In this document: positions 1 through 64,000 of the stretch, one piece after another
How positions within the stretch are numbered: the first letter of the stretch is position 1
How the letters are laid out: every line of letters begins with the position of its first letter
Assembly: GCF_024346055.1 (NCBI RefSeq)
Contig: NZ_JAGQCH010000001.1
Location: forward strand, 124,001 to 188,000
DNA: 64,000 nucleotides
Source: Cyanobium sp. Cruz CV13-4-11
Lineage (GTDB): Bacteria > Cyanobacteriota > Cyanobacteriia > PCC-6307 > Cyanobiaceae
Reading direction: 5' to 3'
Translations under genes and position numbers: made by a program
The notes under the pieces: generated by a model
Told to the model about the DNA's origin: nothing
What the model saw: the letters and a program-made list of their open reading frames with translations, nothing else
Databases searched by the model: none

Positions 1-411
1 GAAGCTCAGGGACCCGAAGAAGCGGGGCCAGCCCCAGTCCATCTCCAGATAGCCGATGGCGTAGATCTGCACCAGCACATGCAGGCCGGTGATCACCGTC
101 ATCGCGATCAGGGCCGGCTCGGTGATCAGGCCGTCGAAGCCCACCTTGAGCCCGGCGGTCTCCAGCCAGGTCCAGCCGAAGGTGAGGGGCTTGTAGAGGG
201 CAGCGGCACCGGCGGCGGAATTGGAATGGAGGGCTATCAGGGCGGCGGCGCTATGGACGAACGCCACGCTCACCAGGGTGAGGTTGAGATAGCCGCAGGG
301 GCGGGGGCCCGTGCGTGAGATCAGCCCCGGAGACCACAGCAGCGACAGCAGGGACGCCAGCAGCGGATACAGCGGAACCAGCCAGGCCGTCTGGGCGAAG
401 AACAGGGTCAT
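1..411 (-). CDS. ndhF: NDH-1 subunit F (NdhF3/F4-like), N-terminal 137 residues, cut by the left edge
   Basis: This is the amino end of a proton-pumping antiporter-like subunit of the thylakoid NDH-1 complex. The protein opens with a hydrophobic segment (AQTAWLVPLYPLLASLLSLL), then SRTGPRPCGYLNL, and ends in the window with LVQIYAIGYLEMDWGWPRFF. The RTGPRP and EMDWGWxRF stretches resemble the NdhF3/NdhF4 forms, which in cyanobacteria pair with NdhD3/D4 and CupA/CupB for CO2 hydration and uptake; this is from memory of the family. The ATG at 409-411 is the first in-frame start before the hydrophobic segment. The carboxyl half and any ndhD/cup partner lie beyond the left edge, so F3 versus F4 cannot be settled. 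Confidence 0.8.
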   Translation of the reverse strand, partial: MTLFFAQTAWLVPLYPLLASLLSLLWSPGLISRTGPRPCGYLNLTLVSVAFVHSAAALIALHSNSAAGAAALYKPLTFGWTWLETAGLKVGFDGLITEPALIAMTVITGLHVLVQIYAIGYLEMDWGWPRFFGSLSF

Positions 412-555
412 GGCGGGAGAACGATCGGGACCGGAGATGGCCCGCGTGGTGGCGAACACTAAGATCCCAGGCGACGAGCAGAGGCCTTTCCAGGAAGGAA
501 AGACCTATGGGTTCACCAAGCACTCGTGATCAGTCGGCCGGGGTCGGTGCGGGGC

Positions 556-3321
556 TCAGGCGTTGGCACTGCGACGACGGCGCCAGATCCGCCACACCTT
601 CTCCAGTTCCAGGTAGAGGAAGAACAACAGACTGAAGCCCACGCAGATGCCCAGATCACGGGCCGAGAGGGGAACGGTGCCGAAGAACTTCGCCAGCACC
701 GGCACATAGAGCAGCGACAACTGCAGCAGGGTGGTGAACACCACCGCTCCCAGCAGCCAGGGGTTGGTGAAGGGATTCACCTGCACCAGGGGACGGTCGC
801 TGCGCGCCGCCAGGGCATGGCCCATCTGGGCCAGGCACAGCATCGTGAACACCATCGTCTTCCAGGGAGCACCGGCCCTGGAGGCCAGCACCATCATCGT
901 GATCGTGATGACGGCGAACACCACGCCGATGCGCAGGATGTAGCTGCCGATGCCCCTGGCGAAGATCGATTCACCCGGCTCGGCGGGGGGGCGTTGCATC
1001 AGGCCGGCCTCCCCGGGCTCCAGGGCCAGGGCCAGGGCGGGAACCCCGTCGGTCACCAGGTTCATCCAGAGGATCTGGAGGGGGGTCATCGGCACCCCCA
1101 CCAGCCCCAGCAGGGGGGCGGAGGCAATCGTGATCAGTTCACCCACGTTGCTGCCGAGGATGTACTTGATGAAGCGGCGGATGTTGGCATACACCAGCCG
1201 GCCCTGCTCCACGGCGTTGACGATCGTGGCGAAGTTGTCGTCGAGCAGCACCATGTCGGAGGCCTCCTTGCTGACCTCGGTGCCGGTGATGCCCATGGCC
1301 ACCCCGATGTGGGCCTGCTTCAGGGCCGGGGCGTCGTTGACGCCGTCGCCGGTCATGGCCACCACTTGACCAAGGCCCTGGAAGGCCTTGACGATGCGCA
1401 GTTTCTGCTCGGGCGGCACCCGGGCAAAGACGTTGCAGCGGGCGACGATCGCGGCCAGGGCCTCGGAATCAGCCTCCTCCAGCTGCCGGCCCAGAACCAC
1501 CTCGGCGCCGGGGTCCACCAGGCCGATGTTGACGCCGATGGCCCGGGCTGTGAGGGGGTGGTCGCCGGTGATCATCACCGGGCGGATGCCGGCCTCCCGG
1601 CAGCGCGCCACCGCCTCGGCCACCTCGGGACGGGCGGGATCGAGCTGGGCCATCAGCCCCAGCAGCACCTGGTGCTCCAGTTCGTGCTCGGGGCTGGGGT
1701 GGTGGGGGGCGCAGGCGAAGGCGAGTACCCGCAGGCCGGAGGCGGCCAGATCCCTGGCCTGCTCCAGCCACCACTGGCGCTGGTCCTCGCTGAGGGCCGC
1801 CACACCGGAGGCGTCGAGCCAGCGGTCACAGGTGCCGAGAATCACCTCGGGGGCCCCCTTGCTGATCATCAAAGTGGTGGAGCCGGCCGCCGTGTCCCCG
1901 AGGGGGGCCTGCAGGCTGCCGTCGGGGTCGTTCACCCAGACGGCCATCAGCTGGCGCTCGGAGCTGAAGGGGATCTCGGCGTCCCGCTTGAAGTGGCTGC
2001 GCAGGGCGAAACCATCCAGGTCGGCCTTCGCGGCCGCCACCACCAGGGCCCCTTCGGTGGGATCGCCGAGGATTTCCCAGCGACCATCGGGTTCCTGTTT
2101 GAGTTCGGCGTCGCTGCAGAGGACACCGGCCTGGAGCAGCAGATTCCGGCTGCCCGGGGCCAGACCGGCAGCCCCACCGGCGGGGGGGGTGAGTTCGGTG
2201 GCGTGGAAGGCGCCGTGGGGCTCGTAGCCGTTGCCGCTCACCGCCAGCGCCGTGGTGCCGCTGCGCAGCTCCTGCACCACCTGGCGGTTGAGGGTGAGGG
2301 TGCCGGTCTTGTCGGTGCAGATCACCGTGACCGAACCCAGGGCCTCCACCGCCGGTAGGCGGCGGATCAGGGCGGCGCGTTGCACCATGCGCTGGGTGCC
2401 GATGGCCAGGGTGACGGTGATCACCGCCGGCAGTCCTTCCGGCACGATCGCCACCGCCATCGACAGGGCCACTTCCAGCAGATCGAGCAGCTTCTGGCCC
2501 ATCAGCCAGCCCAGCAGCACCACCACGGCCACCAGGGCCAGGGCGGAGCCGACCAGCACGTTGGCCAGACCATCGAGCCGTTCCTGCAGCGGTGTGGTCT
2601 CCCCACCCGCCGTGTTGATCATCTCGGCGATCTTGCCCAGTTCGGTCTGCATGCCCGTGGCGCTGACCACCGCCAGACCGCGGCCGCGCACCACCTCAGT
2701 GCCCTGGAACAGGCAGTTCTGGCGCTCCAGGACGGGCGTGGTGGGTTCGAGCACCAGGACGGCCAGCTTGTTCACCGCTTCGGCCTCGCCGGTGAGGGCC
2801 GCCTCCCGCAGGCCCAGCTCGGCCACCTCCAGCAGGCGGGCATCGGCCGGTACCCGGTCGCCGGCTTCCACCCGGATCAGGTCCCCGGGCACCAGCTGCT
2901 CGCTGGGCAGCCGTTCCCAGATGCCATCGCGACGCACGGTCACCAGGGGCTGGGCCATGTCGCGCAGGGCTTGAAGCGCCTGCTGGGCTCGGCTTTCCTG
3001 CAGATAGCCGAGCAGGGCATTGAGGCCCACGATCAGCACGATGGCGATCGCATCCTTGGGGAACCGCTGGGCGGCATAGGCCACACCGGCCGAGACCGCC
3101 GCCACGGCCAGCAGCATGATCAGCATCACGTTGCTGAACTGATCCCAGAGGATGCGCAGGTTGCTGCGTCCGGCCTTGAGTTCCAGCCGGTTCAGCCCCA
3201 CCCTGGCCAGCCGTTCGGCGCACTGGGCCGTGCTCAGGCCGTCGGCGCTGGCCTCCAGACCCTTGAGGCACTCCTCAGGTGCCAGGGCGTGCCAGGGGCT
3301 CACGGTGGTGGCTGAGTTCAA
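556..3321 (-). CDS. P2-type cation-transporting ATPase (Ca2+-ATPase/Pma1 family)
   Basis: A 921-residue membrane ATPase that pumps cations using ATP. An N-terminal cation-ATPase domain (about 10-80) is followed by an actuator domain with TGE (ALTGEAE, about 175). The fourth membrane helix carries IVPEGLPAV (about 293), the phosphorylation site is DKTGTLT (about 336), and the hinge is TGDGVNDAP. Hydrophobic segments at the C-terminus complete a ten-helix layout. PEGLP and the overall length point to the P2A/P2B calcium or broad-cation group rather than heavy-metal pumps, and no CPx motif is present. Specificity (Ca2+, Mn2+ or Na+) cannot be read from sequence. It is the first of six consecutive membrane proteins and ends about 145 bp from the start of ndhF. 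Confidence 0.93.
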   Translation of the reverse strand: MNSATTVSPWHALAPEECLKGLEASADGLSTAQCAERLARVGLNRLELKAGRSNLRILWDQFSNVMLIMLLAVAAVSAGVAYAAQRFPKDAIAIVLIVGLNALLGYLQESRAQQALQALRDMAQPLVTVRRDGIWERLPSEQLVPGDLIRVEAGDRVPADARLLEVAELGLREAALTGEAEAVNKLAVLVLEPTTPVLERQNCLFQGTEVVRGRGLAVVSATGMQTELGKIAEMINTAGGETTPLQERLDGLANVLVGSALALVAVVVLLGWLMGQKLLDLLEVALSMAVAIVPEGLPAVITVTLAIGTQRMVQRAALIRRLPAVEALGSVTVICTDKTGTLTLNRQVVQELRSGTTALAVSGNGYEPHGAFHATELTPPAGGAAGLAPGSRNLLLQAGVLCSDAELKQEPDGRWEILGDPTEGALVVAAAKADLDGFALRSHFKRDAEIPFSSERQLMAVWVNDPDGSLQAPLGDTAAGSTTLMISKGAPEVILGTCDRWLDASGVAALSEDQRQWWLEQARDLAASGLRVLAFACAPHHPSPEHELEHQVLLGLMAQLDPARPEVAEAVARCREAGIRPVMITGDHPLTARAIGVNIGLVDPGAEVVLGRQLEEADSEALAAIVARCNVFARVPPEQKLRIVKAFQGLGQVVAMTGDGVNDAPALKQAHIGVAMGITGTEVSKEASDMVLLDDNFATIVNAVEQGRLVYANIRRFIKYILGSNVGELITIASAPLLGLVGVPMTPLQILWMNLVTDGVPALALALEPGEAGLMQRPPAEPGESIFARGIGSYILRIGVVFAVITITMMVLASRAGAPWKTMVFTMLCLAQMGHALAARSDRPLVQVNPFTNPWLLGAVVFTTLLQLSLLYVPVLAKFFGTVPLSARDLGICVGFSLLFFLYLELEKVWRIWRRRRSANA

Positions 3322-3374
3322 CGCAGCGGTTCACGAATCGCTCAAACATTAGTCACAGGATGCGGCGGTTCCGG

Positions 3375-4571
3375 TCAAGCCTCGTGCACCTCTTGCGGAA
3401 CAGCCTCGAGGCGTTTGAGCCGCCGCTCCAGCAGCAGCAGGCCCACCACGGTGGTGAGCGTCACCATCAGCACAAGGGAGGAGAACTGCACCGCATCGAT
3501 CAGGCCCTGGTTCAGTGCTGTTGTCGCAAAGACCAGCCCCGGCAGGCCGCGGGGGATCAGGCCGAACACCACCAGCCAGCGGTCGACGCCCTCCCGCCTG
3601 TCGTTGCGGTCGATGCCCAGGCCGCAGGCCAGCTTGCTGAGCACGGCCATCACGATCAGGGCCGCCGCCAGGCTCCAGGCCGCCGGCTGCAGCAGGGTGC
3701 CGGCGCTGATGCGCATCCCCACACTGATGAAATACAGCGGCAGGAACACCTCCGAGAGCACGGTCAGCACCCGCTGAACCTCCCCCTCCACCGGCCCCAG
3801 CCGGGCCATCAGCACCCCCCCCCAGAGGGCCCCCAGCAGGCTGGTCAGGCCGCAGGCCTCGCCCACCCAGGCCGAACCGATCAGCAGCATCAGGATCGAC
3901 AGAGCACTGGCGGGCCTGCGGCTGTGATGCCGGCTCCAGTGCGCCACCGCCAGCCAGCTCAGCACCGCCAGCAGCACCCCCAGCAGCGGACCGGCCCAGC
4001 CGATCCCGTGGGTTCCCAGCCGCAGGCCCGCGCTGGCGGTGGCGATCGCCAGCAGGGCGATGGCCGGCAGATCATCGAGGACCGACACGCCCACCAGCAT
4101 CCGACCCGAGGGGGTCTGGATGGCACCCCGCTGGGCGAGGACCCGCAGGGTCACACCGGTGCCGGTGGCGCTCAGCACCGCCAGGCACAGGAGGGTGGTG
4201 GGAATGGAGAGGTCGAACAGACTCCTGAGGGGCCAGAACGCCAGCAGCGGTGTGCAGAAGCTCAGCGCCACCGTGCGCAGGATGGCGGCACGGCGGGAGC
4301 TGAGCAGGTCGCCGCGCACTTCCAGGCCCACCTGGAAGAACAGGGTGAGCACCCCCAGCTCCGTGAGGCCGCTCAGGGGCGCCATCGCCTCGAACGGCAC
4401 CACGGTGTTGCCCAGGACGAAGCCCATGACTAGCTCCAGAATGATCGCCGGCACGGCCAGGCGTGCCATCCAGCTTTCCGAGAGGCGGGCCAGCAGCACG
4501 CCGATCAGCAGGATCAGGAGGGTGCTGAGCAGCGAAGGTTGTGCCATGGCACGCAGTTGCCCAGACGGCAT
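3375..4571 (-). CDS. Cation:proton antiporter, CPA2 (KefB/NapA) family
   Basis: A 398-residue, almost wholly hydrophobic protein with the 12-13 helix layout of Na+/H+ or K+/H+ exchangers. Family marks include LELVMGFVLGNTVVPFE near residue 60, LTELGVLTLFFQVGLE near 85, and VSVLDDLPAIALLA near 165, where the paired Asp of CPA2 exchangers lies. There is no C-terminal TrkA-N domain, so it is shorter than KefB/KefC. The ATG at 4569-4571 is preceded by an AGGGGGA ribosome-binding sequence at good spacing, which favours it over an ATG eight codons later. It is divergent from the KimA-like gene across 81 bp, so shared regulation is possible. Confidence 0.88.
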   Translation of the reverse strand: MPSGQLRAMAQPSLLSTLLILLIGVLLARLSESWMARLAVPAIILELVMGFVLGNTVVPFEAMAPLSGLTELGVLTLFFQVGLEVRGDLLSSRRAAILRTVALSFCTPLLAFWPLRSLFDLSIPTTLLCLAVLSATGTGVTLRVLAQRGAIQTPSGRMLVGVSVLDDLPAIALLAIATASAGLRLGTHGIGWAGPLLGVLLAVLSWLAVAHWSRHHSRRPASALSILMLLIGSAWVGEACGLTSLLGALWGGVLMARLGPVEGEVQRVLTVLSEVFLPLYFISVGMRISAGTLLQPAAWSLAAALIVMAVLSKLACGLGIDRNDRREGVDRWLVVFGLIPRGLPGLVFATTALNQGLIDAVQFSSLVLMVTLTTVVGLLLLERRLKRLEAVPQEVHEA

Positions 4572-4652
4572 TCAAGTCCCCCTGCCACGTTGTGGTGACG
4601 AAGGGATTCAGACCTAGCGTCCTAATTCATCCAGCGGAAGAGCTGAAGTCGC

Positions 4653-6533
4653 ATGCTCATCCTTGACAACCTGCGGCGTCGGCTGATCGGCACCCCCCTG
4701 CCCACCAGCGCCCATCACGAAGAGCGCTACAGCAACGCCGAGGCCCTGGCGATTCTCAGCTCCGACGCCCTCTCCTCGGTGGCCTACGCCACCCAGGAGA
4801 TCGTGCTGGTGCTGGGGATGGGTGGTGCGGCGGCCCTGCCGTTCACCCTGCCGATCACCGTGCTGATTGTGGGGCTGATGCTGATCGTGGCCAGCAGCTA
4901 CCGGCAGACGATCAAGGCCTATCCGCACGGTGGCGGTTCCTACCGGGTCTCGCAGCAGAACCTCGGCCAGACGGCAGGCCTGGTGGCGGGTGCCTCTCTC
5001 TCGATCGACTACGTGCTGACGGTGGCGGTGAGCGTGGCCGCCGGTATCGCCGCCCTCACCTCCTATTTCCCTGGTCTGGCTCCGGCGCGGGTGCCCCTCT
5101 GCCTGCTGGCGGTGCTGCTGGTGATGCTCGCCAACCTGCGGGGGGTGAGCTCCAGCGCCAGGTTTCTGAGCTTGCCCACCTTTCTGTTCATGGGCGCCGT
5201 CGTCACCCTGCTGGTGGCCGGGTTCATCAAGACGGGGCTGGGCCAGCTCCCCCCCCTGCCTCTGGCGGAGCAGCAACGGCTGCTGGCGGCGGCCCACCAG
5301 GGCACCCAGGGGCTGCAGGCCATTGGCCCCCTGCTGCTGATGCGGGCTTTCAGTTCCGGCTGCGCCGCCCTCACCGGCATCGAGGCGATCAGCGACAGCG
5401 TCGCCGCCTTCAAGCCGGTGGAGTGGCGCAACGCCCGTCGGGTGCTCGGGGTGATGGTGCTGATGCTGGCCCTGATGTTCAGCGGCATCAGCGCCCTGGC
5501 CCAGCAGGGCGGCCTGGTGGTGGAGGAGAACGGTCCCACGCTTCTCTATCAGCTGGGGGAGCGGATCTTCGGCGATGGGCCGCTGCTGTTCGTGCTGCAG
5601 CTGGCGACGCTGCTGATCCTGCTGCTGGCCGCCAACACCGCCTATGCGGATTTCCCCAGGCTGGCCGCTTTCCTGGCCCAGGACGGCTTCCTGCCGCGCC
5701 AGCTCTGCTCCCTGGGCGACCGGCTGGTGTTCAGCAACGGCATCTTTGCCCTCAGCGCCCTGGCCGGCCTGCTGCTGGTGATCGTGGATGGCAGCGTCAG
5801 CCGCCTGATCCCCCTCTATGCGGTGGGCGTGTTCATCAGTTTCACCCTCTCCCAGGCCGGGATGGTGGTGCACTGGTGGAAGCTGCAGGACCGGGGCTGG
5901 CGCTCCAGGGCGCTGATCAACGGGATCGGCGCCGCGATCACCGCCGTGGTGGCGGTGATTCTTCTGATCAGCAAGTTCACCCATGGGGCCTGGGTGGTGG
6001 TGGTGGCGATTCCGCTGCTGGTGATGCTGTACCTGCGCATTCGCACCCACTACAACCATGTGTCGAAGCGGCTGCGGATGGGCTCCGACGTCCGACTGAA
6101 ACTGCCGCCTTCGCCTCCGAACGGAGGTGGCACTCCAACAGTCGTTCTAGTGGGCCAGCTGCACCGCGGCAGCTTCGAGGCCCTCTGCTTTGCCCGCAGC
6201 AACGCCAGCGACCTGGTGGCCGTGCATGTGGATCTCGGCGACGGCCGCGCCGAGAAGTTCCGCGAGCAGTGGAGTCGGCAGCTGCCGGACGTTCCGCTGG
6301 AGGTGCTGGAGTCCCCCTACCGCTCCTTGGTGGACCCGGTGGTCGACTTCGTGCGGCGCTTCGAGCGCGAGCACCACAAGGGTCGCCTCTCCTTCTGCAT
6401 GGTGGTGCTGCCGGTGTTCGTCACCCGCCACCGCTGGGAGAATCTGCTCCACAACCAGTCGACGATCCGCCTGCGGCGGGCCCTGCGCGAGCGCGGCACC
6501 CGTGTCGTCACTACGGTCGGCTTCTACCTCTGA
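4653..6533 (+). CDS. APC-superfamily permease, KimA-like (potassium transporter) family
   Basis: A 626-residue protein with about 12 membrane helices and a cytoplasmic C-terminal domain of about 150 residues. The start (RYSNAEALAILSSDALSSVAY) and the YPHGGGSYRVSQQNLG segment near residue 90 match the KimA/YdaO group of APC permeases. The Bacillus subtilis member is a high-affinity K+ importer regulated by c-di-AMP. The C-terminal part (SNASDLVAVHVDLGDGRAEKF) resembles the family's regulatory domain. The following SLC13 gene starts 8 bp after the stop, so the two are probably co-transcribed. Potassium as substrate is inferred from family; general amino-acid permease annotations are the alternative. 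Confidence 0.8.
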   Translation: MLILDNLRRRLIGTPLPTSAHHEERYSNAEALAILSSDALSSVAYATQEIVLVLGMGGAAALPFTLPITVLIVGLMLIVASSYRQTIKAYPHGGGSYRVSQQNLGQTAGLVAGASLSIDYVLTVAVSVAAGIAALTSYFPGLAPARVPLCLLAVLLVMLANLRGVSSSARFLSLPTFLFMGAVVTLLVAGFIKTGLGQLPPLPLAEQQRLLAAAHQGTQGLQAIGPLLLMRAFSSGCAALTGIEAISDSVAAFKPVEWRNARRVLGVMVLMLALMFSGISALAQQGGLVVEENGPTLLYQLGERIFGDGPLLFVLQLATLLILLLAANTAYADFPRLAAFLAQDGFLPRQLCSLGDRLVFSNGIFALSALAGLLLVIVDGSVSRLIPLYAVGVFISFTLSQAGMVVHWWKLQDRGWRSRALINGIGAAITAVVAVILLISKFTHGAWVVVVAIPLLVMLYLRIRTHYNHVSKRLRMGSDVRLKLPPSPPNGGGTPTVVLVGQLHRGSFEALCFARSNASDLVAVHVDLGDGRAEKFREQWSRQLPDVPLEVLESPYRSLVDPVVDFVRRFEREHHKGRLSFCMVVLPVFVTRHRWENLLHNQSTIRLRRALRERGTRVVTTVGFYL

Positions 6534-6541
6534 ACGGCCCG

Positions 6542-8362
6542 ATGCAAGCGTTCCTCACGGTCGCCGCCACACCGGAAGGGCTGATCACCCTGGCGGTGTT
6601 TGTGGGAGCGATGGTCCTGTTCGTCACCGGGTGGCTCGCCCCGGAGGTGACCGGTCTGCTGGCAGCGGCCCTGTTGGTCAGCTTCAAGGTGCTCAAGCCG
6701 GATGAGGCGGTGCAGGGTTTCGGCAGCCCCGCCCTGATCACCCTGATGGGCCTGTTCGCCGTTTCCGCCGGCCTGTTCCGCAGTGGCGGCCTGGATCGGT
6801 TGCGGGCCCTGATCGGTTCCGATGCGGTCCGCAGCCCCAAACGGATGATCGCCCTGCTGGTGGGGGTGGTGGCCCCCATCTCGGGCTTCATCCCCAACAC
6901 CCCGATCGTGGCCACCCTGCTGCCGGTGATCGAGGGCTGGTGCCACCGGCGTGGGGTTTCCCCCTCGAAAGTGCTGCTGCCCCTGTCGTTCGCCACCGTG
7001 CTGGGCGGCACCATCTCCCTGCTCGGCACCTCCACCAACCTGCTGGCCAGTGATGTGAGCCGCCAGCTGGGCTTCGGTTCCCTGGAGCTGTTCAGCTTCA
7101 CGGCCATCGGCATCCCCGTGTGGCTTCTGGGGGGGCTGTACATGCTGGTCGTCTCCGACCGGTTTCTCCCCGACCGCGGCCAGGGGGATGGGGACCTGCT
7201 CGGCGGTCTCACCCGTGACGGCTACCTCACCGACGTGCTGATCCCTGAGCAGTCCGAGCTGATCGGCCAGTCGCTGCACAACAGCCGCCTGCAGCGGCGC
7301 TTCGACGTTGACGTGCTGGAGCTCCACCGCGGCCAGGACAGCTTCAGCGCCCCCCTGGCCGACCTGACCCTGCAGGGGGGCGACCGGCTGCTTCTGCGCT
7401 GCAACCGCGACAACCTGCTGCGCCTCCAGCAGGAGCACACCGTCACCCTCGCCCCGATCGGCGGGCAGGAGGAGGATCTGCGCGAACTGGCCGGCGAGAC
7501 CACCTCCCCCCAGCGGGTGGTGGAAGTGCTGCTGCCCAACGGTTCCACCCTGGCCGGGGCGAGCGTGCGGGACATGCGCTTTCGCCAGCGCTACAACGCC
7601 ACCCTGCTGGCGGTGCGGCGGGGCAACCAGGTGCTGCGTGAGCTGCTGGGCCGCGTGGTGCTGCAGGCCGGCGACGTGCTGTTGCTGCAGGCCCCGGTGG
7701 ACGCCATTCGCGGCCTGCAGGCCAACAACGACCTGGTGGTGCTCGACGAGCTCGAGAAGGACCTGCCGACCACCGATCGCAAGCGCGTCGCCCTGGTGAT
7801 CGGTGCACTGATGATCCTGCTGCCGATGCTCAAGATCCTGCCGTTGATGGCCTCGGTGCTGCTGGCGATGGTGGCCATGGTGGCCACGGGCTGCCTGCGC
7901 TCCGGTGAATTGCTGCGCTCCATCCGCTGGGACGTGATCCTGCTGCTGGGCTCCCTCTCCTGCTTCAGCGTGGCCATGCAGAAGACCGGCCTGGCCGAGG
8001 CCCTGGCCACCGATCTGCTGCACTCCCTCAAGGGCTGGCCCGCCTATGGGGTGCTGCTGGTGGTGTTCGTGCTGGGACAGGTCTTCACCGAGGCCCTCAG
8101 CAACGGCACCACCGTGGTGCTGCTGATTCCTATCGCCACCGAACTGGCCAAGGGGCTGGCGATGCCGCCGATGGCCTTCATCTTCGCGATCACCTTCGCC
8201 GCCAGCCAGAGCTTCCTCACCCCGATCGGCTACCAGACCAACCTGATGGTGTTCGGCCCTGGTCGCTATCGCTTCCTTGACATGGCCCGCTATGGGGCAC
8301 CGCTCACGATCGGCCTGGCCCTGGTGGTGCCCTGGCTGATCTGTCGTCACTTCGGCCTGTAG
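6542..8362 (+). CDS. SLC13-family permease with two RCK_C (TrkA-C) domains
   Basis: A 606-residue transporter of the DASS/SLC13 group (Na+/sulfate or dicarboxylate type). Hydrophobic blocks at about 1-220 and 410-606 flank a soluble middle with two TrkA-C-like repeats (about 222-300 and 325-395; GGDRLLLRCNRDNLLRL and AGDVLLLQAPVDAIRGL). The transport signature FIPNTPIVATLLPV lies near residue 118, and SFLTPIGYQTNLMVFGPG marks the second half. RCK_C domains imply gating by a small ligand. The ATG follows the KimA-like stop by 8 bp. Cyanobacterial relatives are often called sulfate permeases, but the substrate is not proven here. Confidence 0.88.
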   Translation: MQAFLTVAATPEGLITLAVFVGAMVLFVTGWLAPEVTGLLAAALLVSFKVLKPDEAVQGFGSPALITLMGLFAVSAGLFRSGGLDRLRALIGSDAVRSPKRMIALLVGVVAPISGFIPNTPIVATLLPVIEGWCHRRGVSPSKVLLPLSFATVLGGTISLLGTSTNLLASDVSRQLGFGSLELFSFTAIGIPVWLLGGLYMLVVSDRFLPDRGQGDGDLLGGLTRDGYLTDVLIPEQSELIGQSLHNSRLQRRFDVDVLELHRGQDSFSAPLADLTLQGGDRLLLRCNRDNLLRLQQEHTVTLAPIGGQEEDLRELAGETTSPQRVVEVLLPNGSTLAGASVRDMRFRQRYNATLLAVRRGNQVLRELLGRVVLQAGDVLLLQAPVDAIRGLQANNDLVVLDELEKDLPTTDRKRVALVIGALMILLPMLKILPLMASVLLAMVAMVATGCLRSGELLRSIRWDVILLLGSLSCFSVAMQKTGLAEALATDLLHSLKGWPAYGVLLVVFVLGQVFTEALSNGTTVVLLIPIATELAKGLAMPPMAFIFAITFAASQSFLTPIGYQTNLMVFGPGRYRFLDMARYGAPLTIGLALVVPWLICRHFGL

Positions 8363-8383
8363 GTCCTGCGGGCAACGTCGGGT

Positions 8384-9415
8384 TCAGGGCGTGGGCCGCA
8401 GGCGCCCCCGTTGCCGAAGCGAATCGGTCAGGGAAAGGATCAGCATGCCGATGCCGATCAGCCCCGTGACCCATTCAGGCAGATGGAGATCGTGCTGGGC
8501 CAGCACGATGCTGGTCAGCATCAGAACCCCAAGGGCGCCGATGGCGTAATGGGCGCCATGCTCCAGGAACACCAGCTGATCGAGTGCCTTCTCCCGACTC
8601 AGCATCAGGGTGAGGGAGCGGATGAACAGGGCTCCGAGACCCAGGCCGGTGAGGATCAGGCCCAGGTTCTGGGTGATGGCGAAGGCCCCGATGGTGCCAT
8701 CCAGGCTGAAGGAGGCATCGAGGAGCTCCAGATAAAGCAGGCTGGCCAGCCCACCACCGGCCGCCAGCCGGAGCCCCGCCTGCTCCTCATTGCCAAAGGC
8801 CTGTCCCAGCGAGCTGCTGAGCAGCTGCAGGACCAGGCCGATCACGCCGCTGATCATCACCTCGGCCCGCAGGCTCTCCGGCAGGGCGGCAACGAGCAGC
8901 AGCAGCAGGATCAGGGCAAGGGCCACCTCCAGCGCCTCCACCCGTCCGGCGGCGCTGAGTCGGCGTTCCAGGGGGCGGAACCAGTGAAGGGTCTTGGCTT
9001 CGTCGAAGAAATAGCGCAGGAACACCATCAGCAGGAACAGTCCGCCGAAGGCGAGGATCCTGGGTTCCGCCAGCTCCAGCAGTTCCCGGTAGCGCTCCGG
9101 GTGGTGCAGGGCCGCATCGAGGGCGGTGCCCATGCCGACACCACCGGCCAGGGAGACCATCACCAGGGGGCCCGCAAAGCGAACGCCGAAGACGGGAATC
9201 ACCAACCCCCAGGTGAGAAAGAAGCGCTGCTGGCCGGGCGTCAACCTGTCGAGCACCCGGGCGTTCACCACCGCATTGTCGAAGGAGAGGGAGATCTCCA
9301 GCAGCAGCAGCACCAGGGTGATCCAGGCCGCTTCCAGACCCTGCAGCCCGAGCACGATCGCCAGTCCCCCGGCGCAGCAGGCCAGGGGGACAAGCAGATA
9401 GTGCAGATATCGCAT
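8384..9415 (-). CDS. DUF475 family, TerC-like integral membrane protein
   Basis: A 343-residue protein with about nine hydrophobic helices. LEISLSFDNAVVNARVLDRL near residue 40 carries the acidic SFDNAVVN signature of the TerC/DUF475 group, and a second copy-like element (YLELLDASFSLDGTIGAFA) lies near residue 225. Conserved acidic residues inside the membrane suggest metal-ion handling; TerC-family members are linked to Mn2+ or tellurite, which is family knowledge. The start ATG shares a base with the stop of the upstream DedA gene (TGATG at 9413-9417), so the two are translationally coupled. It converges with the SLC13 gene 21 bp away. Confidence 0.85.
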   Translation of the reverse strand: MRYLHYLLVPLACCAGGLAIVLGLQGLEAAWITLVLLLLEISLSFDNAVVNARVLDRLTPGQQRFFLTWGLVIPVFGVRFAGPLVMVSLAGGVGMGTALDAALHHPERYRELLELAEPRILAFGGLFLLMVFLRYFFDEAKTLHWFRPLERRLSAAGRVEALEVALALILLLLLVAALPESLRAEVMISGVIGLVLQLLSSSLGQAFGNEEQAGLRLAAGGGLASLLYLELLDASFSLDGTIGAFAITQNLGLILTGLGLGALFIRSLTLMLSREKALDQLVFLEHGAHYAIGALGVLMLTSIVLAQHDLHLPEWVTGLIGIGMLILSLTDSLRQRGRLRPTP

Positions 9416-10080
9416 CAGGGGGGGTTCTCTTCGGCCCCATCTTCCAGCTGACGCTCCTCGAAACGGGAGATCAGCGAGGGAATCGCCAACAGCACCACCA
9501 CCAGCACCAGGGCCCCGAGGCCGAACTGCACCACCCCCCTCACCATGCGCTCGAAGGGGATCCAGCGCCCGCCCAGCCAGGCCAGGCTCACCATCGTTCC
9601 CGCCCAGAGCACTGCTCCGAGGCAGTTGAACAGCACGAAGCGGCGGTAGGGCATGTGCACGGCCCCGGCCAGGGGGCCGGCCAGCACCCGCAGCACCGCC
9701 ACGAATCTGCCGATCAGCACCGACTTGCCGGCATGGCGCAGGAAGCTGGTTCGCAGGGACTCCATCTGCTCGGGGGAGCGCCGCAGCAGGTGTCCCACCC
9801 GCAGCACCAGGCCCCAGCCGGCGCGTCGGCCCACCCAGTAGCCGAGGTTGTCACCAAGGATCGCGCCGCCGGCCGCCGCCGCCATCACGCCGAAGACATT
9901 GAGATGGCCGCTGCCGGCGGCATAGCCCCCCAGCAGGGTGACGGTCTCACCGGGCAGGGGCAGGCCGGCGTTCTCCAGCAGCATGGCGCCGAACACCACC
10001 CAGTAGCCCCAGTGGTGGAGCAGGGACTCCAGGCTGGTGGTGCTGATGGCCCCGTCGAAAAAGGCCAGGGGCCAGGCCAT
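9415..10080 (-). CDS. DedA family membrane protein (SNARE-associated/VTT domain)
   Basis: A 221-residue member of the DedA/VTT family, whose bacterial members act in envelope homeostasis and lipid-carrier flipping. Visible family features are WVVFGAMLLENAGLPLPGET (E and G-PGE motif, about 28-46), GAILGDNLGYWVGRRAG, and the FIGRFxxxxRxxxGPxAG-type stretch read here as LIGRFVAVLRVLAGPLAG. The C-terminus has a hydrophobic helix and a short acidic tail. It shares a TGATG junction with the downstream DUF475 gene. About 25 bp separate its start from the frameshifted deacetylase upstream on the same strand. Confidence 0.9.
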   Translation of the reverse strand: MAWPLAFFDGAISTTSLESLLHHWGYWVVFGAMLLENAGLPLPGETVTLLGGYAAGSGHLNVFGVMAAAAGGAILGDNLGYWVGRRAGWGLVLRVGHLLRRSPEQMESLRTSFLRHAGKSVLIGRFVAVLRVLAGPLAGAVHMPYRRFVLFNCLGAVLWAGTMVSLAWLGGRWIPFERMVRGVVQFGLGALVLVVVLLAIPSLISRFEERQLEDGAEENPP

Positions 10081-10104
10081 CGCAACGTGGAAGGTCTTCA
10101 GACC

Positions 10105-11111
10105 CTATCTCCCTGGCCAGGCCAGCGTTCCGGTCCAGAGCCAGCGGCGGCGGCGCAGGGGGTTGGCATGGGGCCCCGGCCAGGTGAAGCGGGGCAGGGC
10201 CAGGGCTGGGGTGGCGGGGGTGAGCAGGGCCCCATCGACGGTGGCCACCTGGAGGAAGTGGCGGCCGCAGATCTCCATGTCGCCGGGCAGATGGCTGTAG
10301 AAGGGATAGGAGAACGACCGGGGCGCCTGCCCCAGCATCCGGCCGAGGACGGCGCTGGATCGGACCAGTTCCTGCTCGAACTCCGCCGAGCTGATGTTGC
10401 AGCGGGGATCGTGGTGGTGGCCGTGGCTGCCGATCTCGTGGCCGGCATCCCGGGCCCGGCGCAGCTGGGCTTCGCTGGGGTAGAGGCGATCGGCCGCCGC
10501 CGCCAGCTCGCCGGCCGTGCCCCAGCGCTCCGCCAGCTCCGAAAGCAGTTCCCGCACCAGGGCCACGGGGGTGCCATCCCGCAGCCGGGCGATCAGGGCC
10601 GCCCCCCCAGATCGGCCGACAGCTCCAGCCGCTGGCGGGCCAGCTCCTCCAGCCGGGGCGCCAGGGTGGGGTGGGCCCCATACCAGTAAAGGGCGTGCTC
10701 CCAGACCAGCTCCCCGCCGGCGAGCATCCCGGACGACTGAAAGAACACGGCGGGCAGACCCAGCGCCTGCAGCACCTCCAGCCTTTCCTCGTAGTTGCAG
10801 CGCAGGCCGTCATCGAAGCTGACGAACACTTCGATCTCGGAGCCGCTGGGGAAGCGGCCGGCCCGCAGATCGGCGTAGGTGAGGAAGCGGGCGCCGTGGC
10901 GCCGCAGGACGCCCAGTTCCGCGGCCAGCGCGGCGGCGGGGATCGGCGGTACCCCGAAGCGGTCGAGGAAGGGCTCCCGGCCCGGCTCGTCCACCCGGTG
11001 ATAAAGCAGACACAGCACCTTGCCCCGCAGGCGGCGCAGCCAGAGGCGATCCAACGGCGGCAGGAACAGCAGGTCCGCCGCCCGGTTGGCCGCTCGCCCC
11101 AGCCGGCTCAT
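10105..11111 (-). pseudogene. Polysaccharide deacetylase (NodB/CE4), interrupted by a one-base frameshift
   Basis: The first part (11111 down to a stop at 10593) carries LCLLYHRVDEPG and VSFDDGLRCNYEERLEVL, the first metal-binding motif of CE4 deacetylases. The second part (open down to 10105) carries EIGSHGHHHDPRCNIS, the H-x3-H second motif, and SFSYPFYSHL. The frame breaks at a run of seven C at 10602-10608 (seven G in the coding strand). One additional G would join the parts as ...ADLGGAALIARLRDG. Both halves look well preserved, so the break is either very recent, a phase-variable homopolymer, or a base-calling error. The ATG at 11109-11111 overlaps the stop of the upstream formyltransferase (ATGA), so the pair is coupled. 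Confidence 0.85.
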
Positions 11112-11982
11112 GGCTGCTCCCCCCGCACCACCCGCACGGCCCCGTCGCGGCGTAGCTGGTCGGCCAGGTAGTCGCGCACCAGGCCCCGGGCGATGCGGCG
11201 GTTGGCCAGCAGCCGCTGCCAGGGCTCGTAGACGTAGCCGGTGCGCCGCAGGAACAGCTTGCCCTTCTCCCACTGGGGCACCCGTGGGGCGGTTCCGGCC
11301 TCGAGCCGGCGGGCCGCCTCGATCAGCAGCTCGATGCCCACCTGGAAGCTGCGCACCTCAATGGTCTCGACGTCGTCGTCGGGCTCCATCGGCACGTGGG
11401 CCGACAGGATGATGTCGCCGCTATCGATGTCGGGGTCGATGTGGTGCACCGTCACCCCCACCAGCTCCGGAAGCCCCTCCATCAGCATGTAGAGGTTGCA
11501 GTTGGCGCCACGGGAATAGGGCGACAGCCCGGTGTGCAGGTTGATCAGGCCGTGGCGGATGGTGGGGATCAGCTCCAGCACGGGGGCCCGCAGCAGCTGG
11601 GTGCCGTTCACCAGGACGATGTCGGGGGCGACCTGGCGAAGGAAGTCGGTGGTGTGCTCCTCGTTGATGGCCGACGTCACCAGCACCGGCACATCGGGCG
11701 GCAGCTCGGGCGGGGCGCCCTCCCGGTGGAACAGCTGCCGCTGCAGGGCGGCGCCGCGGCGGTCGTGGGGCCGCCCTGCAGCACCCGGGCGACCAGCTGG
11801 CGCAGCCGCCGCAGGGGCCGGCGATACTTCGCCAGCCGGGAGAGCGTGCTGCGGCTGGCCGGCGGCGACACCTGCAGCACCACCCCCACCAGGGTGAACG
11901 CCTCTGCCGCCCGGCGGATCAGATGCCGCTGGTAGAGGCCATCGCAGCAGAGCACGACCACCCGCAGGGAGCTCACGGCCAT
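11108..11982 (-). pseudogene. Formyltransferase-like protein (methionyl-tRNA/sugar N-formyltransferase fold), frameshifted
   Basis: The amino part starts SSLRVVVLCCDGLYQRHLIR with the ATG at 11980-11982 and runs to a stop at 11677. The catalytic part lies in another frame. It has LINLHTGLSPYSRGANCN (Asn and His of the formyl-transfer site) and VTVHHIDPDIDSGDII (the catalytic Asp region). The frames join smoothly if one C is added to the coding-strand C4 run at 11767-11770, giving GGPHDRRGAALQRQLF. Pairing with a coupled polysaccharide deacetylase suggests a sugar rather than Met-tRNA substrate; this is inference. The exact break could lie anywhere between about 11690 and 11790. It is divergent from def. 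Confidence 0.75.
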
Positions 11983-12067
11983 GGATCCGCCGATCGCAGC
12001 ATCATCTGCGGATGGAACGGACGGGGCGGCCGGAAGGCGGCACAGTGGGACCGATCCTGAGGCTCCC

Positions 12068-12562
12068 ATGGCCGTCCGTGACGTGCTCACCATCGGAGAT
12101 CCCCGCCTGCGCCAGGTGAGTGCGCCGGTGGAACGGTTCGACGACCCCGCCCTGCCGGCCCTGCTCGACGACCTGCGCGACACCATGGTCGCCAACGCGG
12201 GCGCCGGCCTGGCGGCCCCCCAGATCGGCGTGCCCCTGCGGGTGGTGATCTTCGGCATCACCCACAACCCCCGCTACCCGGAGGCGCCGCCCATCCCGGA
12301 GACGGTGCTGATCAATCCCGTGCTCACGCCCCTTGATGCGGCGATCGACGACGACGCCTGGGAGGGCTGCCTGAGCGTGCCGCTCTGGCGCGCCCGGGTG
12401 CCCCGCTGGCGCCGCCTGCGCTATCGGGGCTTCGACGGCCAGGGGCAGGCTTTCGAGCGGGAGGTGGAGGGCTTCCATGCCCGGGTGGTGCAGCACGAGT
12501 GCGATCACCTCGATGGGGTGCTGTTTCCAGACCGGGTGCCGGCGGAGCTGCCCCGTGGCTGA
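12068..12562 (+). CDS. def: Peptide deformylase
   Basis: A 164-residue metalloenzyme that removes the formyl group from nascent proteins. All three family motifs are present: GAGLAAPQ (45-52), EGCLS (99-103, metal ligand Cys101) and HECDH (143-147, two His ligands and the catalytic Glu). The ATG at 12068 places the protein start directly before VRDVLTIGDPRLR, the usual opening. The last 8 bp overlap the GTG start of the downstream permease, implying coupled translation. Confidence 0.95.
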   Translation: MAVRDVLTIGDPRLRQVSAPVERFDDPALPALLDDLRDTMVANAGAGLAAPQIGVPLRVVIFGITHNPRYPEAPPIPETVLINPVLTPLDAAIDDDAWEGCLSVPLWRARVPRWRRLRYRGFDGQGQAFEREVEGFHARVVQHECDHLDGVLFPDRVPAELPRG

Positions 12563-14141
12563 GCTCACCGCACCCGGCCGGCAGCCGGCCCCCCGCTGGT
12601 GGGTGCGCGGCGACCTGGACGGCTTCCTCGGGCTGGGCCTCGACAACCTCATCCAGATCCTGCTGATCGTGGGCCTGTGCCGCGGCGTGCTGGGCTACCC
12701 CGATGAGCTGATCTTTGCCACGATCCTGCCGGCCACCGGCATCAGCCTGGTGGTGGGCAACCTGGCCTACGCCGTGCAGGCGCACCGGCTGGGGCGACGC
12801 GAGGGCAGGGACGACCGCACCGCCCTGCCCTATGGCATCAACACGGTCAGCCTGTTCGCCTACGTGTTCCTGGTGATGCTGCCGGTGAAGCTGGCGGCCG
12901 TGGGGCAGGGTCTGGATCCACTGGAGGCCGCCCAGCTCTCCTGGCGTGCCGGCCTGCTGGCCTGCCTGGGCTCGGGGCTGATCGAGGCGGGTGGCGCCTT
13001 CCTGGTGGCCCCCCTGCGCCATTGGCTGCCCCGGGCGGCCCTGCTCTCCACCCTGGCCGGCATCGCCCTGGGCTACATCGGCCTGGGTTTCCTGCTGCGC
13101 ACCTATGCCGTGCCGGTGGTGGGGCTGGCGGTGCTGGCGGTGATCCTGCTGGCCTACTTCGGCCAGGCCCGGTTGCCGCTGCCGGGGGGCGTTCTGGCGG
13201 TGCTGGTGGGCATCGTCCTGGCCGCGGTCACGGGCCTGCTGCGGCTGGATGGCCCCACATGGCAGAGCAACATCGCCCAGGTGGGACTGCACCTGCCCGT
13301 CCCCCGCCTCGGTGCCCTCTGGGAGGGCCGTGACGACCTGCTGCCCTGGCTGGGGGTGACGGTGCCGATGGGTCTGTTCAACCTGCTGGGGTCGCTGCAG
13401 AACCTGGAAAGCGCCGAGGCAGCCGGCGATGCCTATCCGGTGAAGAGCTCGCTGCTGATCAACGGCATCGGCACGGTCGCGGCCGCCCTGCTGGGCTCCT
13501 GCTTCCCCACCACCATCTACATCGGCCACCCCGGTTGGAAGGGCATGGGGGCCCGCATCGGCTACTCCTGGCTCAACGGCCTGGTGATGGGCCTGGGCTG
13601 CCTGCTGGGGCTGTTCGGCGTGGTGGGCCAACTGGTGCCGATCGAGGCCGGCATGGCGATCGTGCTCTACATCGCCCTGGTGATGGCGGCCCAGGCCTTC
13701 CAGGCCACACCGCCGGCCCATGCCCCCGCCGTGGCCCTGGGTCTGCTGCCCGGCCTGGCGGGCTGGGGCTCCCTGATGCTGAAGGCGGGGTTGCGGGCCG
13801 GGGGCAGCGGCACCCCGGCCAACCCCTTTGGCCCCCAGTTGCTGCTGCCCCTGCAACAGGCAGATGTGTGGGCCGCGGGTGCCTTCGCCCTGGAGCAGGG
13901 CCAGATCCTGGCGGCGATGCTGCTGGCGGCGATGCTGGTGTACGTGATCGAGCAGCGCTTCCGCGCCGCCGCCCTCTGCGCCCTGGTGGCGGCGGCCGCC
14001 TCCTGGCTGGGTCTGATCCACGCCTGGAGTTTCACCCTGGCCGACACGGTGCTGGACCCTGGCTGGGGCAGCGGCACCCCCTGGGCCCTGGGCTATCTGG
14101 CGATGGCGGTGGTGTTTCTGCTGGGGCCCCCGCAGCGCTGA
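12555..14141 (+). CDS. NCS2-like xanthine/uracil permease family protein
   Basis: A 528-residue protein with about 12-14 hydrophobic helices, matching the length and layout of the xanthine/uracil/vitamin C permease superfamily. Recognisable stretches are DLDGFLGLGLDNLIQILLIV at the start, DRTALPYGINTVSLFAYVFL near 85-105, and PMGLFNLLGSLQNLESAEAAG near 275, with an acidic position typical of the eighth helix. I chose GTG 12555 because it precedes AELTAPG and the DLDGF opening and overlaps def by 8 bp; an in-frame ATG at 12477 lies well inside def. The substrate (nucleobase or other) is unknown. Confidence 0.75.
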   Translation: MAELTAPGRQPAPRWWVRGDLDGFLGLGLDNLIQILLIVGLCRGVLGYPDELIFATILPATGISLVVGNLAYAVQAHRLGRREGRDDRTALPYGINTVSLFAYVFLVMLPVKLAAVGQGLDPLEAAQLSWRAGLLACLGSGLIEAGGAFLVAPLRHWLPRAALLSTLAGIALGYIGLGFLLRTYAVPVVGLAVLAVILLAYFGQARLPLPGGVLAVLVGIVLAAVTGLLRLDGPTWQSNIAQVGLHLPVPRLGALWEGRDDLLPWLGVTVPMGLFNLLGSLQNLESAEAAGDAYPVKSSLLINGIGTVAAALLGSCFPTTIYIGHPGWKGMGARIGYSWLNGLVMGLGCLLGLFGVVGQLVPIEAGMAIVLYIALVMAAQAFQATPPAHAPAVALGLLPGLAGWGSLMLKAGLRAGGSGTPANPFGPQLLLPLQQADVWAAGAFALEQGQILAAMLLAAMLVYVIEQRFRAAALCALVAAAASWLGLIHAWSFTLADTVLDPGWGSGTPWALGYLAMAVVFLLGPPQR

Positions 14142-14219
14142 ACCGTTACCGGCTTGGCCGATGGGTGGATGTCTAGGAACAATGCGCTGCCTAGGGTTGT
14201 CCGATTGCATCCCCGCCGC

Positions 14220-14768
14220 ATGGCTTCTTCGCTCAAGGGCCGCTTCAAGCGGATGGAGCATCGCTTCGAAAGGCTGCTGTGGCGCCTGCGGCTGATTGCG
14301 ATCCTGCCGGTGATCATGAGCCTGGTGAGCACGGTCGTGTCCTTCGTGCTGGGCACGCTCGAGATCGGCAAGGCCCTCGCCGCTTTCGGCAAGGGCGATC
14401 AGCTCAATAAGGAGTTTGCGGCCGAGCTGCTGGGGGCGATCGTCTCGGGGATCGATCTCTATCTGATCGGCATCGCCCTGCTGATCTTCGGTTACGGGGT
14501 CTATGAGTTGCTGATTTCCCCAATCGAGGCGGCCCGGGAGCACGACCAGGGGGGTGGTGGCCTGCTGGACATCCGCAACCTCGACCAACTGAAGGAGAAG
14601 CTGGTCAAGGTGCTGGTGGTGGCGTTGATCGTGTCCGCCTTCAAGGCCATGCTCACCATGCCGATCAACGACGGTCCCTCCCTGGCCTTCTTCTGCCTGA
14701 GCGTGCTGCTCCTGGCCCTGAGCGGTTACCTGGTCACCGGCGCTGCTGACAGGCTCATTTCCAGGTGA
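14220..14768 (+). CDS. YqhA family (UPF0114) membrane protein
   Basis: A 182-residue membrane protein with four hydrophobic helices. It fits the YqhA/UPF0114 family in length and in the segments MEHRFERLLWRLRLIAILPV, DLYLIGIALLIFGYGVYELLI and LLDIRNLDQLKEKLVKVLVV. Function is not established for the family. The ATG at 14220 fits the family start; a longer version from 14154 would add 22 poorly conserved residues. Its TGA overlaps the GTG start of pyrC (GTGA at 14765-14768). The 78 bp before it contain a CTAGG/CCTAG inverted pair at about 14174-14195. Confidence 0.85.
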   Translation: MASSLKGRFKRMEHRFERLLWRLRLIAILPVIMSLVSTVVSFVLGTLEIGKALAAFGKGDQLNKEFAAELLGAIVSGIDLYLIGIALLIFGYGVYELLISPIEAAREHDQGGGGLLDIRNLDQLKEKLVKVLVVALIVSAFKAMLTMPINDGPSLAFFCLSVLLLALSGYLVTGAADRLISR

Positions 14769-15856
14769 GATCCCCTTCCCCGTTGCCAGCGCCTCTCCCT
14801 GTCGGGCAGCTGCGGCTGCGGCGCCCCGACGACTGGCATGTGCACCTGCGCGACGGCGCCCTGCTGCAGCTGGTGGCCCCGGCCACGGCCCGGAGCTTCG
14901 CCCGGGCGATCGTGATGCCGAATCTCAGCCCGCCGATCACCACGGTGGCGGCGGCCGAGGCCTACGGCGCCCGGATCCGGGCGGCCCTGCCGGATGGCAG
15001 CCGTTTCACCCCCCTGCTCACCGCCTACCTCACCGACACGATCGATCCGGCCGAGATCGAGCGCGGCCACCGCGAGGGGGTCTTCACCGCCTGCAAGCTC
15101 TACCCGGCCCATGCCACCACCAACGCCGCCGCCGGCGTCACCGACATGGCGCGGATCGAGCCGGTGCTGGCCGCGATGGAGCGGATCGGCATGCCCCTGC
15201 TCATCCACGGCGAGGTGACGGACGCGGAGATCGACATCTTCGATCGCGAAGCCGTGTTCATCGAGCGCCACCTGGCGCCGCTCCTGTCGCGCCATCCCTG
15301 CCTGAAGGTGGTGCTGGAGCACATCACCACCGCCGAGTCCGTCGCCTTCGTGCGTCGGGGGGGCGCCAACCTGGCCGCCACCATCACCCCTCATCACCTG
15401 CACATCAACCGCAACGCCATGTTCCAGGGCGGCCTGCGACCGGACTTCTACTGCCTGCCGGTGGCCAAGCGCGAACGGCACCGGCTGGCCCTGCGCGAGG
15501 CGGCCACCTCGGGGGAGCCCTGCTTTTTCCTGGGCACCGATTCGGCCCCCCACCCCCGCTCGGCCAAGGAAAGCGCCTGCGGCTGCGCGGGCATCTACAA
15601 CGCTCCTTACGCCCTGGAGAGCTACGCGGCGGTGTTCGAGCAGGAGGGGGCCCTGGATCGCCTGGAGGCCTTCGCCAGCCTGCATGGACCCGCGTTCTAC
15701 GGGCTTCCCCTCAATGAGGGGACAATCACCCTGGTGCGGGAGCCCCATACGGTGCCGCCGCGTCTGCACGGCAACGCCGCCGACGGCGCCGCCACGAACC
15801 TGGTGCCCTTCCATGCCGGCCAGGTGCTGCAGTGGCGACTGGAAAGCGAAAGCTGA
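14765..15856 (+). CDS. pyrC: Dihydroorotase (class II, PyrC)
   Basis: A 363-residue amidohydrolase that closes carbamoyl-aspartate to dihydroorotate in pyrimidine synthesis. Zinc ligands are visible: DWHVHLRD (His25, His27), the carboxylated Lys in TACKLYPAHATTN, His in LLIHGEVTD, His in VVLEHITT, and Asp in FLGTDSAPH. These are the features of the Escherichia coli-type (class II) enzyme. The start is GTG at 14765, overlapping the YqhA stop. It converges with the META-domain gene 20 bp downstream. Confidence 0.95.
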   Translation: MRSPSPLPAPLPVGQLRLRRPDDWHVHLRDGALLQLVAPATARSFARAIVMPNLSPPITTVAAAEAYGARIRAALPDGSRFTPLLTAYLTDTIDPAEIERGHREGVFTACKLYPAHATTNAAAGVTDMARIEPVLAAMERIGMPLLIHGEVTDAEIDIFDREAVFIERHLAPLLSRHPCLKVVLEHITTAESVAFVRRGGANLAATITPHHLHINRNAMFQGGLRPDFYCLPVAKRERHRLALREAATSGEPCFFLGTDSAPHPRSAKESACGCAGIYNAPYALESYAAVFEQEGALDRLEAFASLHGPAFYGLPLNEGTITLVREPHTVPPRLHGNAADGAATNLVPFHAGQVLQWRLESES

Positions 15857-15875
15857 AACGGTTGCGTTGGGCCGA

Positions 15876-16358
15876 TCAGGGGCGCGGTTCCCAGATCAGG
15901 ATGCCGCCATCGGCCAGCAGGCTCAGGTTCAGCCGGCCGTCCCGCAGCAGGTAACCCCGCACGTAGGGGAGCTGGCGGGCCAGGGGTTCCCCCAGGCTGG
16001 GAGCCGGGCACAGGACTTTGGTGCTGGCCAGGGGGCCGAAGCGGAAGCCGCCGTTGCCGGGGTCGGCGCTGGGCTCCACCCGCCAGCTGCCCGAGGCGCG
16101 GTTGCAGTCGAGCTGCAGGACCGCCCGGCCATCGGCCTGAAGCGAGAGGGTGTAGCGGGACGCGTCCCCCGGGCGCCGCAGGCCCTGGACGTCATCCATC
16201 GACTGGATCCCCACCAGCTGCCAGCTGGTGCCCTGCAGCGGCGGGGTCTGGGGGGCCGCCGCCAGGGGCAGCGACGCCCCCGTCAGGAACGCGGCCGCGA
16301 CGACGGTGCTTCCGGCCCAGGCCGCCAGGAGCCGGACCGAGTTGGCTGGGAAAGGCAT
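15876..16358 (-). CDS. Secreted META-domain protein
   Basis: A 160-residue exported protein. A signal peptide spans about 1-35 (LLAAWAGSTVVAAAFLTGAS, ending near LPLAAA). The META fold follows, with the characteristic TSWQLVGIQ opening, YTLSLQADGRAVLQLDCNRASGSW in the middle, and LARQLPYVRGYLLRDGRLNL near the end. META/HslJ domains are linked to envelope stress in other bacteria; the role here is unknown. The ATG at 16356-16358 gives a normal signal peptide. No lipobox Cys is visible at the cleavage site. Confidence 0.8.
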   Translation of the reverse strand: MPFPANSVRLLAAWAGSTVVAAAFLTGASLPLAAAPQTPPLQGTSWQLVGIQSMDDVQGLRRPGDASRYTLSLQADGRAVLQLDCNRASGSWRVEPSADPGNGGFRFGPLASTKVLCPAPSLGEPLARQLPYVRGYLLRDGRLNLSLLADGGILIWEPRP

Positions 16359-16522
16359 CGGACGACTCCTGCTGCCTATCCAGAATCGGATACGGACGAC
16401 GGAGAGGCGGCACAGGGCCGAGCATGGCCGTGCCGCCCTGTCGCTGCCATGGGGATCCTGCGCGCCGCCGCCACCTGTTTCGCCCTGGTCTCCGGCGCCG
16501 TGTATCTGGCCCTGCTGCTCCT

Positions 16523-16888
16523 CTATGCGCTGCTGCCGCTGCTGCTGGGCCGAGGTTCCACCACCACGGCGGTGCCGTAGCAGAGCACTTCGGTGGCGGC
16601 GGCGGTGCCGCCCTGCACCTCCGATCCGTCGTAGCGGGTGCCGACGATCGCGTTGGCCCCCAGGGCCCTGGCGTGCTGGATCATCTGCGCGTAGGCCTGC
16701 TCCCGGGCCTGCTCGCACATCTCGGTGTAGGCCCCGATCCGGCCGCCCACGATCTGCTTGAGTCCGCCCAGGAAGCCCTGCACCAGGGTGGGGGAGCGCA
16801 CGACGATGCCGCGCACCAGCCCCCGGTAGGCGGTGATCGTGTAGCCCTCGATCGTGAAGGTGGTGGTCACGAAGACGGGTTTCACCAT
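16523..16888 (-). CDS. YbjQ family protein (UPF0145, heavy-metal-binding-like domain)
   Basis: A 121-residue protein with the YbjQ/DUF74 signature: FVTTTFTIEGYTITAYRGLV, then IVVRSPTLVQGFLGGLKQIV, YTEMCEQAREQAYAQMIQHA and GANAIVGTRYDGSEV. Family members form pentamers; their role is unresolved despite the heavy-metal-binding label. The gene runs on the minus strand between murF and the META gene. About 50 bp separate it from the murF stop upstream, so it could be the distal gene of the glgA-murF strand. Confidence 0.85.
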   Translation of the reverse strand: MVKPVFVTTTFTIEGYTITAYRGLVRGIVVRSPTLVQGFLGGLKQIVGGRIGAYTEMCEQAREQAYAQMIQHARALGANAIVGTRYDGSEVQGGTAAATEVLCYGTAVVVEPRPSSSGSSA

Positions 16889-16937
16889 CGGGACGGGGGC
16901 GCTGCGAGCCCCATCCTGGGGGGCCAGAGCCTGGGCT

Positions 16938-18359
16938 TCAAGCCGTTGGGGCGAAGGCGGCCTGCAGCAGGGGAATCGCCCGCTCCAGCGCCACGCCGCG
17001 GCTGGCCTTGAGCAGCACCCGATCCCCCGGTTGCAGCCAGTCGAGCAGCACCTTGGCCGCCTCCTCGGGCGTGGCCGCCCGCGCCAGCCGCGGCAGCCCG
17101 GTGGCGGCAGCCTCCATCGCCTGCGCCTCCTCTCCGGTGGCCACGATCAGCAGCCCGTCGAGGCCCAGCTCCCGGGCCCGCGCCGCCACTTGCCGATGCA
17201 GCTCCAGGCTGCGGTCCCCCAGCTCGAGCATCGTGCCCAGCACCGCATAGCCACGGCCCCCCGCTGCGCTGCCGCTGGCGGCCAGCAGATCCAGGGCCGC
17301 CAGCACCGCCTCCGGCGAGGCGTTGTAGGTCTCATCGAGCAGGTCCACCCCGCCCAGGCTCCAGCGTCGGGAACGCCCCCCCGGCAGCTCCACCACCAGG
17401 TCGACGAGGGCCGTGGCCGGCACGCCCAGCTCCTGGGCCACCGCCACCGCCAGCAGCAGGTTGCGGGCGTTGTGGCGCCCCTCCAGGGGCAGCCGCAGGC
17501 TCGGCCCGCCCGCCAGGTTGAGGCGTCCAGCCTCCAGCCGCCCCACCAGGTCCGGCGCCGGTGTCCCGGCGGGGAACCCAGCCCGTTCGTCCTCCAGGGC
17601 GATCCGCATCACCCGGCCCCCCCAGACCCGTGCCAGGGAGAGCTCCAGCAGGGGATCCCCGGCCGGAATCACCAGCACCCCGTCCGGTCCCAGGCCGGCG
17701 GTGATCTCGCATTTGGCCTGGCCGATGGCCTCGCGGCTGCCCAGGCGGCCGATGTGGGCGGTGCCGATGTTGGTGATCACGGCCACATCCGGTGCGGCAG
17801 CGCGGGTGAGGCGATCGATCTCCCCCAGGCCGCGCATGCCCATCTCCACCACCAGGGCCGCCGTGGCCTCGTCGGCCTTCAGCAGGGTGAGGGGCGCCCC
17901 CACGTCATTGTTTTCGTTGCCGCTGCTGGCCACCACCGGCCCCAGGGAGCCCAGGGCTGCCTTGATCAGTTCCCGGGTCGTGGTCTTCCCCGCCGAGCCG
18001 GTCACCGCCACCACCGGCAACCCCAGCTGTCGCCGCCACAGCAGGGCCAGTTGCTGGTAGGCCACCAGCGTGTCCTCCACCAGCCAGATGGGCCCGTTGC
18101 CACTGGCCACCAGCTCCGTCACGCTGTCATCGGCCAGGCGATCCCGCTGCACCACGGCCGCCGCCGCCCCGGCGGCGAAGGCCTCAGCCAGGAAGCGGTG
18201 CCCGTCAAAGCGTTCCCCCACCAGGGGCACGAACAGGGCGCCGGCCAGCGCGCCGCGGCTGTCGGTGCTCACGCCGGCGAAGCCTTCCGGTGCGATGGTT
18301 CCGGGGGCCATCAGGGGCTCACCCCACAGCTGGCGCAAGGACGCGAACGGCAGCGGCAT
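16938..18359 (-). CDS. murF: UDP-N-acetylmuramoyl-tripeptide--D-alanyl-D-alanine ligase
   Basis: A 473-residue Mur ligase that adds D-Ala-D-Ala to the peptidoglycan precursor in the cytoplasm. The order is an N-terminal UDP-binding domain (STDSRGALAGALFVPLVGERFDG near 31-53), the ATP loop VTGSAGKTTTRE near 119-130, and the central-domain marks NENNDVGAPLTLL and VEMGMRGLGEI. A C-terminal domain with DETYNASPEAVLAALD follows. Length matches the family. The ATG shares a base with the stop of the upstream hypothetical membrane protein (TGATG at 18357-18361), indicating coupling. Confidence 0.95.
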   Translation of the reverse strand: MPLPFASLRQLWGEPLMAPGTIAPEGFAGVSTDSRGALAGALFVPLVGERFDGHRFLAEAFAAGAAAAVVQRDRLADDSVTELVASGNGPIWLVEDTLVAYQQLALLWRRQLGLPVVAVTGSAGKTTTRELIKAALGSLGPVVASSGNENNDVGAPLTLLKADEATAALVVEMGMRGLGEIDRLTRAAAPDVAVITNIGTAHIGRLGSREAIGQAKCEITAGLGPDGVLVIPAGDPLLELSLARVWGGRVMRIALEDERAGFPAGTPAPDLVGRLEAGRLNLAGGPSLRLPLEGRHNARNLLLAVAVAQELGVPATALVDLVVELPGGRSRRWSLGGVDLLDETYNASPEAVLAALDLLAASGSAAGGRGYAVLGTMLELGDRSLELHRQVAARARELGLDGLLIVATGEEAQAMEAAATGLPRLARAATPEEAAKVLLDWLQPGDRVLLKASRGVALERAIPLLQAAFAPTA

Positions 18360-19069
18360 CAGCCTGGGGCACCGGGATCGAGCAGGATCATGCCGGAGCC
18401 CACCAGGGCCCTGCGGGCCAGCAGCCGCTGTTGGCCGTCCACCAGCTCCAGCCGCTCGTAACCGAGGACCAGGGCGCGCTGCTGCCAGCGCTCCGCCCAG
18501 CGCCGACGACTCGCTTCGCCCAGGCCGGTGTAGGCCGGCGCCATGGTCAGCACCAGCCGGCCCTCGGCGGGCACCGGATGGACCGAGGCGATCAGATGGT
18601 CGGGATCGTCCTGGGCCAGCAGGGCCAGGAGGGGATCGAGCTCCAGGGGCGGTGGTGTCTCCGGCTCCGCCACGGGCATGGGCTCCTGAACGGCCATGGG
18701 GGGCGGGGCCTCCATGGTTGGCGCCGCGATGGGTGGAGACTTCTGCTGGGCTGCCGGGGCCGGCGGCGGTGAAACGGCAGCTTCACCCGGCGCCCGCACC
18801 ACCCGGTGGGACAGCCCGCGCCAGACCTGTCCCGCCAGGGCCAGGGCGAGTGCCAGCAGGGCCGCCAGAACCAAAGGCCAGAACAGGGGGGCCAGGCCCT
18901 GGGGCCAGAAGCCCGGCACCGACAGGTCCCCCTCCCGGTTGCGCCGCCAAAGTTCGCGCAGCTTCAGGCGCAGGGACGCCAGCACGGCCCGCACGGCGTT
19001 GCCGAGCTGGCCCCAGGGACTGGCGTAGGGCGCCGGCAGGTCGGAAGGGGGCGGAACCGGATCAGCCAT
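18359..19069 (-). CDS. Conserved hypothetical protein, one membrane helix and a Pro-rich linker
   Basis: A 236-residue protein of unknown function. Residues 1-55 are cytoplasmic-like and basic. One strong membrane helix lies at about 57-77 (LAPLFWPLVLAALLALALAL). A Pro/Ala/Glu-rich stretch (about 95-145) follows, then a compact C-terminal domain with a Trp/Arg-rich segment (ASRRRWAERWQQRALVLGY). A single helix plus linker suggests an anchored periplasmic domain. It sits between glgA and murF and is coupled to murF by TGATG. No catalytic motif is visible. Confidence 0.75.
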   Translation of the reverse strand: MADPVPPPSDLPAPYASPWGQLGNAVRAVLASLRLKLRELWRRNREGDLSVPGFWPQGLAPLFWPLVLAALLALALALAGQVWRGLSHRVVRAPGEAAVSPPPAPAAQQKSPPIAAPTMEAPPPMAVQEPMPVAEPETPPPLELDPLLALLAQDDPDHLIASVHPVPAEGRLVLTMAPAYTGLGEASRRRWAERWQQRALVLGYERLELVDGQQRLLARRALVGSGMILLDPGAPG

Positions 19070-19093
19070 GGGCGCCGGACACGGGCAGCGGGC

Positions 19094-20638
19094 TCAGGAG
19101 TCGTTGCGGCGACGCAGCAGGGCCAGGGGGTTGCGGGGGCGCGGGGCTGGCGGTGGTTCCTTGGTGACCACGTCCGGCCTGGGCTCGTCGTGCAACAGGC
19201 TGGGGTCGGCCCCCTGGCCCTGGGAGAAGCGCTCCACCTGGGCGGCGTCGGGGGTGGGCTCCTTGAAGCCGCAGACCTCGCGGTACATGGCGTCGTAGTC
19301 CAGGGCCGAGCGGTTCCAGCTGAAGTCGGTGGCCATGGCCCGGCGTTGCAGCTCCTGCCAGCTGGGCTCGTTGCGGTAGGCCTCCCAGGAGCGCACGATC
19401 GTGGTGTAAAAGTCGATCGCTTCGTAGCGATCGAAGCCGTAGCCCGTGCCGGTGCCGGCGGTGGGGTCGTTGGGGGGCACGGTGTCCACCAGCCCGCCGA
19501 CGCGGCGCACCACCGGAATCGAGCCGTAGCGCATGGCCAGCATCTGACTGATGCCGCAGGGTTCGAAGCGGCTCGGCATCAGGAAGGCGTCGCTGCCCGC
19601 ATAGATCAGGCGCGAGAGGGCATCGTCGTAGGTGAGGAACACGGCGAAGCGGCCGGGGTGGCGGGCGGCCATCTGCCACAGCCCCGATTCCAGGGCGCGG
19701 TCGCCGGTGCCCAGCACCACGAACTGGCTGTCGCTGTAGGCCAGCACCCGGTCCGCCACCTGCAGCAGCAGGTCGACCCCTTTCTGATCCACCAGGCGAC
19801 TCACCATGCCCATCAGGTAGGTGCGGGGACTCACGGTCAGCCCCATCCGTTCCTGCAGCAGCCGTTTGCTGGCGCTGCGGCCGGAGAGGTCGTCGGCCGA
19901 GAAGGGTTCCGGCAGGGTGGGGTCGGTGGCCGGATCCCAGTCCGCGGTGTCGATGCCGTTGAGGATGCCGCGCAACTTGCCGCTGATGAAGTTGAGCAGG
20001 CCGTCGATGCGCTCGCCGTATTCGGGCGTGCGGATCTCCATCGCATAGGTGGGCGAGACGGCGTTGACCCGGTCGGCGTAGAGCAGGGCCGCGGCCATGG
20101 TGTGGTCGCCCTGCATGTACCAGGGACACCAGGTCATGCGATCCAGCTTCCAGCGCCAGGGGCCCTGGTAACGCAGGTTGTGGATGGTGAACACCGTGCT
20201 GATTTCGGGGTCCTGGTGCATCCACACCGGAATCATGCCCGTGTGCCAGTCGTGGCAATGGAGAACCTGGGGTTTCCAGCCGCTGTTCCAGGCGAATTCA
20301 GCCGTGGCGTTGGCGAAGAAGGTGAAGCGCCAGTCTTCGTCTTCACCGCCGTAGATGCGCTCCGGATCGAACACCGGATGACCCACCAGATAGATGGGCA
20401 GGCCGCTGCTGGGATGGCGGGTTTCGTAGATGGCGAAATCGGTGCCCATGGCGTGGCCGCGCCACATCGGCTCGGCGGGAATCTTCAGGCGACTCCACAA
20501 CTTGCCGTAGCCCGGCAGGATGATGCGCACGTCGTGGCCCAGGGCCGCCAGGGCTGGTGGCAGGGAGCCCACCACATCGCCCATGCCCCCCACCTTGATC
20601 ATCGGAGCGCACTCCGCGGCGGCAAACAAAACCCTCAT
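19094..20638 (-). CDS. glgA: Glycogen synthase (ADP-glucose starch/glycogen glucosyltransferase)
   Basis: A 514-residue GT5 enzyme that extends alpha-1,4-glucan from ADP-glucose, the main carbon store of cyanobacteria. The N-terminal ADP-glucose loop reads [13 protein letters not shown] (15-27), with Met in place of the common Leu. [11 protein letters not shown] near 130 and the C-terminal [20 protein letters not shown] with VGGLVDTV contain the catalytic Glu region. A charged C-terminal tail ([16 protein letters not shown]) extends past the core. The ATG at 20636-20638 directly precedes [11 protein letters not shown], the standard opening. Confidence 0.96.
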
Positions 20639-20712
20639 CCGCTCTCGATTCCTGGGGCGCCAGAAACTCTACGGGCTGCCCCGGTGGTCTCAGGCTGCCG
20701 GCGTCAGCGCGT

Positions 20713-21267
20713 TCAGGGAAGCACCGTCACCGGGGTGCCCAGCTGAACCAGTTCGAACAGCACCTTGACGTCCTCGTCAAACAACCGCACGCAGCCATGG
20801 GACACGGCGCCACCGACGCTGTTGCGATTCGGCGTGCCATGGAAGCCGGAGGTGACGCAGCCTTTCACCTCCAGATGCTCCTGGCCGTTGAAACCGCGCC
20901 GGCCCTTGCAGTCGCGGTGGAAACCGATCCAACGGGAACCGAGGGGATTGGTGGGACCCGGGGGAATGCGCACGCCCTTGGCCGGATGCTCCCAGATCGG
21001 ATAGGCCGTCTTTTCGATCACGCTGAACGACCCCACCGGCGTCTCCCAGCCGGGCATGCCCACACCGACGCGAAAACGGCGCACTTCCCGGTCGCCGTCC
21101 ATCACCGTCAGCACGCGTTGGCGCCGGTTCAGGACCAGCTCGAGCGACGGCGAACGGGTGGTGGCCGTCTCCGGTGGGGGGGAGGCTGCGAGCGATGGCC
21201 GCAGCACCAACCCGCTCAACGAGCCGATCAGGGCAATGGCCAGGGGCAGGGTGGCTGGGCGGTACAC
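20713..21267 (-). CDS. L,D-transpeptidase (YkuD domain), exported
   Basis: A 184-residue enzyme expected to make 3-3 peptidoglycan cross-links or anchor proteins in the periplasm. A hydrophobic signal peptide (PLAIALIGSLSGLVLRPSLA) covers about 8-28. The YkuD catalytic motif is complete: HGTPNRNSVGGAVSHGCVRL with the active-site Cys, followed by DEDVKVLFELV. The upstream strand GWETPVGSFSVIEKTAYPIW is also typical. The gene ends 75 bp before the glgA start on the same strand. Its start faces the gene-poor patch at 21268-21998. Confidence 0.93.
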   Translation of the reverse strand: MYRPATLPLAIALIGSLSGLVLRPSLAASPPPETATTRSPSLELVLNRRQRVLTVMDGDREVRRFRVGVGMPGWETPVGSFSVIEKTAYPIWEHPAKGVRIPPGPTNPLGSRWIGFHRDCKGRRGFNGQEHLEVKGCVTSGFHGTPNRNSVGGAVSHGCVRLFDEDVKVLFELVQLGTPVTVLP

Positions 21268-21966
21268 AAACAGACGGCGGACGGCCTCGGCTGATCTGGA
21301 AGGGTAGCCAGCTCAAAGGCGCCACGGGCTCTCCGAGAGCGCTGGCGACGCCAAGCGTCGGCATCCGTTCCTGGCTGCAGTTCAGCAACATCCTTCGGGG
21401 GCAGGACCTGGCCATGATGGTCGATCTTTCAATCGTCCCGGGCCCATCCCGATGATTTCCATAGGACCCACCAGCCACTTCATCACCCTGGAGAGGCTGG
21501 CTGAGGCTCAGGGAGTTGCGCCCATCATCCCGTCGTTGCCAGCTGATCGCCCATCCAGTCGCTTTCTGACTGTTCACAACCATCACCAGGCCCCAATGGA
21601 GCTCCATGGCGAGCGGATCCTGGCCATTGGATGCCACCGCCCTACCACCCTGGTCAGTGCCGAGGCCAGGTCGAAGTGTTCACTATCAACAATGATCTGC
21701 CGGTAGGCAAGGCGACGGGTCTCCTTGAGAGAAAGGTGCACCCGGGTTGGCGCCGTCAGATGGGCATGGGCTTTCCCTCCAGAACCGAGCCGGTGGGTGG
21801 CGGCAGGTCAGCCCTGCTCGGCACATCCAGCAGGTCCTCGGGCTTCGGAATGCAAAGGCTAGACAAAAAACCACACCAAATCTCATCATCCCTTCACCAA
21901 GGGATCTGCCCGGGAAGGCGGGTGCCGCTTCTGTGGTGGAGGCAATCGCGGCCCCATGGGGATGAA
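21268..21966. other. Gene-poor patch, lower GC than flanks, no supported gene
   Basis: About 700 bp without a convincing coding sequence. Short open frames exist on both strands but have no recognisable motif, and all are broken where a family match could be expected. Composition is visibly lower in GC than the flanks and contains an A6 run near 21865. It must hold the promoter of the L,D-transpeptidase at the left and of the PAS gene at the right. It may be the remains of a lost gene or of a mobile element, but I could not identify either. Confidence 0.4.
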
Positions 21967-21975
21967 TGCTATAAT
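21967..21975 (+). promoter_or_regulatory. Extended -10 promoter element (TGCTATAAT)
   Basis: A perfect TATAAT with an upstream TGn extension lies 24 bp before the GTG at 21999. No good -35 hexamer is present 16-18 bp upstream, which fits an extended -10 promoter. It is striking because perfect TATAAT is rare by chance in such GC-rich DNA. Confidence 0.6.
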
Positions 21976-21998
21976 CAAATGATTAATCTTCATTTTTT

Positions 21999-22358
21999 GT
22001 GTCTAGTCCAATGGTCACGATTGAAGAGCTTCGCCAAAAATCTCTTCCCTTCGTCGTCGCTGACCAAGACGGCATGATTGTGGAAATCAACGACTTGCTT
22101 GAGTCGACCTACGGATGGACATTCGCTGATCTCAAGGGGCAGTCCCTCTCCACGATTCTGCCTCCCTCCTATCAAGACTCCCACCACCTTGGTTTCTCAC
22201 GCTTTAAGATTATTGGTGAATCCCAGGTTCTCAACCATCCCCTGGAGCTGATGACCATCTGCAAAGACGGCCGAGCCATCAACTCCGAACACTTCATTGT
22301 GGCCGAGCGCTGTGGGGAGACCTGGGTGTTCGCAGCAACCCTGCGCCCGCTGGAGTGA
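21999..22358 (+). CDS. Small stand-alone PAS-domain protein
   Basis: A 119-residue protein consisting of little more than one PAS domain (about 12-115). The core reads LPFVVADQDGMIVEINDLLE, then YGWTFADLKGQSLSTILPPS and LMTICKDGRAINSEHFIVAE. The stretch LPPSYQDSHHLGFSRF with a following KDG resembles the FixL-type PAS helix that holds the haem-ligand His; this is inference. There is no kinase, cyclase or DNA-binding part, so it must act through a partner. The start is GTG 21999 or ATG 22011. Codon use is more AT-rich than the neighbours, which hints at transfer. It sits alone behind its own promoter. Confidence 0.7.
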   Translation: MSSPMVTIEELRQKSLPFVVADQDGMIVEINDLLESTYGWTFADLKGQSLSTILPPSYQDSHHLGFSRFKIIGESQVLNHPLELMTICKDGRAINSEHFIVAERCGETWVFAATLRPLE

Positions 22359-22542
22359 GGCGGCGTTTCTGAATCTTATTGTTGTTGCCCGGCTTCGGCC
22401 TCCCTGGGCAGGCTGCAGTCAGCGGTGGCAGCGCTTGATGCGGTCCTCACCTTCAGTGATGTCTAGGACAACGTGGACTTAACGAATCATCCTGGAAGAT
22501 CCAGTGTGAGCAGCCCTGCCGATGACCTGGGCCTGCGGTGCC

Positions 22543-23397
22543 TCAGGGCAGCCAGGGCGCCTCGGAATAATCCGGGTCCCGTTTCTCCAGGAAGGCATTG
22601 CGCCCCTCCTGGCCTTCGCTGGTCCGGTAAAAAAGATGGGTGGCCTGGCCCGCCAACTCCTGGATCCCCGCCAGGCCGTCGGTTTCAGCGTTGAAGGCCG
22701 CCTTCAGGCAACGGATCGCCGTGGGGCTGTGCTGCAGCACCTCCCGCGCCCAGGCCACCCCCTGGCGCTCCAGATCCTCCAGGGGCACCACCGCATTCAC
22801 CAGCCCCATGGCCAGGGCCTGGCTGGCGTCGTAGCGCCGGCAGAGGAACCAGATTTCCCGGGCCTTGCGCTGCCCCACCACCCGGGCCAGGTAGCCGGCT
22901 CCGAAGCCGCCGTCGAAGCTGCCCACCCGGGGGCCGGTCTGGCCGAAGACGGCATTCTCGGCCGCCAGGCTCAGGTCGCAGAGCAGGTGCAGCACCTGGC
23001 CGCCGCCGATGGCATAGCCGGCCACCAGAGCGATCACCACCTTGGGCAGGCTGCGGATGATCCGCTGCAGGTCGAGCACGTTCAGCCGCGGCAGCCCCGC
23101 GGCGTCGAGATAGCCCCCATCGCCGCGCACGCTCTGGTCGCCGCCGGCGCAGAAGGCCCAGACGCCGTCGGCGGCCGGCCCCTCACCGGTGAACAGCACC
23201 ACCCCGATGGAGGGGTCGTCCCGCACCCGGTTGAAGGCATCGCAGAGCTCCTGCACCGTGAGCGGCCGGAAGGCGTTGCGCTTCTCGGGCCGGTTGAGGC
23301 TGATCCGGGCGATCCCGTCGCCGCTGGTCTCGAAGCGGATGTCGCTGTAGTCGCCGGCGCTGGTCCAGTGCGGCAGGGCTGTGGGAACGGGGGTCAT
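22543..23397 (-). CDS. menB: 1,4-dihydroxy-2-naphthoyl-CoA synthase
   Basis: A 284-residue crotonase-fold enzyme that closes the naphthoquinone ring in phylloquinone synthesis, the photosystem I cofactor. Family marks are [53 protein letters not shown] and [20 protein letters not shown]. The C-terminal [17 protein letters not shown] is typical of MenB. The ATG at 23395-23397 overlaps the menD stop (ATGA), so menD and menB are coupled. A 184-bp spacer follows toward the convergent PAS gene. Confidence 0.96.
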
Positions 23398-25217
23398 GGG
23401 GAGGGGATCGGCCCGGTGGCCAGGGAGGCGACCTTTGCTGCGGCCATTGTGCGCAGCCGCTGCCGCAGGGCGGCATCGCGGCTCCGGTCGGTGCTGATCA
23501 CCAGCAGCGCCAGGGGCTGCTGCCGGGCCCAGGCCAGGGCGCCCTCCAGGGCGGCCAGGCCCCCAACGCGCCGGCCCGGCACCCCATGCACCGCCGCCAG
23601 CGCCAGGGGATCCACCGCCTGGGGCATGGCGAACAGGCGCTCGAAATCCATCGCCGCCGCCGGCTCGGTGCGGATGGGCAGCTGCTCGAAGATGCCGCCG
23701 CCGCCGTTGTCGATCAGCACGATGGTGAGCCGCCCCCGCAGCTGGCTTCGCCACAGCCAGCCATTGGCGTCGTGGAGCAGGGCCAGATCGCCGCTCACCA
23801 GCACCAGCTCGCCCAGGGCCTCGGCCAGGCCGCAGGCGCTCGAGAGGGTGCCATCGATCCCCGAGGCCCCCCGGAAGCCGTGCATCGGCCGGGGTGGGGC
23901 GCCCGGGTCAGCGAAGTTCTCCCAGTCGCGCACGGGGCTGCTGTTGGCCAGCAGCACCGGCAGCCCCGCCGGCAGCAGCCGGCTGAGCCGGCGTGCCAGG
24001 GCCGGCTCCCCGTTCTCGTCGGCCAGCTCCTGCTTCAGCAGCGCCTGCACCGCCGCCTCCGCCCGGCGCCAGCGCTCCGCCTGCGCCAGCGCTTCCCCGG
24101 CGGGCTCACCCGCCGAGATGTCCTGCGGTTGGCCCGCCAGCCAGGCCGCCAGGCCGGCGCCGCACTGGGCCCGCACCAACCGCAGCGGATCGAGGGGGCG
24201 CCCATCCCCTTCGCTCACCAGCACCTGGGGCCCGTCCTGGGCCGCCAGCCAGCGCTGCAGGCGACGGCTGGCCGGCAGAGGCCCCAGCCGCAACACCTGC
24301 AGGCCCCCGGTCGCTGCCGCGCTGGAGCAGCCCTCCGCCAGGATCAGGTCGTAGGCGTTCACGGCATCGAGCCCCGGCAGGCCCCGGAGGCCCGAGAGGG
24401 CATCGGCCAGCACGGGCCAGCCGCTGCGCCGCTGCCAGCGCCGCAGGGCCTCCACGTGGGCCGGCCAGGCGCCGGGGCTACCGCGCCAGGGGCCGGCCAC
24501 CACCACGCCTGCGCGGTCCGGGTCCAGGGTCGCGGCATCTGCGGTGGCGAAGCGGGCAGCCGCCGGCGGGCGGCCCAGCTGGGCCATGGCGCCGGCGTCC
24601 GGAGGTTGGCGGGAGAGCGTGGCGGCCAGCTGGGTCAGCTCCCCGCCGCCGGCGTGCAGGGGTTCGGCGAAGGGCAGGTTGAGGTGGACCGCTCCGGCGC
24701 CGCGTCCGGCCCCATCCCCCTGGGCGGCGGCCAGGGCGGCGGCGGCCAGGGCCTCCAGCTCCCTGGGTGCCATTGCCGAGAGCCCCTCAGGGGCGCCGCT
24801 GCCCAGCCAGCGGCAGCTGCAGGCCAGAAAGTCCTCCTGGTTGACGCTCTGGTTGGCGCCGCAGCCCTTGAGCTGGGCCGGCCGATCGGCTGTGAGCAGG
24901 AGCAGGGGGATGGCACCGAAGTCGGCTTCCACCGCCGCGGGCAGCAGGTTGGCGACCGCCGTGCCCGAGGTGGTGATCACGGCCGCCGGCTGGCCGCTGC
25001 CCCGGCCCAGACCGAGGGCGAAGAAGGCAGCGCTGCGCTCGTCGATGGCGGTGTGCAGCCGCAGACCCCCGGGCTCCAGCAGGGCGGCGGCCACCGCCAG
25101 GGGCGCCGAGCGACTGCCCGGGCAGAGCACGGCATGGGTGAGGCCACCCCGGCGCAGGGCACGCAACAGCGTCAGGGCCGCCTGCACATTGGCCAGCGAT
25201 GACGGGGGGCCGGCCAC
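23394..25217 (-). CDS. menD: 2-succinyl-5-enolpyruvyl-6-hydroxy-3-cyclohexene-1-carboxylate synthase
   Basis: A 607-residue ThDP-dependent enzyme that joins 2-oxoglutarate to isochorismate, the first committed step to phylloquinone. Recognisable segments are [19 protein letters not shown] near 32, [16 protein letters not shown] with the ThDP Glu near 59, [20 protein letters not shown] near 107-126, and the ThDP/Mg region [15 protein letters not shown] with [17 protein letters not shown] near the C-terminus. The whole protein is in one frame. It is upstream of and coupled to menB. It is divergent from lepB. Confidence 0.96.
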
Positions 25218-25270
25218 CGGGGAGCTCCACTGTTCAGGATGGGGGAATCATCCTCATCGACGGCTTCGCC

Positions 25271-25879
25271 ATGGGCAGCGGCCCCGCCATTGCCAAGCCC
25301 CCTTCCGGCCCCCAGGGCGGGGCCACCGGGCTCCTGCAGCAGGCCGGCCGCCTGCTGCTCTGGGTGCTGCTGGCCCTGCTGCTGCGCTGGGCGGTGGTGG
25401 AGCCCCGCTGGATCCCGTCGGGCTCGATGCTGCCCACCCTGCAGCTTCAGGACCGGATCCTGGTGGAGAAGCTCACGCCCCGTTTCGGCTCGGGTGTGCG
25501 CACCGGCAGCATCGTCGTGTTCCACCCGCCGGCCCGGCTGCAGGAGGCGGGCTACGACCCGCGCACGGCCCTGATCAAGCGGGTGGTGGCGGTGGCCGGC
25601 GATCAGGTGGAGGTGAGGGACGGCAAGCTCTGGCGCAATGGCACCCCCGCCGAGCCGGACTGGGCCCGGGAGCCGATGGCCTACGCCCTGGAGCCCTTCG
25701 TGGTGCCCGCCGGCGAGGTGCTGGTGCTGGGGGACAACCGCAATGCCAGCCTCGATTCCCACCTCTGGGGTCCCTTGCCGGAGGCGGATCTGATCGGCAC
25801 GGCCATCTGGCGCTACTGGCCCCTGGCCCGGTTCGGTCCGGTTGGGTTCTCCTCTCCCCACCCAGCAGAGGGCGCTTGA
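25271..25879 (+). CDS. lepB: Signal peptidase I
   Basis: A 202-residue membrane protease that removes signal peptides from exported proteins. The N-terminal membrane helix is at about 28-43 (LLLWVLLALLLRW). Box B is IPSGSMLPTL with catalytic Ser52. Box D is TALIKRVVAVAGD with catalytic Lys103, and box E is VLGDNRNASLDSHLWG. ATG 25271 gives a normal short cytoplasmic start; longer in-frame starts back to 25199 would add an unlikely leader and reach into menD. It is divergent from menD. Confidence 0.94.
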   Translation: MGSGPAIAKPPSGPQGGATGLLQQAGRLLLWVLLALLLRWAVVEPRWIPSGSMLPTLQLQDRILVEKLTPRFGSGVRTGSIVVFHPPARLQEAGYDPRTALIKRVVAVAGDQVEVRDGKLWRNGTPAEPDWAREPMAYALEPFVVPAGEVLVLGDNRNASLDSHLWGPLPEADLIGTAIWRYWPLARFGPVGFSSPHPAEGA

Positions 25880-25928
25880 AAGACTGCGTTAGGGTGCGTG
25901 TCGTGTTGCAGCGCACACCGGAGGGCAC

Positions 25929-26288
25929 ATGTTCAACCCGGAGTTTCTGACCGCCGATAACGAGGCGATCAGCGACAATTCGCTGATTCAGTACCTGCAG
26001 GAACAGTCCCCGGACGTGCTGCAGAGGGTGGCCCGCTCGGCCACCGGCGACATTCAGGACATCATCCGCCACAACGTTCAGGGTCTGCTCGGCATGCTCC
26101 CCGGCGAGCAGTTCGAGGTGAAGATCCAGGCCAGCCGCGACAACCTCGCCGGCCTGCTGGCCTCGGCGATGATGACCGGCTACTTCCTGCGCCAGATGGA
26201 GCAGCGCATGGAACTGGAATCGGCCATGCTCGGCAGCGGCGGTTTCGAAGCTGGCCTCGACGACGACCCCGGCGAGCTGGAGCTCTAG
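25929..26288 (+). CDS. DUF760 domain protein
   Basis: A 119-residue acidic, largely helical protein of the cyanobacterial/plant DUF760 family. Typical segments are SLIQYLQEQSPDVLQRVARS, IIRHNVQGLLGMLPGEQF and LAGLLASAMMTGYFLRQMEQ. Function is unknown in the family. A GGAGG ribosome-binding sequence lies 5-9 bp before the ATG. A cyanobacterial-type -10-like TAGGGT occurs at 25890-25895. The stop overlaps that of the convergent DUF4336 gene within CTAG at 26285-26288. Confidence 0.88.
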   Translation: MFNPEFLTADNEAISDNSLIQYLQEQSPDVLQRVARSATGDIQDIIRHNVQGLLGMLPGEQFEVKIQASRDNLAGLLASAMMTGYFLRQMEQRMELESAMLGSGGFEAGLDDDPGELEL

Positions 26289-27493
26289 GGCAGGGGCTTG
26301 GGATTCTGGTGCGTTTCCCCCGGCACCAACCCCAGTCGCACCAGCGTTTTGTCGATACCGGCCAGGGTCTCCCAGGCCCCGTGATCGGGCGCCCACTCCC
26401 CCGCCTCGATCCGATCGGCCAGGGCGGTGAGTTCCGTCGCTGAGGTGGCCACGGGGGCCTCGTGGTGGGCCGGCACCACCCAGCGCAGATCCTTCAGGTC
26501 CGCCAGGAGGCGGATCCAGGCCACCAGGGCGGCGCGCTGGCGAGGGAACACCAGCCGCTCCAGCACCGCCGCCACCTGCAAACGGCTGCGGCCACCTGGT
26601 GTGAGGGCTTCGAAATCCTCCTGCCAGCCGGGCAGCCAGCGGAACGGATAGAAGCCGAAGTGGGCCCTGGCCCCACGACACCCCGGTGCCAGGCAGTGGC
26701 GTAGCACCTCCCCCAGGGGCGGCACCTCCAGGGGCCGGGGGCGCAGGTAGGTGGCGAACAGCACCAGACGCCACCAGCCCTTGCGCCGGCGTTCAGGATC
26801 GTCGATCAGGGGCTCGTCCCCCCGCTCGCGGGCATGGAACAGCAGCGGTGTGGGATCCAGGTCGAACACCGCCGGCGGCTCCGGCGGAATCGCCACCAGG
26901 GCATCGGTGAGCAAGAGGCTGCCGCTGGCCCGATCGAAGCAGGCGATCTCCAGGAAGGTGCCCAGCCCCAGATCCAGGGGGCCCAGGGGCAGCCAGTCGA
27001 GCTGGTCGCCGTGGGGCACGCCATCGCTCAGCAACACCCGGGTGCGGCAGGCGGGGAACCCCAGCCAGGCGGGCGGCAGCGGCAGCGGGAAACTCCACTG
27101 CCGCGGCGTCACCCACACCTGGGCCCCGGGGAAGGCCCGGGCCATGGCCGGCACCGGCAGCTTGTGCTCCAGCCCCGACGCGGTTGGCAGCACGATGGTG
27201 CACACCGGGCCGTGGCGCTCCTCCAGTTCCCGCAGGCGGGAGCGCACCTCGGCGGTGGGCGCCACGGGCGCATAGAGCAGCAGCCCTTCGCGCACCCGCA
27301 GCACCAGCATCCGGATCGGCACCGCCACGTACCAGACCCCCTGCAGCTGCTCGAAGCTCCAGAGGCGCCCGGCGACCAGCTCCCGCACCAGGGTGCGGCG
27401 GCGGCCGTAGGGGTAGAGGGGCAGCAGGGGCCACCAGGCCCAGCGTTGGTCGGCGGGCGAGGGCGTTGCAGCGGCGTTGGCTGACGCGCTCAC
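26285..27493 (-). CDS. DUF4336 domain protein at the tail of the metal-transport operon
   Basis: A 402-residue protein related to DUF4336, a cyanobacterial/plastid family distantly like metallo-beta-lactamases. Supporting stretches are WSFEQLQGVWYVAVPIRMLV, TIVLPTASGLEHKLPVPAMA, and the C-terminal DLRWVVPAHHEAPVATSATE. The usual HxHxDH zinc motif is not obvious, so activity is uncertain. The GTG at 27491-27493 overlaps the stop of the ABC permease (GTGA), so it is translated with the importer. This start excludes the upstream frame that lies inside the permease gene. Confidence 0.75.
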   Translation of the reverse strand: MSASANAAATPSPADQRWAWWPLLPLYPYGRRRTLVRELVAGRLWSFEQLQGVWYVAVPIRMLVLRVREGLLLYAPVAPTAEVRSRLRELEERHGPVCTIVLPTASGLEHKLPVPAMARAFPGAQVWVTPRQWSFPLPLPPAWLGFPACRTRVLLSDGVPHGDQLDWLPLGPLDLGLGTFLEIACFDRASGSLLLTDALVAIPPEPPAVFDLDPTPLLFHARERGDEPLIDDPERRRKGWWRLVLFATYLRPRPLEVPPLGEVLRHCLAPGCRGARAHFGFYPFRWLPGWQEDFEALTPGGRSRLQVAAVLERLVFPRQRAALVAWIRLLADLKDLRWVVPAHHEAPVATSATELTALADRIEAGEWAPDHGAWETLAGIDKTLVRLGLVPGETHQNPKPLP

Positions 27494-28362
27494 GCGGACG
27501 GAAAGCGGGACGCCCGCGGGGAACGGCGCCGTTGGGCCAGCAGGCCATGGCGGGGCGCCAGCAGGAAGCAGAGCAGGAACAGCAGCGTCTGCACCAGCAC
27601 GATGCAGCCGGCGGTGGAGGCATCCATCCAGTAGCTCCAGTAGATCCCGGCCACGCTGGAGAGCACCGCCGACAGGATCGAGAGCCACACCATGCGGTCG
27701 AAACGATCGGTGAGCAGGTAAGCCGTGGCCCCCGGCGTGACCAGCATCGCCACCACCAGGATGATGCCCACGGTCTGCAGGCCGGCCACCGCCGCCAAAG
27801 AGAGCATCGACAGCAGCAGGTAGTGCAGCACGCCGGTGTGGAGGCCGATGGAGCGGGCGTGGGCGGGATCGAAGCAGAACAGGAGCAGGTCCTTGCGCAG
27901 CACCACCAGCACGGTCAGCACCAGCAGGCTGATCAGCACGGTCTGGAGGATGTCGGAGGAGCTGATGCCCAGCACGTTGCCGAACAGGATGTGCGACAGG
28001 TCGATGCTGCTGCGCACCTTGGAGATCAGCGTCAGGCCGAGGGCGAAGAAGCCGGTGAACACCAGCCCGATCACCGTGTCCTCCTTGATCCGGGTCATCT
28101 GCTTGATGTAGCCGATCAGGGCCACCGAGCCGACGCCGAAGACGAAGGCCCCCACCGCGAAGGGCAGATTCAGGGCGTAGGCGATCACCACCCCGGGCAT
28201 CACCGCATGGGACACCGCATCGCCCATCAGGGCCCAGCCCTTGAGCGTCATGTAGCAGGAGAGCAGGCCGCAGACACAGGAGACGAGCATGCTGACCAGC
28301 AGGGCCCGCACCATGAACTCCTGCTGGAGCGGTTCGACCAACCAGGTGAGCAGGGTGGTCAT
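27490..28362 (-). CDS. mntB: Metal ABC transporter permease (MntB/ZnuB family)
   Basis: A 290-residue permease with about nine helices. Family segments are GLLSCYMTLKGWALMGDAVSH near 32-52 with HAVMPGVVIAY, VGIILVVAMLVTPGATAYLL near 215, and IGLVFTGFFALGLTLI. The GDAVSHAVMPG block is typical of Mn/Zn/Fe importers. The ATG overlaps the stop of the ATPase gene (ATGA at 28359-28362) and its own stop overlaps the DUF4336 start. Manganese is preferred over zinc because the linked binding protein lacks a His-rich loop and because of the psbA context; this is inference. Confidence 0.88.
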   Translation of the reverse strand: MTTLLTWLVEPLQQEFMVRALLVSMLVSCVCGLLSCYMTLKGWALMGDAVSHAVMPGVVIAYALNLPFAVGAFVFGVGSVALIGYIKQMTRIKEDTVIGLVFTGFFALGLTLISKVRSSIDLSHILFGNVLGISSSDILQTVLISLLVLTVLVVLRKDLLLFCFDPAHARSIGLHTGVLHYLLLSMLSLAAVAGLQTVGIILVVAMLVTPGATAYLLTDRFDRMVWLSILSAVLSSVAGIYWSYWMDASTAGCIVLVQTLLFLLCFLLAPRHGLLAQRRRSPRASRFPSA

Positions 28363-29156
28363 GGCGCCTGCTGGGGGTCGGGATCGATCGCCGCCGCCGC
28401 CGCGGCCTCCAGCCCCAGGCCGCCGAAGGTCAGGGCCAGGTTCTCTCTGGTGAACACCGAGGCGGTTTCGCCGTAGGCGAGCACGGTCTTGTTGATCAGC
28501 ACCACCTGGTCGCAGAAACCGGTGACATGGGAGAGGTCATGGGTGGAGATCATCAGCGTGCGTCCCTCACGCCGGAACTGCTCGAACAGTTCGATCATCA
28601 GCTTCTCGGTGCGGATGTCGACGCCGTTGAAGGGCTCATCGAGCAGCATCACCGAGGCGCCCTGGGCCAGGGCCCGCGCCAGGAAGGCCCGTTTGCGCTG
28701 GCCGCCGGAGAGGGCGCCGATCTGGCGGTGGCGCAGGGGCCACAGGTCGACCCGTTCGAGGGCCTCCTGCACCGCCTCCCGGTCGAGCGGCCGGGGGATC
28801 CGCAGCAGATTCATGGCGCCGTAACGGCCCATCATCACCACCTCATGGACGTTGACCGGAAAGTTCCAGTCGACGCTCTCGGTCTGGGGGACGTAGGCCA
28901 CCGCCCGGGCCCGGCGGGCCTGGCTCAGGGGGAGCCCATTGATGGCGATGCTGCCGGACGTGGGGCGCACGAAGCCCATCAGGGCCTTGAACAGGGTGGA
29001 TTTGCCGGCTCCGTTCATCCCCACCAGGGCGCAGATGCTGCCGGCATCGAGATGCAGGGAGGCGTCATGGATGGCCACCACACCGTGGTAATCGACGCAG
29101 AGATGGCGGACCGAGATGCGCTCGTTTCCGTCGAATTGAGGCTGGCCGGAGGGCAT
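28359..29156 (-). CDS. mntA: Metal ABC transporter ATP-binding protein (MntA-type)
   Basis: A 265-residue ABC ATPase. Walker A is GMNGAGKST near 48, the Q-loop lies in AVAYVPQTESVDWNFPV, the signature is LSGGQRKRAFLARAL, and Walker B is VMLLDEPF followed by the STHDLSHV switch His. The VPQTESVDWNFPVNVHEVVM block is typical of Mn/Zn/Fe importers. The ATG at 29154-29156 is preferred, since the open frame upstream is inside the binding-protein gene. Four bases separate it from that gene's stop, and its own stop overlaps the permease start. Confidence 0.92.
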   Translation of the reverse strand: MPSGQPQFDGNERISVRHLCVDYHGVVAIHDASLHLDAGSICALVGMNGAGKSTLFKALMGFVRPTSGSIAINGLPLSQARRARAVAYVPQTESVDWNFPVNVHEVVMMGRYGAMNLLRIPRPLDREAVQEALERVDLWPLRHRQIGALSGGQRKRAFLARALAQGASVMLLDEPFNGVDIRTEKLMIELFEQFRREGRTLMISTHDLSHVTGFCDQVVLINKTVLAYGETASVFTRENLALTFGGLGLEAAAAAAIDPDPQQAP

Positions 29157-29160
29157 GGGT

Positions 29161-30120
29161 TCAGCTCCCCGCCAGACCCGCTCGCAGGGTCTCCACGTTA
29201 TGACGCTGCAGCTCCAGCAGGTTGGGGGCCGGACCGTCCGGGAGGGACAGGGAGTCCACATGGAACACCCCCCCGAAGCGAGCCCCCGACTGCCTGGCCA
29301 CCTGCTTCTGGGGCTGGGCATTGACCGTGCTCTCACAGAACACCGCCGGCACCCGCCGCTCCTTCACCAGGGCGATCAACCGGGCCATGCGCTGGGGGGT
29401 GACCTGGGATTCGGCGTTCACCGGCCACAGATAGGCCTCGGTGAGTCCGTAATCGCGGGCCAGGTAGGAGAAGGCGCCCTCACAGGTGGCGAGCACCCGC
29501 TGGGCAGGGGGGATCCGGGCCAGGGAGGCCTGCAGTTCCCTGTGAAGCGCGTCGAGCTGGGCGTTGTAGCGCTCGGCGTTGCGGCGGAACGTTGCCGTGC
29601 CGGCGGGGTCGAGTCGGGTGAGGGCACGGCGGATGTTCTCCACATAGACCTTCGCCAGCAGCGGGGACATCCAGGCGTGGGGGTTGGGCTGGCCCCGGTA
29701 GGCGTCGCTGGCGATCGGCAGGGGGGTGATCCCCTCGGTGAGGGTCACATGGGGGACATCCCGGAGGCTGGCGTAGAAGCGCTCGGCCCAGCGCTCCAGC
29801 CCGAAGCCGTTCTCCAGCACCATCTGGGCGCCCGAGGCCCGTTTCAGGTCGCTGGGGGTGGGCTCGTAGCCGTGGATCTCGGCCCCCAGCCGTGTGATCG
29901 ATTCCACCCGCACCCGCTCGCCGGCCACCTGGCGGGCCATGTCCGCCAGGATCGTGAACGTGGTGAGCACCAGGGGGCGCCCGTCCGGTGCCACGCCCGT
30001 GTCCTGGCTCCCACAGCCCCCGGCCAGCAGCGGCACGACAAGGGCGGCGCCCAGCAGAACCCGCGTCAGATGTTGTCTGAGGCGGCTCAGGCCCTGGCCA
30101 TCCGCGCGGAGCTGGGGCAT
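29161..30120 (-). CDS. mntC: Metal ABC transporter substrate-binding lipoprotein (MntC-type)
   Basis: A 319-residue periplasmic binding protein of cluster A-I. A signal peptide (LTRVLLGAALVVPLLAGGC, about 18-36) ends in a lipobox LAGGC. Metal ligands match the H-H-E-D set: His in AEIHGYEPTPSD, His in GQPNPHAWMSP, Glu in AVFCESTVN, and Asp in FHVDSLSLPDG. It lacks the His-rich loop common in ZnuA, which favours Mn2+. It is first in the importer operon, 149 bp downstream of psbA, with the psbA terminator between them. Confidence 0.9.
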   Translation of the reverse strand: MPQLRADGQGLSRLRQHLTRVLLGAALVVPLLAGGCGSQDTGVAPDGRPLVLTTFTILADMARQVAGERVRVESITRLGAEIHGYEPTPSDLKRASGAQMVLENGFGLERWAERFYASLRDVPHVTLTEGITPLPIASDAYRGQPNPHAWMSPLLAKVYVENIRRALTRLDPAGTATFRRNAERYNAQLDALHRELQASLARIPPAQRVLATCEGAFSYLARDYGLTEAYLWPVNAESQVTPQRMARLIALVKERRVPAVFCESTVNAQPQKQVARQSGARFGGVFHVDSLSLPDGPAPNLLELQRHNVETLRAGLAGS

Positions 30121-30200
30121 GCAGCTGGGGGGAGTGAGAAAGCTTGCTGTGAACAGTTTGGCGGCGGTTCGCCCTGGTCGGTGACCGGGCCTGCCCACAG

Positions 30201-30224
30201 AAAAGCCCCCTCCGCAGAGGGGGC
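30201..30224 (-). terminator. Rho-independent terminator of psbA
   Basis: On the minus strand an eight-pair GC stem (GCCCCCTC/GAGGGGGC, loop TGCG) is followed directly by TTTT, 45 bp past the psbA stop. It isolates the strong psbA unit from the metal-importer operon downstream. Confidence 0.85.
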
Positions 30225-30269
30225 CAAGGGGTGGATCGGCTGGCCGCCGAGGCAGGGCCGACCGCCGGA

Positions 30270-31346
30270 TCAGCCGATCGCCGGGGCTGTCAGGGCGACG
30301 GGAATCGACTGGGTGGTGGCCAGATCAAGCGGGAAGTTGTGCGCATTGCGCTCGTGCATCACTTCCATGCCGAGGCCGGCACGGTTGAGCACGTCGGCCC
30401 AGGTGTTGATCACCCGGCCCTGGCCATCCAGGATGGACTGGTTGAAGTTGAAGCCGTTCAGGTTGAAGGCCATCGTGCTCACGCCCAGGGCGGTGAACCA
30501 GATGCCGACCACCGGCCAGGCCGCCAGGAAGAAGTGGAGGCTGCGGCTGTTGTTGAACGAGGCGTATTGGAAGATCAGGCGACCGAAGTAACCGTGGGCA
30601 GCCACGATGTTGTAGGTCTCTTCTTCTTGGCCGAACTTGTAGCCGTAGTTCTGGGACTCGGCCTCGGTGGTTTCACGCACCAGGGAGGAGGTCACCAGCG
30701 AACCGTGCATGGCGGAGAACAGGGAGCCGCCGAACACGCCCGCCACACCCAGCATGTGGAAGGGGTGCATCAGGATGTTGTGCTCGGCCTGGAACACCAG
30801 CATGAAGTTGAAGGTGCCGCTGATGCCGAGGGGCATGCCGTCGGAGAAGGAGCCCTGGCCAAAGGGGTAGATCAGGAACACCGCGAAGGCCGCCGAGAGG
30901 GGGGCGGAATAGGCGACGCAGATCCATGGGCGCATGCCGAGGCGGTAGGAGAGCTCCCACTGGCGGCCCATGTAGGCCGAGATGCCGATCAGGAAGTGGA
31001 AGACCACCAGCTGGTAGGGGCCACCGTTGTACAGCCACTCGTCGAGGCTGGCGGCTTCCCAGATGGGGTAGATGTGCAGGCCGATGGCGTTGCTGGAAGG
31101 AACAACGGCGCCGGAGATGATGTTGTTGCCGTAGATCAGGGAGCCGGCGACAGGCTCACGGATGCCGTCGATGTCGACGGAGGGCGCCGCGATGAAGGCG
31201 ACGATGAAGCAGATGGTGGCGGTCAGCAGGCAGGGGATCATCAGCACACCGAACCAACCGACATAGATGCGGTTGTTGGTGGAGGTGACCCAGCTACAGA
31301 AGCTTTCCCAGCTTCCGGAGCGGCCGCTGCGGATGGCAGTGGTCAT
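30270..31346 (-). CDS. psbA: Photosystem II D1 protein, D1:1-type (Gln at position 130)
   Basis: A 358-residue reaction-centre protein binding P680, pheophytin, QB and the Mn4CaO5 cluster. Key stretches are [53 protein letters not shown], and the C-terminal [12 protein letters not shown] with the Mn ligands, cleaved after this Ala by CtpA. The residue equivalent to 130 is Gln (GRQWE). In freshwater and marine Synechococcus this marks the low-light D1:1 isoform, as opposed to Glu in D1:2; other psbA copies probably lie elsewhere. ATG 31344-31346 gives the standard start. Its own terminator and a leader hairpin mark it as monocistronic. Confidence 0.97.
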
Positions 31347-31376
31347 GGAAGTAAGACGGGGGAAACGAGCAGAAAT

Positions 31377-31393
31377 ACCTCCCCAAGGGAGGT
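31377..31393 (-). promoter_or_regulatory. psbA 5'-leader hairpin carrying an SD-like GGGAGG
   Basis: A perfect seven-pair hairpin (ACCTCCC, loop TTG, GGGAGGT on the coding strand) ends 30 bp before the psbA ATG. Just upstream is an AT-rich TTACATAACG, a possible -10 region. The hairpin could hide a ribosome-binding decoy or protect the mRNA end. No strong -35 is seen, so the promoter itself is uncertain. Confidence 0.5.
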
Positions 31394-31470
31394 CCATTCA
31401 CGTTATGTAATGCGGCCCTGGATCAGGACACCCCGCAACGATCCTTCAGCCAATCGGTCTTGAGTGCAAT

Positions 31471-31493
31471 GAAAAGTGATGAAGAGACTTCAT
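31471..31493 (-). terminator. Possible terminator of the DUF697 gene
   Basis: On the minus strand ATGAAG-TCT-CTTCAT is followed shortly by TTTT (CACTTTTC). It begins 10 bp after the DUF697 stop. The stem is short (six pairs), so termination may be weak. Confidence 0.4.
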
Positions 31494-31502
31494 GAACATT
31501 CT

Positions 31503-32951
31503 TTATGCAGTGGCGGACAGGGAGCCGTTCCCCGGTGACGCCAGCTGCTGGCCGAGCCAGTCGCGTCCCTGCTGCAGGAACCCAGGCCAGTCGAGCTTTT
31601 CGGCCTCGGCCGCCCGCGCCACCAGCAGCGGCGCCTCCCGCTTGATGCGCTCCAGGTCCGGCGCCTCCACGCCAGCCGAGAGCGCCAGCACATCGGCCAT
31701 GGCATGGCTCACCACCCGCGTGAGATAGGCCGCGCTCAGGGCCTGGAGGGCCCCACCCACCAGCCAGGTGGCGCCGTGGAGACGCACCGCCGCCGCCAGG
31801 GCCTGGCTGCTCCACTCCACCACCCCCAGCAGCAGCGAGGCCTTGGCCAGCTCGACGGCGGCGGCCTTGAGCTGCTCCGCGTTCCAGGGGCAGTCCCACA
31901 GACGGGCCATCTCCTGGAGCATCAGGCCGTTGGCTGCCGCCATCACCACCAGATCCAGCGAGGGCAGGGGGGCGGCGAACACCCCCGCCGCCACAATCCA
32001 CTGGGTGCGCTGCTGCAGCTGCACGAGCTGTCGCCGCCGCAGGCGCTCCAGGTCCGCCTGCCAATGGCGGTGCAGCTCCTCGCAGCGCCGCAGCGGTGTG
32101 CCGCGCCGCAGGGCCGTTGCTTCGCTGTTCAGCCAGCGGCCCAGGGGCTTCAGGCTGTCGCTCAGGGTTTCGGGGTTGCCATCCCAGCTCAGCAGCCGCT
32201 CCGGGACGGCGGCTGGCCACTGGGACACCAGTTCGGCCGTCAGGGCCTGGGGGTCGCAGGTTGCTTCCGGCCGCACCAGCAGCCAGACGGGCTGACCCGC
32301 CGGCACCGCCTCAAGCCAGCGCAGATCGGCGGCCCGCAGGGGAGTCACCAGGTGGAACAGCACCACGTCGGCGGCGGCCAGGCCGTCCGGCCAGCGGCGC
32401 TGCGGGCTCACCGCCGGCAGGGCTTCGCCCCAGCGCAGGCTGAGGGCCAGGCGGCCGCGCAGGGCCCGCTGCAGCTGGGGCGCCCAGGCGGCATCCGGGG
32501 CCACGGAGCCCACCAGGGCCAGATGAAGTCCGGAGCGGGCCCCCTCTTCACGCAGGGCGGCGAGGGCCTGGCGGCGTCGGCCCTGGCCCTCGCCGGGCTC
32601 CCCCTCCAGCTGCTCGAACTGGAGCAGCAACGCCTCGAAGCGCCGCAGCCAGGCGTCGAAGTTTGTGGGCAACGGCGGCACCGCCAGCCGGGACGGTCGC
32701 CCTCCCATCCACCACCAGCCGGCGGCGATCCCCGCCACGCCCATCAGGCCCCAGCCTTCCCCGGGCAGCGACCGCAGGATCAGCTCGCCCCCCAGCACTC
32801 CCCCGGCCAGCAAAAGGGCCTGCCTGCCCCAGCCGGCGGACAGCAGGGTGCGCGACAGCGAGGACAGGGCGGCTGGGCGCAGGGGGTCCAGGGGCGTCAC
32901 GGGTGGCTGCCGGCGGCGATGCCTCTCTAGCTCAGAAGTGACGGGGCTCAC
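31503..32951 (-). CDS. DUF697/YcjF-like membrane protein
   Basis: A protein of about 482 residues. An N-terminal hydrophobic pair lies near 45-82. A middle region looks like a degenerate nucleotide-binding domain (LHLALVGSVAPDAAWAPQLQ, VVLFHLVTPLRAADLRWLE) without a P-loop Lys. The C-terminal DUF697 module has hydrophobic segments (WIVAAGVFAAPLPSLDLVVM, EMARLWDCPWN). In the family the module often follows a GTPase domain; here the GTPase appears to have lost its P-loop. The start is uncertain: GTG 32949-32951 is chosen. It is upstream of psbA on the same strand and divergent from 33007. Confidence 0.7.
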   Translation of the reverse strand: MSPVTSELERHRRRQPPVTPLDPLRPAALSSLSRTLLSAGWGRQALLLAGGVLGGELILRSLPGEGWGLMGVAGIAAGWWWMGGRPSRLAVPPLPTNFDAWLRRFEALLLQFEQLEGEPGEGQGRRRQALAALREEGARSGLHLALVGSVAPDAAWAPQLQRALRGRLALSLRWGEALPAVSPQRRWPDGLAAADVVLFHLVTPLRAADLRWLEAVPAGQPVWLLVRPEATCDPQALTAELVSQWPAAVPERLLSWDGNPETLSDSLKPLGRWLNSEATALRRGTPLRRCEELHRHWQADLERLRRRQLVQLQQRTQWIVAAGVFAAPLPSLDLVVMAAANGLMLQEMARLWDCPWNAEQLKAAAVELAKASLLLGVVEWSSQALAAAVRLHGATWLVGGALQALSAAYLTRVVSHAMADVLALSAGVEAPDLERIKREAPLLVARAAEAEKLDWPGFLQQGRDWLGQQLASPGNGSLSATA

Positions 32952-33006
32952 ACCCCCGACCAGCTCCCTTAATCCGTCGCCCCTGCAGAGCCGGGCGGGA
33001 CGCAGC

Positions 33007-33603
33007 ATGATTCGTGGTGTCGTCCTGGTCCGCACCGTGCCGCCTTCCGATGCCCGTGCCGGCCTGGCAGCGACGGTGGACGGCCTCTTTCTGCTGGCGG
33101 ACCACCTCCAGGAGCTGCGCCACGCCCTCGAGGAGCTGGGCAGCTGCGACCACTGGCACGGCGGGCTGCCGGTGCTGCTGCTCGAGCGCTGCTGGCTGCG
33201 TCTGAGCCGTGTCTCGGTGGAGCATCTCGCCCAGCGGCTGCCCCCGGACTGCAGCCAGGAGGCCCCGGAGCTGTGCCGCTACCGGGAGCTGGTGGCGGCC
33301 GGTCTTTCGGGGTGGGAGGCCGAACGGGTCTGCTGGGAGGACTACGGAGCGGAGGCGTGCCGGGAAGCCCTGCGCAAGTACTGGTCCGCCCAGGAACGGG
33401 GGACCCAGGGCTGGACCCTGGAGACTTACCTCGACCTTCTCCAGCAGTACCGCCAGCGCTTCGCCCTGGAGCGCCCACGGCCCGTGCCGCTGCTGGTGCT
33501 GGCCCGGCGGGAGGGCGCGGCGTGCCTCGGCAGGCATCGGCTGCTGTGGCTGGGGCCTGAGGCGGCAGGCGGCCGGCCGTCGATGCGCGACACTTGCCCC
33601 TGA
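33007..33603 (+). CDS. Conserved hypothetical protein
   Basis: A 198-residue soluble protein I do not recognise. It is rich in Leu, Arg and Trp, has no signal peptide or membrane helix, and is mostly helical by appearance (GLFLLADHLQELRHALEELG, WTLETYLDLLQQYRQRFALE). The ATG at 33007 opens MIRGVVLVR. It is followed after 15 bp by a second small gene and then trpS, in one direction, so the three may be co-transcribed. The long uninterrupted frame and normal codon use argue that it is real. Confidence 0.65.
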   Translation: MIRGVVLVRTVPPSDARAGLAATVDGLFLLADHLQELRHALEELGSCDHWHGGLPVLLLERCWLRLSRVSVEHLAQRLPPDCSQEAPELCRYRELVAAGLSGWEAERVCWEDYGAEACREALRKYWSAQERGTQGWTLETYLDLLQQYRQRFALERPRPVPLLVLARREGAACLGRHRLLWLGPEAAGGRPSMRDTCP

Positions 33604-33618
33604 TTGCAGGCTGCGGCC

Positions 33619-34161
33619 ATGGGCGACGACACCAACACTCCTCATCCCGTTGGCTCCGGCCGTGGGGATTCCCCCGAGCGCGGCGGCCGTTCGGGGCCGA
33701 ACCGGGAACCGGGTGGTTTCCGCATCCGCCTGAGCGATAACGAGCTGCAGGCGGCCCGCGCCCTGCAGGACGCCTTCGGCCTGCGCTCCACCGTGGCGGT
33801 GCTGGGATTCGCTCTGCGCACCCTGGCCGACCAGCTGGAGAAGGGCCAGCTCGAGGCCCTGGTGGCCGAGAACCGCGCCCAGGCGGGCTCCCGCGTTCCG
33901 GCCCCCCGCGGGGGTGGTGAGCCCCGCCGCGTCATCGGTGGCGACGGCCAACCCCGTTCCGGGGGCCGTGGCGGCCAGGGCGCCGTCCGCATCGATCCCT
34001 TTGCCCGGCCCAGCAAGCCGCCGCTCCCCGTCGAGGTGAGTGAGCCCGAAGCCCCTGCTGAGGAGGTGGCGGCTGAAGCGACGCCAGAGGCCGCCGAGGT
34101 GGCTCCGGACGCCGTCGCCGAGACGGCCGAAACAGAGGTCGACGCCACCCCCGACGCGTGA
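33619..34161 (+). CDS. Hypothetical protein with an RHH-like core between disordered tails
   Basis: A 180-residue protein. Residues about 1-32 are Gly/Pro/Arg-rich. A conserved-looking core at about 34-75 (FRIRLSDNELQAARALQDAF, then STVAVLGFALRTLADQLEKG) has the strand-helix-helix look of ribbon-helix-helix proteins. The rest is Gly/Arg-rich followed by an acidic Ala/Glu/Val tail (about 140-180). Such a layout suggests nucleic-acid binding; this is inference. ATG 33619 is chosen over an in-frame TTG at 33604. The stop overlaps the GTG start of trpS (GTGA). Confidence 0.65.
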   Translation: MGDDTNTPHPVGSGRGDSPERGGRSGPNREPGGFRIRLSDNELQAARALQDAFGLRSTVAVLGFALRTLADQLEKGQLEALVAENRAQAGSRVPAPRGGGEPRRVIGGDGQPRSGGRGGQGAVRIDPFARPSKPPLPVEVSEPEAPAEEVAAEATPEAAEVAPDAVAETAETEVDATPDA

Positions 34162-35195
34162 ACCAGACCAGCACCGCGCCGGCGCGGCCCCGGGTGCTCT
34201 CCGGCGTCCAGCCCACCGGGGCCCTGCACCTGGGCAACTGGCTCGGGGCGATCCGCAACTGGGTGGATCTGCAGGAGAGCCACGAGACTTTCTTCTGCGT
34301 GGTCGACCTGCATGCGATCACGGTCCCCCACGATCCGAAGCGTCTGGCCGAGGACACCCTCACCACCGCCGCCCTCTACCTGGCCTGCGGCATCGACCCG
34401 CAGCGGGCCACGGTGTTCGTGCAGAGCCAGGTGAGCGCCCACAGCGAGCTCTGCTGGCTGCTCAACTGCGTCACGCCGCTCAACTGGCTGGAGCGCATGA
34501 TCCAGTTCAAGGAGAAGGCGCTCAAGCAGGGCGACAACGTCTCCGTCGGGCTGCTGGACTACCCGGTGCTGATGGCTGCCGACATCCTTCTCTATGACGC
34601 CGATCGGGTGCCGGTGGGGGAAGACCAGAAGCAGCACCTCGAGCTGGCCCGCGACATCGCCCAGCAGCGCATCAACGCCCGCTACGCCCCCGACCCGGAG
34701 CACCCGATTCTCAAGGTGCCCGAGCCCCTGATCCTGAAGGAGGGGGCGCGGGTCATGAGCCTGACGGACGGCAGCGCCAAGATGAGCAAGAGCGATCCCA
34801 ATGAGGGTTCCCGCATCACCCTGCTGGACCCTCCTGAGCTGATCACCCGCAAGATCAAGCGGGCCAAGACCGATCCGGTCATGGGGCTGGAGTTCGGCAA
34901 CCCGGAGCGGCCGGAGGCCGACAACCTGCTCGGCCTTTATGCCCTGCTCTCCGGCGTGGGCCGTGAGCGGGCGGCGGCGGAGTGCGCCTCGATGGGCTGG
35001 GGTGGCTTCAAGCCCCTGCTGGCGGAGGCCGCGGTGGAAGCCCTCCGGCCCGTGCAACAGCGTTACGCCGAGCTGCGCAGCGATCCGGCCTCCCTGGAGG
35101 CCGTTCTGCGGGACGGGAGAGAGCGGGCAGCGGCCGTGGCCGAAGCAACGCTGCAGCGAGTCCGCAGCGCCCTGGGATTTCTGGCCTCGAACTGA
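34158..35195 (+). CDS. trpS: Tryptophan--tRNA ligase
   Basis: A 345-residue class I synthetase charging tRNA-Trp. The opening RVLSGVQPTGALHLGNWLGA holds the HIGH-equivalent (LHLGN). The dimer/Trp-binding region includes LLDYPVLMAADILLYDADRV. The KMSKS loop is KMSKSDPNEGS, after VMSLTDGSA. Length and motif spacing are normal for the bacterial enzyme. GTG at 34158 is used and overlaps the preceding small gene by four bases, indicating coupled translation. A structured intergenic region follows. Confidence 0.96.
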   Translation: MNQTSTAPARPRVLSGVQPTGALHLGNWLGAIRNWVDLQESHETFFCVVDLHAITVPHDPKRLAEDTLTTAALYLACGIDPQRATVFVQSQVSAHSELCWLLNCVTPLNWLERMIQFKEKALKQGDNVSVGLLDYPVLMAADILLYDADRVPVGEDQKQHLELARDIAQQRINARYAPDPEHPILKVPEPLILKEGARVMSLTDGSAKMSKSDPNEGSRITLLDPPELITRKIKRAKTDPVMGLEFGNPERPEADNLLGLYALLSGVGRERAAAECASMGWGGFKPLLAEAAVEALRPVQQRYAELRSDPASLEAVLRDGRERAAAVAEATLQRVRSALGFLASN

Positions 35196-35493
35196 AGCGA
35201 ACTGCCGCCTTCTCGGCAAGGTGCAGCCGGAATGTGTAAATCATTCGTTATGTATTGATCACGACCGCTGATCGTTCGTCGTGGATGTGGCGCTTTTTAC
35301 GGGATGCTTGGCCGGTGGGGCCTGACGGCTCGGAACTCGCGGGCATCTCCCTGCCCTGACTGAAGTTTTCCTGAGAGCCACTCTCCCGGGGCCGCTGTCC
35401 AAGCACGCTGGCCCCTGTTTTGTCCAGTACGGACGCAGGGGTCTCGCCTTTGGGGGCTGGGCCTGGCCAAGGTCAGGGTCCCCTGACGACCGC
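35196..35493. other. Structured intergenic region between trpS and the muramidase gene
   Basis: About 300 bp with no supported gene but several inverted repeats. CACGAC/GTCGTG pairs at 35260-35283, followed ten bases later by T5. A two-part stem lies at 35412-35441 (CCCCTG/CAGGGG with inner GTCC/GGAC). GTCAGGG/CCCTGAC lies at 35472-35487. The first could terminate trpS. The others lie just before the muramidase start and could form a leader or a small RNA. An AT-rich TTATGTATTGATC at 35248-35260 stands out from the GC-rich surroundings. Confidence 0.45.
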
Positions 35494-36162
35494 TTGCCCT
35501 TGCGTCGCCCTTTCCCGTCACCACCGAAGCCGCACCAAAACGGCCCGCTTGCCCTTGTGCTGCTGATGCTCCTGCCGATGGTGCAACGGCCGGTCGCACC
35601 GCTGCCCCCAGCGGCCCCTGTGGTGGCCATGCCCACAGCCCAGCCGGCGGTGGCGGTGACCGGACGGCGACCGGGTGGCGGCCCCTACGGCATCACCCCC
35701 GAACGGCGGGCCCTGCTCAACACGATCCGCTTCGCCGAAGGCACCTGGATCGGTGGCAGTCAGGAGGGTTACCAGGTGCTCTACGGCGGTGATCGCTTCG
35801 ACGATCTCAGCCGCCATCCGGACATCGTTGTGCGGCGCCGTTACGCCAGCGCCGCCGCCGGGGCCTATCAGTTCCTCCCCACCACCTGGGACCAGGCCGC
35901 CTCGGAGCTCCAGCTCCGGGATTTCCGTCCCGCAAGCCAGGATCAGGCCGCGCTGCACCTGGTGCACGAGCGGGGGGCGCTGCAGCGCTTCGATCGCCAC
36001 GGTCTCACGGCTGAGGTGCTGGCGCGGCTGGCGCCGGAGTGGGCCTCCCTGCCGACGCTTGATGGTGGCAGCCACTACGGCCAGCCGGTGAAGGACCGCA
36101 GCGAGCTGCAGCGCTTCTACCAGCGGGAACTGGAGCGGCTGCGCCGGCTCGCCAGCGCCTGA
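35494..36162 (+). CDS. GH104-type muramidase (phage-endolysin-like lysozyme fold)
   Basis: A protein of up to 222 residues with a lysozyme-like domain. The motif AEGTWIGGSQEGYQVLYGGD with the catalytic Glu, followed by DLSRHPDIVV and AGAYQFLPTTWDQAASEL, matches the lambda-endolysin/GH104 group found in many cyanobacteria. A short hydrophobic segment near 19-31 (PLALVLLMLLPMV) suggests export or anchoring. The start is uncertain: TTG 35494 gives basic residues before the hydrophobic segment, while GTG 35557 and ATG 35566 are alternatives. Likely role is peptidoglycan remodelling. It converges with the TM2 gene 6 bp away. Confidence 0.8.
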   Translation: MPLRRPFPSPPKPHQNGPLALVLLMLLPMVQRPVAPLPPAAPVVAMPTAQPAVAVTGRRPGGGPYGITPERRALLNTIRFAEGTWIGGSQEGYQVLYGGDRFDDLSRHPDIVVRRRYASAAAGAYQFLPTTWDQAASELQLRDFRPASQDQAALHLVHERGALQRFDRHGLTAEVLARLAPEWASLPTLDGGSHYGQPVKDRSELQRFYQRELERLRRLASA

Positions 36163-36168
36163 GCGGGC

Positions 36169-36702
36169 TCAGGGTTCCCGATAGACCACCCGTCCCCGTT
36201 CGTCATTGCCCACATCGAGCAGGTCGCTGATCAACAGCTTCTCGATCTCGGCACTGACCACGCTGCTGTTGGCCTGGGCGGGCAGGTGGAGTTCCAGCAG
36301 AGCATCGTTGAGGGTGAAGCCGGCCTTGCCGGCCCGTCGGGCCAGTTGCAGCAACTGCCGTTCGATCGGTGGATAGGTCGCCGTTTCGCTCCCGGCCAGG
36401 GCCTCCTCCAGCAGCAGGGACTGGTTGGCCTGCCGCACCATGTCGGGCACCAGCACCAGATCCAGCAGCTGGCCGATGCCGCAGAGCCCCAAGGTGAGCA
36501 GCCAGAGGGTGCCGCTCAGGGGTTTGCGGTTGTAGAAGCGCTGCAGGCCGCACAGTCCCACCAGGCCTGTGCACCAGAACAGGTAGCTGAGGGCAACACT
36601 GCGCCGCTCGGCGGCGCGGTTGAGCACCAACCCTGCGGGGCGGCTGGGCGCTGGCCGCTGGTCTGGGCTCTGGATGGGTCCTGGCGTGGGTCGGGCAGCC
36701 AT
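36169..36702 (-). CDS. TM2-domain membrane protein
   Basis: A 177-residue protein. After a Pro-rich N-terminus, residues about 35-85 form the TM2 domain: two helices around a short turn (SYLFWCTGLVGLCGLQRFYN, then KPLSGTLWLLTLGLCGIGQL and DLVLVPDMV). The C-terminal 75 residues are soluble with a winged-helix look (ALLELHLPAQANSSVVSAEI, ISDLLDVGNDERGRVVYRE). TM2 proteins have no settled function. ATG 36700-36702 is used. A 120-bp spacer separates it from divergent thrS. Confidence 0.82.
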   Translation of the reverse strand: MAARPTPGPIQSPDQRPAPSRPAGLVLNRAAERRSVALSYLFWCTGLVGLCGLQRFYNRKPLSGTLWLLTLGLCGIGQLLDLVLVPDMVRQANQSLLLEEALAGSETATYPPIERQLLQLARRAGKAGFTLNDALLELHLPAQANSSVVSAEIEKLLISDLLDVGNDERGRVVYREP

Positions 36703-36822
36703 CAGGGTGCTCAGCACATCCAACTTAGGGCCGCTGCCGGGCGTCACCGGCCCCTGCCGGTGGCGTGCGGGAGGGGGGGCCACCGGTGGGCCTCGATACC
36801 ATGCCTTCAACAGGTGCCCTTT

Positions 36823-38658
36823 ATGACGTCCGCGCCCCCTTCACCGGTGCCACCGGCCTCCAGCCTCGCCGCCGCCAGTGCTGCCGCCGCCATCGTGTTG
36901 CCGAAAACCAGCGAAAGCCCCCAGCTGCTGCGGATCCGCCACTCGATGAGCCATGTGCTGGCCATGGCGGTGCAGAAGCTCTTCCCCCGGGCCCAGGTGA
37001 CGATCGGTCCCTGGACCGAGAGCGGTTTCTATTACGACTTCGACAACCCGGATCCCTTCACCGAGGCCGACCTGAAGGCGATCCAGAAGGAGATGGGCAA
37101 GATCATCGCCCGCAAGCTGCCCCTGGAACGCATCGAGGTGAGCAGGGAGGAGGCGGAGCGCCGCATCCGGGCCCAGAACGAGCCCTACAAGCTGGAGATC
37201 CTGGCGGGGCTCAACGAGCCGATCACCCTCTACACCCTGGGAGATCAGTGGTGGGACCTCTGCGCCGGTCCCCACGTGGCCAACACCGGCGAGCTCCACC
37301 CCAAGGCCTTCGCCCTCGAGAGCGTGGCCGGGGCCTACTGGCGCGGCGACGAGAACCGCGCCCAGCTGCAGCGCATCTACGGCACCGCCTGGGAAACGCC
37401 GGAGCAGCTGGCGGAGCACAGGCGGCGCAAGGAAGAAGCCCTGCGCCGCGACCACCGGCGCCTCGGCACCGACCTCGAGCTTTTCGCGATCGAAGAGGAG
37501 GCGGGAGCCGGCCTGGTGTTCTGGCACCCCCGCGGCGCCCGCATGCGCCTGCTGATCGAGGACTTCTGGCGCCAAGCCCACTTCGAGGACGGCTACGAGC
37601 TGCTGTACACCCCCCACGTGGCTGACCTCAGCCTCTGGAAGACCTCGGGCCACCTCGACTTCTACAGCGAGAGCATGTTCGGCCCGATGGCGGTGGACGA
37701 GCGGCAATACCAGCTCAAGCCGATGAACTGCCCCTTCCATGTGCTCACCTATGCCAGCCGGTTGCGCTCCTACCGGGAGCTGCCGATCCGCTGGGCCGAG
37801 CTCGGCACCGTGTACCGCTACGAACGGCCCGGGGTGATGCACGGGTTGATGCGGGTGCGCGGCTTCACCCAGGACGACGCCCACGTGTTCTGCCTGCCGG
37901 AGCAGATCTCCGATGAAATCCTGCGGGTGCTGAACCTCACCGAGCGCATCCTCTCCACCTTCGACTTCCGCAGCTACGAGATCCATCTCTCCACCCGACC
38001 GGAGAAGTCGATCGGCGAGGACGCCGTGTGGGAACTGGCCACCGCCGGCCTGGTGGAGGCCTTGGAGCGCAAGGGCTGGGCCTACAAGGTGGACGAGGGG
38101 GGCGGGGCCTTCTACGGCCCGAAGATCGACCTCAAGATCGAGGATGCCATCGGCCGGATGTGGCAGTGCTCCACCATCCAGCTCGACTTCAACCTGCCGG
38201 AACGCTTCGATCTGCACTACGTGGCGGCCGATGGCAGCCGCTGCCGGCCGATCATGATTCACCGCGCCATCTTCGGCTCCCTGGAGCGCTTCTTCGGCGT
38301 GATGGTGGAGAATTACGCCGGCGACTTCCCCTTCTGGCTCGCCCCCGAGCAGGTGCGGCTGCTGCCCGTCACCGATGAGGCCCTCCCCTGGGCCGACGAG
38401 CTCAAGGGCCTGCTGGCGGCCGCCGGCATCCGCGCCGGCATCGACCACAGCGGCGACCGGCTCGGCAAGCTGATCCGCAACGGCGAGCAGATGAAGATTC
38501 CCCTGTTGGGGGTGATCGGTGCCCGGGAGGCCGAAACCCGCAGCGTCAGCCTGCGCAGTCGCCGCCAGGGGGATCTGGGCAGCGTCGAGGCGCAGGCTCT
38601 GGTGTCCGCCGCCTCGGCAGCCAATGCCGGCCGGCTGGCCACCTTGGACTTGGCATGA
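36823..38658 (+). CDS. thrS: Threonine--tRNA ligase without the TGS domain
   Basis: A 611-residue class II synthetase. Residues 1-40 are Ala/Pro-rich, and the usual N-terminal TGS domain is absent. The editing domain starts at RIRHSMSHVLAMAVQKLFP (HxxxH) and includes DLCAGPHVANTGELHP. The catalytic core has LYTPHVADLSLWKTSGHLDF, MNCPFHVLTYASRLRSYREL, GTVYRYERPGVMHGLMRVRG and the C-terminal HRAIFGSLERFFGVMVEN. The anticodon-binding domain follows. ATG 36823 is chosen because longer frames overlap the TM2 gene. The stop overlaps glk (ATGA). Confidence 0.95.
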   Translation: MTSAPPSPVPPASSLAAASAAAAIVLPKTSESPQLLRIRHSMSHVLAMAVQKLFPRAQVTIGPWTESGFYYDFDNPDPFTEADLKAIQKEMGKIIARKLPLERIEVSREEAERRIRAQNEPYKLEILAGLNEPITLYTLGDQWWDLCAGPHVANTGELHPKAFALESVAGAYWRGDENRAQLQRIYGTAWETPEQLAEHRRRKEEALRRDHRRLGTDLELFAIEEEAGAGLVFWHPRGARMRLLIEDFWRQAHFEDGYELLYTPHVADLSLWKTSGHLDFYSESMFGPMAVDERQYQLKPMNCPFHVLTYASRLRSYRELPIRWAELGTVYRYERPGVMHGLMRVRGFTQDDAHVFCLPEQISDEILRVLNLTERILSTFDFRSYEIHLSTRPEKSIGEDAVWELATAGLVEALERKGWAYKVDEGGGAFYGPKIDLKIEDAIGRMWQCSTIQLDFNLPERFDLHYVAADGSRCRPIMIHRAIFGSLERFFGVMVENYAGDFPFWLAPEQVRLLPVTDEALPWADELKGLLAAAGIRAGIDHSGDRLGKLIRNGEQMKIPLLGVIGAREAETRSVSLRSRRQGDLGSVEAQALVSAASAANAGRLATLDLA

Positions 38659-39686
38659 CCCTGCTGCTGGCGGGCGACATCGGTGGCACCAAGACCCTGC
38701 TGAGCCTCTGGCGCTCCAGCAGCGACGGGCTCGAGCGGCTGTTGGAGGAGCGCTTCGTCTCGGCGGCCTGGGACGACCTGGCTCCGATGGTGCGCCACTT
38801 CCTGGCCACCGCCGGTGTGGCTGGCGGAACGCCCCCCGCCGCCGCCTGTTTCGCCGTGGCCGGACCGGTGGAGGGGGGACGGGCCCAGCTCACCAACCTG
38901 CCGTGGCGCCTCGACACGGACGGCCTGGCTCGCAGCTGCGGTCTGTCGAATCTGGAGCTGGTCAACGACTTCGCCGTGCTCATCTACGGCCTTCCCCATC
39001 TCGAGGCCGCCCAGGTGGCGTCCGTCCGGGAGGGTCGCCGCGACCCTCAGGCGCCGTTGCTGGTGCTGGGGGCCGGCACTGGGCTGGGGGTGGCCATGGG
39101 CCTGCCCACCGGCGCTGGTCTGCGGGCCATCCCCAGCGAAGCGGCCCATGGGGAGTTCGCCCCCCGCTGCCAGCAGGAGTGGGACCTGAAGCAGTGGCTC
39201 AAAGACGATCTGGGCCTCGAACGGGTCTCGATCGAGCGGGTGGTCAGCGGTACGGGCCTGGGCCATGTGGCCCGCTGGTTGCTCAGCTGCCGCCACCCCG
39301 ATGGCGACCATCCCCTCAGCCCCAGTGCCCGGCTCTGGAGCGAGGCCGGCGATGGGCCCGCACGCGCCGACCTGCCCGCCGAGGTGGCCATGGCCGCCAC
39401 CGCCGGCGAACGCCTGGCGGCCGACGCCCTTGACCTGTGGCTTGGTGCCTACGGCAGCGTCTGCGGTGATCTGGCCCTGGCCTCCCTGAGTCGGGGTGGG
39501 CTCTGGCTGGCGGGGGGCACGGCCGCCAAGCTGCTCGACAGCCTGTGCACGCCCTCCTTCCTGGAGCCCTTCCTGAACAAGGGGCGGCTGCGCTCCACCC
39601 TGGAGCCCATGCCGATCACCGCCGTGCTGGATCCGGGGGTGGGCAGCTTCAGCGCCGCCTGCCGCGCCCGCATGCTGCTGGGCTGA
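38655..39686 (+). CDS. glk: Glucokinase
   Basis: A 343-residue ROK-independent bacterial glucokinase that phosphorylates glucose with ATP. The ATP loop is LAGDIGGTKTLLSLW at residues 5-19. The sugar-binding stretch AQLTNLPWRLD precedes LELVNDFAVLIYGLP with the catalytic Asp. Then come LVLGAGTGLGVAMGLP, PSEAAHGEFAP and GLWLAGGTAAKLL. It is coupled to thrS by ATGA and lies 45 bp before thrB. Nearby glgA gives a glucose/glycogen theme, though 18 kb away. Confidence 0.93.
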   Translation: MTLLLAGDIGGTKTLLSLWRSSSDGLERLLEERFVSAAWDDLAPMVRHFLATAGVAGGTPPAAACFAVAGPVEGGRAQLTNLPWRLDTDGLARSCGLSNLELVNDFAVLIYGLPHLEAAQVASVREGRRDPQAPLLVLGAGTGLGVAMGLPTGAGLRAIPSEAAHGEFAPRCQQEWDLKQWLKDDLGLERVSIERVVSGTGLGHVARWLLSCRHPDGDHPLSPSARLWSEAGDGPARADLPAEVAMAATAGERLAADALDLWLGAYGSVCGDLALASLSRGGLWLAGGTAAKLLDSLCTPSFLEPFLNKGRLRSTLEPMPITAVLDPGVGSFSAACRARMLLG

Positions 39687-39730
39687 GGCCAGCACAGCAA
39701 AGCGTCGGCTGCAACACTGAGCCCAACGAC

Positions 39731-40714
39731 ATGTCACGTATGGTCCGGCCCCATATCGGCCAGGGGGTGGTGGTTGAGGTTCCGGCCACCACCGCCAACA
39801 TCGGCCCGGGATTCGACTGCCTCGGTGCCGCCCTGGCCCTCGGCAACCGCTTCGAGCTGCGGGTGATCGAGGGGGGCGGCGAGCGTTTCGAGCTGATCAT
39901 CGAGGGGCCGGAGGGTTCCCACCTGCGTGGCGGCCCCGACAACCTCGTCTACCGCTCCGCCCAGCGGGTCTGGCGCGAGGTGGGGCTGGAGGCGGTGGCC
40001 CTGGAGGCGCGGGTGCAGCTGGCCGTGCCCCCCGCCCGGGGTCTGGGCAGCAGCGCCACCGCCATCGTGGCGGGACTGCTCGGCGCCAATGCGCTGGTGG
40101 GGGAACCCCTCAGCCGGGAAAAGCTGCTGGAGCTGGCCATCGACATCGAAGGCCATCCCGACAACGTCGTCCCGTCCCTGCTGGGGGGCCTGTGCCTGAC
40201 GGCGCGGGCCGCCTCCCACCGCTGGCGGGTGGTCCGCTGCGAGTGGAATCCACTGGTCAAGGCGGTGGTGGCGATTCCCACGATCCGACTGAGCACCAGC
40301 GAGGCACGCCGCGCCATGCCACGCAGCATCCCGATCAGCGATGCGGTGATGAATCTGGGGGCCCTCACCCTGTTGCTGCAGGGGCTGCGCACTGGCAACG
40401 GCGACCTGATCGCCGATGGCATGCACGACCGCATCCACGAGCCCTATCGCTGGGGTCTGATCCAGGGGGGGCGGGCCGTGCGGGAGGCAGCCATGGAGGC
40501 CGGCGCCTGGGGCTGCGTGATCAGCGGCGCCGGACCCAGCCTGCTGGCCCTGGCCGCCGCCGGCTGTGCCGAGGCGGTGGGGGAGGCCATGACCCGCGCC
40601 TGGCAGGGCGAGGGGGTGAGCAGCCACAGCGCCGTGCTCGGTGTCCAGGATGGCGGCAGCACCTGGGTCCCCCTGGCCGAGGGGAGCCGCCCACAGGCTG
40701 TCGTGGGCGACTAG
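39731..40714 (+). CDS. thrB: Homoserine kinase
   Basis: A 327-residue GHMP kinase making O-phosphohomoserine for threonine synthesis. The GHMP start reads EVPATTANIGPGFDCLGAAL. The phosphate loop is PPARGLGSSATAIVAGLLGA near 96, and the C-terminal motif is WGCVISGAGPSLLALAAAG. Length is normal. ATG 39731 is used; a second ATG lies three codons later. With thrS and glk upstream in the same direction it forms a likely operon linking threonine supply and charging. Confidence 0.95.
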   Translation: MSRMVRPHIGQGVVVEVPATTANIGPGFDCLGAALALGNRFELRVIEGGGERFELIIEGPEGSHLRGGPDNLVYRSAQRVWREVGLEAVALEARVQLAVPPARGLGSSATAIVAGLLGANALVGEPLSREKLLELAIDIEGHPDNVVPSLLGGLCLTARAASHRWRVVRCEWNPLVKAVVAIPTIRLSTSEARRAMPRSIPISDAVMNLGALTLLLQGLRTGNGDLIADGMHDRIHEPYRWGLIQGGRAVREAAMEAGAWGCVISGAGPSLLALAAAGCAEAVGEAMTRAWQGEGVSSHSAVLGVQDGGSTWVPLAEGSRPQAVVGD

Positions 40715-40723
40715 AACAGCCTC

Positions 40724-40743
40724 GCTGAGTAGATCTACTCAGC
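40724..40743. promoter_or_regulatory. Perfect 20-bp palindrome between thrB and ndhD
   Basis: GCTGAGTAGATCTACTCAGC is self-complementary over all 20 bases. It starts 10 bp after the thrB stop and ends 82 bp before ndhD. As RNA it would fold into eight pairs with a GATC loop but has no following U-run, so a DNA operator is as likely as a terminator. It does not fit NtcA (GTA-N8-TAC). Confidence 0.5.
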
Positions 40744-40769
40744 TGATAAGCTCTGCCGTACGGGGACAT

Positions 40770-40782
40770 CCTCCCTTGGAGG
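40770..40782 (+). promoter_or_regulatory. ndhD leader hairpin CCTCC-CTT-GGAGG
   Basis: A compact hairpin whose 3' arm is an SD-like GGAGG, 43 bp before the ndhD ATG. It shares the core CCTCCCTTGG with the psbA leader hairpin. Confidence 0.4.
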
Positions 40783-40825
40783 CCGCCTCTCCCGCCATAC
40801 TTCCTGCCTGGAGCACCCCTTAGAG

Positions 40826-42421
40826 ATGGACGCCAGCCTGCCTCTTTCGCTCGCGTCCTCTTCGCTTCCCGCCGTGTTTCCTGAGGGTGCAGCGTTTCCC
40901 TGGCTCAGCCTGATCGTGCTGTTGCCGGCCACGGCGGCCCTGGTGATGCCGCTGCTGCCCGGAGACGGCAGCGACCCCCGCCTGCCGCGCACGTTTGCCC
41001 TGGGGGTGCTCGGGGTGGACTTCGCCCTGATTCTCTGGGTGTTCGCCCGCCATTTCGATGGCGGCCTGGCGGAACTGCAGCTGGTGGAAAGGGTCTCCTG
41101 GGTGCCGGCCCTTGGCCTGGAATGGTCCCTGGCGGCCGATGGTCTTTCGGCCCCGCTGGTGGTGCTCAGCGGCTTGGTCACCCTTCTGTCGGTGGCGGCC
41201 AGCTGGAACATCCGCCTCAAGACACGCCTCTATTTCGGCCTGCTGCTGGTGCAGGCCACGGCCCAGAGCCTGGTGTTCCTCTCCCAGGACTTCCTGCTGT
41301 TCTTCCTGGCCTGGGAACTGGAGCTGGTGCCCGTCTATCTGCTGATCGCCATCTGGGGCGGCAAGCAGCGCCAGTACGCCGCCACCAAGTTCATCCTCTA
41401 CACGGCCACGGCTTCCCTGCTGATCCTGATCAGCGGCCTGGCCCTGGCTCTCTCCGGCGACAGCTTCACCCTCAACCTCAGCGAGCTGGCGGCCCGCTCC
41501 CCCGGGGGCACCTTCGGCCTGCTCTGTTATCTGGGCTTCCTGGTGGGCTTCGGCGTGAAGCTGCCGATGTTCCCGCTGCACACCTGGCTGCCCGATGCCC
41601 ATGGCGAGGCCAATGCACCGGTCTCGATGCTGCTGGCGGGGGTGCTTCTCAAGATGGGGGGCTATGCCCTGCTGCGCTTCAACGTGCAGATGCTCCCCGA
41701 CGTGCACCTGCGGCTGGCCCCGGCCCTGATCGTTCTGGGGATCATCAACATCGTCTACGGGGCGCTGAATGCCTTCGCCCAGGACAACGTCAAGCGCCGC
41801 ATCGCCTGTAGTTCGGTCAGTCACATGGGCTTCGTGCTCCTGGGCATCGGTGCCATCGATGCCCTCGGCATCAGCGGCGCCATGCTGCAGATGATTAGCC
41901 ATGGCCTGATCGCGGCGGCGATGTTCTTCGTCACCGGCGTCTTCTACGAGCGCACCGAGACCCTCTCGATTCCCAACATGGGTGGCCTGGCCAAGGTGCT
42001 GCCGATCACCTTCGCCTTCTTCCTGGCCAGCTCCCTGGCCTCCCTGGCCCTGCCGGGGATGAGTGGCTTCATCAGCGAGATCACCGTGTTCCTCGGGGTC
42101 ACCTCCTACGAGGGCTTCACGATCGGCTTCCGCGTCATCGCCATCGTCCTGGCCGCCATCGGCCTGGTGCTCACCCCGGTCTACCTGCTCTCCCTCTGCC
42201 GCAGGGTGTTCTTCGGTCCACGGATCCCGGCTCTCGCGGTGGTGGGCGACATGAAGCCCCGTGAGCTTGTCATCGGACTCACCCTGCTGGTGCCCACCCT
42301 GGTGATCGGTTTCTGGCCGCGGGTGGCCATCGACCTCTATGAGGCCAGCACCAACAGCCTGGCGGCTGAACTGGCCAGCAGGGGTGCCGTGGCCATGGGA
42401 CGGATGGCCGCCCTGGGCTGA
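40826..42421 (+). CDS. ndhD: NDH-1 subunit D (NdhD1/D2-like)
   Basis: A 531-residue antiporter-like subunit of the thylakoid NDH-1 complex, serving respiration and cyclic electron flow. Proton-channel residues lie in [20 protein letters not shown] (Glu), [20 protein letters not shown] (Lys, His), [18 protein letters not shown] (Lys) and [12 protein letters not shown]. About 14 helices fit the family. The extended [14 protein letters not shown] and the length suggest the D1/D2 group of NDH-1L/L' rather than CO2-uptake D3/D4; this is inference. The 111-bp leader carries a 20-bp palindrome and a hairpin, so it probably has its own promoter. Confidence 0.93.
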
Positions 42422-42481
42422 GCCCCACTCCGGGGCCGGGTGGGCTGAAATGGGGGCTTCCATCGAAGCGGCCGCCCGGCG

Positions 42482-44599
42482 ATGACCAGCACCCTTCAGA
42501 GTCCCCCTGCCCTGCTGGCCGGAGAGGGTCTGCCCCGCTTCGAGGCCATCACCCCCGACCAGGTGCGGGTCCACATTCCTGAGCTTCTGAATGGCCTGCA
42601 GGCCGAGTTGGAGCGGGTGGAGACCGACCTGGCGGCGGCCCCCGCCGCGTCAAGGCCCCTCAGCTGGGCCGAAGTGATGGATCCCCTGCAGCGCCTGGGC
42701 GAACGGCTGCGCTGGAGTTGGGGGGTGGTGAGCCACCTCAACGGTGTCTGCAACAGCTCCGAGCTGCGCGAGGCCCACGCCAGCCAGCAGGCGGCGGTGG
42801 TGGCTTTCGGCAACCGTGCCGGCCAGAGCCGGGTGCTGTTCGAGGCCCTGCGCACGCTCCAGAGCCAGGGGGGTCTGGATGCCACCCAGGAGAGGATCCT
42901 CACGGCGGAACTGCGGGACATGGAGCTGCGGGGCGTCGGCCTGGAGGGCGCCGCCCAGGAGGCCTTCAATGCCGCCAGCCAGGAGCTGGCGGAGCTGGCC
43001 ACCGGCTTCGGCAACCGGGTGCTGGATGCCACCAACAGCTGGACCCTGCGGTTCACCGATCCCGCCGAGGTGGAGGGGCTGCCCGAGAGCCTCAGGGAGC
43101 AGCTGGCCCAGGCCGCTCGCGACGCCGGCGATGGCCAGGCGACGGCGGCCGGGGGGCCCTGGCTGCTGGGGCTCGACATGCCCCGCTTCGGCCCGTTCCT
43201 GAAGTACAGCCGTCGCCGCGACCTGCGGGAGATCGCCTACAAGGCCCACGTGAGCCGGGCCTCGGGCGAAACCGACGGCAACTGGCCCGTGATCGAGCGG
43301 ATTCTCACCCTGCGGCGGCAGCAGGCCCACCAGCTCGGCCATGGATCCTGGGCTGAGGTGAGCCTGGCTTCGAAGATGGCCGGCTCGGTGGCCGAGGTGG
43401 AAGCCCTGCTGGAGGATCTGCGCACCGCCGCCTACCCGGTGGCCCTGCTGGAACTGGAGGCGCTGCGCGCCTGTGCGGCCCGGGAGGGAGCGGCCGAGGC
43501 GGCGGACCTCAAACCCTGGGATGTGAGCTTCTGGGCCGAGGTGCGGCGCCAGGAGGCCTTTGACCTCGACAGCGAGGCCCTGCGGCCCTGGTTCCCCCTG
43601 CCCCGGGTGCTCGATGGGCTGTTCGGACTCTGCGATCGCCTGTTTGGCGTCCGCATCCTCCCGGCCGATGGCGAGGCCCCCGTCTGGCATCAGGACGTGC
43701 GCTTCTTCCGCGTCGAGGACGCCGGCAGCGGCGAGCCCCTGGCGGCCTTCTATCTGGATCCCTACAGCCGCCCAGGCAGCAAGCGCGGTGGCGCCTGGAT
43801 GGACGAATGCCTGGTGCGCTCGGTGAACGGAACCGGCGAGGACGTGCTGCCCGTGGCCTATCTGGTGTGCAACCAGAGCGCGCCGGTGGGGGACACCCCC
43901 AGCCTGATGACCTTCGAGGAGGTGGAGACCCTGTTCCACGAGTTCGGCCATGGTCTCCAGCACATGCTCACCACCGTGGAGCGTCCCCAGGCGGCCGGCA
44001 TCAACAACGTGGAATGGGATGCGGTCGAGCTGCCCAGCCAGTTCATGGAGAACTGGTGCTACGACCACGCCACCTTGATGGGCATGGCCCGCCACTGGCA
44101 GAGCGGCGAACCGCTGCCGGAGCCTGAGTTCGCCAAACTCCGGGCCGCCCGCACCTTCATGGGCGGTGCCGCCACCCTGCGCCAGGTGCACTTCGCCCTC
44201 ACCGACCTGCGGCTCCACAGCCAGTGGACGCCGGAGTGCGGCAGGACGCCGGAACAGCTGCGCCGGGAGATCGCTGCCACCACAACGGTGCTGGAGCCGA
44301 TCGAGGAGGACGCCTTCCTCTGCTCCTTCGGCCACATCTTCGCCGGCGGCTATTCGGCCGGCTACTACTCCTACAAGTGGGCCGAGGTGCTCAGCGCCGA
44401 TGCCTTCAGCGCCTTCGAGGAGGTGGGGCTGGAGAACGAGGCGGCGATCCAGGCCACCGGCCGCCGTTTCCGCGAGACGGTGCTCAGCCTCGGCGGCAGC
44501 CGCCACCCCGGCGAGGTGTTCGAGACCTTCCGGGGCCGGGCCCCCAGCCCGGAGGCCCTGATCCGGCACTCGGGGCTGGTGGCGGCCTCGATAGCCTGA
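42482..44599 (+). CDS. M3 family metallopeptidase (oligopeptidase A-like)
   Basis: A 705-residue zinc peptidase of the thimet oligopeptidase/PrlC group, cytoplasmic, degrading short peptides such as cleaved signal peptides. The zinc site is TLFHEFGHGLQHML near residue 486, with the third-ligand Glu in the following helix region NVEWDAVELPSQFMENW. C-terminal marks are FGHIFAGGYSAGYYSYKWAE and the substrate-tyrosine loop. The N-terminal 200 residues are helical. The ATG at 42482 follows ndhD by 60 bp. Confidence 0.93.
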   Translation: MTSTLQSPPALLAGEGLPRFEAITPDQVRVHIPELLNGLQAELERVETDLAAAPAASRPLSWAEVMDPLQRLGERLRWSWGVVSHLNGVCNSSELREAHASQQAAVVAFGNRAGQSRVLFEALRTLQSQGGLDATQERILTAELRDMELRGVGLEGAAQEAFNAASQELAELATGFGNRVLDATNSWTLRFTDPAEVEGLPESLREQLAQAARDAGDGQATAAGGPWLLGLDMPRFGPFLKYSRRRDLREIAYKAHVSRASGETDGNWPVIERILTLRRQQAHQLGHGSWAEVSLASKMAGSVAEVEALLEDLRTAAYPVALLELEALRACAAREGAAEAADLKPWDVSFWAEVRRQEAFDLDSEALRPWFPLPRVLDGLFGLCDRLFGVRILPADGEAPVWHQDVRFFRVEDAGSGEPLAAFYLDPYSRPGSKRGGAWMDECLVRSVNGTGEDVLPVAYLVCNQSAPVGDTPSLMTFEEVETLFHEFGHGLQHMLTTVERPQAAGINNVEWDAVELPSQFMENWCYDHATLMGMARHWQSGEPLPEPEFAKLRAARTFMGGAATLRQVHFALTDLRLHSQWTPECGRTPEQLRREIAATTTVLEPIEEDAFLCSFGHIFAGGYSAGYYSYKWAEVLSADAFSAFEEVGLENEAAIQATGRRFRETVLSLGGSRHPGEVFETFRGRAPSPEALIRHSGLVAASIA

Positions 44600-44650
44600 T
44601 CCAGGAGTGATCCCTGTCCGGGGATTCTCCCTCCTTGTTGCCGGAGACAC

Positions 44651-46390
44651 GTGGTGGGAGCCCAGCGAATCCTGGTGCTGGGCGGTGGCTTCGCCGGACT
44701 CTGGAGTGCCCTTTCCTCCGCCCGCCAACCTGATCCGCTGGGCATGCTGCCGGCCACCCTCGTCTATGTGAACGCCGGCGCCCAGCTGGGCCAGCTCTCC
44801 AGCCTGAGCGGCCTCCTCTCGCCGGCCCTGCTGGGTTCCTTAGCCCTGCTGGGCCTGCTGCCCTGGATCGTGAAGCTGCTGCTGGGCCGCTGGCGGCTCT
44901 GGCAGCTCTACCGCCCCTGGAGCCGACCCCGCCACTTCGATCGCAACCTGATTGTCATCGGCGCCGGTGCGGCTGGCCTGGGCACCGCCTACATCGCCGC
45001 CACCGTGCGGGCGAAGGTGACCCTGGTCGAGCGGCACCGCATGGGCGGTGACTGCCTGAACACCGGCTGTGTGCCCAGCAAGGCCCTGATCAGCTCCGCC
45101 CGCCTCGCCGCCCGCCTGCGCCACGCCGACCGCTACGGCCTGACCCCCCAGGAGCCCCGGGTGGAGTTGCGTCGGGTGCTGGAGCGGGTGCGCCAGAAGG
45201 TGGCGGCCATCGCGCCCCACGACAGCGTCGAGCGCTACACCGCCCTGGGGGTGGATGTGCGCCTCGGCCAGGCCCGCCTGCTCAGCCCCTGGGAGGTGGC
45301 GATCACCGCCGTCGATGGCACCGAGGCGGTGCTAACGGCCCGCGCCATCGTGCTGGCCACCGGCGCCGCCCCGGTGATCCCTTCGCTGCCCGGCATCGCT
45401 TCGGTGCGGGCGCTCACCAGTGAAACCCTCTGGGACGCCCTGGCCGAGCACCCCTCCCCCCGGCCCAGCCTGCTGGTGCTGGGTGGCGGCCCGATCGGCT
45501 GCGAGCTGGCCCAGGCCCTGGCCCAGCTGGGTCTGCCGGTGACCCTGCTGCAGCGCAACGCCCGGCTCCTGCCCCGGGAAGACCCCGAGGTGGGGGCGCT
45601 GCTGCGCGAGGCCCTGGAGCGCGACGGCGTCCGGGTCCACACCGGTTGCCGGGTGGAGCGCCTCGAGCCTGGTTCCGCCGGGGGCGTCCGCGTGCTGGCT
45701 GCGGTGGACGGCCATACCCTCTGCTTGGAGGCCGACGAACTGCTCTGCGCCGTGGGCCGCCAGGCCCGGCTGGAGGGCCACGGCCTTGAGGCCCTGGGCA
45801 TCCCCACCGGGCGCACCATCGACACCGACCCCCACCTGCAGACCCTCTACCCCAACATCTATGCCGCCGGTGATGCGGCCGGTCCCTGGCAGTTCACCCA
45901 CACCGCGGCCCATCAGGCCTGGTATGCGGCCGTGAACGGGCTGTTCGATCCGGTGCGCTTCGCCGTCGATGGCCGCGTCATCCCCCGCACCACCTTCACC
46001 GACCCGGAGGTGGCCCGGGTGGGGCTGAGCGAAGCGGAGGCGATCGAGCAGGGGGTGGCTTTCGAGGTCACCCGCTTCGAGCTGGCCGAGCTGGATCGGG
46101 CCATCGTTGAATCGGCCGAGACCGGCTTCGTGACGGTGCTCACCGTGCCCGGCAAAGACAGGATTCTGGGGGTCACCATCGTGGCGGAGCAGGCCGGGGA
46201 GCTGCTGGCTGAATTTGTGCTGGCGATGCGATGGAACCTGGGCCTGGGCAAGGTGATGGGCGCGATCCACGCCTATCCCACCCTGGCGGAAGCCAACAAG
46301 TACGCCGCTGGGGCCTGGAAGAAGTCCCATGCGCCCCAGCGAACCCTGGCCCTACTGGAGCGCTTCCACACCTGGCGCCGGGGTGGCTGA
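44651..46390 (+). CDS. Chimeric FAD/NAD(P) disulfide oxidoreductase (mercuric-reductase-like) with a truncated TVP38 segment
   Basis: A 579-residue flavoprotein in three parts. Residues 1-26 (MVGAQRILVLGGGFAGLWSA) look like the start of a different FAD oxidoreductase. Residues about 29-78 (GMLPATLVYVNAGAQLGQLS, then a hydrophobic stretch) match the C-terminal end of a TVP38/VTT membrane domain. From about 95 on (DRNLIVIGAGAAGLGTAYIA) a complete mercuric-reductase/lipoamide-dehydrogenase-like enzyme follows, with GGDCLNTGCVPSKAL redox Cys pair, LLVLGGGPIGCELAQALAQL, YAAGDAAGPWQFTHTA and AIHAYPTLAEANKYAAG. Whole TVP38-oxidoreductase fusions occur in cyanobacteria, so the front was probably lost by a deletion. 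The start is GTG 44651. Confidence 0.8.
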   Translation: MVGAQRILVLGGGFAGLWSALSSARQPDPLGMLPATLVYVNAGAQLGQLSSLSGLLSPALLGSLALLGLLPWIVKLLLGRWRLWQLYRPWSRPRHFDRNLIVIGAGAAGLGTAYIAATVRAKVTLVERHRMGGDCLNTGCVPSKALISSARLAARLRHADRYGLTPQEPRVELRRVLERVRQKVAAIAPHDSVERYTALGVDVRLGQARLLSPWEVAITAVDGTEAVLTARAIVLATGAAPVIPSLPGIASVRALTSETLWDALAEHPSPRPSLLVLGGGPIGCELAQALAQLGLPVTLLQRNARLLPREDPEVGALLREALERDGVRVHTGCRVERLEPGSAGGVRVLAAVDGHTLCLEADELLCAVGRQARLEGHGLEALGIPTGRTIDTDPHLQTLYPNIYAAGDAAGPWQFTHTAAHQAWYAAVNGLFDPVRFAVDGRVIPRTTFTDPEVARVGLSEAEAIEQGVAFEVTRFELAELDRAIVESAETGFVTVLTVPGKDRILGVTIVAEQAGELLAEFVLAMRWNLGLGKVMGAIHAYPTLAEANKYAAGAWKKSHAPQRTLALLERFHTWRRGG

Positions 46391-46393
46391 GGC

Positions 46394-46765
46394 TCATGCC
46401 TGGGAGTGGAGCCCGATCGTGTTGCCCTCGGTGTCGAGCACCAGGCTCATGAAGCCGTAGGTACCGATCGACATCTTGGTTTTGATCACGGTACCGCCGG
46501 CGTCCGCCACCCGGGCTTCCTCCACGGCGCAGTCGTCGCAGTGGAAATAGATCAGGGTGCCGCCTCCCCCCGGGGCCATGCCCTCCATTTTCGCCAGGGC
46601 GCCTCCGGCCCCCACCTGGTCGTTCTGCATCGGGAAGGCGTAGTACTCCATCCCCGCGTCTCCCATCGATTCCAGGCTCACTTCGAACACGGTCTCGTAG
46701 AAGGCCCGGGCCCGGGCCATGTCATCGACGTACAGCTCGAACCAGATGACGGGGTTGACGGCCAT
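46394..46765 (-). CDS. VOC family (glyoxalase/bleomycin-resistance fold) protein
   Basis: A 123-residue protein with the paired beta-alpha-beta repeats of the vicinal-oxygen-chelate superfamily: VIWFELYVDDMARARAFYET at the start, TLIYFHCDDCAVEEARVADA in the middle and FMSLVLDTEGNTIGLHS at the end. Potential metal ligands include Glu10 and the C-terminal His. Substrate unknown. It converges with the oxidoreductase gene 3 bp away and is followed upstream by glmU on the same strand. Confidence 0.88.
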   Translation of the reverse strand: MAVNPVIWFELYVDDMARARAFYETVFEVSLESMGDAGMEYYAFPMQNDQVGAGGALAKMEGMAPGGGGTLIYFHCDDCAVEEARVADAGGTVIKTKMSIGTYGFMSLVLDTEGNTIGLHSQA

Positions 46766-46811
46766 GGATCCGAGGTGACTGCGGGCCGAGATTAGGCCCG
46801 AAATTCGGGAT

Positions 46812-48188
46812 TCAGCCCGCCACCCCCTGCTGCTGCCGGGGGGCGGCGGCGTTCCAGTTCTCCTTCACCAATTGGCGGGCCCGGCCCAGGGCCAGGGCCC
46901 CGGCGGGCACGTCCCTGGTGAGGGTGGAGCCCGCCCCCACCGTCACCCCGGCCCCGAGGGTGATCGGTGCCACCAGCACCGAATTGGCACCGGTCTTGCT
47001 GCCGCCACCGATCACGGTGCGGTGCTTGCGAACCCCGTCGAAGTTGGCGGTGATCGTTCCTGCCCCGACGTTCACATCGGCGCCCAGGTCGGCGTCGCCC
47101 AGGTAGCTGAGGTGGTTGGCCTTGCAGCCCTCCCCCAGCTGGCTGTTCTTGACCTCCACGAAATTGCCGATGCGGCAGTCGGCGGCCAGATGGGTGCCGG
47201 CCCGCAGCTGGGCGAACGGCCCGATGACGCAGCCGCGTTCCACGTGGCTGTCGCGCAGCACCGAATGGACCACCTCCACGTCGGCGGCCAGGTGGCTGTT
47301 CTCGATCAGGCAGCCGGGGCCGATGCGGCAGCCCTCGCCGATGCTGGTGAACCCGCGGAAATGGCACTGGGGCTCCACCAGCACGTCGCGGCCGAAGCGG
47401 GTGTGCTCGCTGAGGGTGCAGCTGGCCGGATCGGTGAAGCTCACCCCCTCCGCCATCCAGTGGCGCCGCAGCCGGTCCTGCAGCACCGCCTCGCCGTGGG
47501 CCAGCTGCTGGCGGTCGTTGATGCCGGCCACCTCATCCGGGTCGGCCACCTCCAGGTGCATGGCCGGCCGCAACAGGGCCACGGTGTCGGTGAGGTAGAG
47601 CTCCCCCTGGTCGTTGTCGCTGCTCAGGCTGGGCAGCACGGTGGCCAGCCTGACCCAGTCGAAGCAGTAGATCCCCGCATTGGTGAGGGTGTTGCCGAGC
47701 TGCTCGGCCGTGCAGTCGCGGTGCTCCACGATGCCGCTCACCTGGCCCGCCCCGTCGGCGAAGACCCGGCCGTAGCCGCCCGGGTCCGCCAGCCGCGCGC
47801 TGAGCAGGGTCACCGCCGCGCCACTGGTGCGATGGGTGGAGAGCAGGCATTCCAGGGTCTCCGGCCGCAGCAGGGGGACGTCGCCGTTGAGCACCAGCAG
47901 ATCGCCCTCGAAGCCCTCCAGCGGCCCGAGCAGCTGCTGCACCGCATGGCCGGTGCCGTTCTGGGGCTGCTGCAGCACGAATTCCAGGCCCTCCACGCCA
48001 GCCAGGGTGTGCTCCACCCGTTCGGCCTGGTGCCCGACCACCAGCAGCTGGCGGTCGGGGGCGAGCCGTTGGCAGCTGCCCAGCACCCGTTCCACCAGGG
48101 TCGCGCCGGCCAGGGGCTGGAGGACCTTGGGCAGGGCACTCTTCATGCGGGTCCCTTTCCCGGCGGCCAGGACGGCAACGGCAAGCAT
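46812..48188 (-). CDS. glmU: Bifunctional GlcNAc-1-P uridyltransferase/GlcN-1-P acetyltransferase
   Basis: A 458-residue enzyme making UDP-GlcNAc for peptidoglycan and LPS. The N-terminal uridyltransferase starts [20 protein letters not shown], with [13 protein letters not shown] and [14 protein letters not shown]. The C-terminal left-handed beta-helix begins near 250 with hexapeptide repeats. The acetyltransferase site is [20 protein letters not shown], followed by [19 protein letters not shown]. Length is typical. It lies directly downstream of the MnmD-like gene on the same strand. Confidence 0.96.
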
Positions 48189-48217
48189 CGGCGGCGGCGG
48201 GGCGTCTGCGCCGGAAT

Positions 48218-49144
48218 CTACCGGTGCCCTTCGGAGCAGCCCAGTCCGCCGGGGTCTTCTGGCGGACGCCGTCTCCCTGGTGGGGCGGGGCTGTGCGCCT
48301 GCTCCCGCCGCCGCCGCTCCAGGATCTCGGCGGCCGTGGCGTTGCCGCTGGGGTCCCGGTAGGGCAGGCCGGCGCGGCTGGCGAGGTGCTCCAGTTCGAA
48401 GGGCTCCAGGGGCCGCAGGGCCGGATGGGGTGCGAAGGGGATGACGCTGGCCACGGTGCCGGCGCTCCAGCGCTCCGGTTCGTCGGCGGGCGGCCGGATC
48501 GCCCGCAGCTCCAGGCCCAGATCCAGCAGGGAGCGACGCACCGCCGCCGCGGAGCTATAGGTGAGCAGCCGGCCGTCGGGCCGCAGCAGCCGCACCAGCC
48601 GCTCCAGGAACTCCAGGCTCCAGAGCTGGGGGCAGCGCTGGGGGGAGAAGGCATCCAGCAGCACCAGGTCGCAGCGACCCGCCTGGGTGTCCAGCAGCCC
48701 CGGCAGCCTGTGGCGGGCATCGCCGAGCTGCAGCCGGGGGCCGCCGGCGAGGCCCTCCAGCCGGCCGATCACCGCGGCGGGCCACTGGGCCCGGAAGCCG
48801 GCGTCCGCCAGGGCCAGGGCCAGGGGCCGGCGGTCCAGCTCCAGGCCCCACCAGTCGAGTTCCAGGCCTGCGGCCGCCGTTGCCGCGAGCAGGGCGGCGG
48901 TGTTGGTGCCGGTGCCGACGGCCATCTCAGCCACCACCAGCTGCCGCCCCGGGGCGAAACGTTCCAGCGCCGCCGGCGCCACGAACTTCTCCTGGGCCTC
49001 CCGCAGGGCTCCGGCGGCATTGTGGAAGCCTTCCCCGACGCCGCAGCTGTAGAGGCTGAAGCTGCCATCGCGCCCCAGCCGGGGCAGCAGCTCGGGCCCC
49101 GGTTCCGGCTCTGCCGTCTTAGTGCCGCAGGCGGGCCAGGTCAT
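48218..49144 (-). CDS. MnmD/MnmC-N-like tRNA wobble-uridine methyltransferase (DUF752)
   Basis: A 308-residue SAM-dependent methyltransferase. The SAM site reads [20 protein letters not shown] near 73. [20 protein letters not shown] is the MnmC-N signature, and [16 protein letters not shown] follows. Family members finish the mnm5U34 modification of tRNA. There is no MnmC-C oxidase domain, so this is the stand-alone form. The ATG at 49142-49144 lies 26 bp inside the 3' end of aroA. The last 40 residues are low-complexity. Confidence 0.82.
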
Positions 49145-50465
49145 CCCAGAAGCCGGGGTAGGAGACGGCGGCCGCTTCCGGCCGCCCCAGGCGGGTGTCG
49201 CCCCGGGCCACCAGGGAGGCCACCGCCAGGCTCATCGCCACCCGGTGATCCGTCTCGCTGTCGACCTCCGCCCCGTGCAGCGGGGTGGGGCCTTCGATGC
49301 TGAGGCCATCAGCGTGCTCCTCGAGCCTGGCCCCCATCGCTGTCAGCTGGCGGGCCATCACCGCCAGGCGGTCGGTCTCCTTCACCCGCAGCTCGGCGGC
49401 GCCGCTGATGCGGCTGACCCCCTCGGCGCAGCAGGCCGCCACCGCCAGCACGGGAATCTCGTCCACCAGGCGGGGGATGATCGCTTCCTCGATGCGGAAG
49501 GCCCGCAGCGGGCCGTGCTGGACGCGCAGATCCCCCACCGGCTCGCCGGCCACGTCGCGGCTGTTGAGCACGGTGATCCGGGCGCCCATCTCGGCCAGCA
49601 CATCGAGGATGCCGGTGCGGCTGGGGTTGAGCCCCACGTTCTCGACCGTGAGATCGGCCCCCGGGGTGATCGCCGCCGCCACCAGCCAGAACGCCGCCGA
49701 ACTGATGTCGCCGGGCACCACCACGGTTTGGCCCCGCAGGGCGTTCCCGGGCCGCACGGTGATGAACCTTCCCTGGTCGCCATCCACCACCAGGTCGGCA
49801 CCGAAGGCCCGCAGCATCCGCTCGCTGTGGTCGCGGGTGGGGGCCGGTTCGATCACGGTGGTGGGCCCGTTCGCCGTCAGGGCGGCCAGCAGCAGGGCAC
49901 TCTTCACCTGGGCCGAGGCCACTGGCGTGCTGATCACGGCACCGTGAAGAGCCTGGCCCTGAACGGCCAGGGGGGCCAGGTTGCCGCTGTCGCGACCCTG
50001 GATGCGGGCGCCCATCTGGGCCAGGGGAACACCCACCCGCCCCATGGGCCGGGAACGCAGGGAGGCATCACCGGTGAGCACGAAGTGGCGCCCCGCCCGG
50101 CCGGCCAGCAACCCCAGCATCAACCGCATGGTGGTGCCGGAATTGCCGCAGTCGAGCACGTCGGTGGGCTCGCGCAGCCCATCGAGGCCCACTCCCTCCA
50201 CGGTCACCGGCTGGCCGGCGCTGATCGCCGAAACCGTCACACCCATGGCCCGCAGACAGGCCGCGGTGCTGAGGGGATCCTCGGCCGGCAGCAGTCCTTC
50301 GATGCGGGTGGTTCCTTCAGCGATGGCCCCGAACAGGAGCGAGCGGTGGGAGATCGATTTGTCGCCGGGCACCGTCACGCTCCCCCGCAGGCTGCCGCCG
50401 GCCGGCAGGACCACGGCCGCCGGCAGGGCGGCCAGGCTCACATCGACACCCGCGGAGGAGGACAA
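49119..50465 (-). CDS. aroA: 3-phosphoshikimate 1-carboxyvinyltransferase (EPSP synthase)
   Basis: A 448-residue enzyme of the shikimate path. Marks: [19 protein letters not shown] near 31, [20 protein letters not shown] near 103, [30 protein letters not shown], and the C-terminal [20 protein letters not shown]. The start is TTG 50465 or GTG 50441; both precede the [12 protein letters not shown] opening. A cyanobacterial -10-like TAGGAT on the minus strand at 50489-50494 could serve it. Position 104-108 is GNSGT, and the Gly of the LFGAIAEG loop looks like a class I enzyme; this is inference. Confidence 0.95.
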
Positions 50466-50520
50466 GAGCTGTGGCGCCTACTGGAGTGATCCTATGGAGC
50501 GGCCGGTTGCGGCCCCCCGT

Positions 50521-50850
50521 TCAGGGTCGAATGCCGACAGCCCGCAGCCTGGCCGACAGGCTCCAGACCTCCACCACCAGCCGGTGCCAGGGGGTGATCG
50601 TCTCCATGGACAGCCCCATGGGCTTGGGGGCGGCGGCCCGCAGGGACCTGGCCGCCACCAGGGACCGGCGTGCGTCCTCGAGCCGCTGGCGCAGGTTCTC
50701 CTGCTCCGGGGTGGCCATCACCGTCTCCGGGCAGTGGTCGAGCAGCAGCAGACCGCGATCGAAGGACTCGGCGTAGTCCTGCAGCAGCGGCACCAGGATC
50801 TCGTCCAGCAGCGGGCCGGTGGGATCGGGCAGGGAGGGGGCGGGAACCAT
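50521..50850 (-). CDS. DUF2605 domain protein
   Basis: A 109-residue soluble cyanobacterial protein. The family pattern is visible in LLDEILVPLLQDYAESFDRG, then RSLVAARSLRAAAPKPMGLS and TPWHRLVVEVWSLSARLR. Function unknown. ATG at 50848-50850 is chosen because it begins just before the conserved region; a longer frame reaches back over the start of the divergent DUF547 gene. The gene ends 55 bp before the aroA start. Confidence 0.82.
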   Translation of the reverse strand: MVPAPSLPDPTGPLLDEILVPLLQDYAESFDRGLLLLDHCPETVMATPEQENLRQRLEDARRSLVAARSLRAAAPKPMGLSMETITPWHRLVVEVWSLSARLRAVGIRP

Positions 50851-50944
50851 GGGTCCAGCGTAGGAATCGTTGCCGTGGCTGCCCGGGTACGGATCTCCTG
50901 TCACCGGCAGCGGCATGGAACGATGGGTCCTGAAGGGTCGCCCC

Positions 50945-51631
50945 ATGCTCGACATCGCCATCTGGGATGGCCTGCTCCGTCGCCACGTGGACGACCGCGG
51001 GCGGGTGGACTACGCCACCTGGCAGCGCCAGGGTGCGGCGGAACTGGAGCACTGGCTGGCGGCCCAGCGGCCCTTTGATCCTGAGCCTGGCTCCAGGCCC
51101 GAGGCCATGGCCCTGTGGATCAACCTCTACAACGCCCTGGTGATCCGCCAGGTGCTGGCCCGCTTCCCGTTGGCCTCGATTCGTCCCACCATCGCGGGGC
51201 TGCCCAACTGGCCGGCGTTCCTGGCCTTCTTCTCCCGGCCGGTGATCAGCCTGCAGGGCCAGTCCCTCAGCCTCAACCGCATCGAGCACGGGATCCTTCG
51301 GCCTCGCTTCGGCGACCCCCGTCTCCATTTCGCCCTGGTCTGCGCCGCCGTCGGCTGCCCCCTGCTGCGGCCGGAGGCCTACCGGGCCGAGCGGCTCGAG
51401 GCCCAGCTGGAGGAGGACGCCCTGCGCTTCCTGCAGGATCCGCACAAGCTGCGCTTCGATCCGGCCAGGGGCCGCCTGTCCGTCAGCAGGATCTTCCAGT
51501 GGTACCGGCGCGACTTTCTGGCGGTGGCGCCCTCGATCCCCGCCTATGTGGGCCGCTACCGCCCGGAACTGGCGCTGCCGACTGGCGTCGGGATCAGCCA
51601 CCTCCCCTACGACTGGGCCCTCAATGGCTGA
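50945..51631 (+). CDS. DUF547 domain protein
   Basis: A 228-residue protein with the DUF547 core: MALWINLYNALVIRQVLARF near 58, SLNRIEHGILRPRFGDPRLH near 112, HFALVCAAVGCPLLRPEAY with the conserved Cys, and FQWYRRDF near the end. The pattern (invariant NRIEH, Cys, His) suggests a papain-like hydrolase fold, unproven. ATG 50945 fits the family start. It is divergent from the DUF2605 gene across 94 bp and converges with the glycosyltransferase 3 bp away. Confidence 0.88.
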   Translation: MLDIAIWDGLLRRHVDDRGRVDYATWQRQGAAELEHWLAAQRPFDPEPGSRPEAMALWINLYNALVIRQVLARFPLASIRPTIAGLPNWPAFLAFFSRPVISLQGQSLSLNRIEHGILRPRFGDPRLHFALVCAAVGCPLLRPEAYRAERLEAQLEEDALRFLQDPHKLRFDPARGRLSVSRIFQWYRRDFLAVAPSIPAYVGRYRPELALPTGVGISHLPYDWALNG

Positions 51632-51634
51632 GGT

Positions 51635-52378
51635 TCAGTCGCGGAGCTCGCCGTAGAACCGCTTCAGCCGCGGGGCCGGCACGCCCAGGCCCCACAGCAG
51701 GCCGATCATCAGGTAGATCCCGGTGGCCTTCCAGGACCCCCAGCGCGCCACCCGGCGGTCGGAGGATTCCACCACCCGGTTGATCTGACGGATGCGGCCC
51801 AGCCGGCCCAGCCGCTCGCAGAGATCGGAGTCCTCCATGATCGGCAGGGTGTCGTCAAAGCCCCCGCAGCGCTCAAAGTCTCGCCGCCGGCAGAACATCA
51901 CCTGGTCACCGAACAGCACCCGGAAACCCTTCAGGACGTAGCGGTGGGGCCGGAACAGCAGGGCCGCGTAGTGGGTCTTGAGGGCGTTGTGCAGGCTCAC
52001 GCCCCAGCGGGTGCTTCGGGTGCCCCGCATCAGTGAAATGAAGCCCCCGCAGCTGGTGGTCGGGTCGGCCAGGGTGTCGGTCACCAGCTGCACCAGATCC
52101 GAAGGCACCAGGGTGTCGGCATGAACGAAGCAGAGGATCTCGCCGCGGGCCTCAGACGCCCCCCGGTTCATCTGCACCGCTCGCCCCACCTGCTGGCAGC
52201 GGATCATTCGACAGCCGTGCACGTGGGCCATGGCCAGGGTGGCATCGGTGCTGCCGCCATCCACCACGATCACCTCGTCGGCAGCCGGATCGAGGATCTC
52301 CAGCTGGTGGAGGGTGCGCCCCAGGTGACCGGCTTCATTGAGGGTCGGGATAATGATCGAAACCGACGGTGCCGTCAC
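51635..52378 (-). CDS. Family 2 glycosyltransferase, TIGR04283-like
   Basis: A protein of about 247 residues with the GT-A fold. It opens SVSIIIPTLNEAGHLGRTLH, then DEVIVVDGGSTDATLAMA, GRAVQMNRGASEARGEILCF with VHADTL (DxD-like), and GGFDDTLPIMEDSDLCERLG. A C-terminal hydrophobic segment (TGIYLMIGLLWGLGV) suggests membrane contact. The IMEDSDLC region and length fit the group annotated as arsenosugar-associated (TIGR04283); the true acceptor is unknown. The start is GTG 52378; a TTG at 52393 inside the palindrome is an alternative. Confidence 0.8.
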   Translation of the reverse strand: MTAPSVSIIIPTLNEAGHLGRTLHQLEILDPAADEVIVVDGGSTDATLAMAHVHGCRMIRCQQVGRAVQMNRGASEARGEILCFVHADTLVPSDLVQLVTDTLADPTTSCGGFISLMRGTRSTRWGVSLHNALKTHYAALLFRPHRYVLKGFRVLFGDQVMFCRRRDFERCGGFDDTLPIMEDSDLCERLGRLGRIRQINRVVESSDRRVARWGSWKATGIYLMIGLLWGLGVPAPRLKRFYGELRD

Positions 52379-53138
52379 CTTGTTGCGCAACAATCTTTCA
52401 TTCTACGATCAACAGGCGGCCTGTTGGTGGGAGGAGACCGCCACCATCTTTCCGCTCCGTCAACTGAATCCACTGCGCTTTCTCTGCTTCGATCAGTTTG
52501 TTCCCCAATGGAGAGATCTTCGCGTCCTGGATATCGGCTGCGGCGGCGGTTACACCTGTGAGTTCCTGGCGCGCCGCGGCGCCCGCCTGAGCGGCATCGA
52601 CCGTTCCGGCCCCTGCATCGAAGCGGCCCGGAGCCATGCGGCCGTGTCGGGTCTGGAGATTGATTACCGGGTGGGACTGGCGGAGCAACTTCCTTTTGCC
52701 GCCGGAGGTTTCGATGTGGTGATCTGCGTCGATGTGCTGGAGCATGTCGACCGCCCGGACGCCGTGATCGCGGAGGTCGCCAGGGTTCTGGCCCCCGGAG
52801 GAACCTTCTGCTTCGACACCATCAATCGCACCTTCCGCTCCCGGCTCACCATGATCTGGCTGTTGGAGACGTTGCTGCGGTTGATACCGGCCGGGGTTCA
52901 CGACTGGATGCGCTTCGTGACACCGGAGGCCCTCGAGGGTTGGCTGCTGGCCAATGGCTTCACGGCCATCACGATGCAGGGGATGGATCTGTTCGGCCGC
53001 GGTCCACGGCGCACCGTTGGTCGCCTGCTCCACTACCTGCGCACCGGTGGCTTCCAGGTGGAATTCGACCAGGATCTGGCCGTGATGTTCATCGGTGCGG
53101 CCCGCCTCAGCCCAGCAGCAGTCCACCGGATTCGCTGA
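52353..53138 (+). CDS. SAM-dependent methyltransferase, UbiG-like
   Basis: A protein of about 261 residues similar to UbiG O-methyltransferases. The conserved opening NNLSFYDQQAACWWEE precedes LRVLDIGCGGGYTCEFLARR (SAM loop), VGLAEQLPFAAGGFDVVICV, DVLEHVDRPDAVIAEVARVL and TFCFDTINRTFRS. The HDWMRFVTPEALEGWLLANG part is also typical. Cyanobacteria do not make ubiquinone, so the substrate could be another quinone-like ring or a glycolipid. Start options are ATG 52353 or TTG 52380/52383. Any of them overlaps or abuts the divergent glycosyltransferase. The 3' end overlaps the convergent Rrf2 gene by 32 bp. Confidence 0.82.
   Translation: MIETDGAVTLLRNNLSFYDQQAACWWEETATIFPLRQLNPLRFLCFDQFVPQWRDLRVLDIGCGGGYTCEFLARRGARLSGIDRSGPCIEAARSHAAVSGLEIDYRVGLAEQLPFAAGGFDVVICVDVLEHVDRPDAVIAEVARVLAPGGTFCFDTINRTFRSRLTMIWLLETLLRLIPAGVHDWMRFVTPEALEGWLLANGFTAITMQGMDLFGRGPRRTVGRLLHYLRTGGFQVEFDQDLAVMFIGAARLSPAAVHRIR
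52380..52393. repeat. Perfect 14-bp palindrome within the overlapping divergent starts
   Basis: TTGTTGCGCAACAA is self-complementary. Each strand contains in-frame TTG codons for the gene leaving in that direction: LLRNN for the methyltransferase, LRNK for the glycosyltransferase. It may be an operator shared by the two genes. Confidence 0.55.
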
Positions 53139-53553
53139 AGGCCGCCCGGGCACTGCGCAGATCAAAGAGCAGGTCCTCCAGGGTGAGGCGGTCCAGTTCC
53201 CGCTCCAGGGCCTGCAGCAGGCGTCGGTTGAGCACCCGGGTCACCCGGTCGCTGGGTTGGGGGTCGTCGTCCGGCTCCGTGGCGGCCATCAGGCTGGTGG
53301 CCGGGGCCGCCACCGCCGCCAGGATCGCCGCCAGGGGCAGGTCGGCGGGCAGGCGCCGCAGCCGGTAGCCCCCCTGCCGGCCCCGCCGCGACTCCACCAG
53401 GGCAGCCCGGCGCAACTTGAGCATCAGCTGCTCCAGCATCGGGGCGGGCAGGTCCTGGGCCTGGGCGAGGGCATTCACCGATTGCCAGCGCGGCGGATCC
53501 AGGGCCAGCTCCAGCAGGGCCTTGAGGGCGTAGATGCCGCTGCGGCGCAGCAT
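53107..53553 (-). CDS. Rrf2-family transcription regulator without cysteines
   Basis: A 148-residue winged-helix regulator. The family pattern is SGIYALKALLELALDP at the start, LAQAQDLPAPMLEQLMLKLR (recognition region), and RRGRQGGYRLRRLPADLPLA (wing). Rrf2 proteins such as IscR and NsrR sense through a Fe-S cluster held by three Cys, but this protein has none, so it must sense otherwise, as CymR does. The ATG shares a base with the ubiD stop (TGATG at 53551-53555), so it is translated from the ubiD message. Confidence 0.88.
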   Translation of the reverse strand: MLRRSGIYALKALLELALDPPRWQSVNALAQAQDLPAPMLEQLMLKLRRAALVESRRGRQGGYRLRRLPADLPLAAILAAVAAPATSLMAATEPDDDPQPSDRVTRVLNRRLLQALERELDRLTLEDLLFDLRSARAAFSESGGLLLG

Positions 53554-55139
53554 CAGCGGCGGGCCGCGAGGCGCTCCAACACGTGCTCCAGGGTGTAGCC
53601 GAACAGGGCGGGATCCGGCTCGCCCTGGCCCAGATCGTCGAGACCCAGTTCGCTCCAGCGGCCATCCACCCGCGCCTCCAGGGCGGCATCCCGGCCCAGG
53701 GCCTGGCCCCAGTCGTGGCGTTTCTCCGGGCCGATCTTGGTGGTGGCATCGATGGCCAGCCGTCCCCCGAGTCCCAGCCGTTCGCTGGCGAAATCGAGCG
53801 AGTCGAAGGGGGTGTCCTCCAGCACGAACAGGTCGCGCTGCGGATCCACCTGGGCGCTGATCGCCCAGATCACCTGGCGCGGGTCGCGGATCGCGATCGA
53901 CTTGTCGACCACCACCACGAACTTGGTGTAGGTGAACTGGGGCAGGGCGCTCCAGAAGGCCATGGCCGCCCGCTTGGCCTGGCCCGGGTAGGCCTTGTCG
54001 ATGGCGATCACCGCCAGCTTGTAGCTGAGGCCCTCCATCGGCAGGAAGAAATCGACGATCTCCGGGATCTGCTGGCGCAGGATCGGCGTGTAGATGCGGT
54101 TCAGGGCGATCGCCAGCATCGCCTCCTCCTTGGGAGGGCGGCCGCTGAAGGTGGTCAGGAAGATCGGCTCCCGGCGCTGGGTGACGCAGTGGAAGCGCAC
54201 CAGGGGAGAGTCCTCCTCACCGCCATAGAAGCCCATGTGGTCGCCGCAGGGGCCGTCGGGGAGAACCTCACCGGGGGTGATCGTGCCCTCCAGCACCACC
54301 TCGCTGTGGGAGGGCACCTCCAGGTCGAGGGTCTTGCAGCGGGCCAGCCGCACGCCCTCGCCGGCGTAGAGGCCGGCGAACAGCCACTCGCTCAGCTGCA
54401 CCGGAATTGGCGTGGCCGCCGCCATCACCAGCAGGGGATGCACTCCGATGGCCACCGCCACCTCGAGCTTGCGGCCCATCGACGCCGCCTTGCGCAGGTG
54501 CCGGGCGCCGCCCCGCACGCTCAGCCAGTGCACGGTGGCGCTGTTGATCGACTGGCGCTGCAGCCGGTAGACACCGACGTTGGGGACGCCGGTGTCCGGG
54601 TCCTTGGTGATCACCAGCCCCAGGGTGATCACCCCGCCCGCATCCCCCGGCCAGGGGCGCAGCAGGGGCAGCTGCTCCAGGTTCACCGCCTCGCCCCGCA
54701 GCACCTGCTGGTGGCAGGGGGGGGTGAGGTCGCGGTCGGGCCGGGCCTTCACCAGGTCCCAGAACACCCCCCCGAACGTCATCACCTCCTTGAGTCCCTT
54801 CGGCGGCCGGGGCTGCTGCAGCAGGGCCAGGCGCTCCCCCAGGGCCTCCAGTTCCTCGGGCCGTTCCATGCCCATGCTCCAGAGCACCCGCTCCACGGTG
54901 CCCATCAGGTTCACCGCCACCGGCATGGGGGAGCCGATCACGTTTTCAAACAACAGGGCCGGGCCGCCCATGGCCAGCACCCGATCGGCGATGGCCGCCA
55001 GTTCCAGATCCGGGTCCACCGGCGCCGCGATTCGCCGCAGCTGGCCGCGCTTCTCCAGCAACGCCAGGAAATCGCGCAGATTGCGCTGCCGTCCGAGCGC
55101 CTTGCCGCTCCCAATCCCGTCGGCCACCACTCCCGCCAC
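53553..55139 (-). CDS. ubiD: UbiD-family prenylated-FMN decarboxylase
   Basis: A 528-residue decarboxylase, probably acting on a polyprenyl 4-hydroxybenzoate intermediate in plastoquinone synthesis. Marks: RDFLALLEKRGQLRRIAAPV at the start, GPALLFENVIGSPMPVAVNL near 65, DPDTGVPNVGVYRLQRQ with SINSATVHWLS (prFMN loop), and GPCGDHMGFYGGEEDSPLVR with QRREPIFLTTFSGRPPKEEA. The C-terminus has RDPRQVIWAISAQVDPQRDL. The start is uncertain: GTG 55137-55139 is used, with GTGs 9 and 12 bases later. It is coupled to Rrf2 and divergent from comB across 60 bp. Confidence 0.93.
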   Translation of the reverse strand: MAGVVADGIGSGKALGRQRNLRDFLALLEKRGQLRRIAAPVDPDLELAAIADRVLAMGGPALLFENVIGSPMPVAVNLMGTVERVLWSMGMERPEELEALGERLALLQQPRPPKGLKEVMTFGGVFWDLVKARPDRDLTPPCHQQVLRGEAVNLEQLPLLRPWPGDAGGVITLGLVITKDPDTGVPNVGVYRLQRQSINSATVHWLSVRGGARHLRKAASMGRKLEVAVAIGVHPLLVMAAATPIPVQLSEWLFAGLYAGEGVRLARCKTLDLEVPSHSEVVLEGTITPGEVLPDGPCGDHMGFYGGEEDSPLVRFHCVTQRREPIFLTTFSGRPPKEEAMLAIALNRIYTPILRQQIPEIVDFFLPMEGLSYKLAVIAIDKAYPGQAKRAAMAFWSALPQFTYTKFVVVVDKSIAIRDPRQVIWAISAQVDPQRDLFVLEDTPFDSLDFASERLGLGGRLAIDATTKIGPEKRHDWGQALGRDAALEARVDGRWSELGLDDLGQGEPDPALFGYTLEHVLERLAARR

Positions 55140-55199
55140 CCCGTCCTGCGCCGTCGAGCTGCTGTCTACTGTGACGCACCCCCGTAGCGATCGTGTCCC

Positions 55200-55955
55200 G
55201 TGCTGCTCTCCTACTTCCACACCTCCGAAGCGGTCCCGCCCCTGCTGCCGCCCGAGGAAGGCGGCCCCGATGCGGCCGTGGTCATCGATGTGCTGCGGGC
55301 CACCACCACCATCGCCTGGGCGCTGCAGAACGGGGCCGAGGCGATCCAGGCCTTCGCCGACCTCGGCGCCCTTGAAGCCGCCGCCGCCGACTGGCCGGCC
55401 GCCCGTCGGCTGCGGGCCGGTGAGCGGGGCGGCCAGCGGGTGGAGGGCTACGACCTGGGCAATTCCCCCTTGGCGGTCACGCCGGAGCGGGTGGAAAGCA
55501 AGCGCATTTTCCTGAGCACCACCAACGGCACCCGCTCCCTCGATCGGGTCCGGCCTGTGCCCCTGCTGGTCACCGCCTGCCTGCCCAACCGCACCGCCGT
55601 GGCCCGGCGGCTGATTGAGCGCCGTGCCCTGCGGGTGTGGATCGTGGGCAGCGGCTGGGAGGGGGACTACTCCCTCGAGGACAGCCTGGCGGCGGGAGCC
55701 GTGGCTTCGGCCGCGATCGAGCTGGCGGTGGCGCCCCACATGGGGGTCGGCTGTGCCAACGACGAGATGCTGGCGGCCCTGGCCCTCTGGCAGCAGTGGC
55801 GCCATGACACCGAGACCTGCCTGCGCAGCGCCAGCCACGGCCAGCGCCTGATCGGCCTCGGCAACCATGACGCCGATTTCGCCTGCTGCGCCGCCGTGGA
55901 CAGCCTGGAGATCGTGCCGATCCAGGCCGAACCCGGGGTGCTGCGCGCCAGTTGA
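55200..55955 (+). CDS. comB: 2-phosphosulfolactate phosphatase (ComB family)
   Basis: A 251-residue Mg-dependent phosphatase homologous to ComB of coenzyme M synthesis. Marks: [20 protein letters not shown] near 27, [31 protein letters not shown], and [20 protein letters not shown] near 147. Cyanobacteria do not make coenzyme M; homologs are widespread in them, and the product may be sulfolactate. The start is GTG 55200. It is divergent from ubiD and 61 bp before the nitrilase-family gene. Confidence 0.9.
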
Positions 55956-56016
55956 GCCGCGCCTTGCCCCGCTCGTCGGCTCCCTTACGATTCGCCCGTC
56001 TTGGAGCGGTCCAGCG

Positions 56017-56835
56017 GTGAGCAGTTTTCTGGCAGCAGCGCTGCAACTCACCAGCACGCCGGATCCGGAGGCCAACTTTTCAGCGGCTGAGGAGCTGATC
56101 GAACTGGCGGCCCGCCGCGGTGCCGACCTGGTCGGTCTGCCGGAGAACTTCGCCTTCATGGGCGACGACGCCCGCCGGCTGGAACTGGCACCGGTTCTGG
56201 CGGAGCGCTGCAGCCGCTTCCTGGTCACCATGGCTCGCCGCTACCAGGTGACCCTGCTGGGGGGCGGCTTCCCGGTGCCGGCGGGCGAGGGTCAGACGTT
56301 CAACCGCGCCGAGCTGGTGGGCCGGGAGGGCCAGCTTCTGGCCCGCTACGACAAGATCCACCTCTTCGATGTGGACCTGCCCGACGGCATCACCTACCGG
56401 GAGTCGGCCACGGTCCAGCCCGGCCACGACCTGCCCCCCGTGGTCGATGTGCCCGGCCTCTGCCGCGTCGGCCTGTCGATCTGTTACGACGTCCGCTTCC
56501 CCGAGCTCTACCGGCAGCTGGCCGGTGCGGGCGCCCAGTTGCTGATGATTCCGGCCGCCTTCACGGCCTACACCGGCAAGGACCACTGGCAGGTGCTGCT
56601 CCAGGCCCGGGCGATCGAGAACACCGCTTACGTCCTGGCGCCCGCCCAGACGGGGCTCCACTACGGCCGCCGTCAGACCCATGGCCATGCCTTGGTGATC
56701 GATCCCTGGGGCACCGTGATGGCCGATGCCGGGGTGGAGCCGGGACTGGCGATGGCTCCGGTCGACATGGCCCATGAGGCCAGGGTCCGTGCCCAGATGC
56801 CGAGCCTGCAGCACCGTCATCCGGCCCTTTTCTGA
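56017..56835 (+). CDS. Carbon-nitrogen hydrolase, Nit1/Nit2-type
   Basis: A 272-residue nitrilase-superfamily amidase. The catalytic triad is in place: Glu in LVGLPENFAFMG, Lys in RYDKIHLFDVDLPDG, and Cys in VGLSICYDVRFPELYR. The IHLFDVDLPDGITYRES stretch and ALVIDPWGTVMAD are typical of Nit1, which removes deaminated glutathione, or Nit2 omega-amidase. The start is GTG 56017. The amiC frame opens directly after its TGA, so they may be co-transcribed. Confidence 0.92.
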   Translation: MSSFLAAALQLTSTPDPEANFSAAEELIELAARRGADLVGLPENFAFMGDDARRLELAPVLAERCSRFLVTMARRYQVTLLGGGFPVPAGEGQTFNRAELVGREGQLLARYDKIHLFDVDLPDGITYRESATVQPGHDLPPVVDVPGLCRVGLSICYDVRFPELYRQLAGAGAQLLMIPAAFTAYTGKDHWQVLLQARAIENTAYVLAPAQTGLHYGRRQTHGHALVIDPWGTVMADAGVEPGLAMAPVDMAHEARVRAQMPSLQHRHPALF

Positions 56836-57942
56836 GTGTTCATGGGAGTGCGTGCGGCGCGATTCGCCTGGTTGCTGAGCCTGCCCCTGCTGCTCGGGGC
56901 CCTGCCCGCCCAGGCGGCGAGCGCCCTTTCCGCCTGGCGCCTCAGCCGGGAGGGGGTGCTGGAACTGCGCACCTCTCCGGGGGTGCGGCTGCAGGCCTTC
57001 TACGAGGAGGGTTCGGGCGTCACCGGGCCCCGGGTCTGGGTGGACCTGCCCGGTGCCCCCCTGCGCAGCCGTTCGGTGCCCGTCGGCGGGTTGGTGCGGG
57101 AAGTGCGCATCGGCCGTCCCGATTCCGGAACCACGCGGCTGGTGCTCGAGTTCAGGCCCGGCACCCGCCTGGATCCCCGCCAGCTGCGGCTGGTGGGCAC
57201 GGCGCGGGATCGCTGGCGCCTCAGCCTCACTGGCCTGCCCCTGAGTGGCTTCACCCGCAATGTCGGTGAGGGCGACATCGACGCACCGACCTCCAGCTGG
57301 ACCGCTTCGCGCCCCACCGGCTACGGCAGCAGCGGCCGGACCACCTCGGGCCAGCCGCTCTCCACCGACGGCCTGCCGCCGGTGCCCCGGGGCCGCTTCC
57401 GGGTGGTGATCGACCCTGGCCACGGCGGGCCCGATCCGGGGGCCGTCGGGATTGGTGGACTGCGGGAAGCCGACGTCGTGCTGGATGTGAGTCTGCAGGT
57501 GGCCCAGCTGCTCCAGGCCCGGGGGGTGCAGGTGCTGATGACCCGCACCTCGGACGTGGACGTCGACTTGCCGCCGCGCGTGTCGCTGGCCAACAGCAGC
57601 AACGCCGCCGCCTTTGTCAGCATCCATGCCAATGCCCTGAGCATGGCCCGCCCGGATGTGAACGGCGTGGAAACGTTCTATTTCCAGTCGGGCAGCTCCC
57701 TGAGGCTGGCCCAGGCGATCCAGTCCCGGATCATGGAGATCTCGCCGGGGACCCCCGACCGCGGCGCCCGACCGGGCCGCTTCTTCGTGATCCGCCGCAC
57801 GGTGATGCCGGCGGTGCTCACTGAGATGGGCTTCGTCACCGGCAGCCTCGACGCCCCCCGCCTGGCCGATCCCAATTTCCGCCGCCGCATGGCCGTGGCG
57901 GTGTCCGCCGGCATCCTCGACTTTCTCCAGGGGGGCTCGTGA
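56836..57942 (+). CDS. N-acetylmuramoyl-L-alanine amidase with AMIN domain (AmiC-type)
   Basis: A 368-residue periplasmic enzyme that cuts peptide from glycan during cell separation. A signal peptide (FAWLLSLPLLLGALPAQAAS) covers about 10-29. The AMIN domain follows (about 30-135, VRLQAFYEEGSGVTGPRVWV), then a Ser/Gly linker. The Amidase_3 domain (about 188-366) has zinc motifs VVIDPGHGGPDPGAVG, Glu in GLREADVVLDVS, and SIHANAL. The C-terminal Glu lies in AVLTEMGFVTG. Start is GTG 56836 or ATG 56842. The stop overlaps the murI start (GTGA). Confidence 0.94.
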   Translation: MFMGVRAARFAWLLSLPLLLGALPAQAASALSAWRLSREGVLELRTSPGVRLQAFYEEGSGVTGPRVWVDLPGAPLRSRSVPVGGLVREVRIGRPDSGTTRLVLEFRPGTRLDPRQLRLVGTARDRWRLSLTGLPLSGFTRNVGEGDIDAPTSSWTASRPTGYGSSGRTTSGQPLSTDGLPPVPRGRFRVVIDPGHGGPDPGAVGIGGLREADVVLDVSLQVAQLLQARGVQVLMTRTSDVDVDLPPRVSLANSSNAAAFVSIHANALSMARPDVNGVETFYFQSGSSLRLAQAIQSRIMEISPGTPDRGARPGRFFVIRRTVMPAVLTEMGFVTGSLDAPRLADPNFRRRMAVAVSAGILDFLQGGS

Positions 57943-58763
57943 GCCTGCTCGTCGGTCTGTTCGACAGTGGCCTCGGCGGCCTGACGGTGCTCCGCCAGGT
58001 CCATGCCCTCTATCCCCATTCCCCCTGCCTCTATCTGGGGGACACGGCCCGAGTCCCCTACGGGCAGCGCTCCAAGGAGGAGATCCGGGCGATCGCCTCG
58101 GAGGTGGTGCACTGGCTGCGACTGCAGGGGGTGGGGGTGCTGGTGATGGCCTGCAACACCTCCAACGCCCTGGCCCTCGACGTGGCGGTGGGCGAAGCGG
58201 GCGTGCCGGTGGTGGGGCTGATCGACAGCCTGGCCAGCGAACTCACCAGCGACCACGTCGGGGTGCTGGCGACCCCGGCCACCGCCGCCAGCGGTGCCTA
58301 CCGGCGCTCGATCCAGGCCTGCCGCCCCTCGGCCAGGGTGCTGGAGATGGGCTGCCCCGCCTTCGTGCCCCTGATCGAAGCGGGCGATCTCCAGGCTCCT
58401 GAGCTGCGGGCTGCCGCCGCCCGCTACCTGGCCCCGTTGCTGGCGGCGAACGTGGACACGATCGTGCTGGGCTGCACCCACTACCCGCTGCTGCGGGCCC
58501 TGCTGGCCGAACTGCTCCCGCCCGATGTGCAGCTGGTGGACCCCGCCCTGGCGGCCGCCCAGCGCCTCGGACCCCTGCTGGCCAGCCTGGGAGACTCCCC
58601 CGAGGTCGACCAGGCGGTGGAGTCGGTGCGGCCGCCCCTGGAGCGCACCCGGTTCTGTGTCACCGGGCCCGCCGAGGCCTTTGCCACCGCGGCCGCCGCC
58701 TGGCTGGGCAGCCGGCCGGCGGTGCGCAGCGTCAGCCTGCAGTCGCCCACCCGCGCCTATTGA
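57939..58763 (+). CDS. murI: Glutamate racemase
   Basis: A 274-residue enzyme that supplies D-glutamate for peptidoglycan. Marks: GLFDSGLGGLTVLRQV near the start, LGDTARVPYGQRS, the first catalytic Cys in LVMACNTSNALAL, and the second in IVLGCTHYPLLRALL. Length is typical. GTG 57939 overlaps the amidase stop by four bases, linking cell-wall synthesis and turnover. The prenyl synthase begins 37 bp downstream. Confidence 0.95.
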   Translation: MSLLVGLFDSGLGGLTVLRQVHALYPHSPCLYLGDTARVPYGQRSKEEIRAIASEVVHWLRLQGVGVLVMACNTSNALALDVAVGEAGVPVVGLIDSLASELTSDHVGVLATPATAASGAYRRSIQACRPSARVLEMGCPAFVPLIEAGDLQAPELRAAAARYLAPLLAANVDTIVLGCTHYPLLRALLAELLPPDVQLVDPALAAAQRLGPLLASLGDSPEVDQAVESVRPPLERTRFCVTGPAEAFATAAAAWLGSRPAVRSVSLQSPTRAY

Positions 58764-58800
58764 GGCACGGCCCCTAGGATCCATTCATCGTGGAGGTGAC

Positions 58801-59772
58801 GTGGCGACGGTTGCAGAGTTGCTCCAGCCGGTGGAGTCCGACCTCGATGCCCTGCTGGCCGACCTGCGCAGCCTGATCGGCGCCGGCCATCCGATTCTTC
58901 AAGCGGCCGCCGAGCATCTGTTCGCGGCGGGTGGCAAGCGGTTGCGGCCGGGCATCGTGCTGCTGCTGTCCCGGGCCATTGCCCCCGATGGGGGCCTTAG
59001 CCCCCGTCACCGGCGGCTGGCGGAGATCACCGAGATGATCCACACCGCTTCGCTTGTTCACGACGATGTGGTGGACGAGGCGGCCACCCGCCGGGGCGTG
59101 GCCACGGTGCACAGCCGCTTCAACCATCGCGTTGCGGTGCTGGCCGGCGATTTCCTCTTCGCCCAGGCCAGCTGGCACCTCGCCAACCTCGACGATCTCG
59201 AGGTGGTGAAACTGCTCTCCCGCGTGATCATGGATCTGGCCGATGGCGAGGTGCGCCAGGGGCTGTTCCGCTACGACACGGGCCAGAGCTTCGAGACCTA
59301 CCTCGAGAAGAGCTACTGCAAGACGGCGTCGCTGATCGCCAACAGTGCCCGGGCCGCCGGGGTGCTCACCGGTCTGCCCGAACCTCGCCTCGACGCCCTC
59401 TACCGCTTCGGTCGTCAGCTGGGCCTGGCCTTCCAGGTGGTGGATGACATCCTCGATTTCACCGCCAGCGACCAGCAGTTGGGCAAGCCCGCCGCCAGTG
59501 ACCTGGCCTCGGGCTACCTCACCGCCCCGGTGCTTTATGCCCTCGAGGAGCGGCCGGCCCTGGCCGGGCTGATCGAGCGGGAATTCTGCGAGGCCGGCGA
59601 CCTCGACCAGGCCCTGGCCATGGTGCGCGGCTGCGAGGCCATCGGCCGGGCCCGAGCCCTGGCCGAGGGCTTTGCCCGTGAAGCCCACGAGGCGATCGAG
59701 TGGTTGCCCCCCTCGGAGCCCCGCAGCGCCCTGCGTGCCCTGCCCGAGTTTGTCCTCAGCCGCCTCTACTAA
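58801..59772 (+). CDS. sds: Solanesyl/polyprenyl diphosphate synthase
   Basis: A 323-residue trans-prenyltransferase that probably builds the plastoquinone side chain. The substrate motifs are ASLVHDDVVDEAATRRG (first Asp-rich) and FQVVDDILDFTASDQQLGKP (second Asp-rich). The KRLRPGIVLLLSRA Lys/Arg site is near residue 40. The GTG at 58801 has a GGAGGT ribosome-binding sequence 4 bp upstream. A cyanobacterial-type -10-like TAGGAT sits at 58776-58781. The chain length is assumed from family. The stop overlaps the convergent HAD gene by four bases. Confidence 0.9.
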   Translation: MATVAELLQPVESDLDALLADLRSLIGAGHPILQAAAEHLFAAGGKRLRPGIVLLLSRAIAPDGGLSPRHRRLAEITEMIHTASLVHDDVVDEAATRRGVATVHSRFNHRVAVLAGDFLFAQASWHLANLDDLEVVKLLSRVIMDLADGEVRQGLFRYDTGQSFETYLEKSYCKTASLIANSARAAGVLTGLPEPRLDALYRFGRQLGLAFQVVDDILDFTASDQQLGKPAASDLASGYLTAPVLYALEERPALAGLIEREFCEAGDLDQALAMVRGCEAIGRARALAEGFAREAHEAIEWLPPSEPRSALRALPEFVLSRLY

Positions 59773-60440
59773 TCCAGCTCCACCTCCTCCAGCGAGTTGA
59801 GGCAGATCACCCCTTCGGGGTAGGCCTGGCAGCCCACCCCCGGAGGCAGCAGCACATGCACCCGGCAGCCGGCGCCCAGGGCGGCGGCCACGCCGGCGCT
59901 GGAATCTTCGAATGCCCAGCACGCCGTTGGTGCCACCCCGAGGCGCCTGGCCGCGAGCAGGAAGGGATCCGGAGCGGGTTTGCCGCCGCCCAGGTCCGGA
60001 TCATCGCCATGGACCCGTTCGCGGATCAGGGTCAGCCAGGGGTGGGGCGCCACCTTCACCGCCACCGCCTGCTGTGCGCTGCTGGTGGCCAGGGCCATGG
60101 GGATCCCCAGGGCCACGCAACGGCGCACCAGGACCTCGGCCCCGGGCATGGCCGGGGCTGTGGCCAGCAGGGCCTCGGCGATCGGCTGGCGTACGGCCAG
60201 CAACTCCTGGACGCTGAGCGGCGCCCCTCCGGCGGCAATGATCCACTGCTGCACCTGGCTGGCGCAGTCGAGGCGCCGCCGGCCCCGCAGGCTCAGCAGT
60301 TCGGCCCCAGCGAGGGGGCGGCCGAAGCGGGTGGAGGCCTCCTGCCAGGCCCTGGCATGGGCGGGTTCGGTGTCCAGCAGCAGACCGTCGAGATCGAACA
60401 GGCAGGCGGCGGGTCGCTGGGGCATGCCCCCAGCCTGCAT
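59769..60440 (-). CDS. HAD-superfamily phosphatase (beta-phosphoglucomutase/Gph-like)
   Basis: A 223-residue HAD hydrolase. Motif I is ACLFDLDGLLLDTEPAHARA with the nucleophile Asp. Motif II is PMALATSSAQQAVAVK, motif III Lys lies in GGGKPAPDPFLLAARRLGVA, and motif IV is CWAFEDSSAGVAAALGAG. The helical cap lies between I and II. The substrate is unknown. Start ATG 60440 shares a base with the stop of the small gene upstream (TGATG); an ATG five codons later is an alternative. Confidence 0.9.
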   Translation of the reverse strand: MQAGGMPQRPAACLFDLDGLLLDTEPAHARAWQEASTRFGRPLAGAELLSLRGRRRLDCASQVQQWIIAAGGAPLSVQELLAVRQPIAEALLATAPAMPGAEVLVRRCVALGIPMALATSSAQQAVAVKVAPHPWLTLIRERVHGDDPDLGGGKPAPDPFLLAARRLGVAPTACWAFEDSSAGVAAALGAGCRVHVLLPPGVGCQAYPEGVICLNSLEEVELD

Positions 60441-60751
60441 CAGGACGGATCGGTCTCGGGGTAACGGTCCTCCAGGGCGGTTTCCAGGGTGGTGAGCAGC
60501 AGCACCAGGGCGGCCCGCTCATCGAGTTCGCTGCCGCCCACCTCATCGATCCAGTGGTGGCAGAGGGCCTCGATCTGCTGGAACAGCCCGGTGCCGCCCC
60601 GCAGCAGGGTCATCACCTTCTCGACGTTGTCCTCATCGATGTCCGGCGGCAGACCCACCACGTAGCGGCGACCGTCGTCGCCCACGTAGGTGAGGTTGCC
60701 CTCGGCGTCCCGTGTCGGGCCGGCATGGGGCGTGATGGGCTGCTCCTCCAT
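60440..60751 (-). CDS. Conserved small acidic hypothetical protein
   Basis: A 103-residue protein I do not recognise by name. It is acidic and soluble, with an N-terminal beta-rich part (GNLTYVGDDGRRYVVGLPPD) and a helical C-terminus (QQIEALCHHWIDEVGGSELD, LLLTTLETALEDRYPE). ATG 60751 is preferred because GGAG lies 8 bp upstream; an in-frame ATG at 60766 is the alternative. It is translationally coupled to the HAD gene. Confidence 0.7.
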   Translation of the reverse strand: MEEQPITPHAGPTRDAEGNLTYVGDDGRRYVVGLPPDIDEDNVEKVMTLLRGGTGLFQQIEALCHHWIDEVGGSELDERAALVLLLTTLETALEDRYPETDPS

Positions 60752-60866
60752 GGCCTTCCGCTCCATTCCGGTGGGTTCGTCCCCTGGCTAACGCCGCCTG
60801 GCGATCTTGCCAAGCAGCGATGAGCAGCCCTGATCGGCCCGATCGGTGCTTCAGGCCGTGGGGGCC

Positions 60867-61319
60867 TCAGCGGTTCAGCTTCTGCATCCGCCAGGTCACG
60901 AAGGTGCCGATCGGACTCCAGAGCAGGAACGGCAGCAGCAGCAGGCTGGCGGACCGTGACACGGCCAGCAGCGCCAGGGCCAGGCCCAGGCCCCAGAGCC
61001 AGCCGGCCAGGCCCGCCGCCGTGCCCCAGGCGAGCCGCCGGGTGCGGCAGATCAGCAGCGTGTAGCTCTGCACCAGCACCAGCAGCACCAGGAAGCCCGC
61101 CATGGCCAGGGGCGCCGTCACCCCACCGGCCCCCCAGCGGATCAGGGCCGAGGCGTAGAAGCAGACGTAGACGACCGACCAGATCAGCGGGATCCAGCGC
61201 TCGAAGGTGAGCCAGCGGGGGCGCCGCAGCCGCAGGAACCAGGCGAACTGCTGGCGGCTCGGGGTCAGGACAGCGATCACCAGGCCCATCACCAGCAGGA
61301 TCGTCAGCCAGGCGGGCAT
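60867..61319 (-). CDS. TspO/MBR-like membrane protein
   Basis: A 150-residue protein with five hydrophobic helices, as in the TspO/MBR (tryptophan-rich sensory) family. Supporting stretches are RPRWLTFERWIPLIWSVVYV near 33-52, YASALIRW, and LLLLPFLLWSPIGTFVTWRM near the end, resembling the family's fifth helix. Tetrapyrrole binding would be expected, fitting a chlorophyll-making cell; this is inference. It is divergent from acs across 80 bp. Confidence 0.75.
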   Translation of the reverse strand: MPAWLTILLVMGLVIAVLTPSRQQFAWFLRLRRPRWLTFERWIPLIWSVVYVCFYASALIRWGAGGVTAPLAMAGFLVLLVLVQSYTLLICRTRRLAWGTAAGLAGWLWGLGLALALLAVSRSASLLLLPFLLWSPIGTFVTWRMQKLNR

Positions 61320-61399
61320 GGGAATGGGGCCGTGTCCCTCCAGCGTGGCCTGTCTGCGGTTGAATGCACCATGCCCCAGCCCGCACGGCAGGCTTTGCC

Positions 61400-63373
61400 A
61401 TGACCCAGGACTCCTCCCCCACCATCGAGTCGGTGCTCCAGGAAGAGCGGCAGTTCGATCCGCCGCCGGCGCTGGCCGCCGCGGCCCGCATTGGTTCGAT
61501 GGCCGCCTACGAGGAGCTGGTGGCGCGGGCCCAGACCGATCCCGATGGCTTCTGGGGAGAGGCGGCCCGGCGCGAGCTGCACTGGTTCGAGCCCTTCGAG
61601 ACGGTGCTGGACTGGAGCAACCCGCCCTTCGCCCGCTGGTTTGAGGGGGGCACCACCAACCTCTCCTACAACTGCCTGGATCGCCACCTGGATGGCCCCC
61701 GTGCCGACAAGACGGCCCTGATCTGGGAAGGGGAACCGGGCGACGTGCGCCGCTTCACCTACCGCGAACTGCACGCCGAGGTCTGCCGCGGGGCCAACGC
61801 CCTCAAGGCCCTTGGTGTGGGCAAGGGGGACTTGGTGGCGCTGTACATGCCGATGGTGCCGGAGGCGGCCATCGCCATGCTGGCCTGCGCCCGCATCGGC
61901 GCCCCCCACTCGGTGGTGTTCGGCGGTTTCTCCGCCGAGGCCCTGCGCGACCGCCTGATCGATGGGCAGGTGAAGCTGGTGATCACCGCCGACGGCGGCT
62001 TCCGCAAGGACAAGGCCGTCTCCCTCAAGCCGGCGGTGGATCAGGCCCTGGCCGAGGGCTGCCCCAGCGTCGAGCACGTTCTTGTGGTGCGCCGCACCGG
62101 TGAAGCCACCGCCTTCGAGGCCGGCCGCGACCTCTGGTGGCATGAGCTGGTGGACGGCCAGAGCGCCGACTGCCCGGCCGAGCCCATGGCCAGCGAGGAC
62201 CGCCTCTTCGTTCTCTACACCTCCGGTTCCACCGGCAAGCCCAAGGGTGTGGTGCACACCACCGCCGGCTACAACCTCTGGGCCCACCTCACCTTCCAGT
62301 GGATCTTCGACATCCGTGAGGACGACATCCACTGGTGCACCGCCGACGTGGGCTGGATCACCGGCCACAGCTACATCGTCTACGGCCCCCTCTCCAATGG
62401 CGCCACCACGCTCATGTACGAGGGGGCACCGAGGCCCGCCAAGCCCGGGGCCTTCTGGGAGGTGATCGAGAAGCACCGGGTGACGATCTTCTACACCGCC
62501 CCCACCGCCATCCGCGCCTTCATGAAGAGCGGCCGCGCGGTGCCCGACCGCTACGACATGTCCAGCCTGCGGATCCTCGGCAGCGTCGGCGAGCCGATCA
62601 ATCCCGAGGCCTGGATGTGGTATCGCGATGTGATCGGAGGCGACCGTTGCCCCGTGGTGGACACCTGGTGGCAGACCGAGACCGGCGGGGTCATGATCAG
62701 CCCCCTGCCCGGGGCCACTCCCACCAAGCCCGGTTCGGCCACCCTGCCCCTGCCGGGTATCGTGGCCGAAGTGGTCGACCTGGAGGGCAACAGCGTGCCC
62801 ACCGGGGAGGGAGGCTATCTGGCGGTCAGGCGGCCCTGGCCCGGCATGATGCGCACCGTGCACGGCGATCCCGACCGCTTCCGCCGCAGCTACTGGGAGC
62901 ACATCCGGCCCGCCGATGGCAGTTACCTCTACTTCGCCGGCGACGGCGCCCGCCGGGACGCGGATGGTTATTTCTGGGTGATGGGCCGGGTCGATGACGT
63001 CATCAACGTTTCGGGCCACCGGCTGGGCACGATGGAGATCGAATCCGCCCTGGTGAGCCATCCCGCCGTGGCGGAGGCCGCCGTGGTGGGCCGACCGGAC
63101 GACCTCAAGGGGGAAGGGATCGTGGCCTTCGTCACCCTGGATGTGGGGGTGGACGGCGACGCGGCCCTAGAGGCCGAACTGCGCCGTCATGTGGGTCAGG
63201 AGATCGGCCCGATCGCCCGGCCCGACATCATCCGCTTCACCGATTCCCTGCCGAAGACCCGCAGCGGCAAGATCATGCGCCGCATCCTGCGCTCCCTGGC
63301 GGCGGGCCAAGAGGTGAGCGGTGACACCAGCACCCTCGAGGATCGCTCCGTGCTGGATGCCCTGCGGATTTAG
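61400..63373 (+). CDS. acs: Acetyl-CoA synthetase
   Basis: A 657-residue AMP-forming ligase that turns acetate into acetyl-CoA. Marks: [20 protein letters not shown] near 95, the P-loop [20 protein letters not shown] near 272, [54 protein letters not shown], and the C-terminal acetylatable Lys in [17 protein letters not shown]. Full length for the family. ATG 61400 fits the start; a longer frame from 61364 is possible. It ends 1 bp before the convergent EAL gene stop. Confidence 0.96.
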
Positions 63374-63374
63374 G

Positions 63375-64000
63375 TCAGGGTGTCGTGTGTACAGCGGGGT
63401 GCGGCCGTCGTGGAGAGATGAAGCAGCGTTCGGTATCGCCGATGGACATGGGTTGCCCAAACAGATAGCCCTGGCCGTAATCGCTTCCCAGCTCGCGGAT
63501 CAGATCAAGCTGATTCTCGTTTTCCACCCCTTCGGCTACAACCTCCAGCTCGAGGGCCCGGGCCAGGGAGATGATGGTGGTGGCGATCACATCATCCTCC
63601 GGATTCAGGCCCAGTCCATCCACGAAGGACCGGTCGATCTTCAACAAAGCCACCGGGAAGCGTTTGAGATAAAGCAAGGAAGAATATCCAGTGCCGAAAT
63701 CGTCAATCGCCAGGCGGAGATTGAGATTTCGCAACGCAATGATGTTGCTCGCCGTAGATTTAATATCTTCCACCAGGGCCGTTTCGGTGATTTCCAGGTA
63801 GACGTTGCAGGAATTGATTCCTGTTGTTTCCAGGATTGCCTTGATGCGCTCCTTTGTACGGGGGTCGGCCAGGCTGTGCGCCGAAAGATTGGAGGAAAGT
63901 CGCAGATGCTCAAGACCAGGAATCTGCTGCCACTTGGCTATGGCTGAGCAACCCGTTTCGAAGACGATCATGTCCATCTCTTGAATCAAGCCGCTATCTT
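63375..64000 (-). CDS. EAL-domain protein (c-di-GMP phosphodiesterase), C-terminal part, cut by the right edge
   Basis: The visible 208 residues cover the C-terminal two-thirds of an EAL domain. Conserved elements are DSGLIQEMDMIVFETGC, LRLSSNLSAHSL (substrate Asn), VYLEITETAL, IDDFGTGYSSLLYLKRFPVA, LKIDRSFV, VAEGVENENQLDLIRELGSD and YGQGYLFGQP. The DDFGTGYSSL metal site and catalytic Glu/Lys are kept, so the domain should be active. The EAL motif itself and any sensor domain lie beyond the edge. Codon use is more AT-rich than the neighbours, as in the PAS gene. Confidence 0.9.
   Translation of the reverse strand, partial: DSGLIQEMDMIVFETGCSAIAKWQQIPGLEHLRLSSNLSAHSLADPRTKERIKAILETTGINSCNVYLEITETALVEDIKSTASNIIALRNLNLRLAIDDFGTGYSSLLYLKRFPVALLKIDRSFVDGLGLNPEDDVIATTIISLARALELEVVAEGVENENQLDLIRELGSDYGQGYLFGQPMSIGDTERCFISPRRPHPAVHTTP

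Follow-up and report, generated by a model that had tools for sequence, protein, structure and literature searches.

A chimeric gene lies within the 64,000-nucleotide stretch of the Cyanobium sp. Cruz CV13-4-11 genome that we analysed (the window). We read it as the outcome of a 1.7-kb deletion that fused two neighbouring genes and left a likely working, membrane-anchored flavoenzyme, and we put the probability of this overall reading at roughly 0.62. The deletion itself almost certainly took place in this genome, the one representative of its species analysed, judging from comparison with related genomes. The chimera is clearly an evolutionary accident, lineage-specific and ordinary in kind if unusually well documented, and does not represent a new type of system.

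The open reading frame (44651-46390, forward strand) has a GTG start, is free of stop codons throughout and encodes 579 amino acids. Its first residues are VVGAQRILVLGGGFAGLWSALSSARQPDPLG; MLPATLVYVNAGAQLG comes next, ahead of a complete disulfide oxidoreductase (Table 1). At the DNA level, 44638-44715 is 94% identical to positions 2201-2278 of locus L005, at the start of an NDH-2-like flavoprotein gene, while 44737-46390 is 93% identical to positions 4000-5653 of the same locus, inside a gene for a TVP38-oxidoreductase fusion. The protein divides in the same way: residues 2-30 match the start of the NDH-2-like protein, and the remainder, from about residue 28/31 to residue 579, corresponds to the interior of the fusion. 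In an in-register comparison, likeness to the NDH-2-like gene extends up to ~44735 and likeness to the fusion gene begins at ~44733. The NDH-2-like remnant runs from the start codon through the beta1-GGGFAG-alpha1 start of the FAD/NAD Rossmann fold. A preliminary description had proposed a patchwork N-terminus, with a dinucleotide-binding start leading into the last part of a TVP38 domain and then into a complete disulfide oxidoreductase, and the alignments to L005 bear this order out.

Table 1. Positions in the window of the features that make up the chimeric gene.
Feature	Coordinates	Strand	Evidence
Shine-Dalgarno-like GGAGA kept from the NDH-2-like parent	44641..44650	+	GGAGA precedes the start in most congeners
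NDH-2-like gene remnant (27-30 codons)	44651..44736	+	DNA identity to L005; codon comparison with 13 congeners
Junction left by the deletion, at the site of the former CCAGCTGGG repeat	~44729-44740 (repeat 44732..44740)	+	In-register comparison with L005, L006 and L007; repeat in G019
Remaining C-terminal part of the TVP38/DedA (VTT) domain, with its last hydrophobic helix	44737..44932	+	Alignment to L005 fusion from residue 180 onward; structure model
Complete FAD-dependent disulfide oxidoreductase (Pyr_redox_2 and dimerisation domain)	44945..46387	+	Pfam; invariant columns; pLDDT

Pfam searches placed PF07992 at residues 99-423 (E 9e-58) and PF02852 at residues 444-552 (E 2e-28); they detected no VTT domain in the chimeric protein, whereas the intact 730-residue relative from L005 has one (VTT_dom) at 82-195. 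The enzyme carries both the CxxxxC redox pair (CLNTGC, Cys135/Cys140) and the C-terminal His-Glu motif (HxYPTxxE) of the disulfide oxidoreductase superfamily, and C135, C140, H540 and E547 are invariant in 37 sequences. Two very long open reading frames on the opposite strand, at 42650-44728 (692 aa) and 40820-42574 (584 aa), face the M3 peptidase and NdhD-like genes and look like GC-rich mirror frames, not genes.

Both parent genes can be found intact in relatives. We scanned the genomes of about 85,000 species and took the best 80 relatives, in which the match starts between residues 21 and 32 of the chimeric protein (mostly at 30) and extends to the C-terminus; upstream of it, among the matches listed, the frame is open for at least 169 codons, through the VTT domain. 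The nearest three relatives, Synechococcus sp. CS-1332, Cyanobium sp. Aljojuca 7A6 and Synechococcus sp. BO 8801, carry an NDH-2-like flavoprotein gene directly upstream of the fusion gene (L005-L007). An intact orthologous fusion of ~730 aa is present in 16 congeners, 13 of which have the NDH-2-like gene directly upstream, with a 4-bp overlap in 12, and the two parents therefore do stand side by side, as the preliminary description had suggested checking. L129, L133 and L134 (genomes G025, G001 and G011) carry an intact fusion gene but no NDH-2-like neighbour, which shows that the two genes need not occur together. Several of the 16 congeners have, in the same upstream position, the M3 peptidase gene that precedes the chimera in the window, and the downstream flank at 46370-48249, with a glyoxalase-like gene and glmU, is as in L005. 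The join of the two sequences is not a chance one, since in relatives they belong to neighbouring genes and the flanking synteny is kept. The first codons were donated by the neighbour immediately upstream, probably a member of the same operon, and not by an unrelated oxidoreductase, a detail to be added to the earlier account.

The start of the NDH-2-like gene differs slightly among species. The ATG of most relatives corresponds to a GTG at 44654 in the window, one codon after the GTG at 44651 with which the chimeric frame begins. L122 and L124 (G015 and G012) have ATC in place of the ATG of the others, preceded immediately by an ATG codon that aligns with the window's GTG at 44651; the start of this gene shifts by a codon from species to species.

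Compared with its 93%-identical relative (L005 in G019), the chimeric locus lacks 1,700 bp between two copies of the 9-bp repeat CCAGCTGGG. In G019 the copies form codon 28 of the NDH-2-like gene and codon 180 of the fusion gene, where both encode Q-L-G in the same codon phase; in G013, G004, G016 and G014, too, the two sites have at least eight bases in common. The distance from repeat to repeat is 1,700 bp, in frame, in G019 and is the same in most of the others. For these two regions, only 0.055% of random breakpoint pairs fall in an identity of at least 8 bp (probability 5.5e-4). On this evidence, the deletion probably arose through slippage or recombination between the short direct repeats. 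A search for papers on bacterial microhomology deletions that make chimeric genes returned nothing specific. In the ancestor, an NDH-2-like flavoprotein gene would have been followed by a gene for a fusion of TVP38 (DedA, COG0398) with a disulfide oxidoreductase, the stop of the first and the start of the second overlapping by 4 bp; a 1.7-kb deletion then left only the first ~28 codons of the upstream gene and removed the first ~179 codons of the downstream one. Because the repeat copies share a codon phase, the frame has remained open across the junction, so that the ribosome-binding site and start of the NDH-2-like gene now lead into, and are predicted to drive expression of, the back part of the fusion gene. 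The earlier proposal of a deletion joining the start of one oxidoreductase gene to the inside of a TVP38-oxidoreductase fusion agrees with these results, the 1.7 kb being missing only here among the genomes searched and the junction lying on a short direct repeat.

Among COG0398 DedA proteins, fusion to PF07992-PF02852 oxidoreductase domains is reported to be the commonest domain fusion (PMC10127716). Residues 31-579 of the chimeric protein are orthologous to the C-terminal 550 residues of such a fusion (94% identity to L005) and include its oxidoreductase and dimerisation domains, but not a complete N-terminal VTT/DedA domain; the first ~179 residues, which make up most of that domain, are gone, and 27-30 codons of another gene stand in their place. 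The leader corresponds to the beta1-GGGFAG-alpha1 start of type II NADH dehydrogenase-like flavoproteins. The intact NDH-2-like parent matches the solved FAD-dependent oxidoreductase 4nwz (E 2.7e-24) and YjlD (4e-24). Only ~28 of the 415 parent residues are left, the complete FAD and NADH Rossmann domains of a type II NADH dehydrogenase are absent, and neither a complete FAD site nor a complete NADH site could be made from the remaining piece, as the preliminary description had said of the FAD site.

The enzyme shares its two-domain disulfide oxidoreductase build and redox motif with the FAD-containing oxidoreductase (NF004991), mercury(II) reductase (TIGR02053) and lipoamide dehydrogenase (TIGR01350) families, and it scores under the curated cut-off of each (459 of 620 bits, 345.8 against 454.45 bits and 340 of 409 bits, respectively). 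A vicinal pair of cysteines at the C-terminus defines MerA. The chimeric protein ends in ...ALLERFHTWRRGG, without cysteine. We rejected an assignment as mercuric reductase on account of the TIGR02053 score and the missing C-terminal cysteines.

An AlphaFold model built on 37 sequences has pLDDT values of 25-41 for residues 1-30 (below 50 for 1-27) and of ~90 or higher across most of the enzyme. In the model, the TVP38 remnant contains helices at 29-47 and 58-87, the latter long and hydrophobic; the intact protein has a helix at 172-197, and the deletion point lies within it. Hydropathy peaks at ~1.9 in residues 52-79, which makes one membrane anchor plausible. The product is probably a working homodimeric FAD enzyme, predicted to sit on the one remaining hydrophobic helix behind a disordered leader of ~27 residues and lacking both the DedA module and an NDH-2-like partner.

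We assigned substitutions by parsimony on a maximum-likelihood tree of 17 orthologues, in which the placement of this genome is poorly supported (48). The enzyme acquired 15 replacement and 29 synonymous changes on this genome's branch (N/S 0.52), compared with an N/S of 0.59 on other branches and a neutral expectation of ~2.35. By these counts, the enzyme part is under normal purifying selection, which may mostly predate the deletion, as the deletion is not datable within the branch. For the TVP38 remnant, the replacement-to-synonymous count is 5.5:2.5 on this branch against a ratio of 0.57 elsewhere (p 0.06-0.16), which is only suggestive of relaxed constraint. The NDH-2 piece has the unique replacements A22S, L26P and Q28P (numbered from 44654) beside the junction and one unique synonymous change; the residues at the A22S and L26P sites are kept by 13 of 13 congeners, suggesting relaxed constraint and some age since the deletion. 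Taken together, the three sets of counts suggest that time has passed since the deletion, with the leader free to change and the enzyme still constrained.

The same deletion could instead have left a decaying pseudogene, with an unused product and a frame that is open merely because the event is fairly recent. We regard this as possible, at well below even odds. Decay would fit the relaxed constraint in the NDH-2 remnant, and perhaps in the TVP38 remnant, as well as two changes at nearly invariant enzyme sites, V111 to Gly beside the FAD-binding glycine motif and K495 to Thr; it fits less well with ~550 open codons, all catalytic motifs, a normal N/S in the enzyme, a frame preserved over the junction and a retained ribosome-binding site. 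Of the 16 congeners that bear the orthologue, 11 (G002, G004, G006, G010, G012-G016, G019 and G025) have a second TVP38-oxidoreductase gene, ~70% identical and with a frame of ~736 aa. This paralogue is absent from the whole genome analysed here (G000), which is therefore left without any intact TVP38-oxidoreductase fusion; the absence may mean that the pathway is contracting, and it counts in favour of a pseudogene. That the in-frame deletion was itself kept by selection, freeing the oxidoreductase from the DedA lipid-transport module while equipping it with a new start signal and one membrane anchor, is rather unlikely.

Wrong joining of two intact genes during assembly is very improbable. 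The source is a draft genome in 52 contigs, which leaves room for such an error, but it is rated 100% complete, and the lost NDH-2 and TVP38 segments were not found on another contig or elsewhere in the whole genome when we looked for their relocation. A 9-bp repeat is also far too short to mislead an assembler, and the junction copy of CCAGCTGGG has diverged by a substitution of its own, as have the adjacent codons. Some enzymes of the wider family seem to stand alone, with no TVP38 part attached (NF004991 has 509 positions), but an old, selected short architecture common to relatives is scarcely credible here, as all 16 congeneric orthologues are full fusions of ~730 aa, the same short N-terminus was found neither in them nor in the best 80 relatives, and a search that tolerated up to three mismatches found the junction in none of 399 other genomes of the family, making it unique among the 400 covered.

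The locus offers a clean example of the birth of a chimeric gene by deletion in bacteria, with both parents and the repeat visible. With the DedA/TVP38 part cut from a conserved enzyme and the NDH-2-like neighbour lost, it provides a natural test of the enzyme's need for the membrane module. If the deletion was indeed kept by selection, it would amount to a natural experiment in which the enzyme works without its DedA part.
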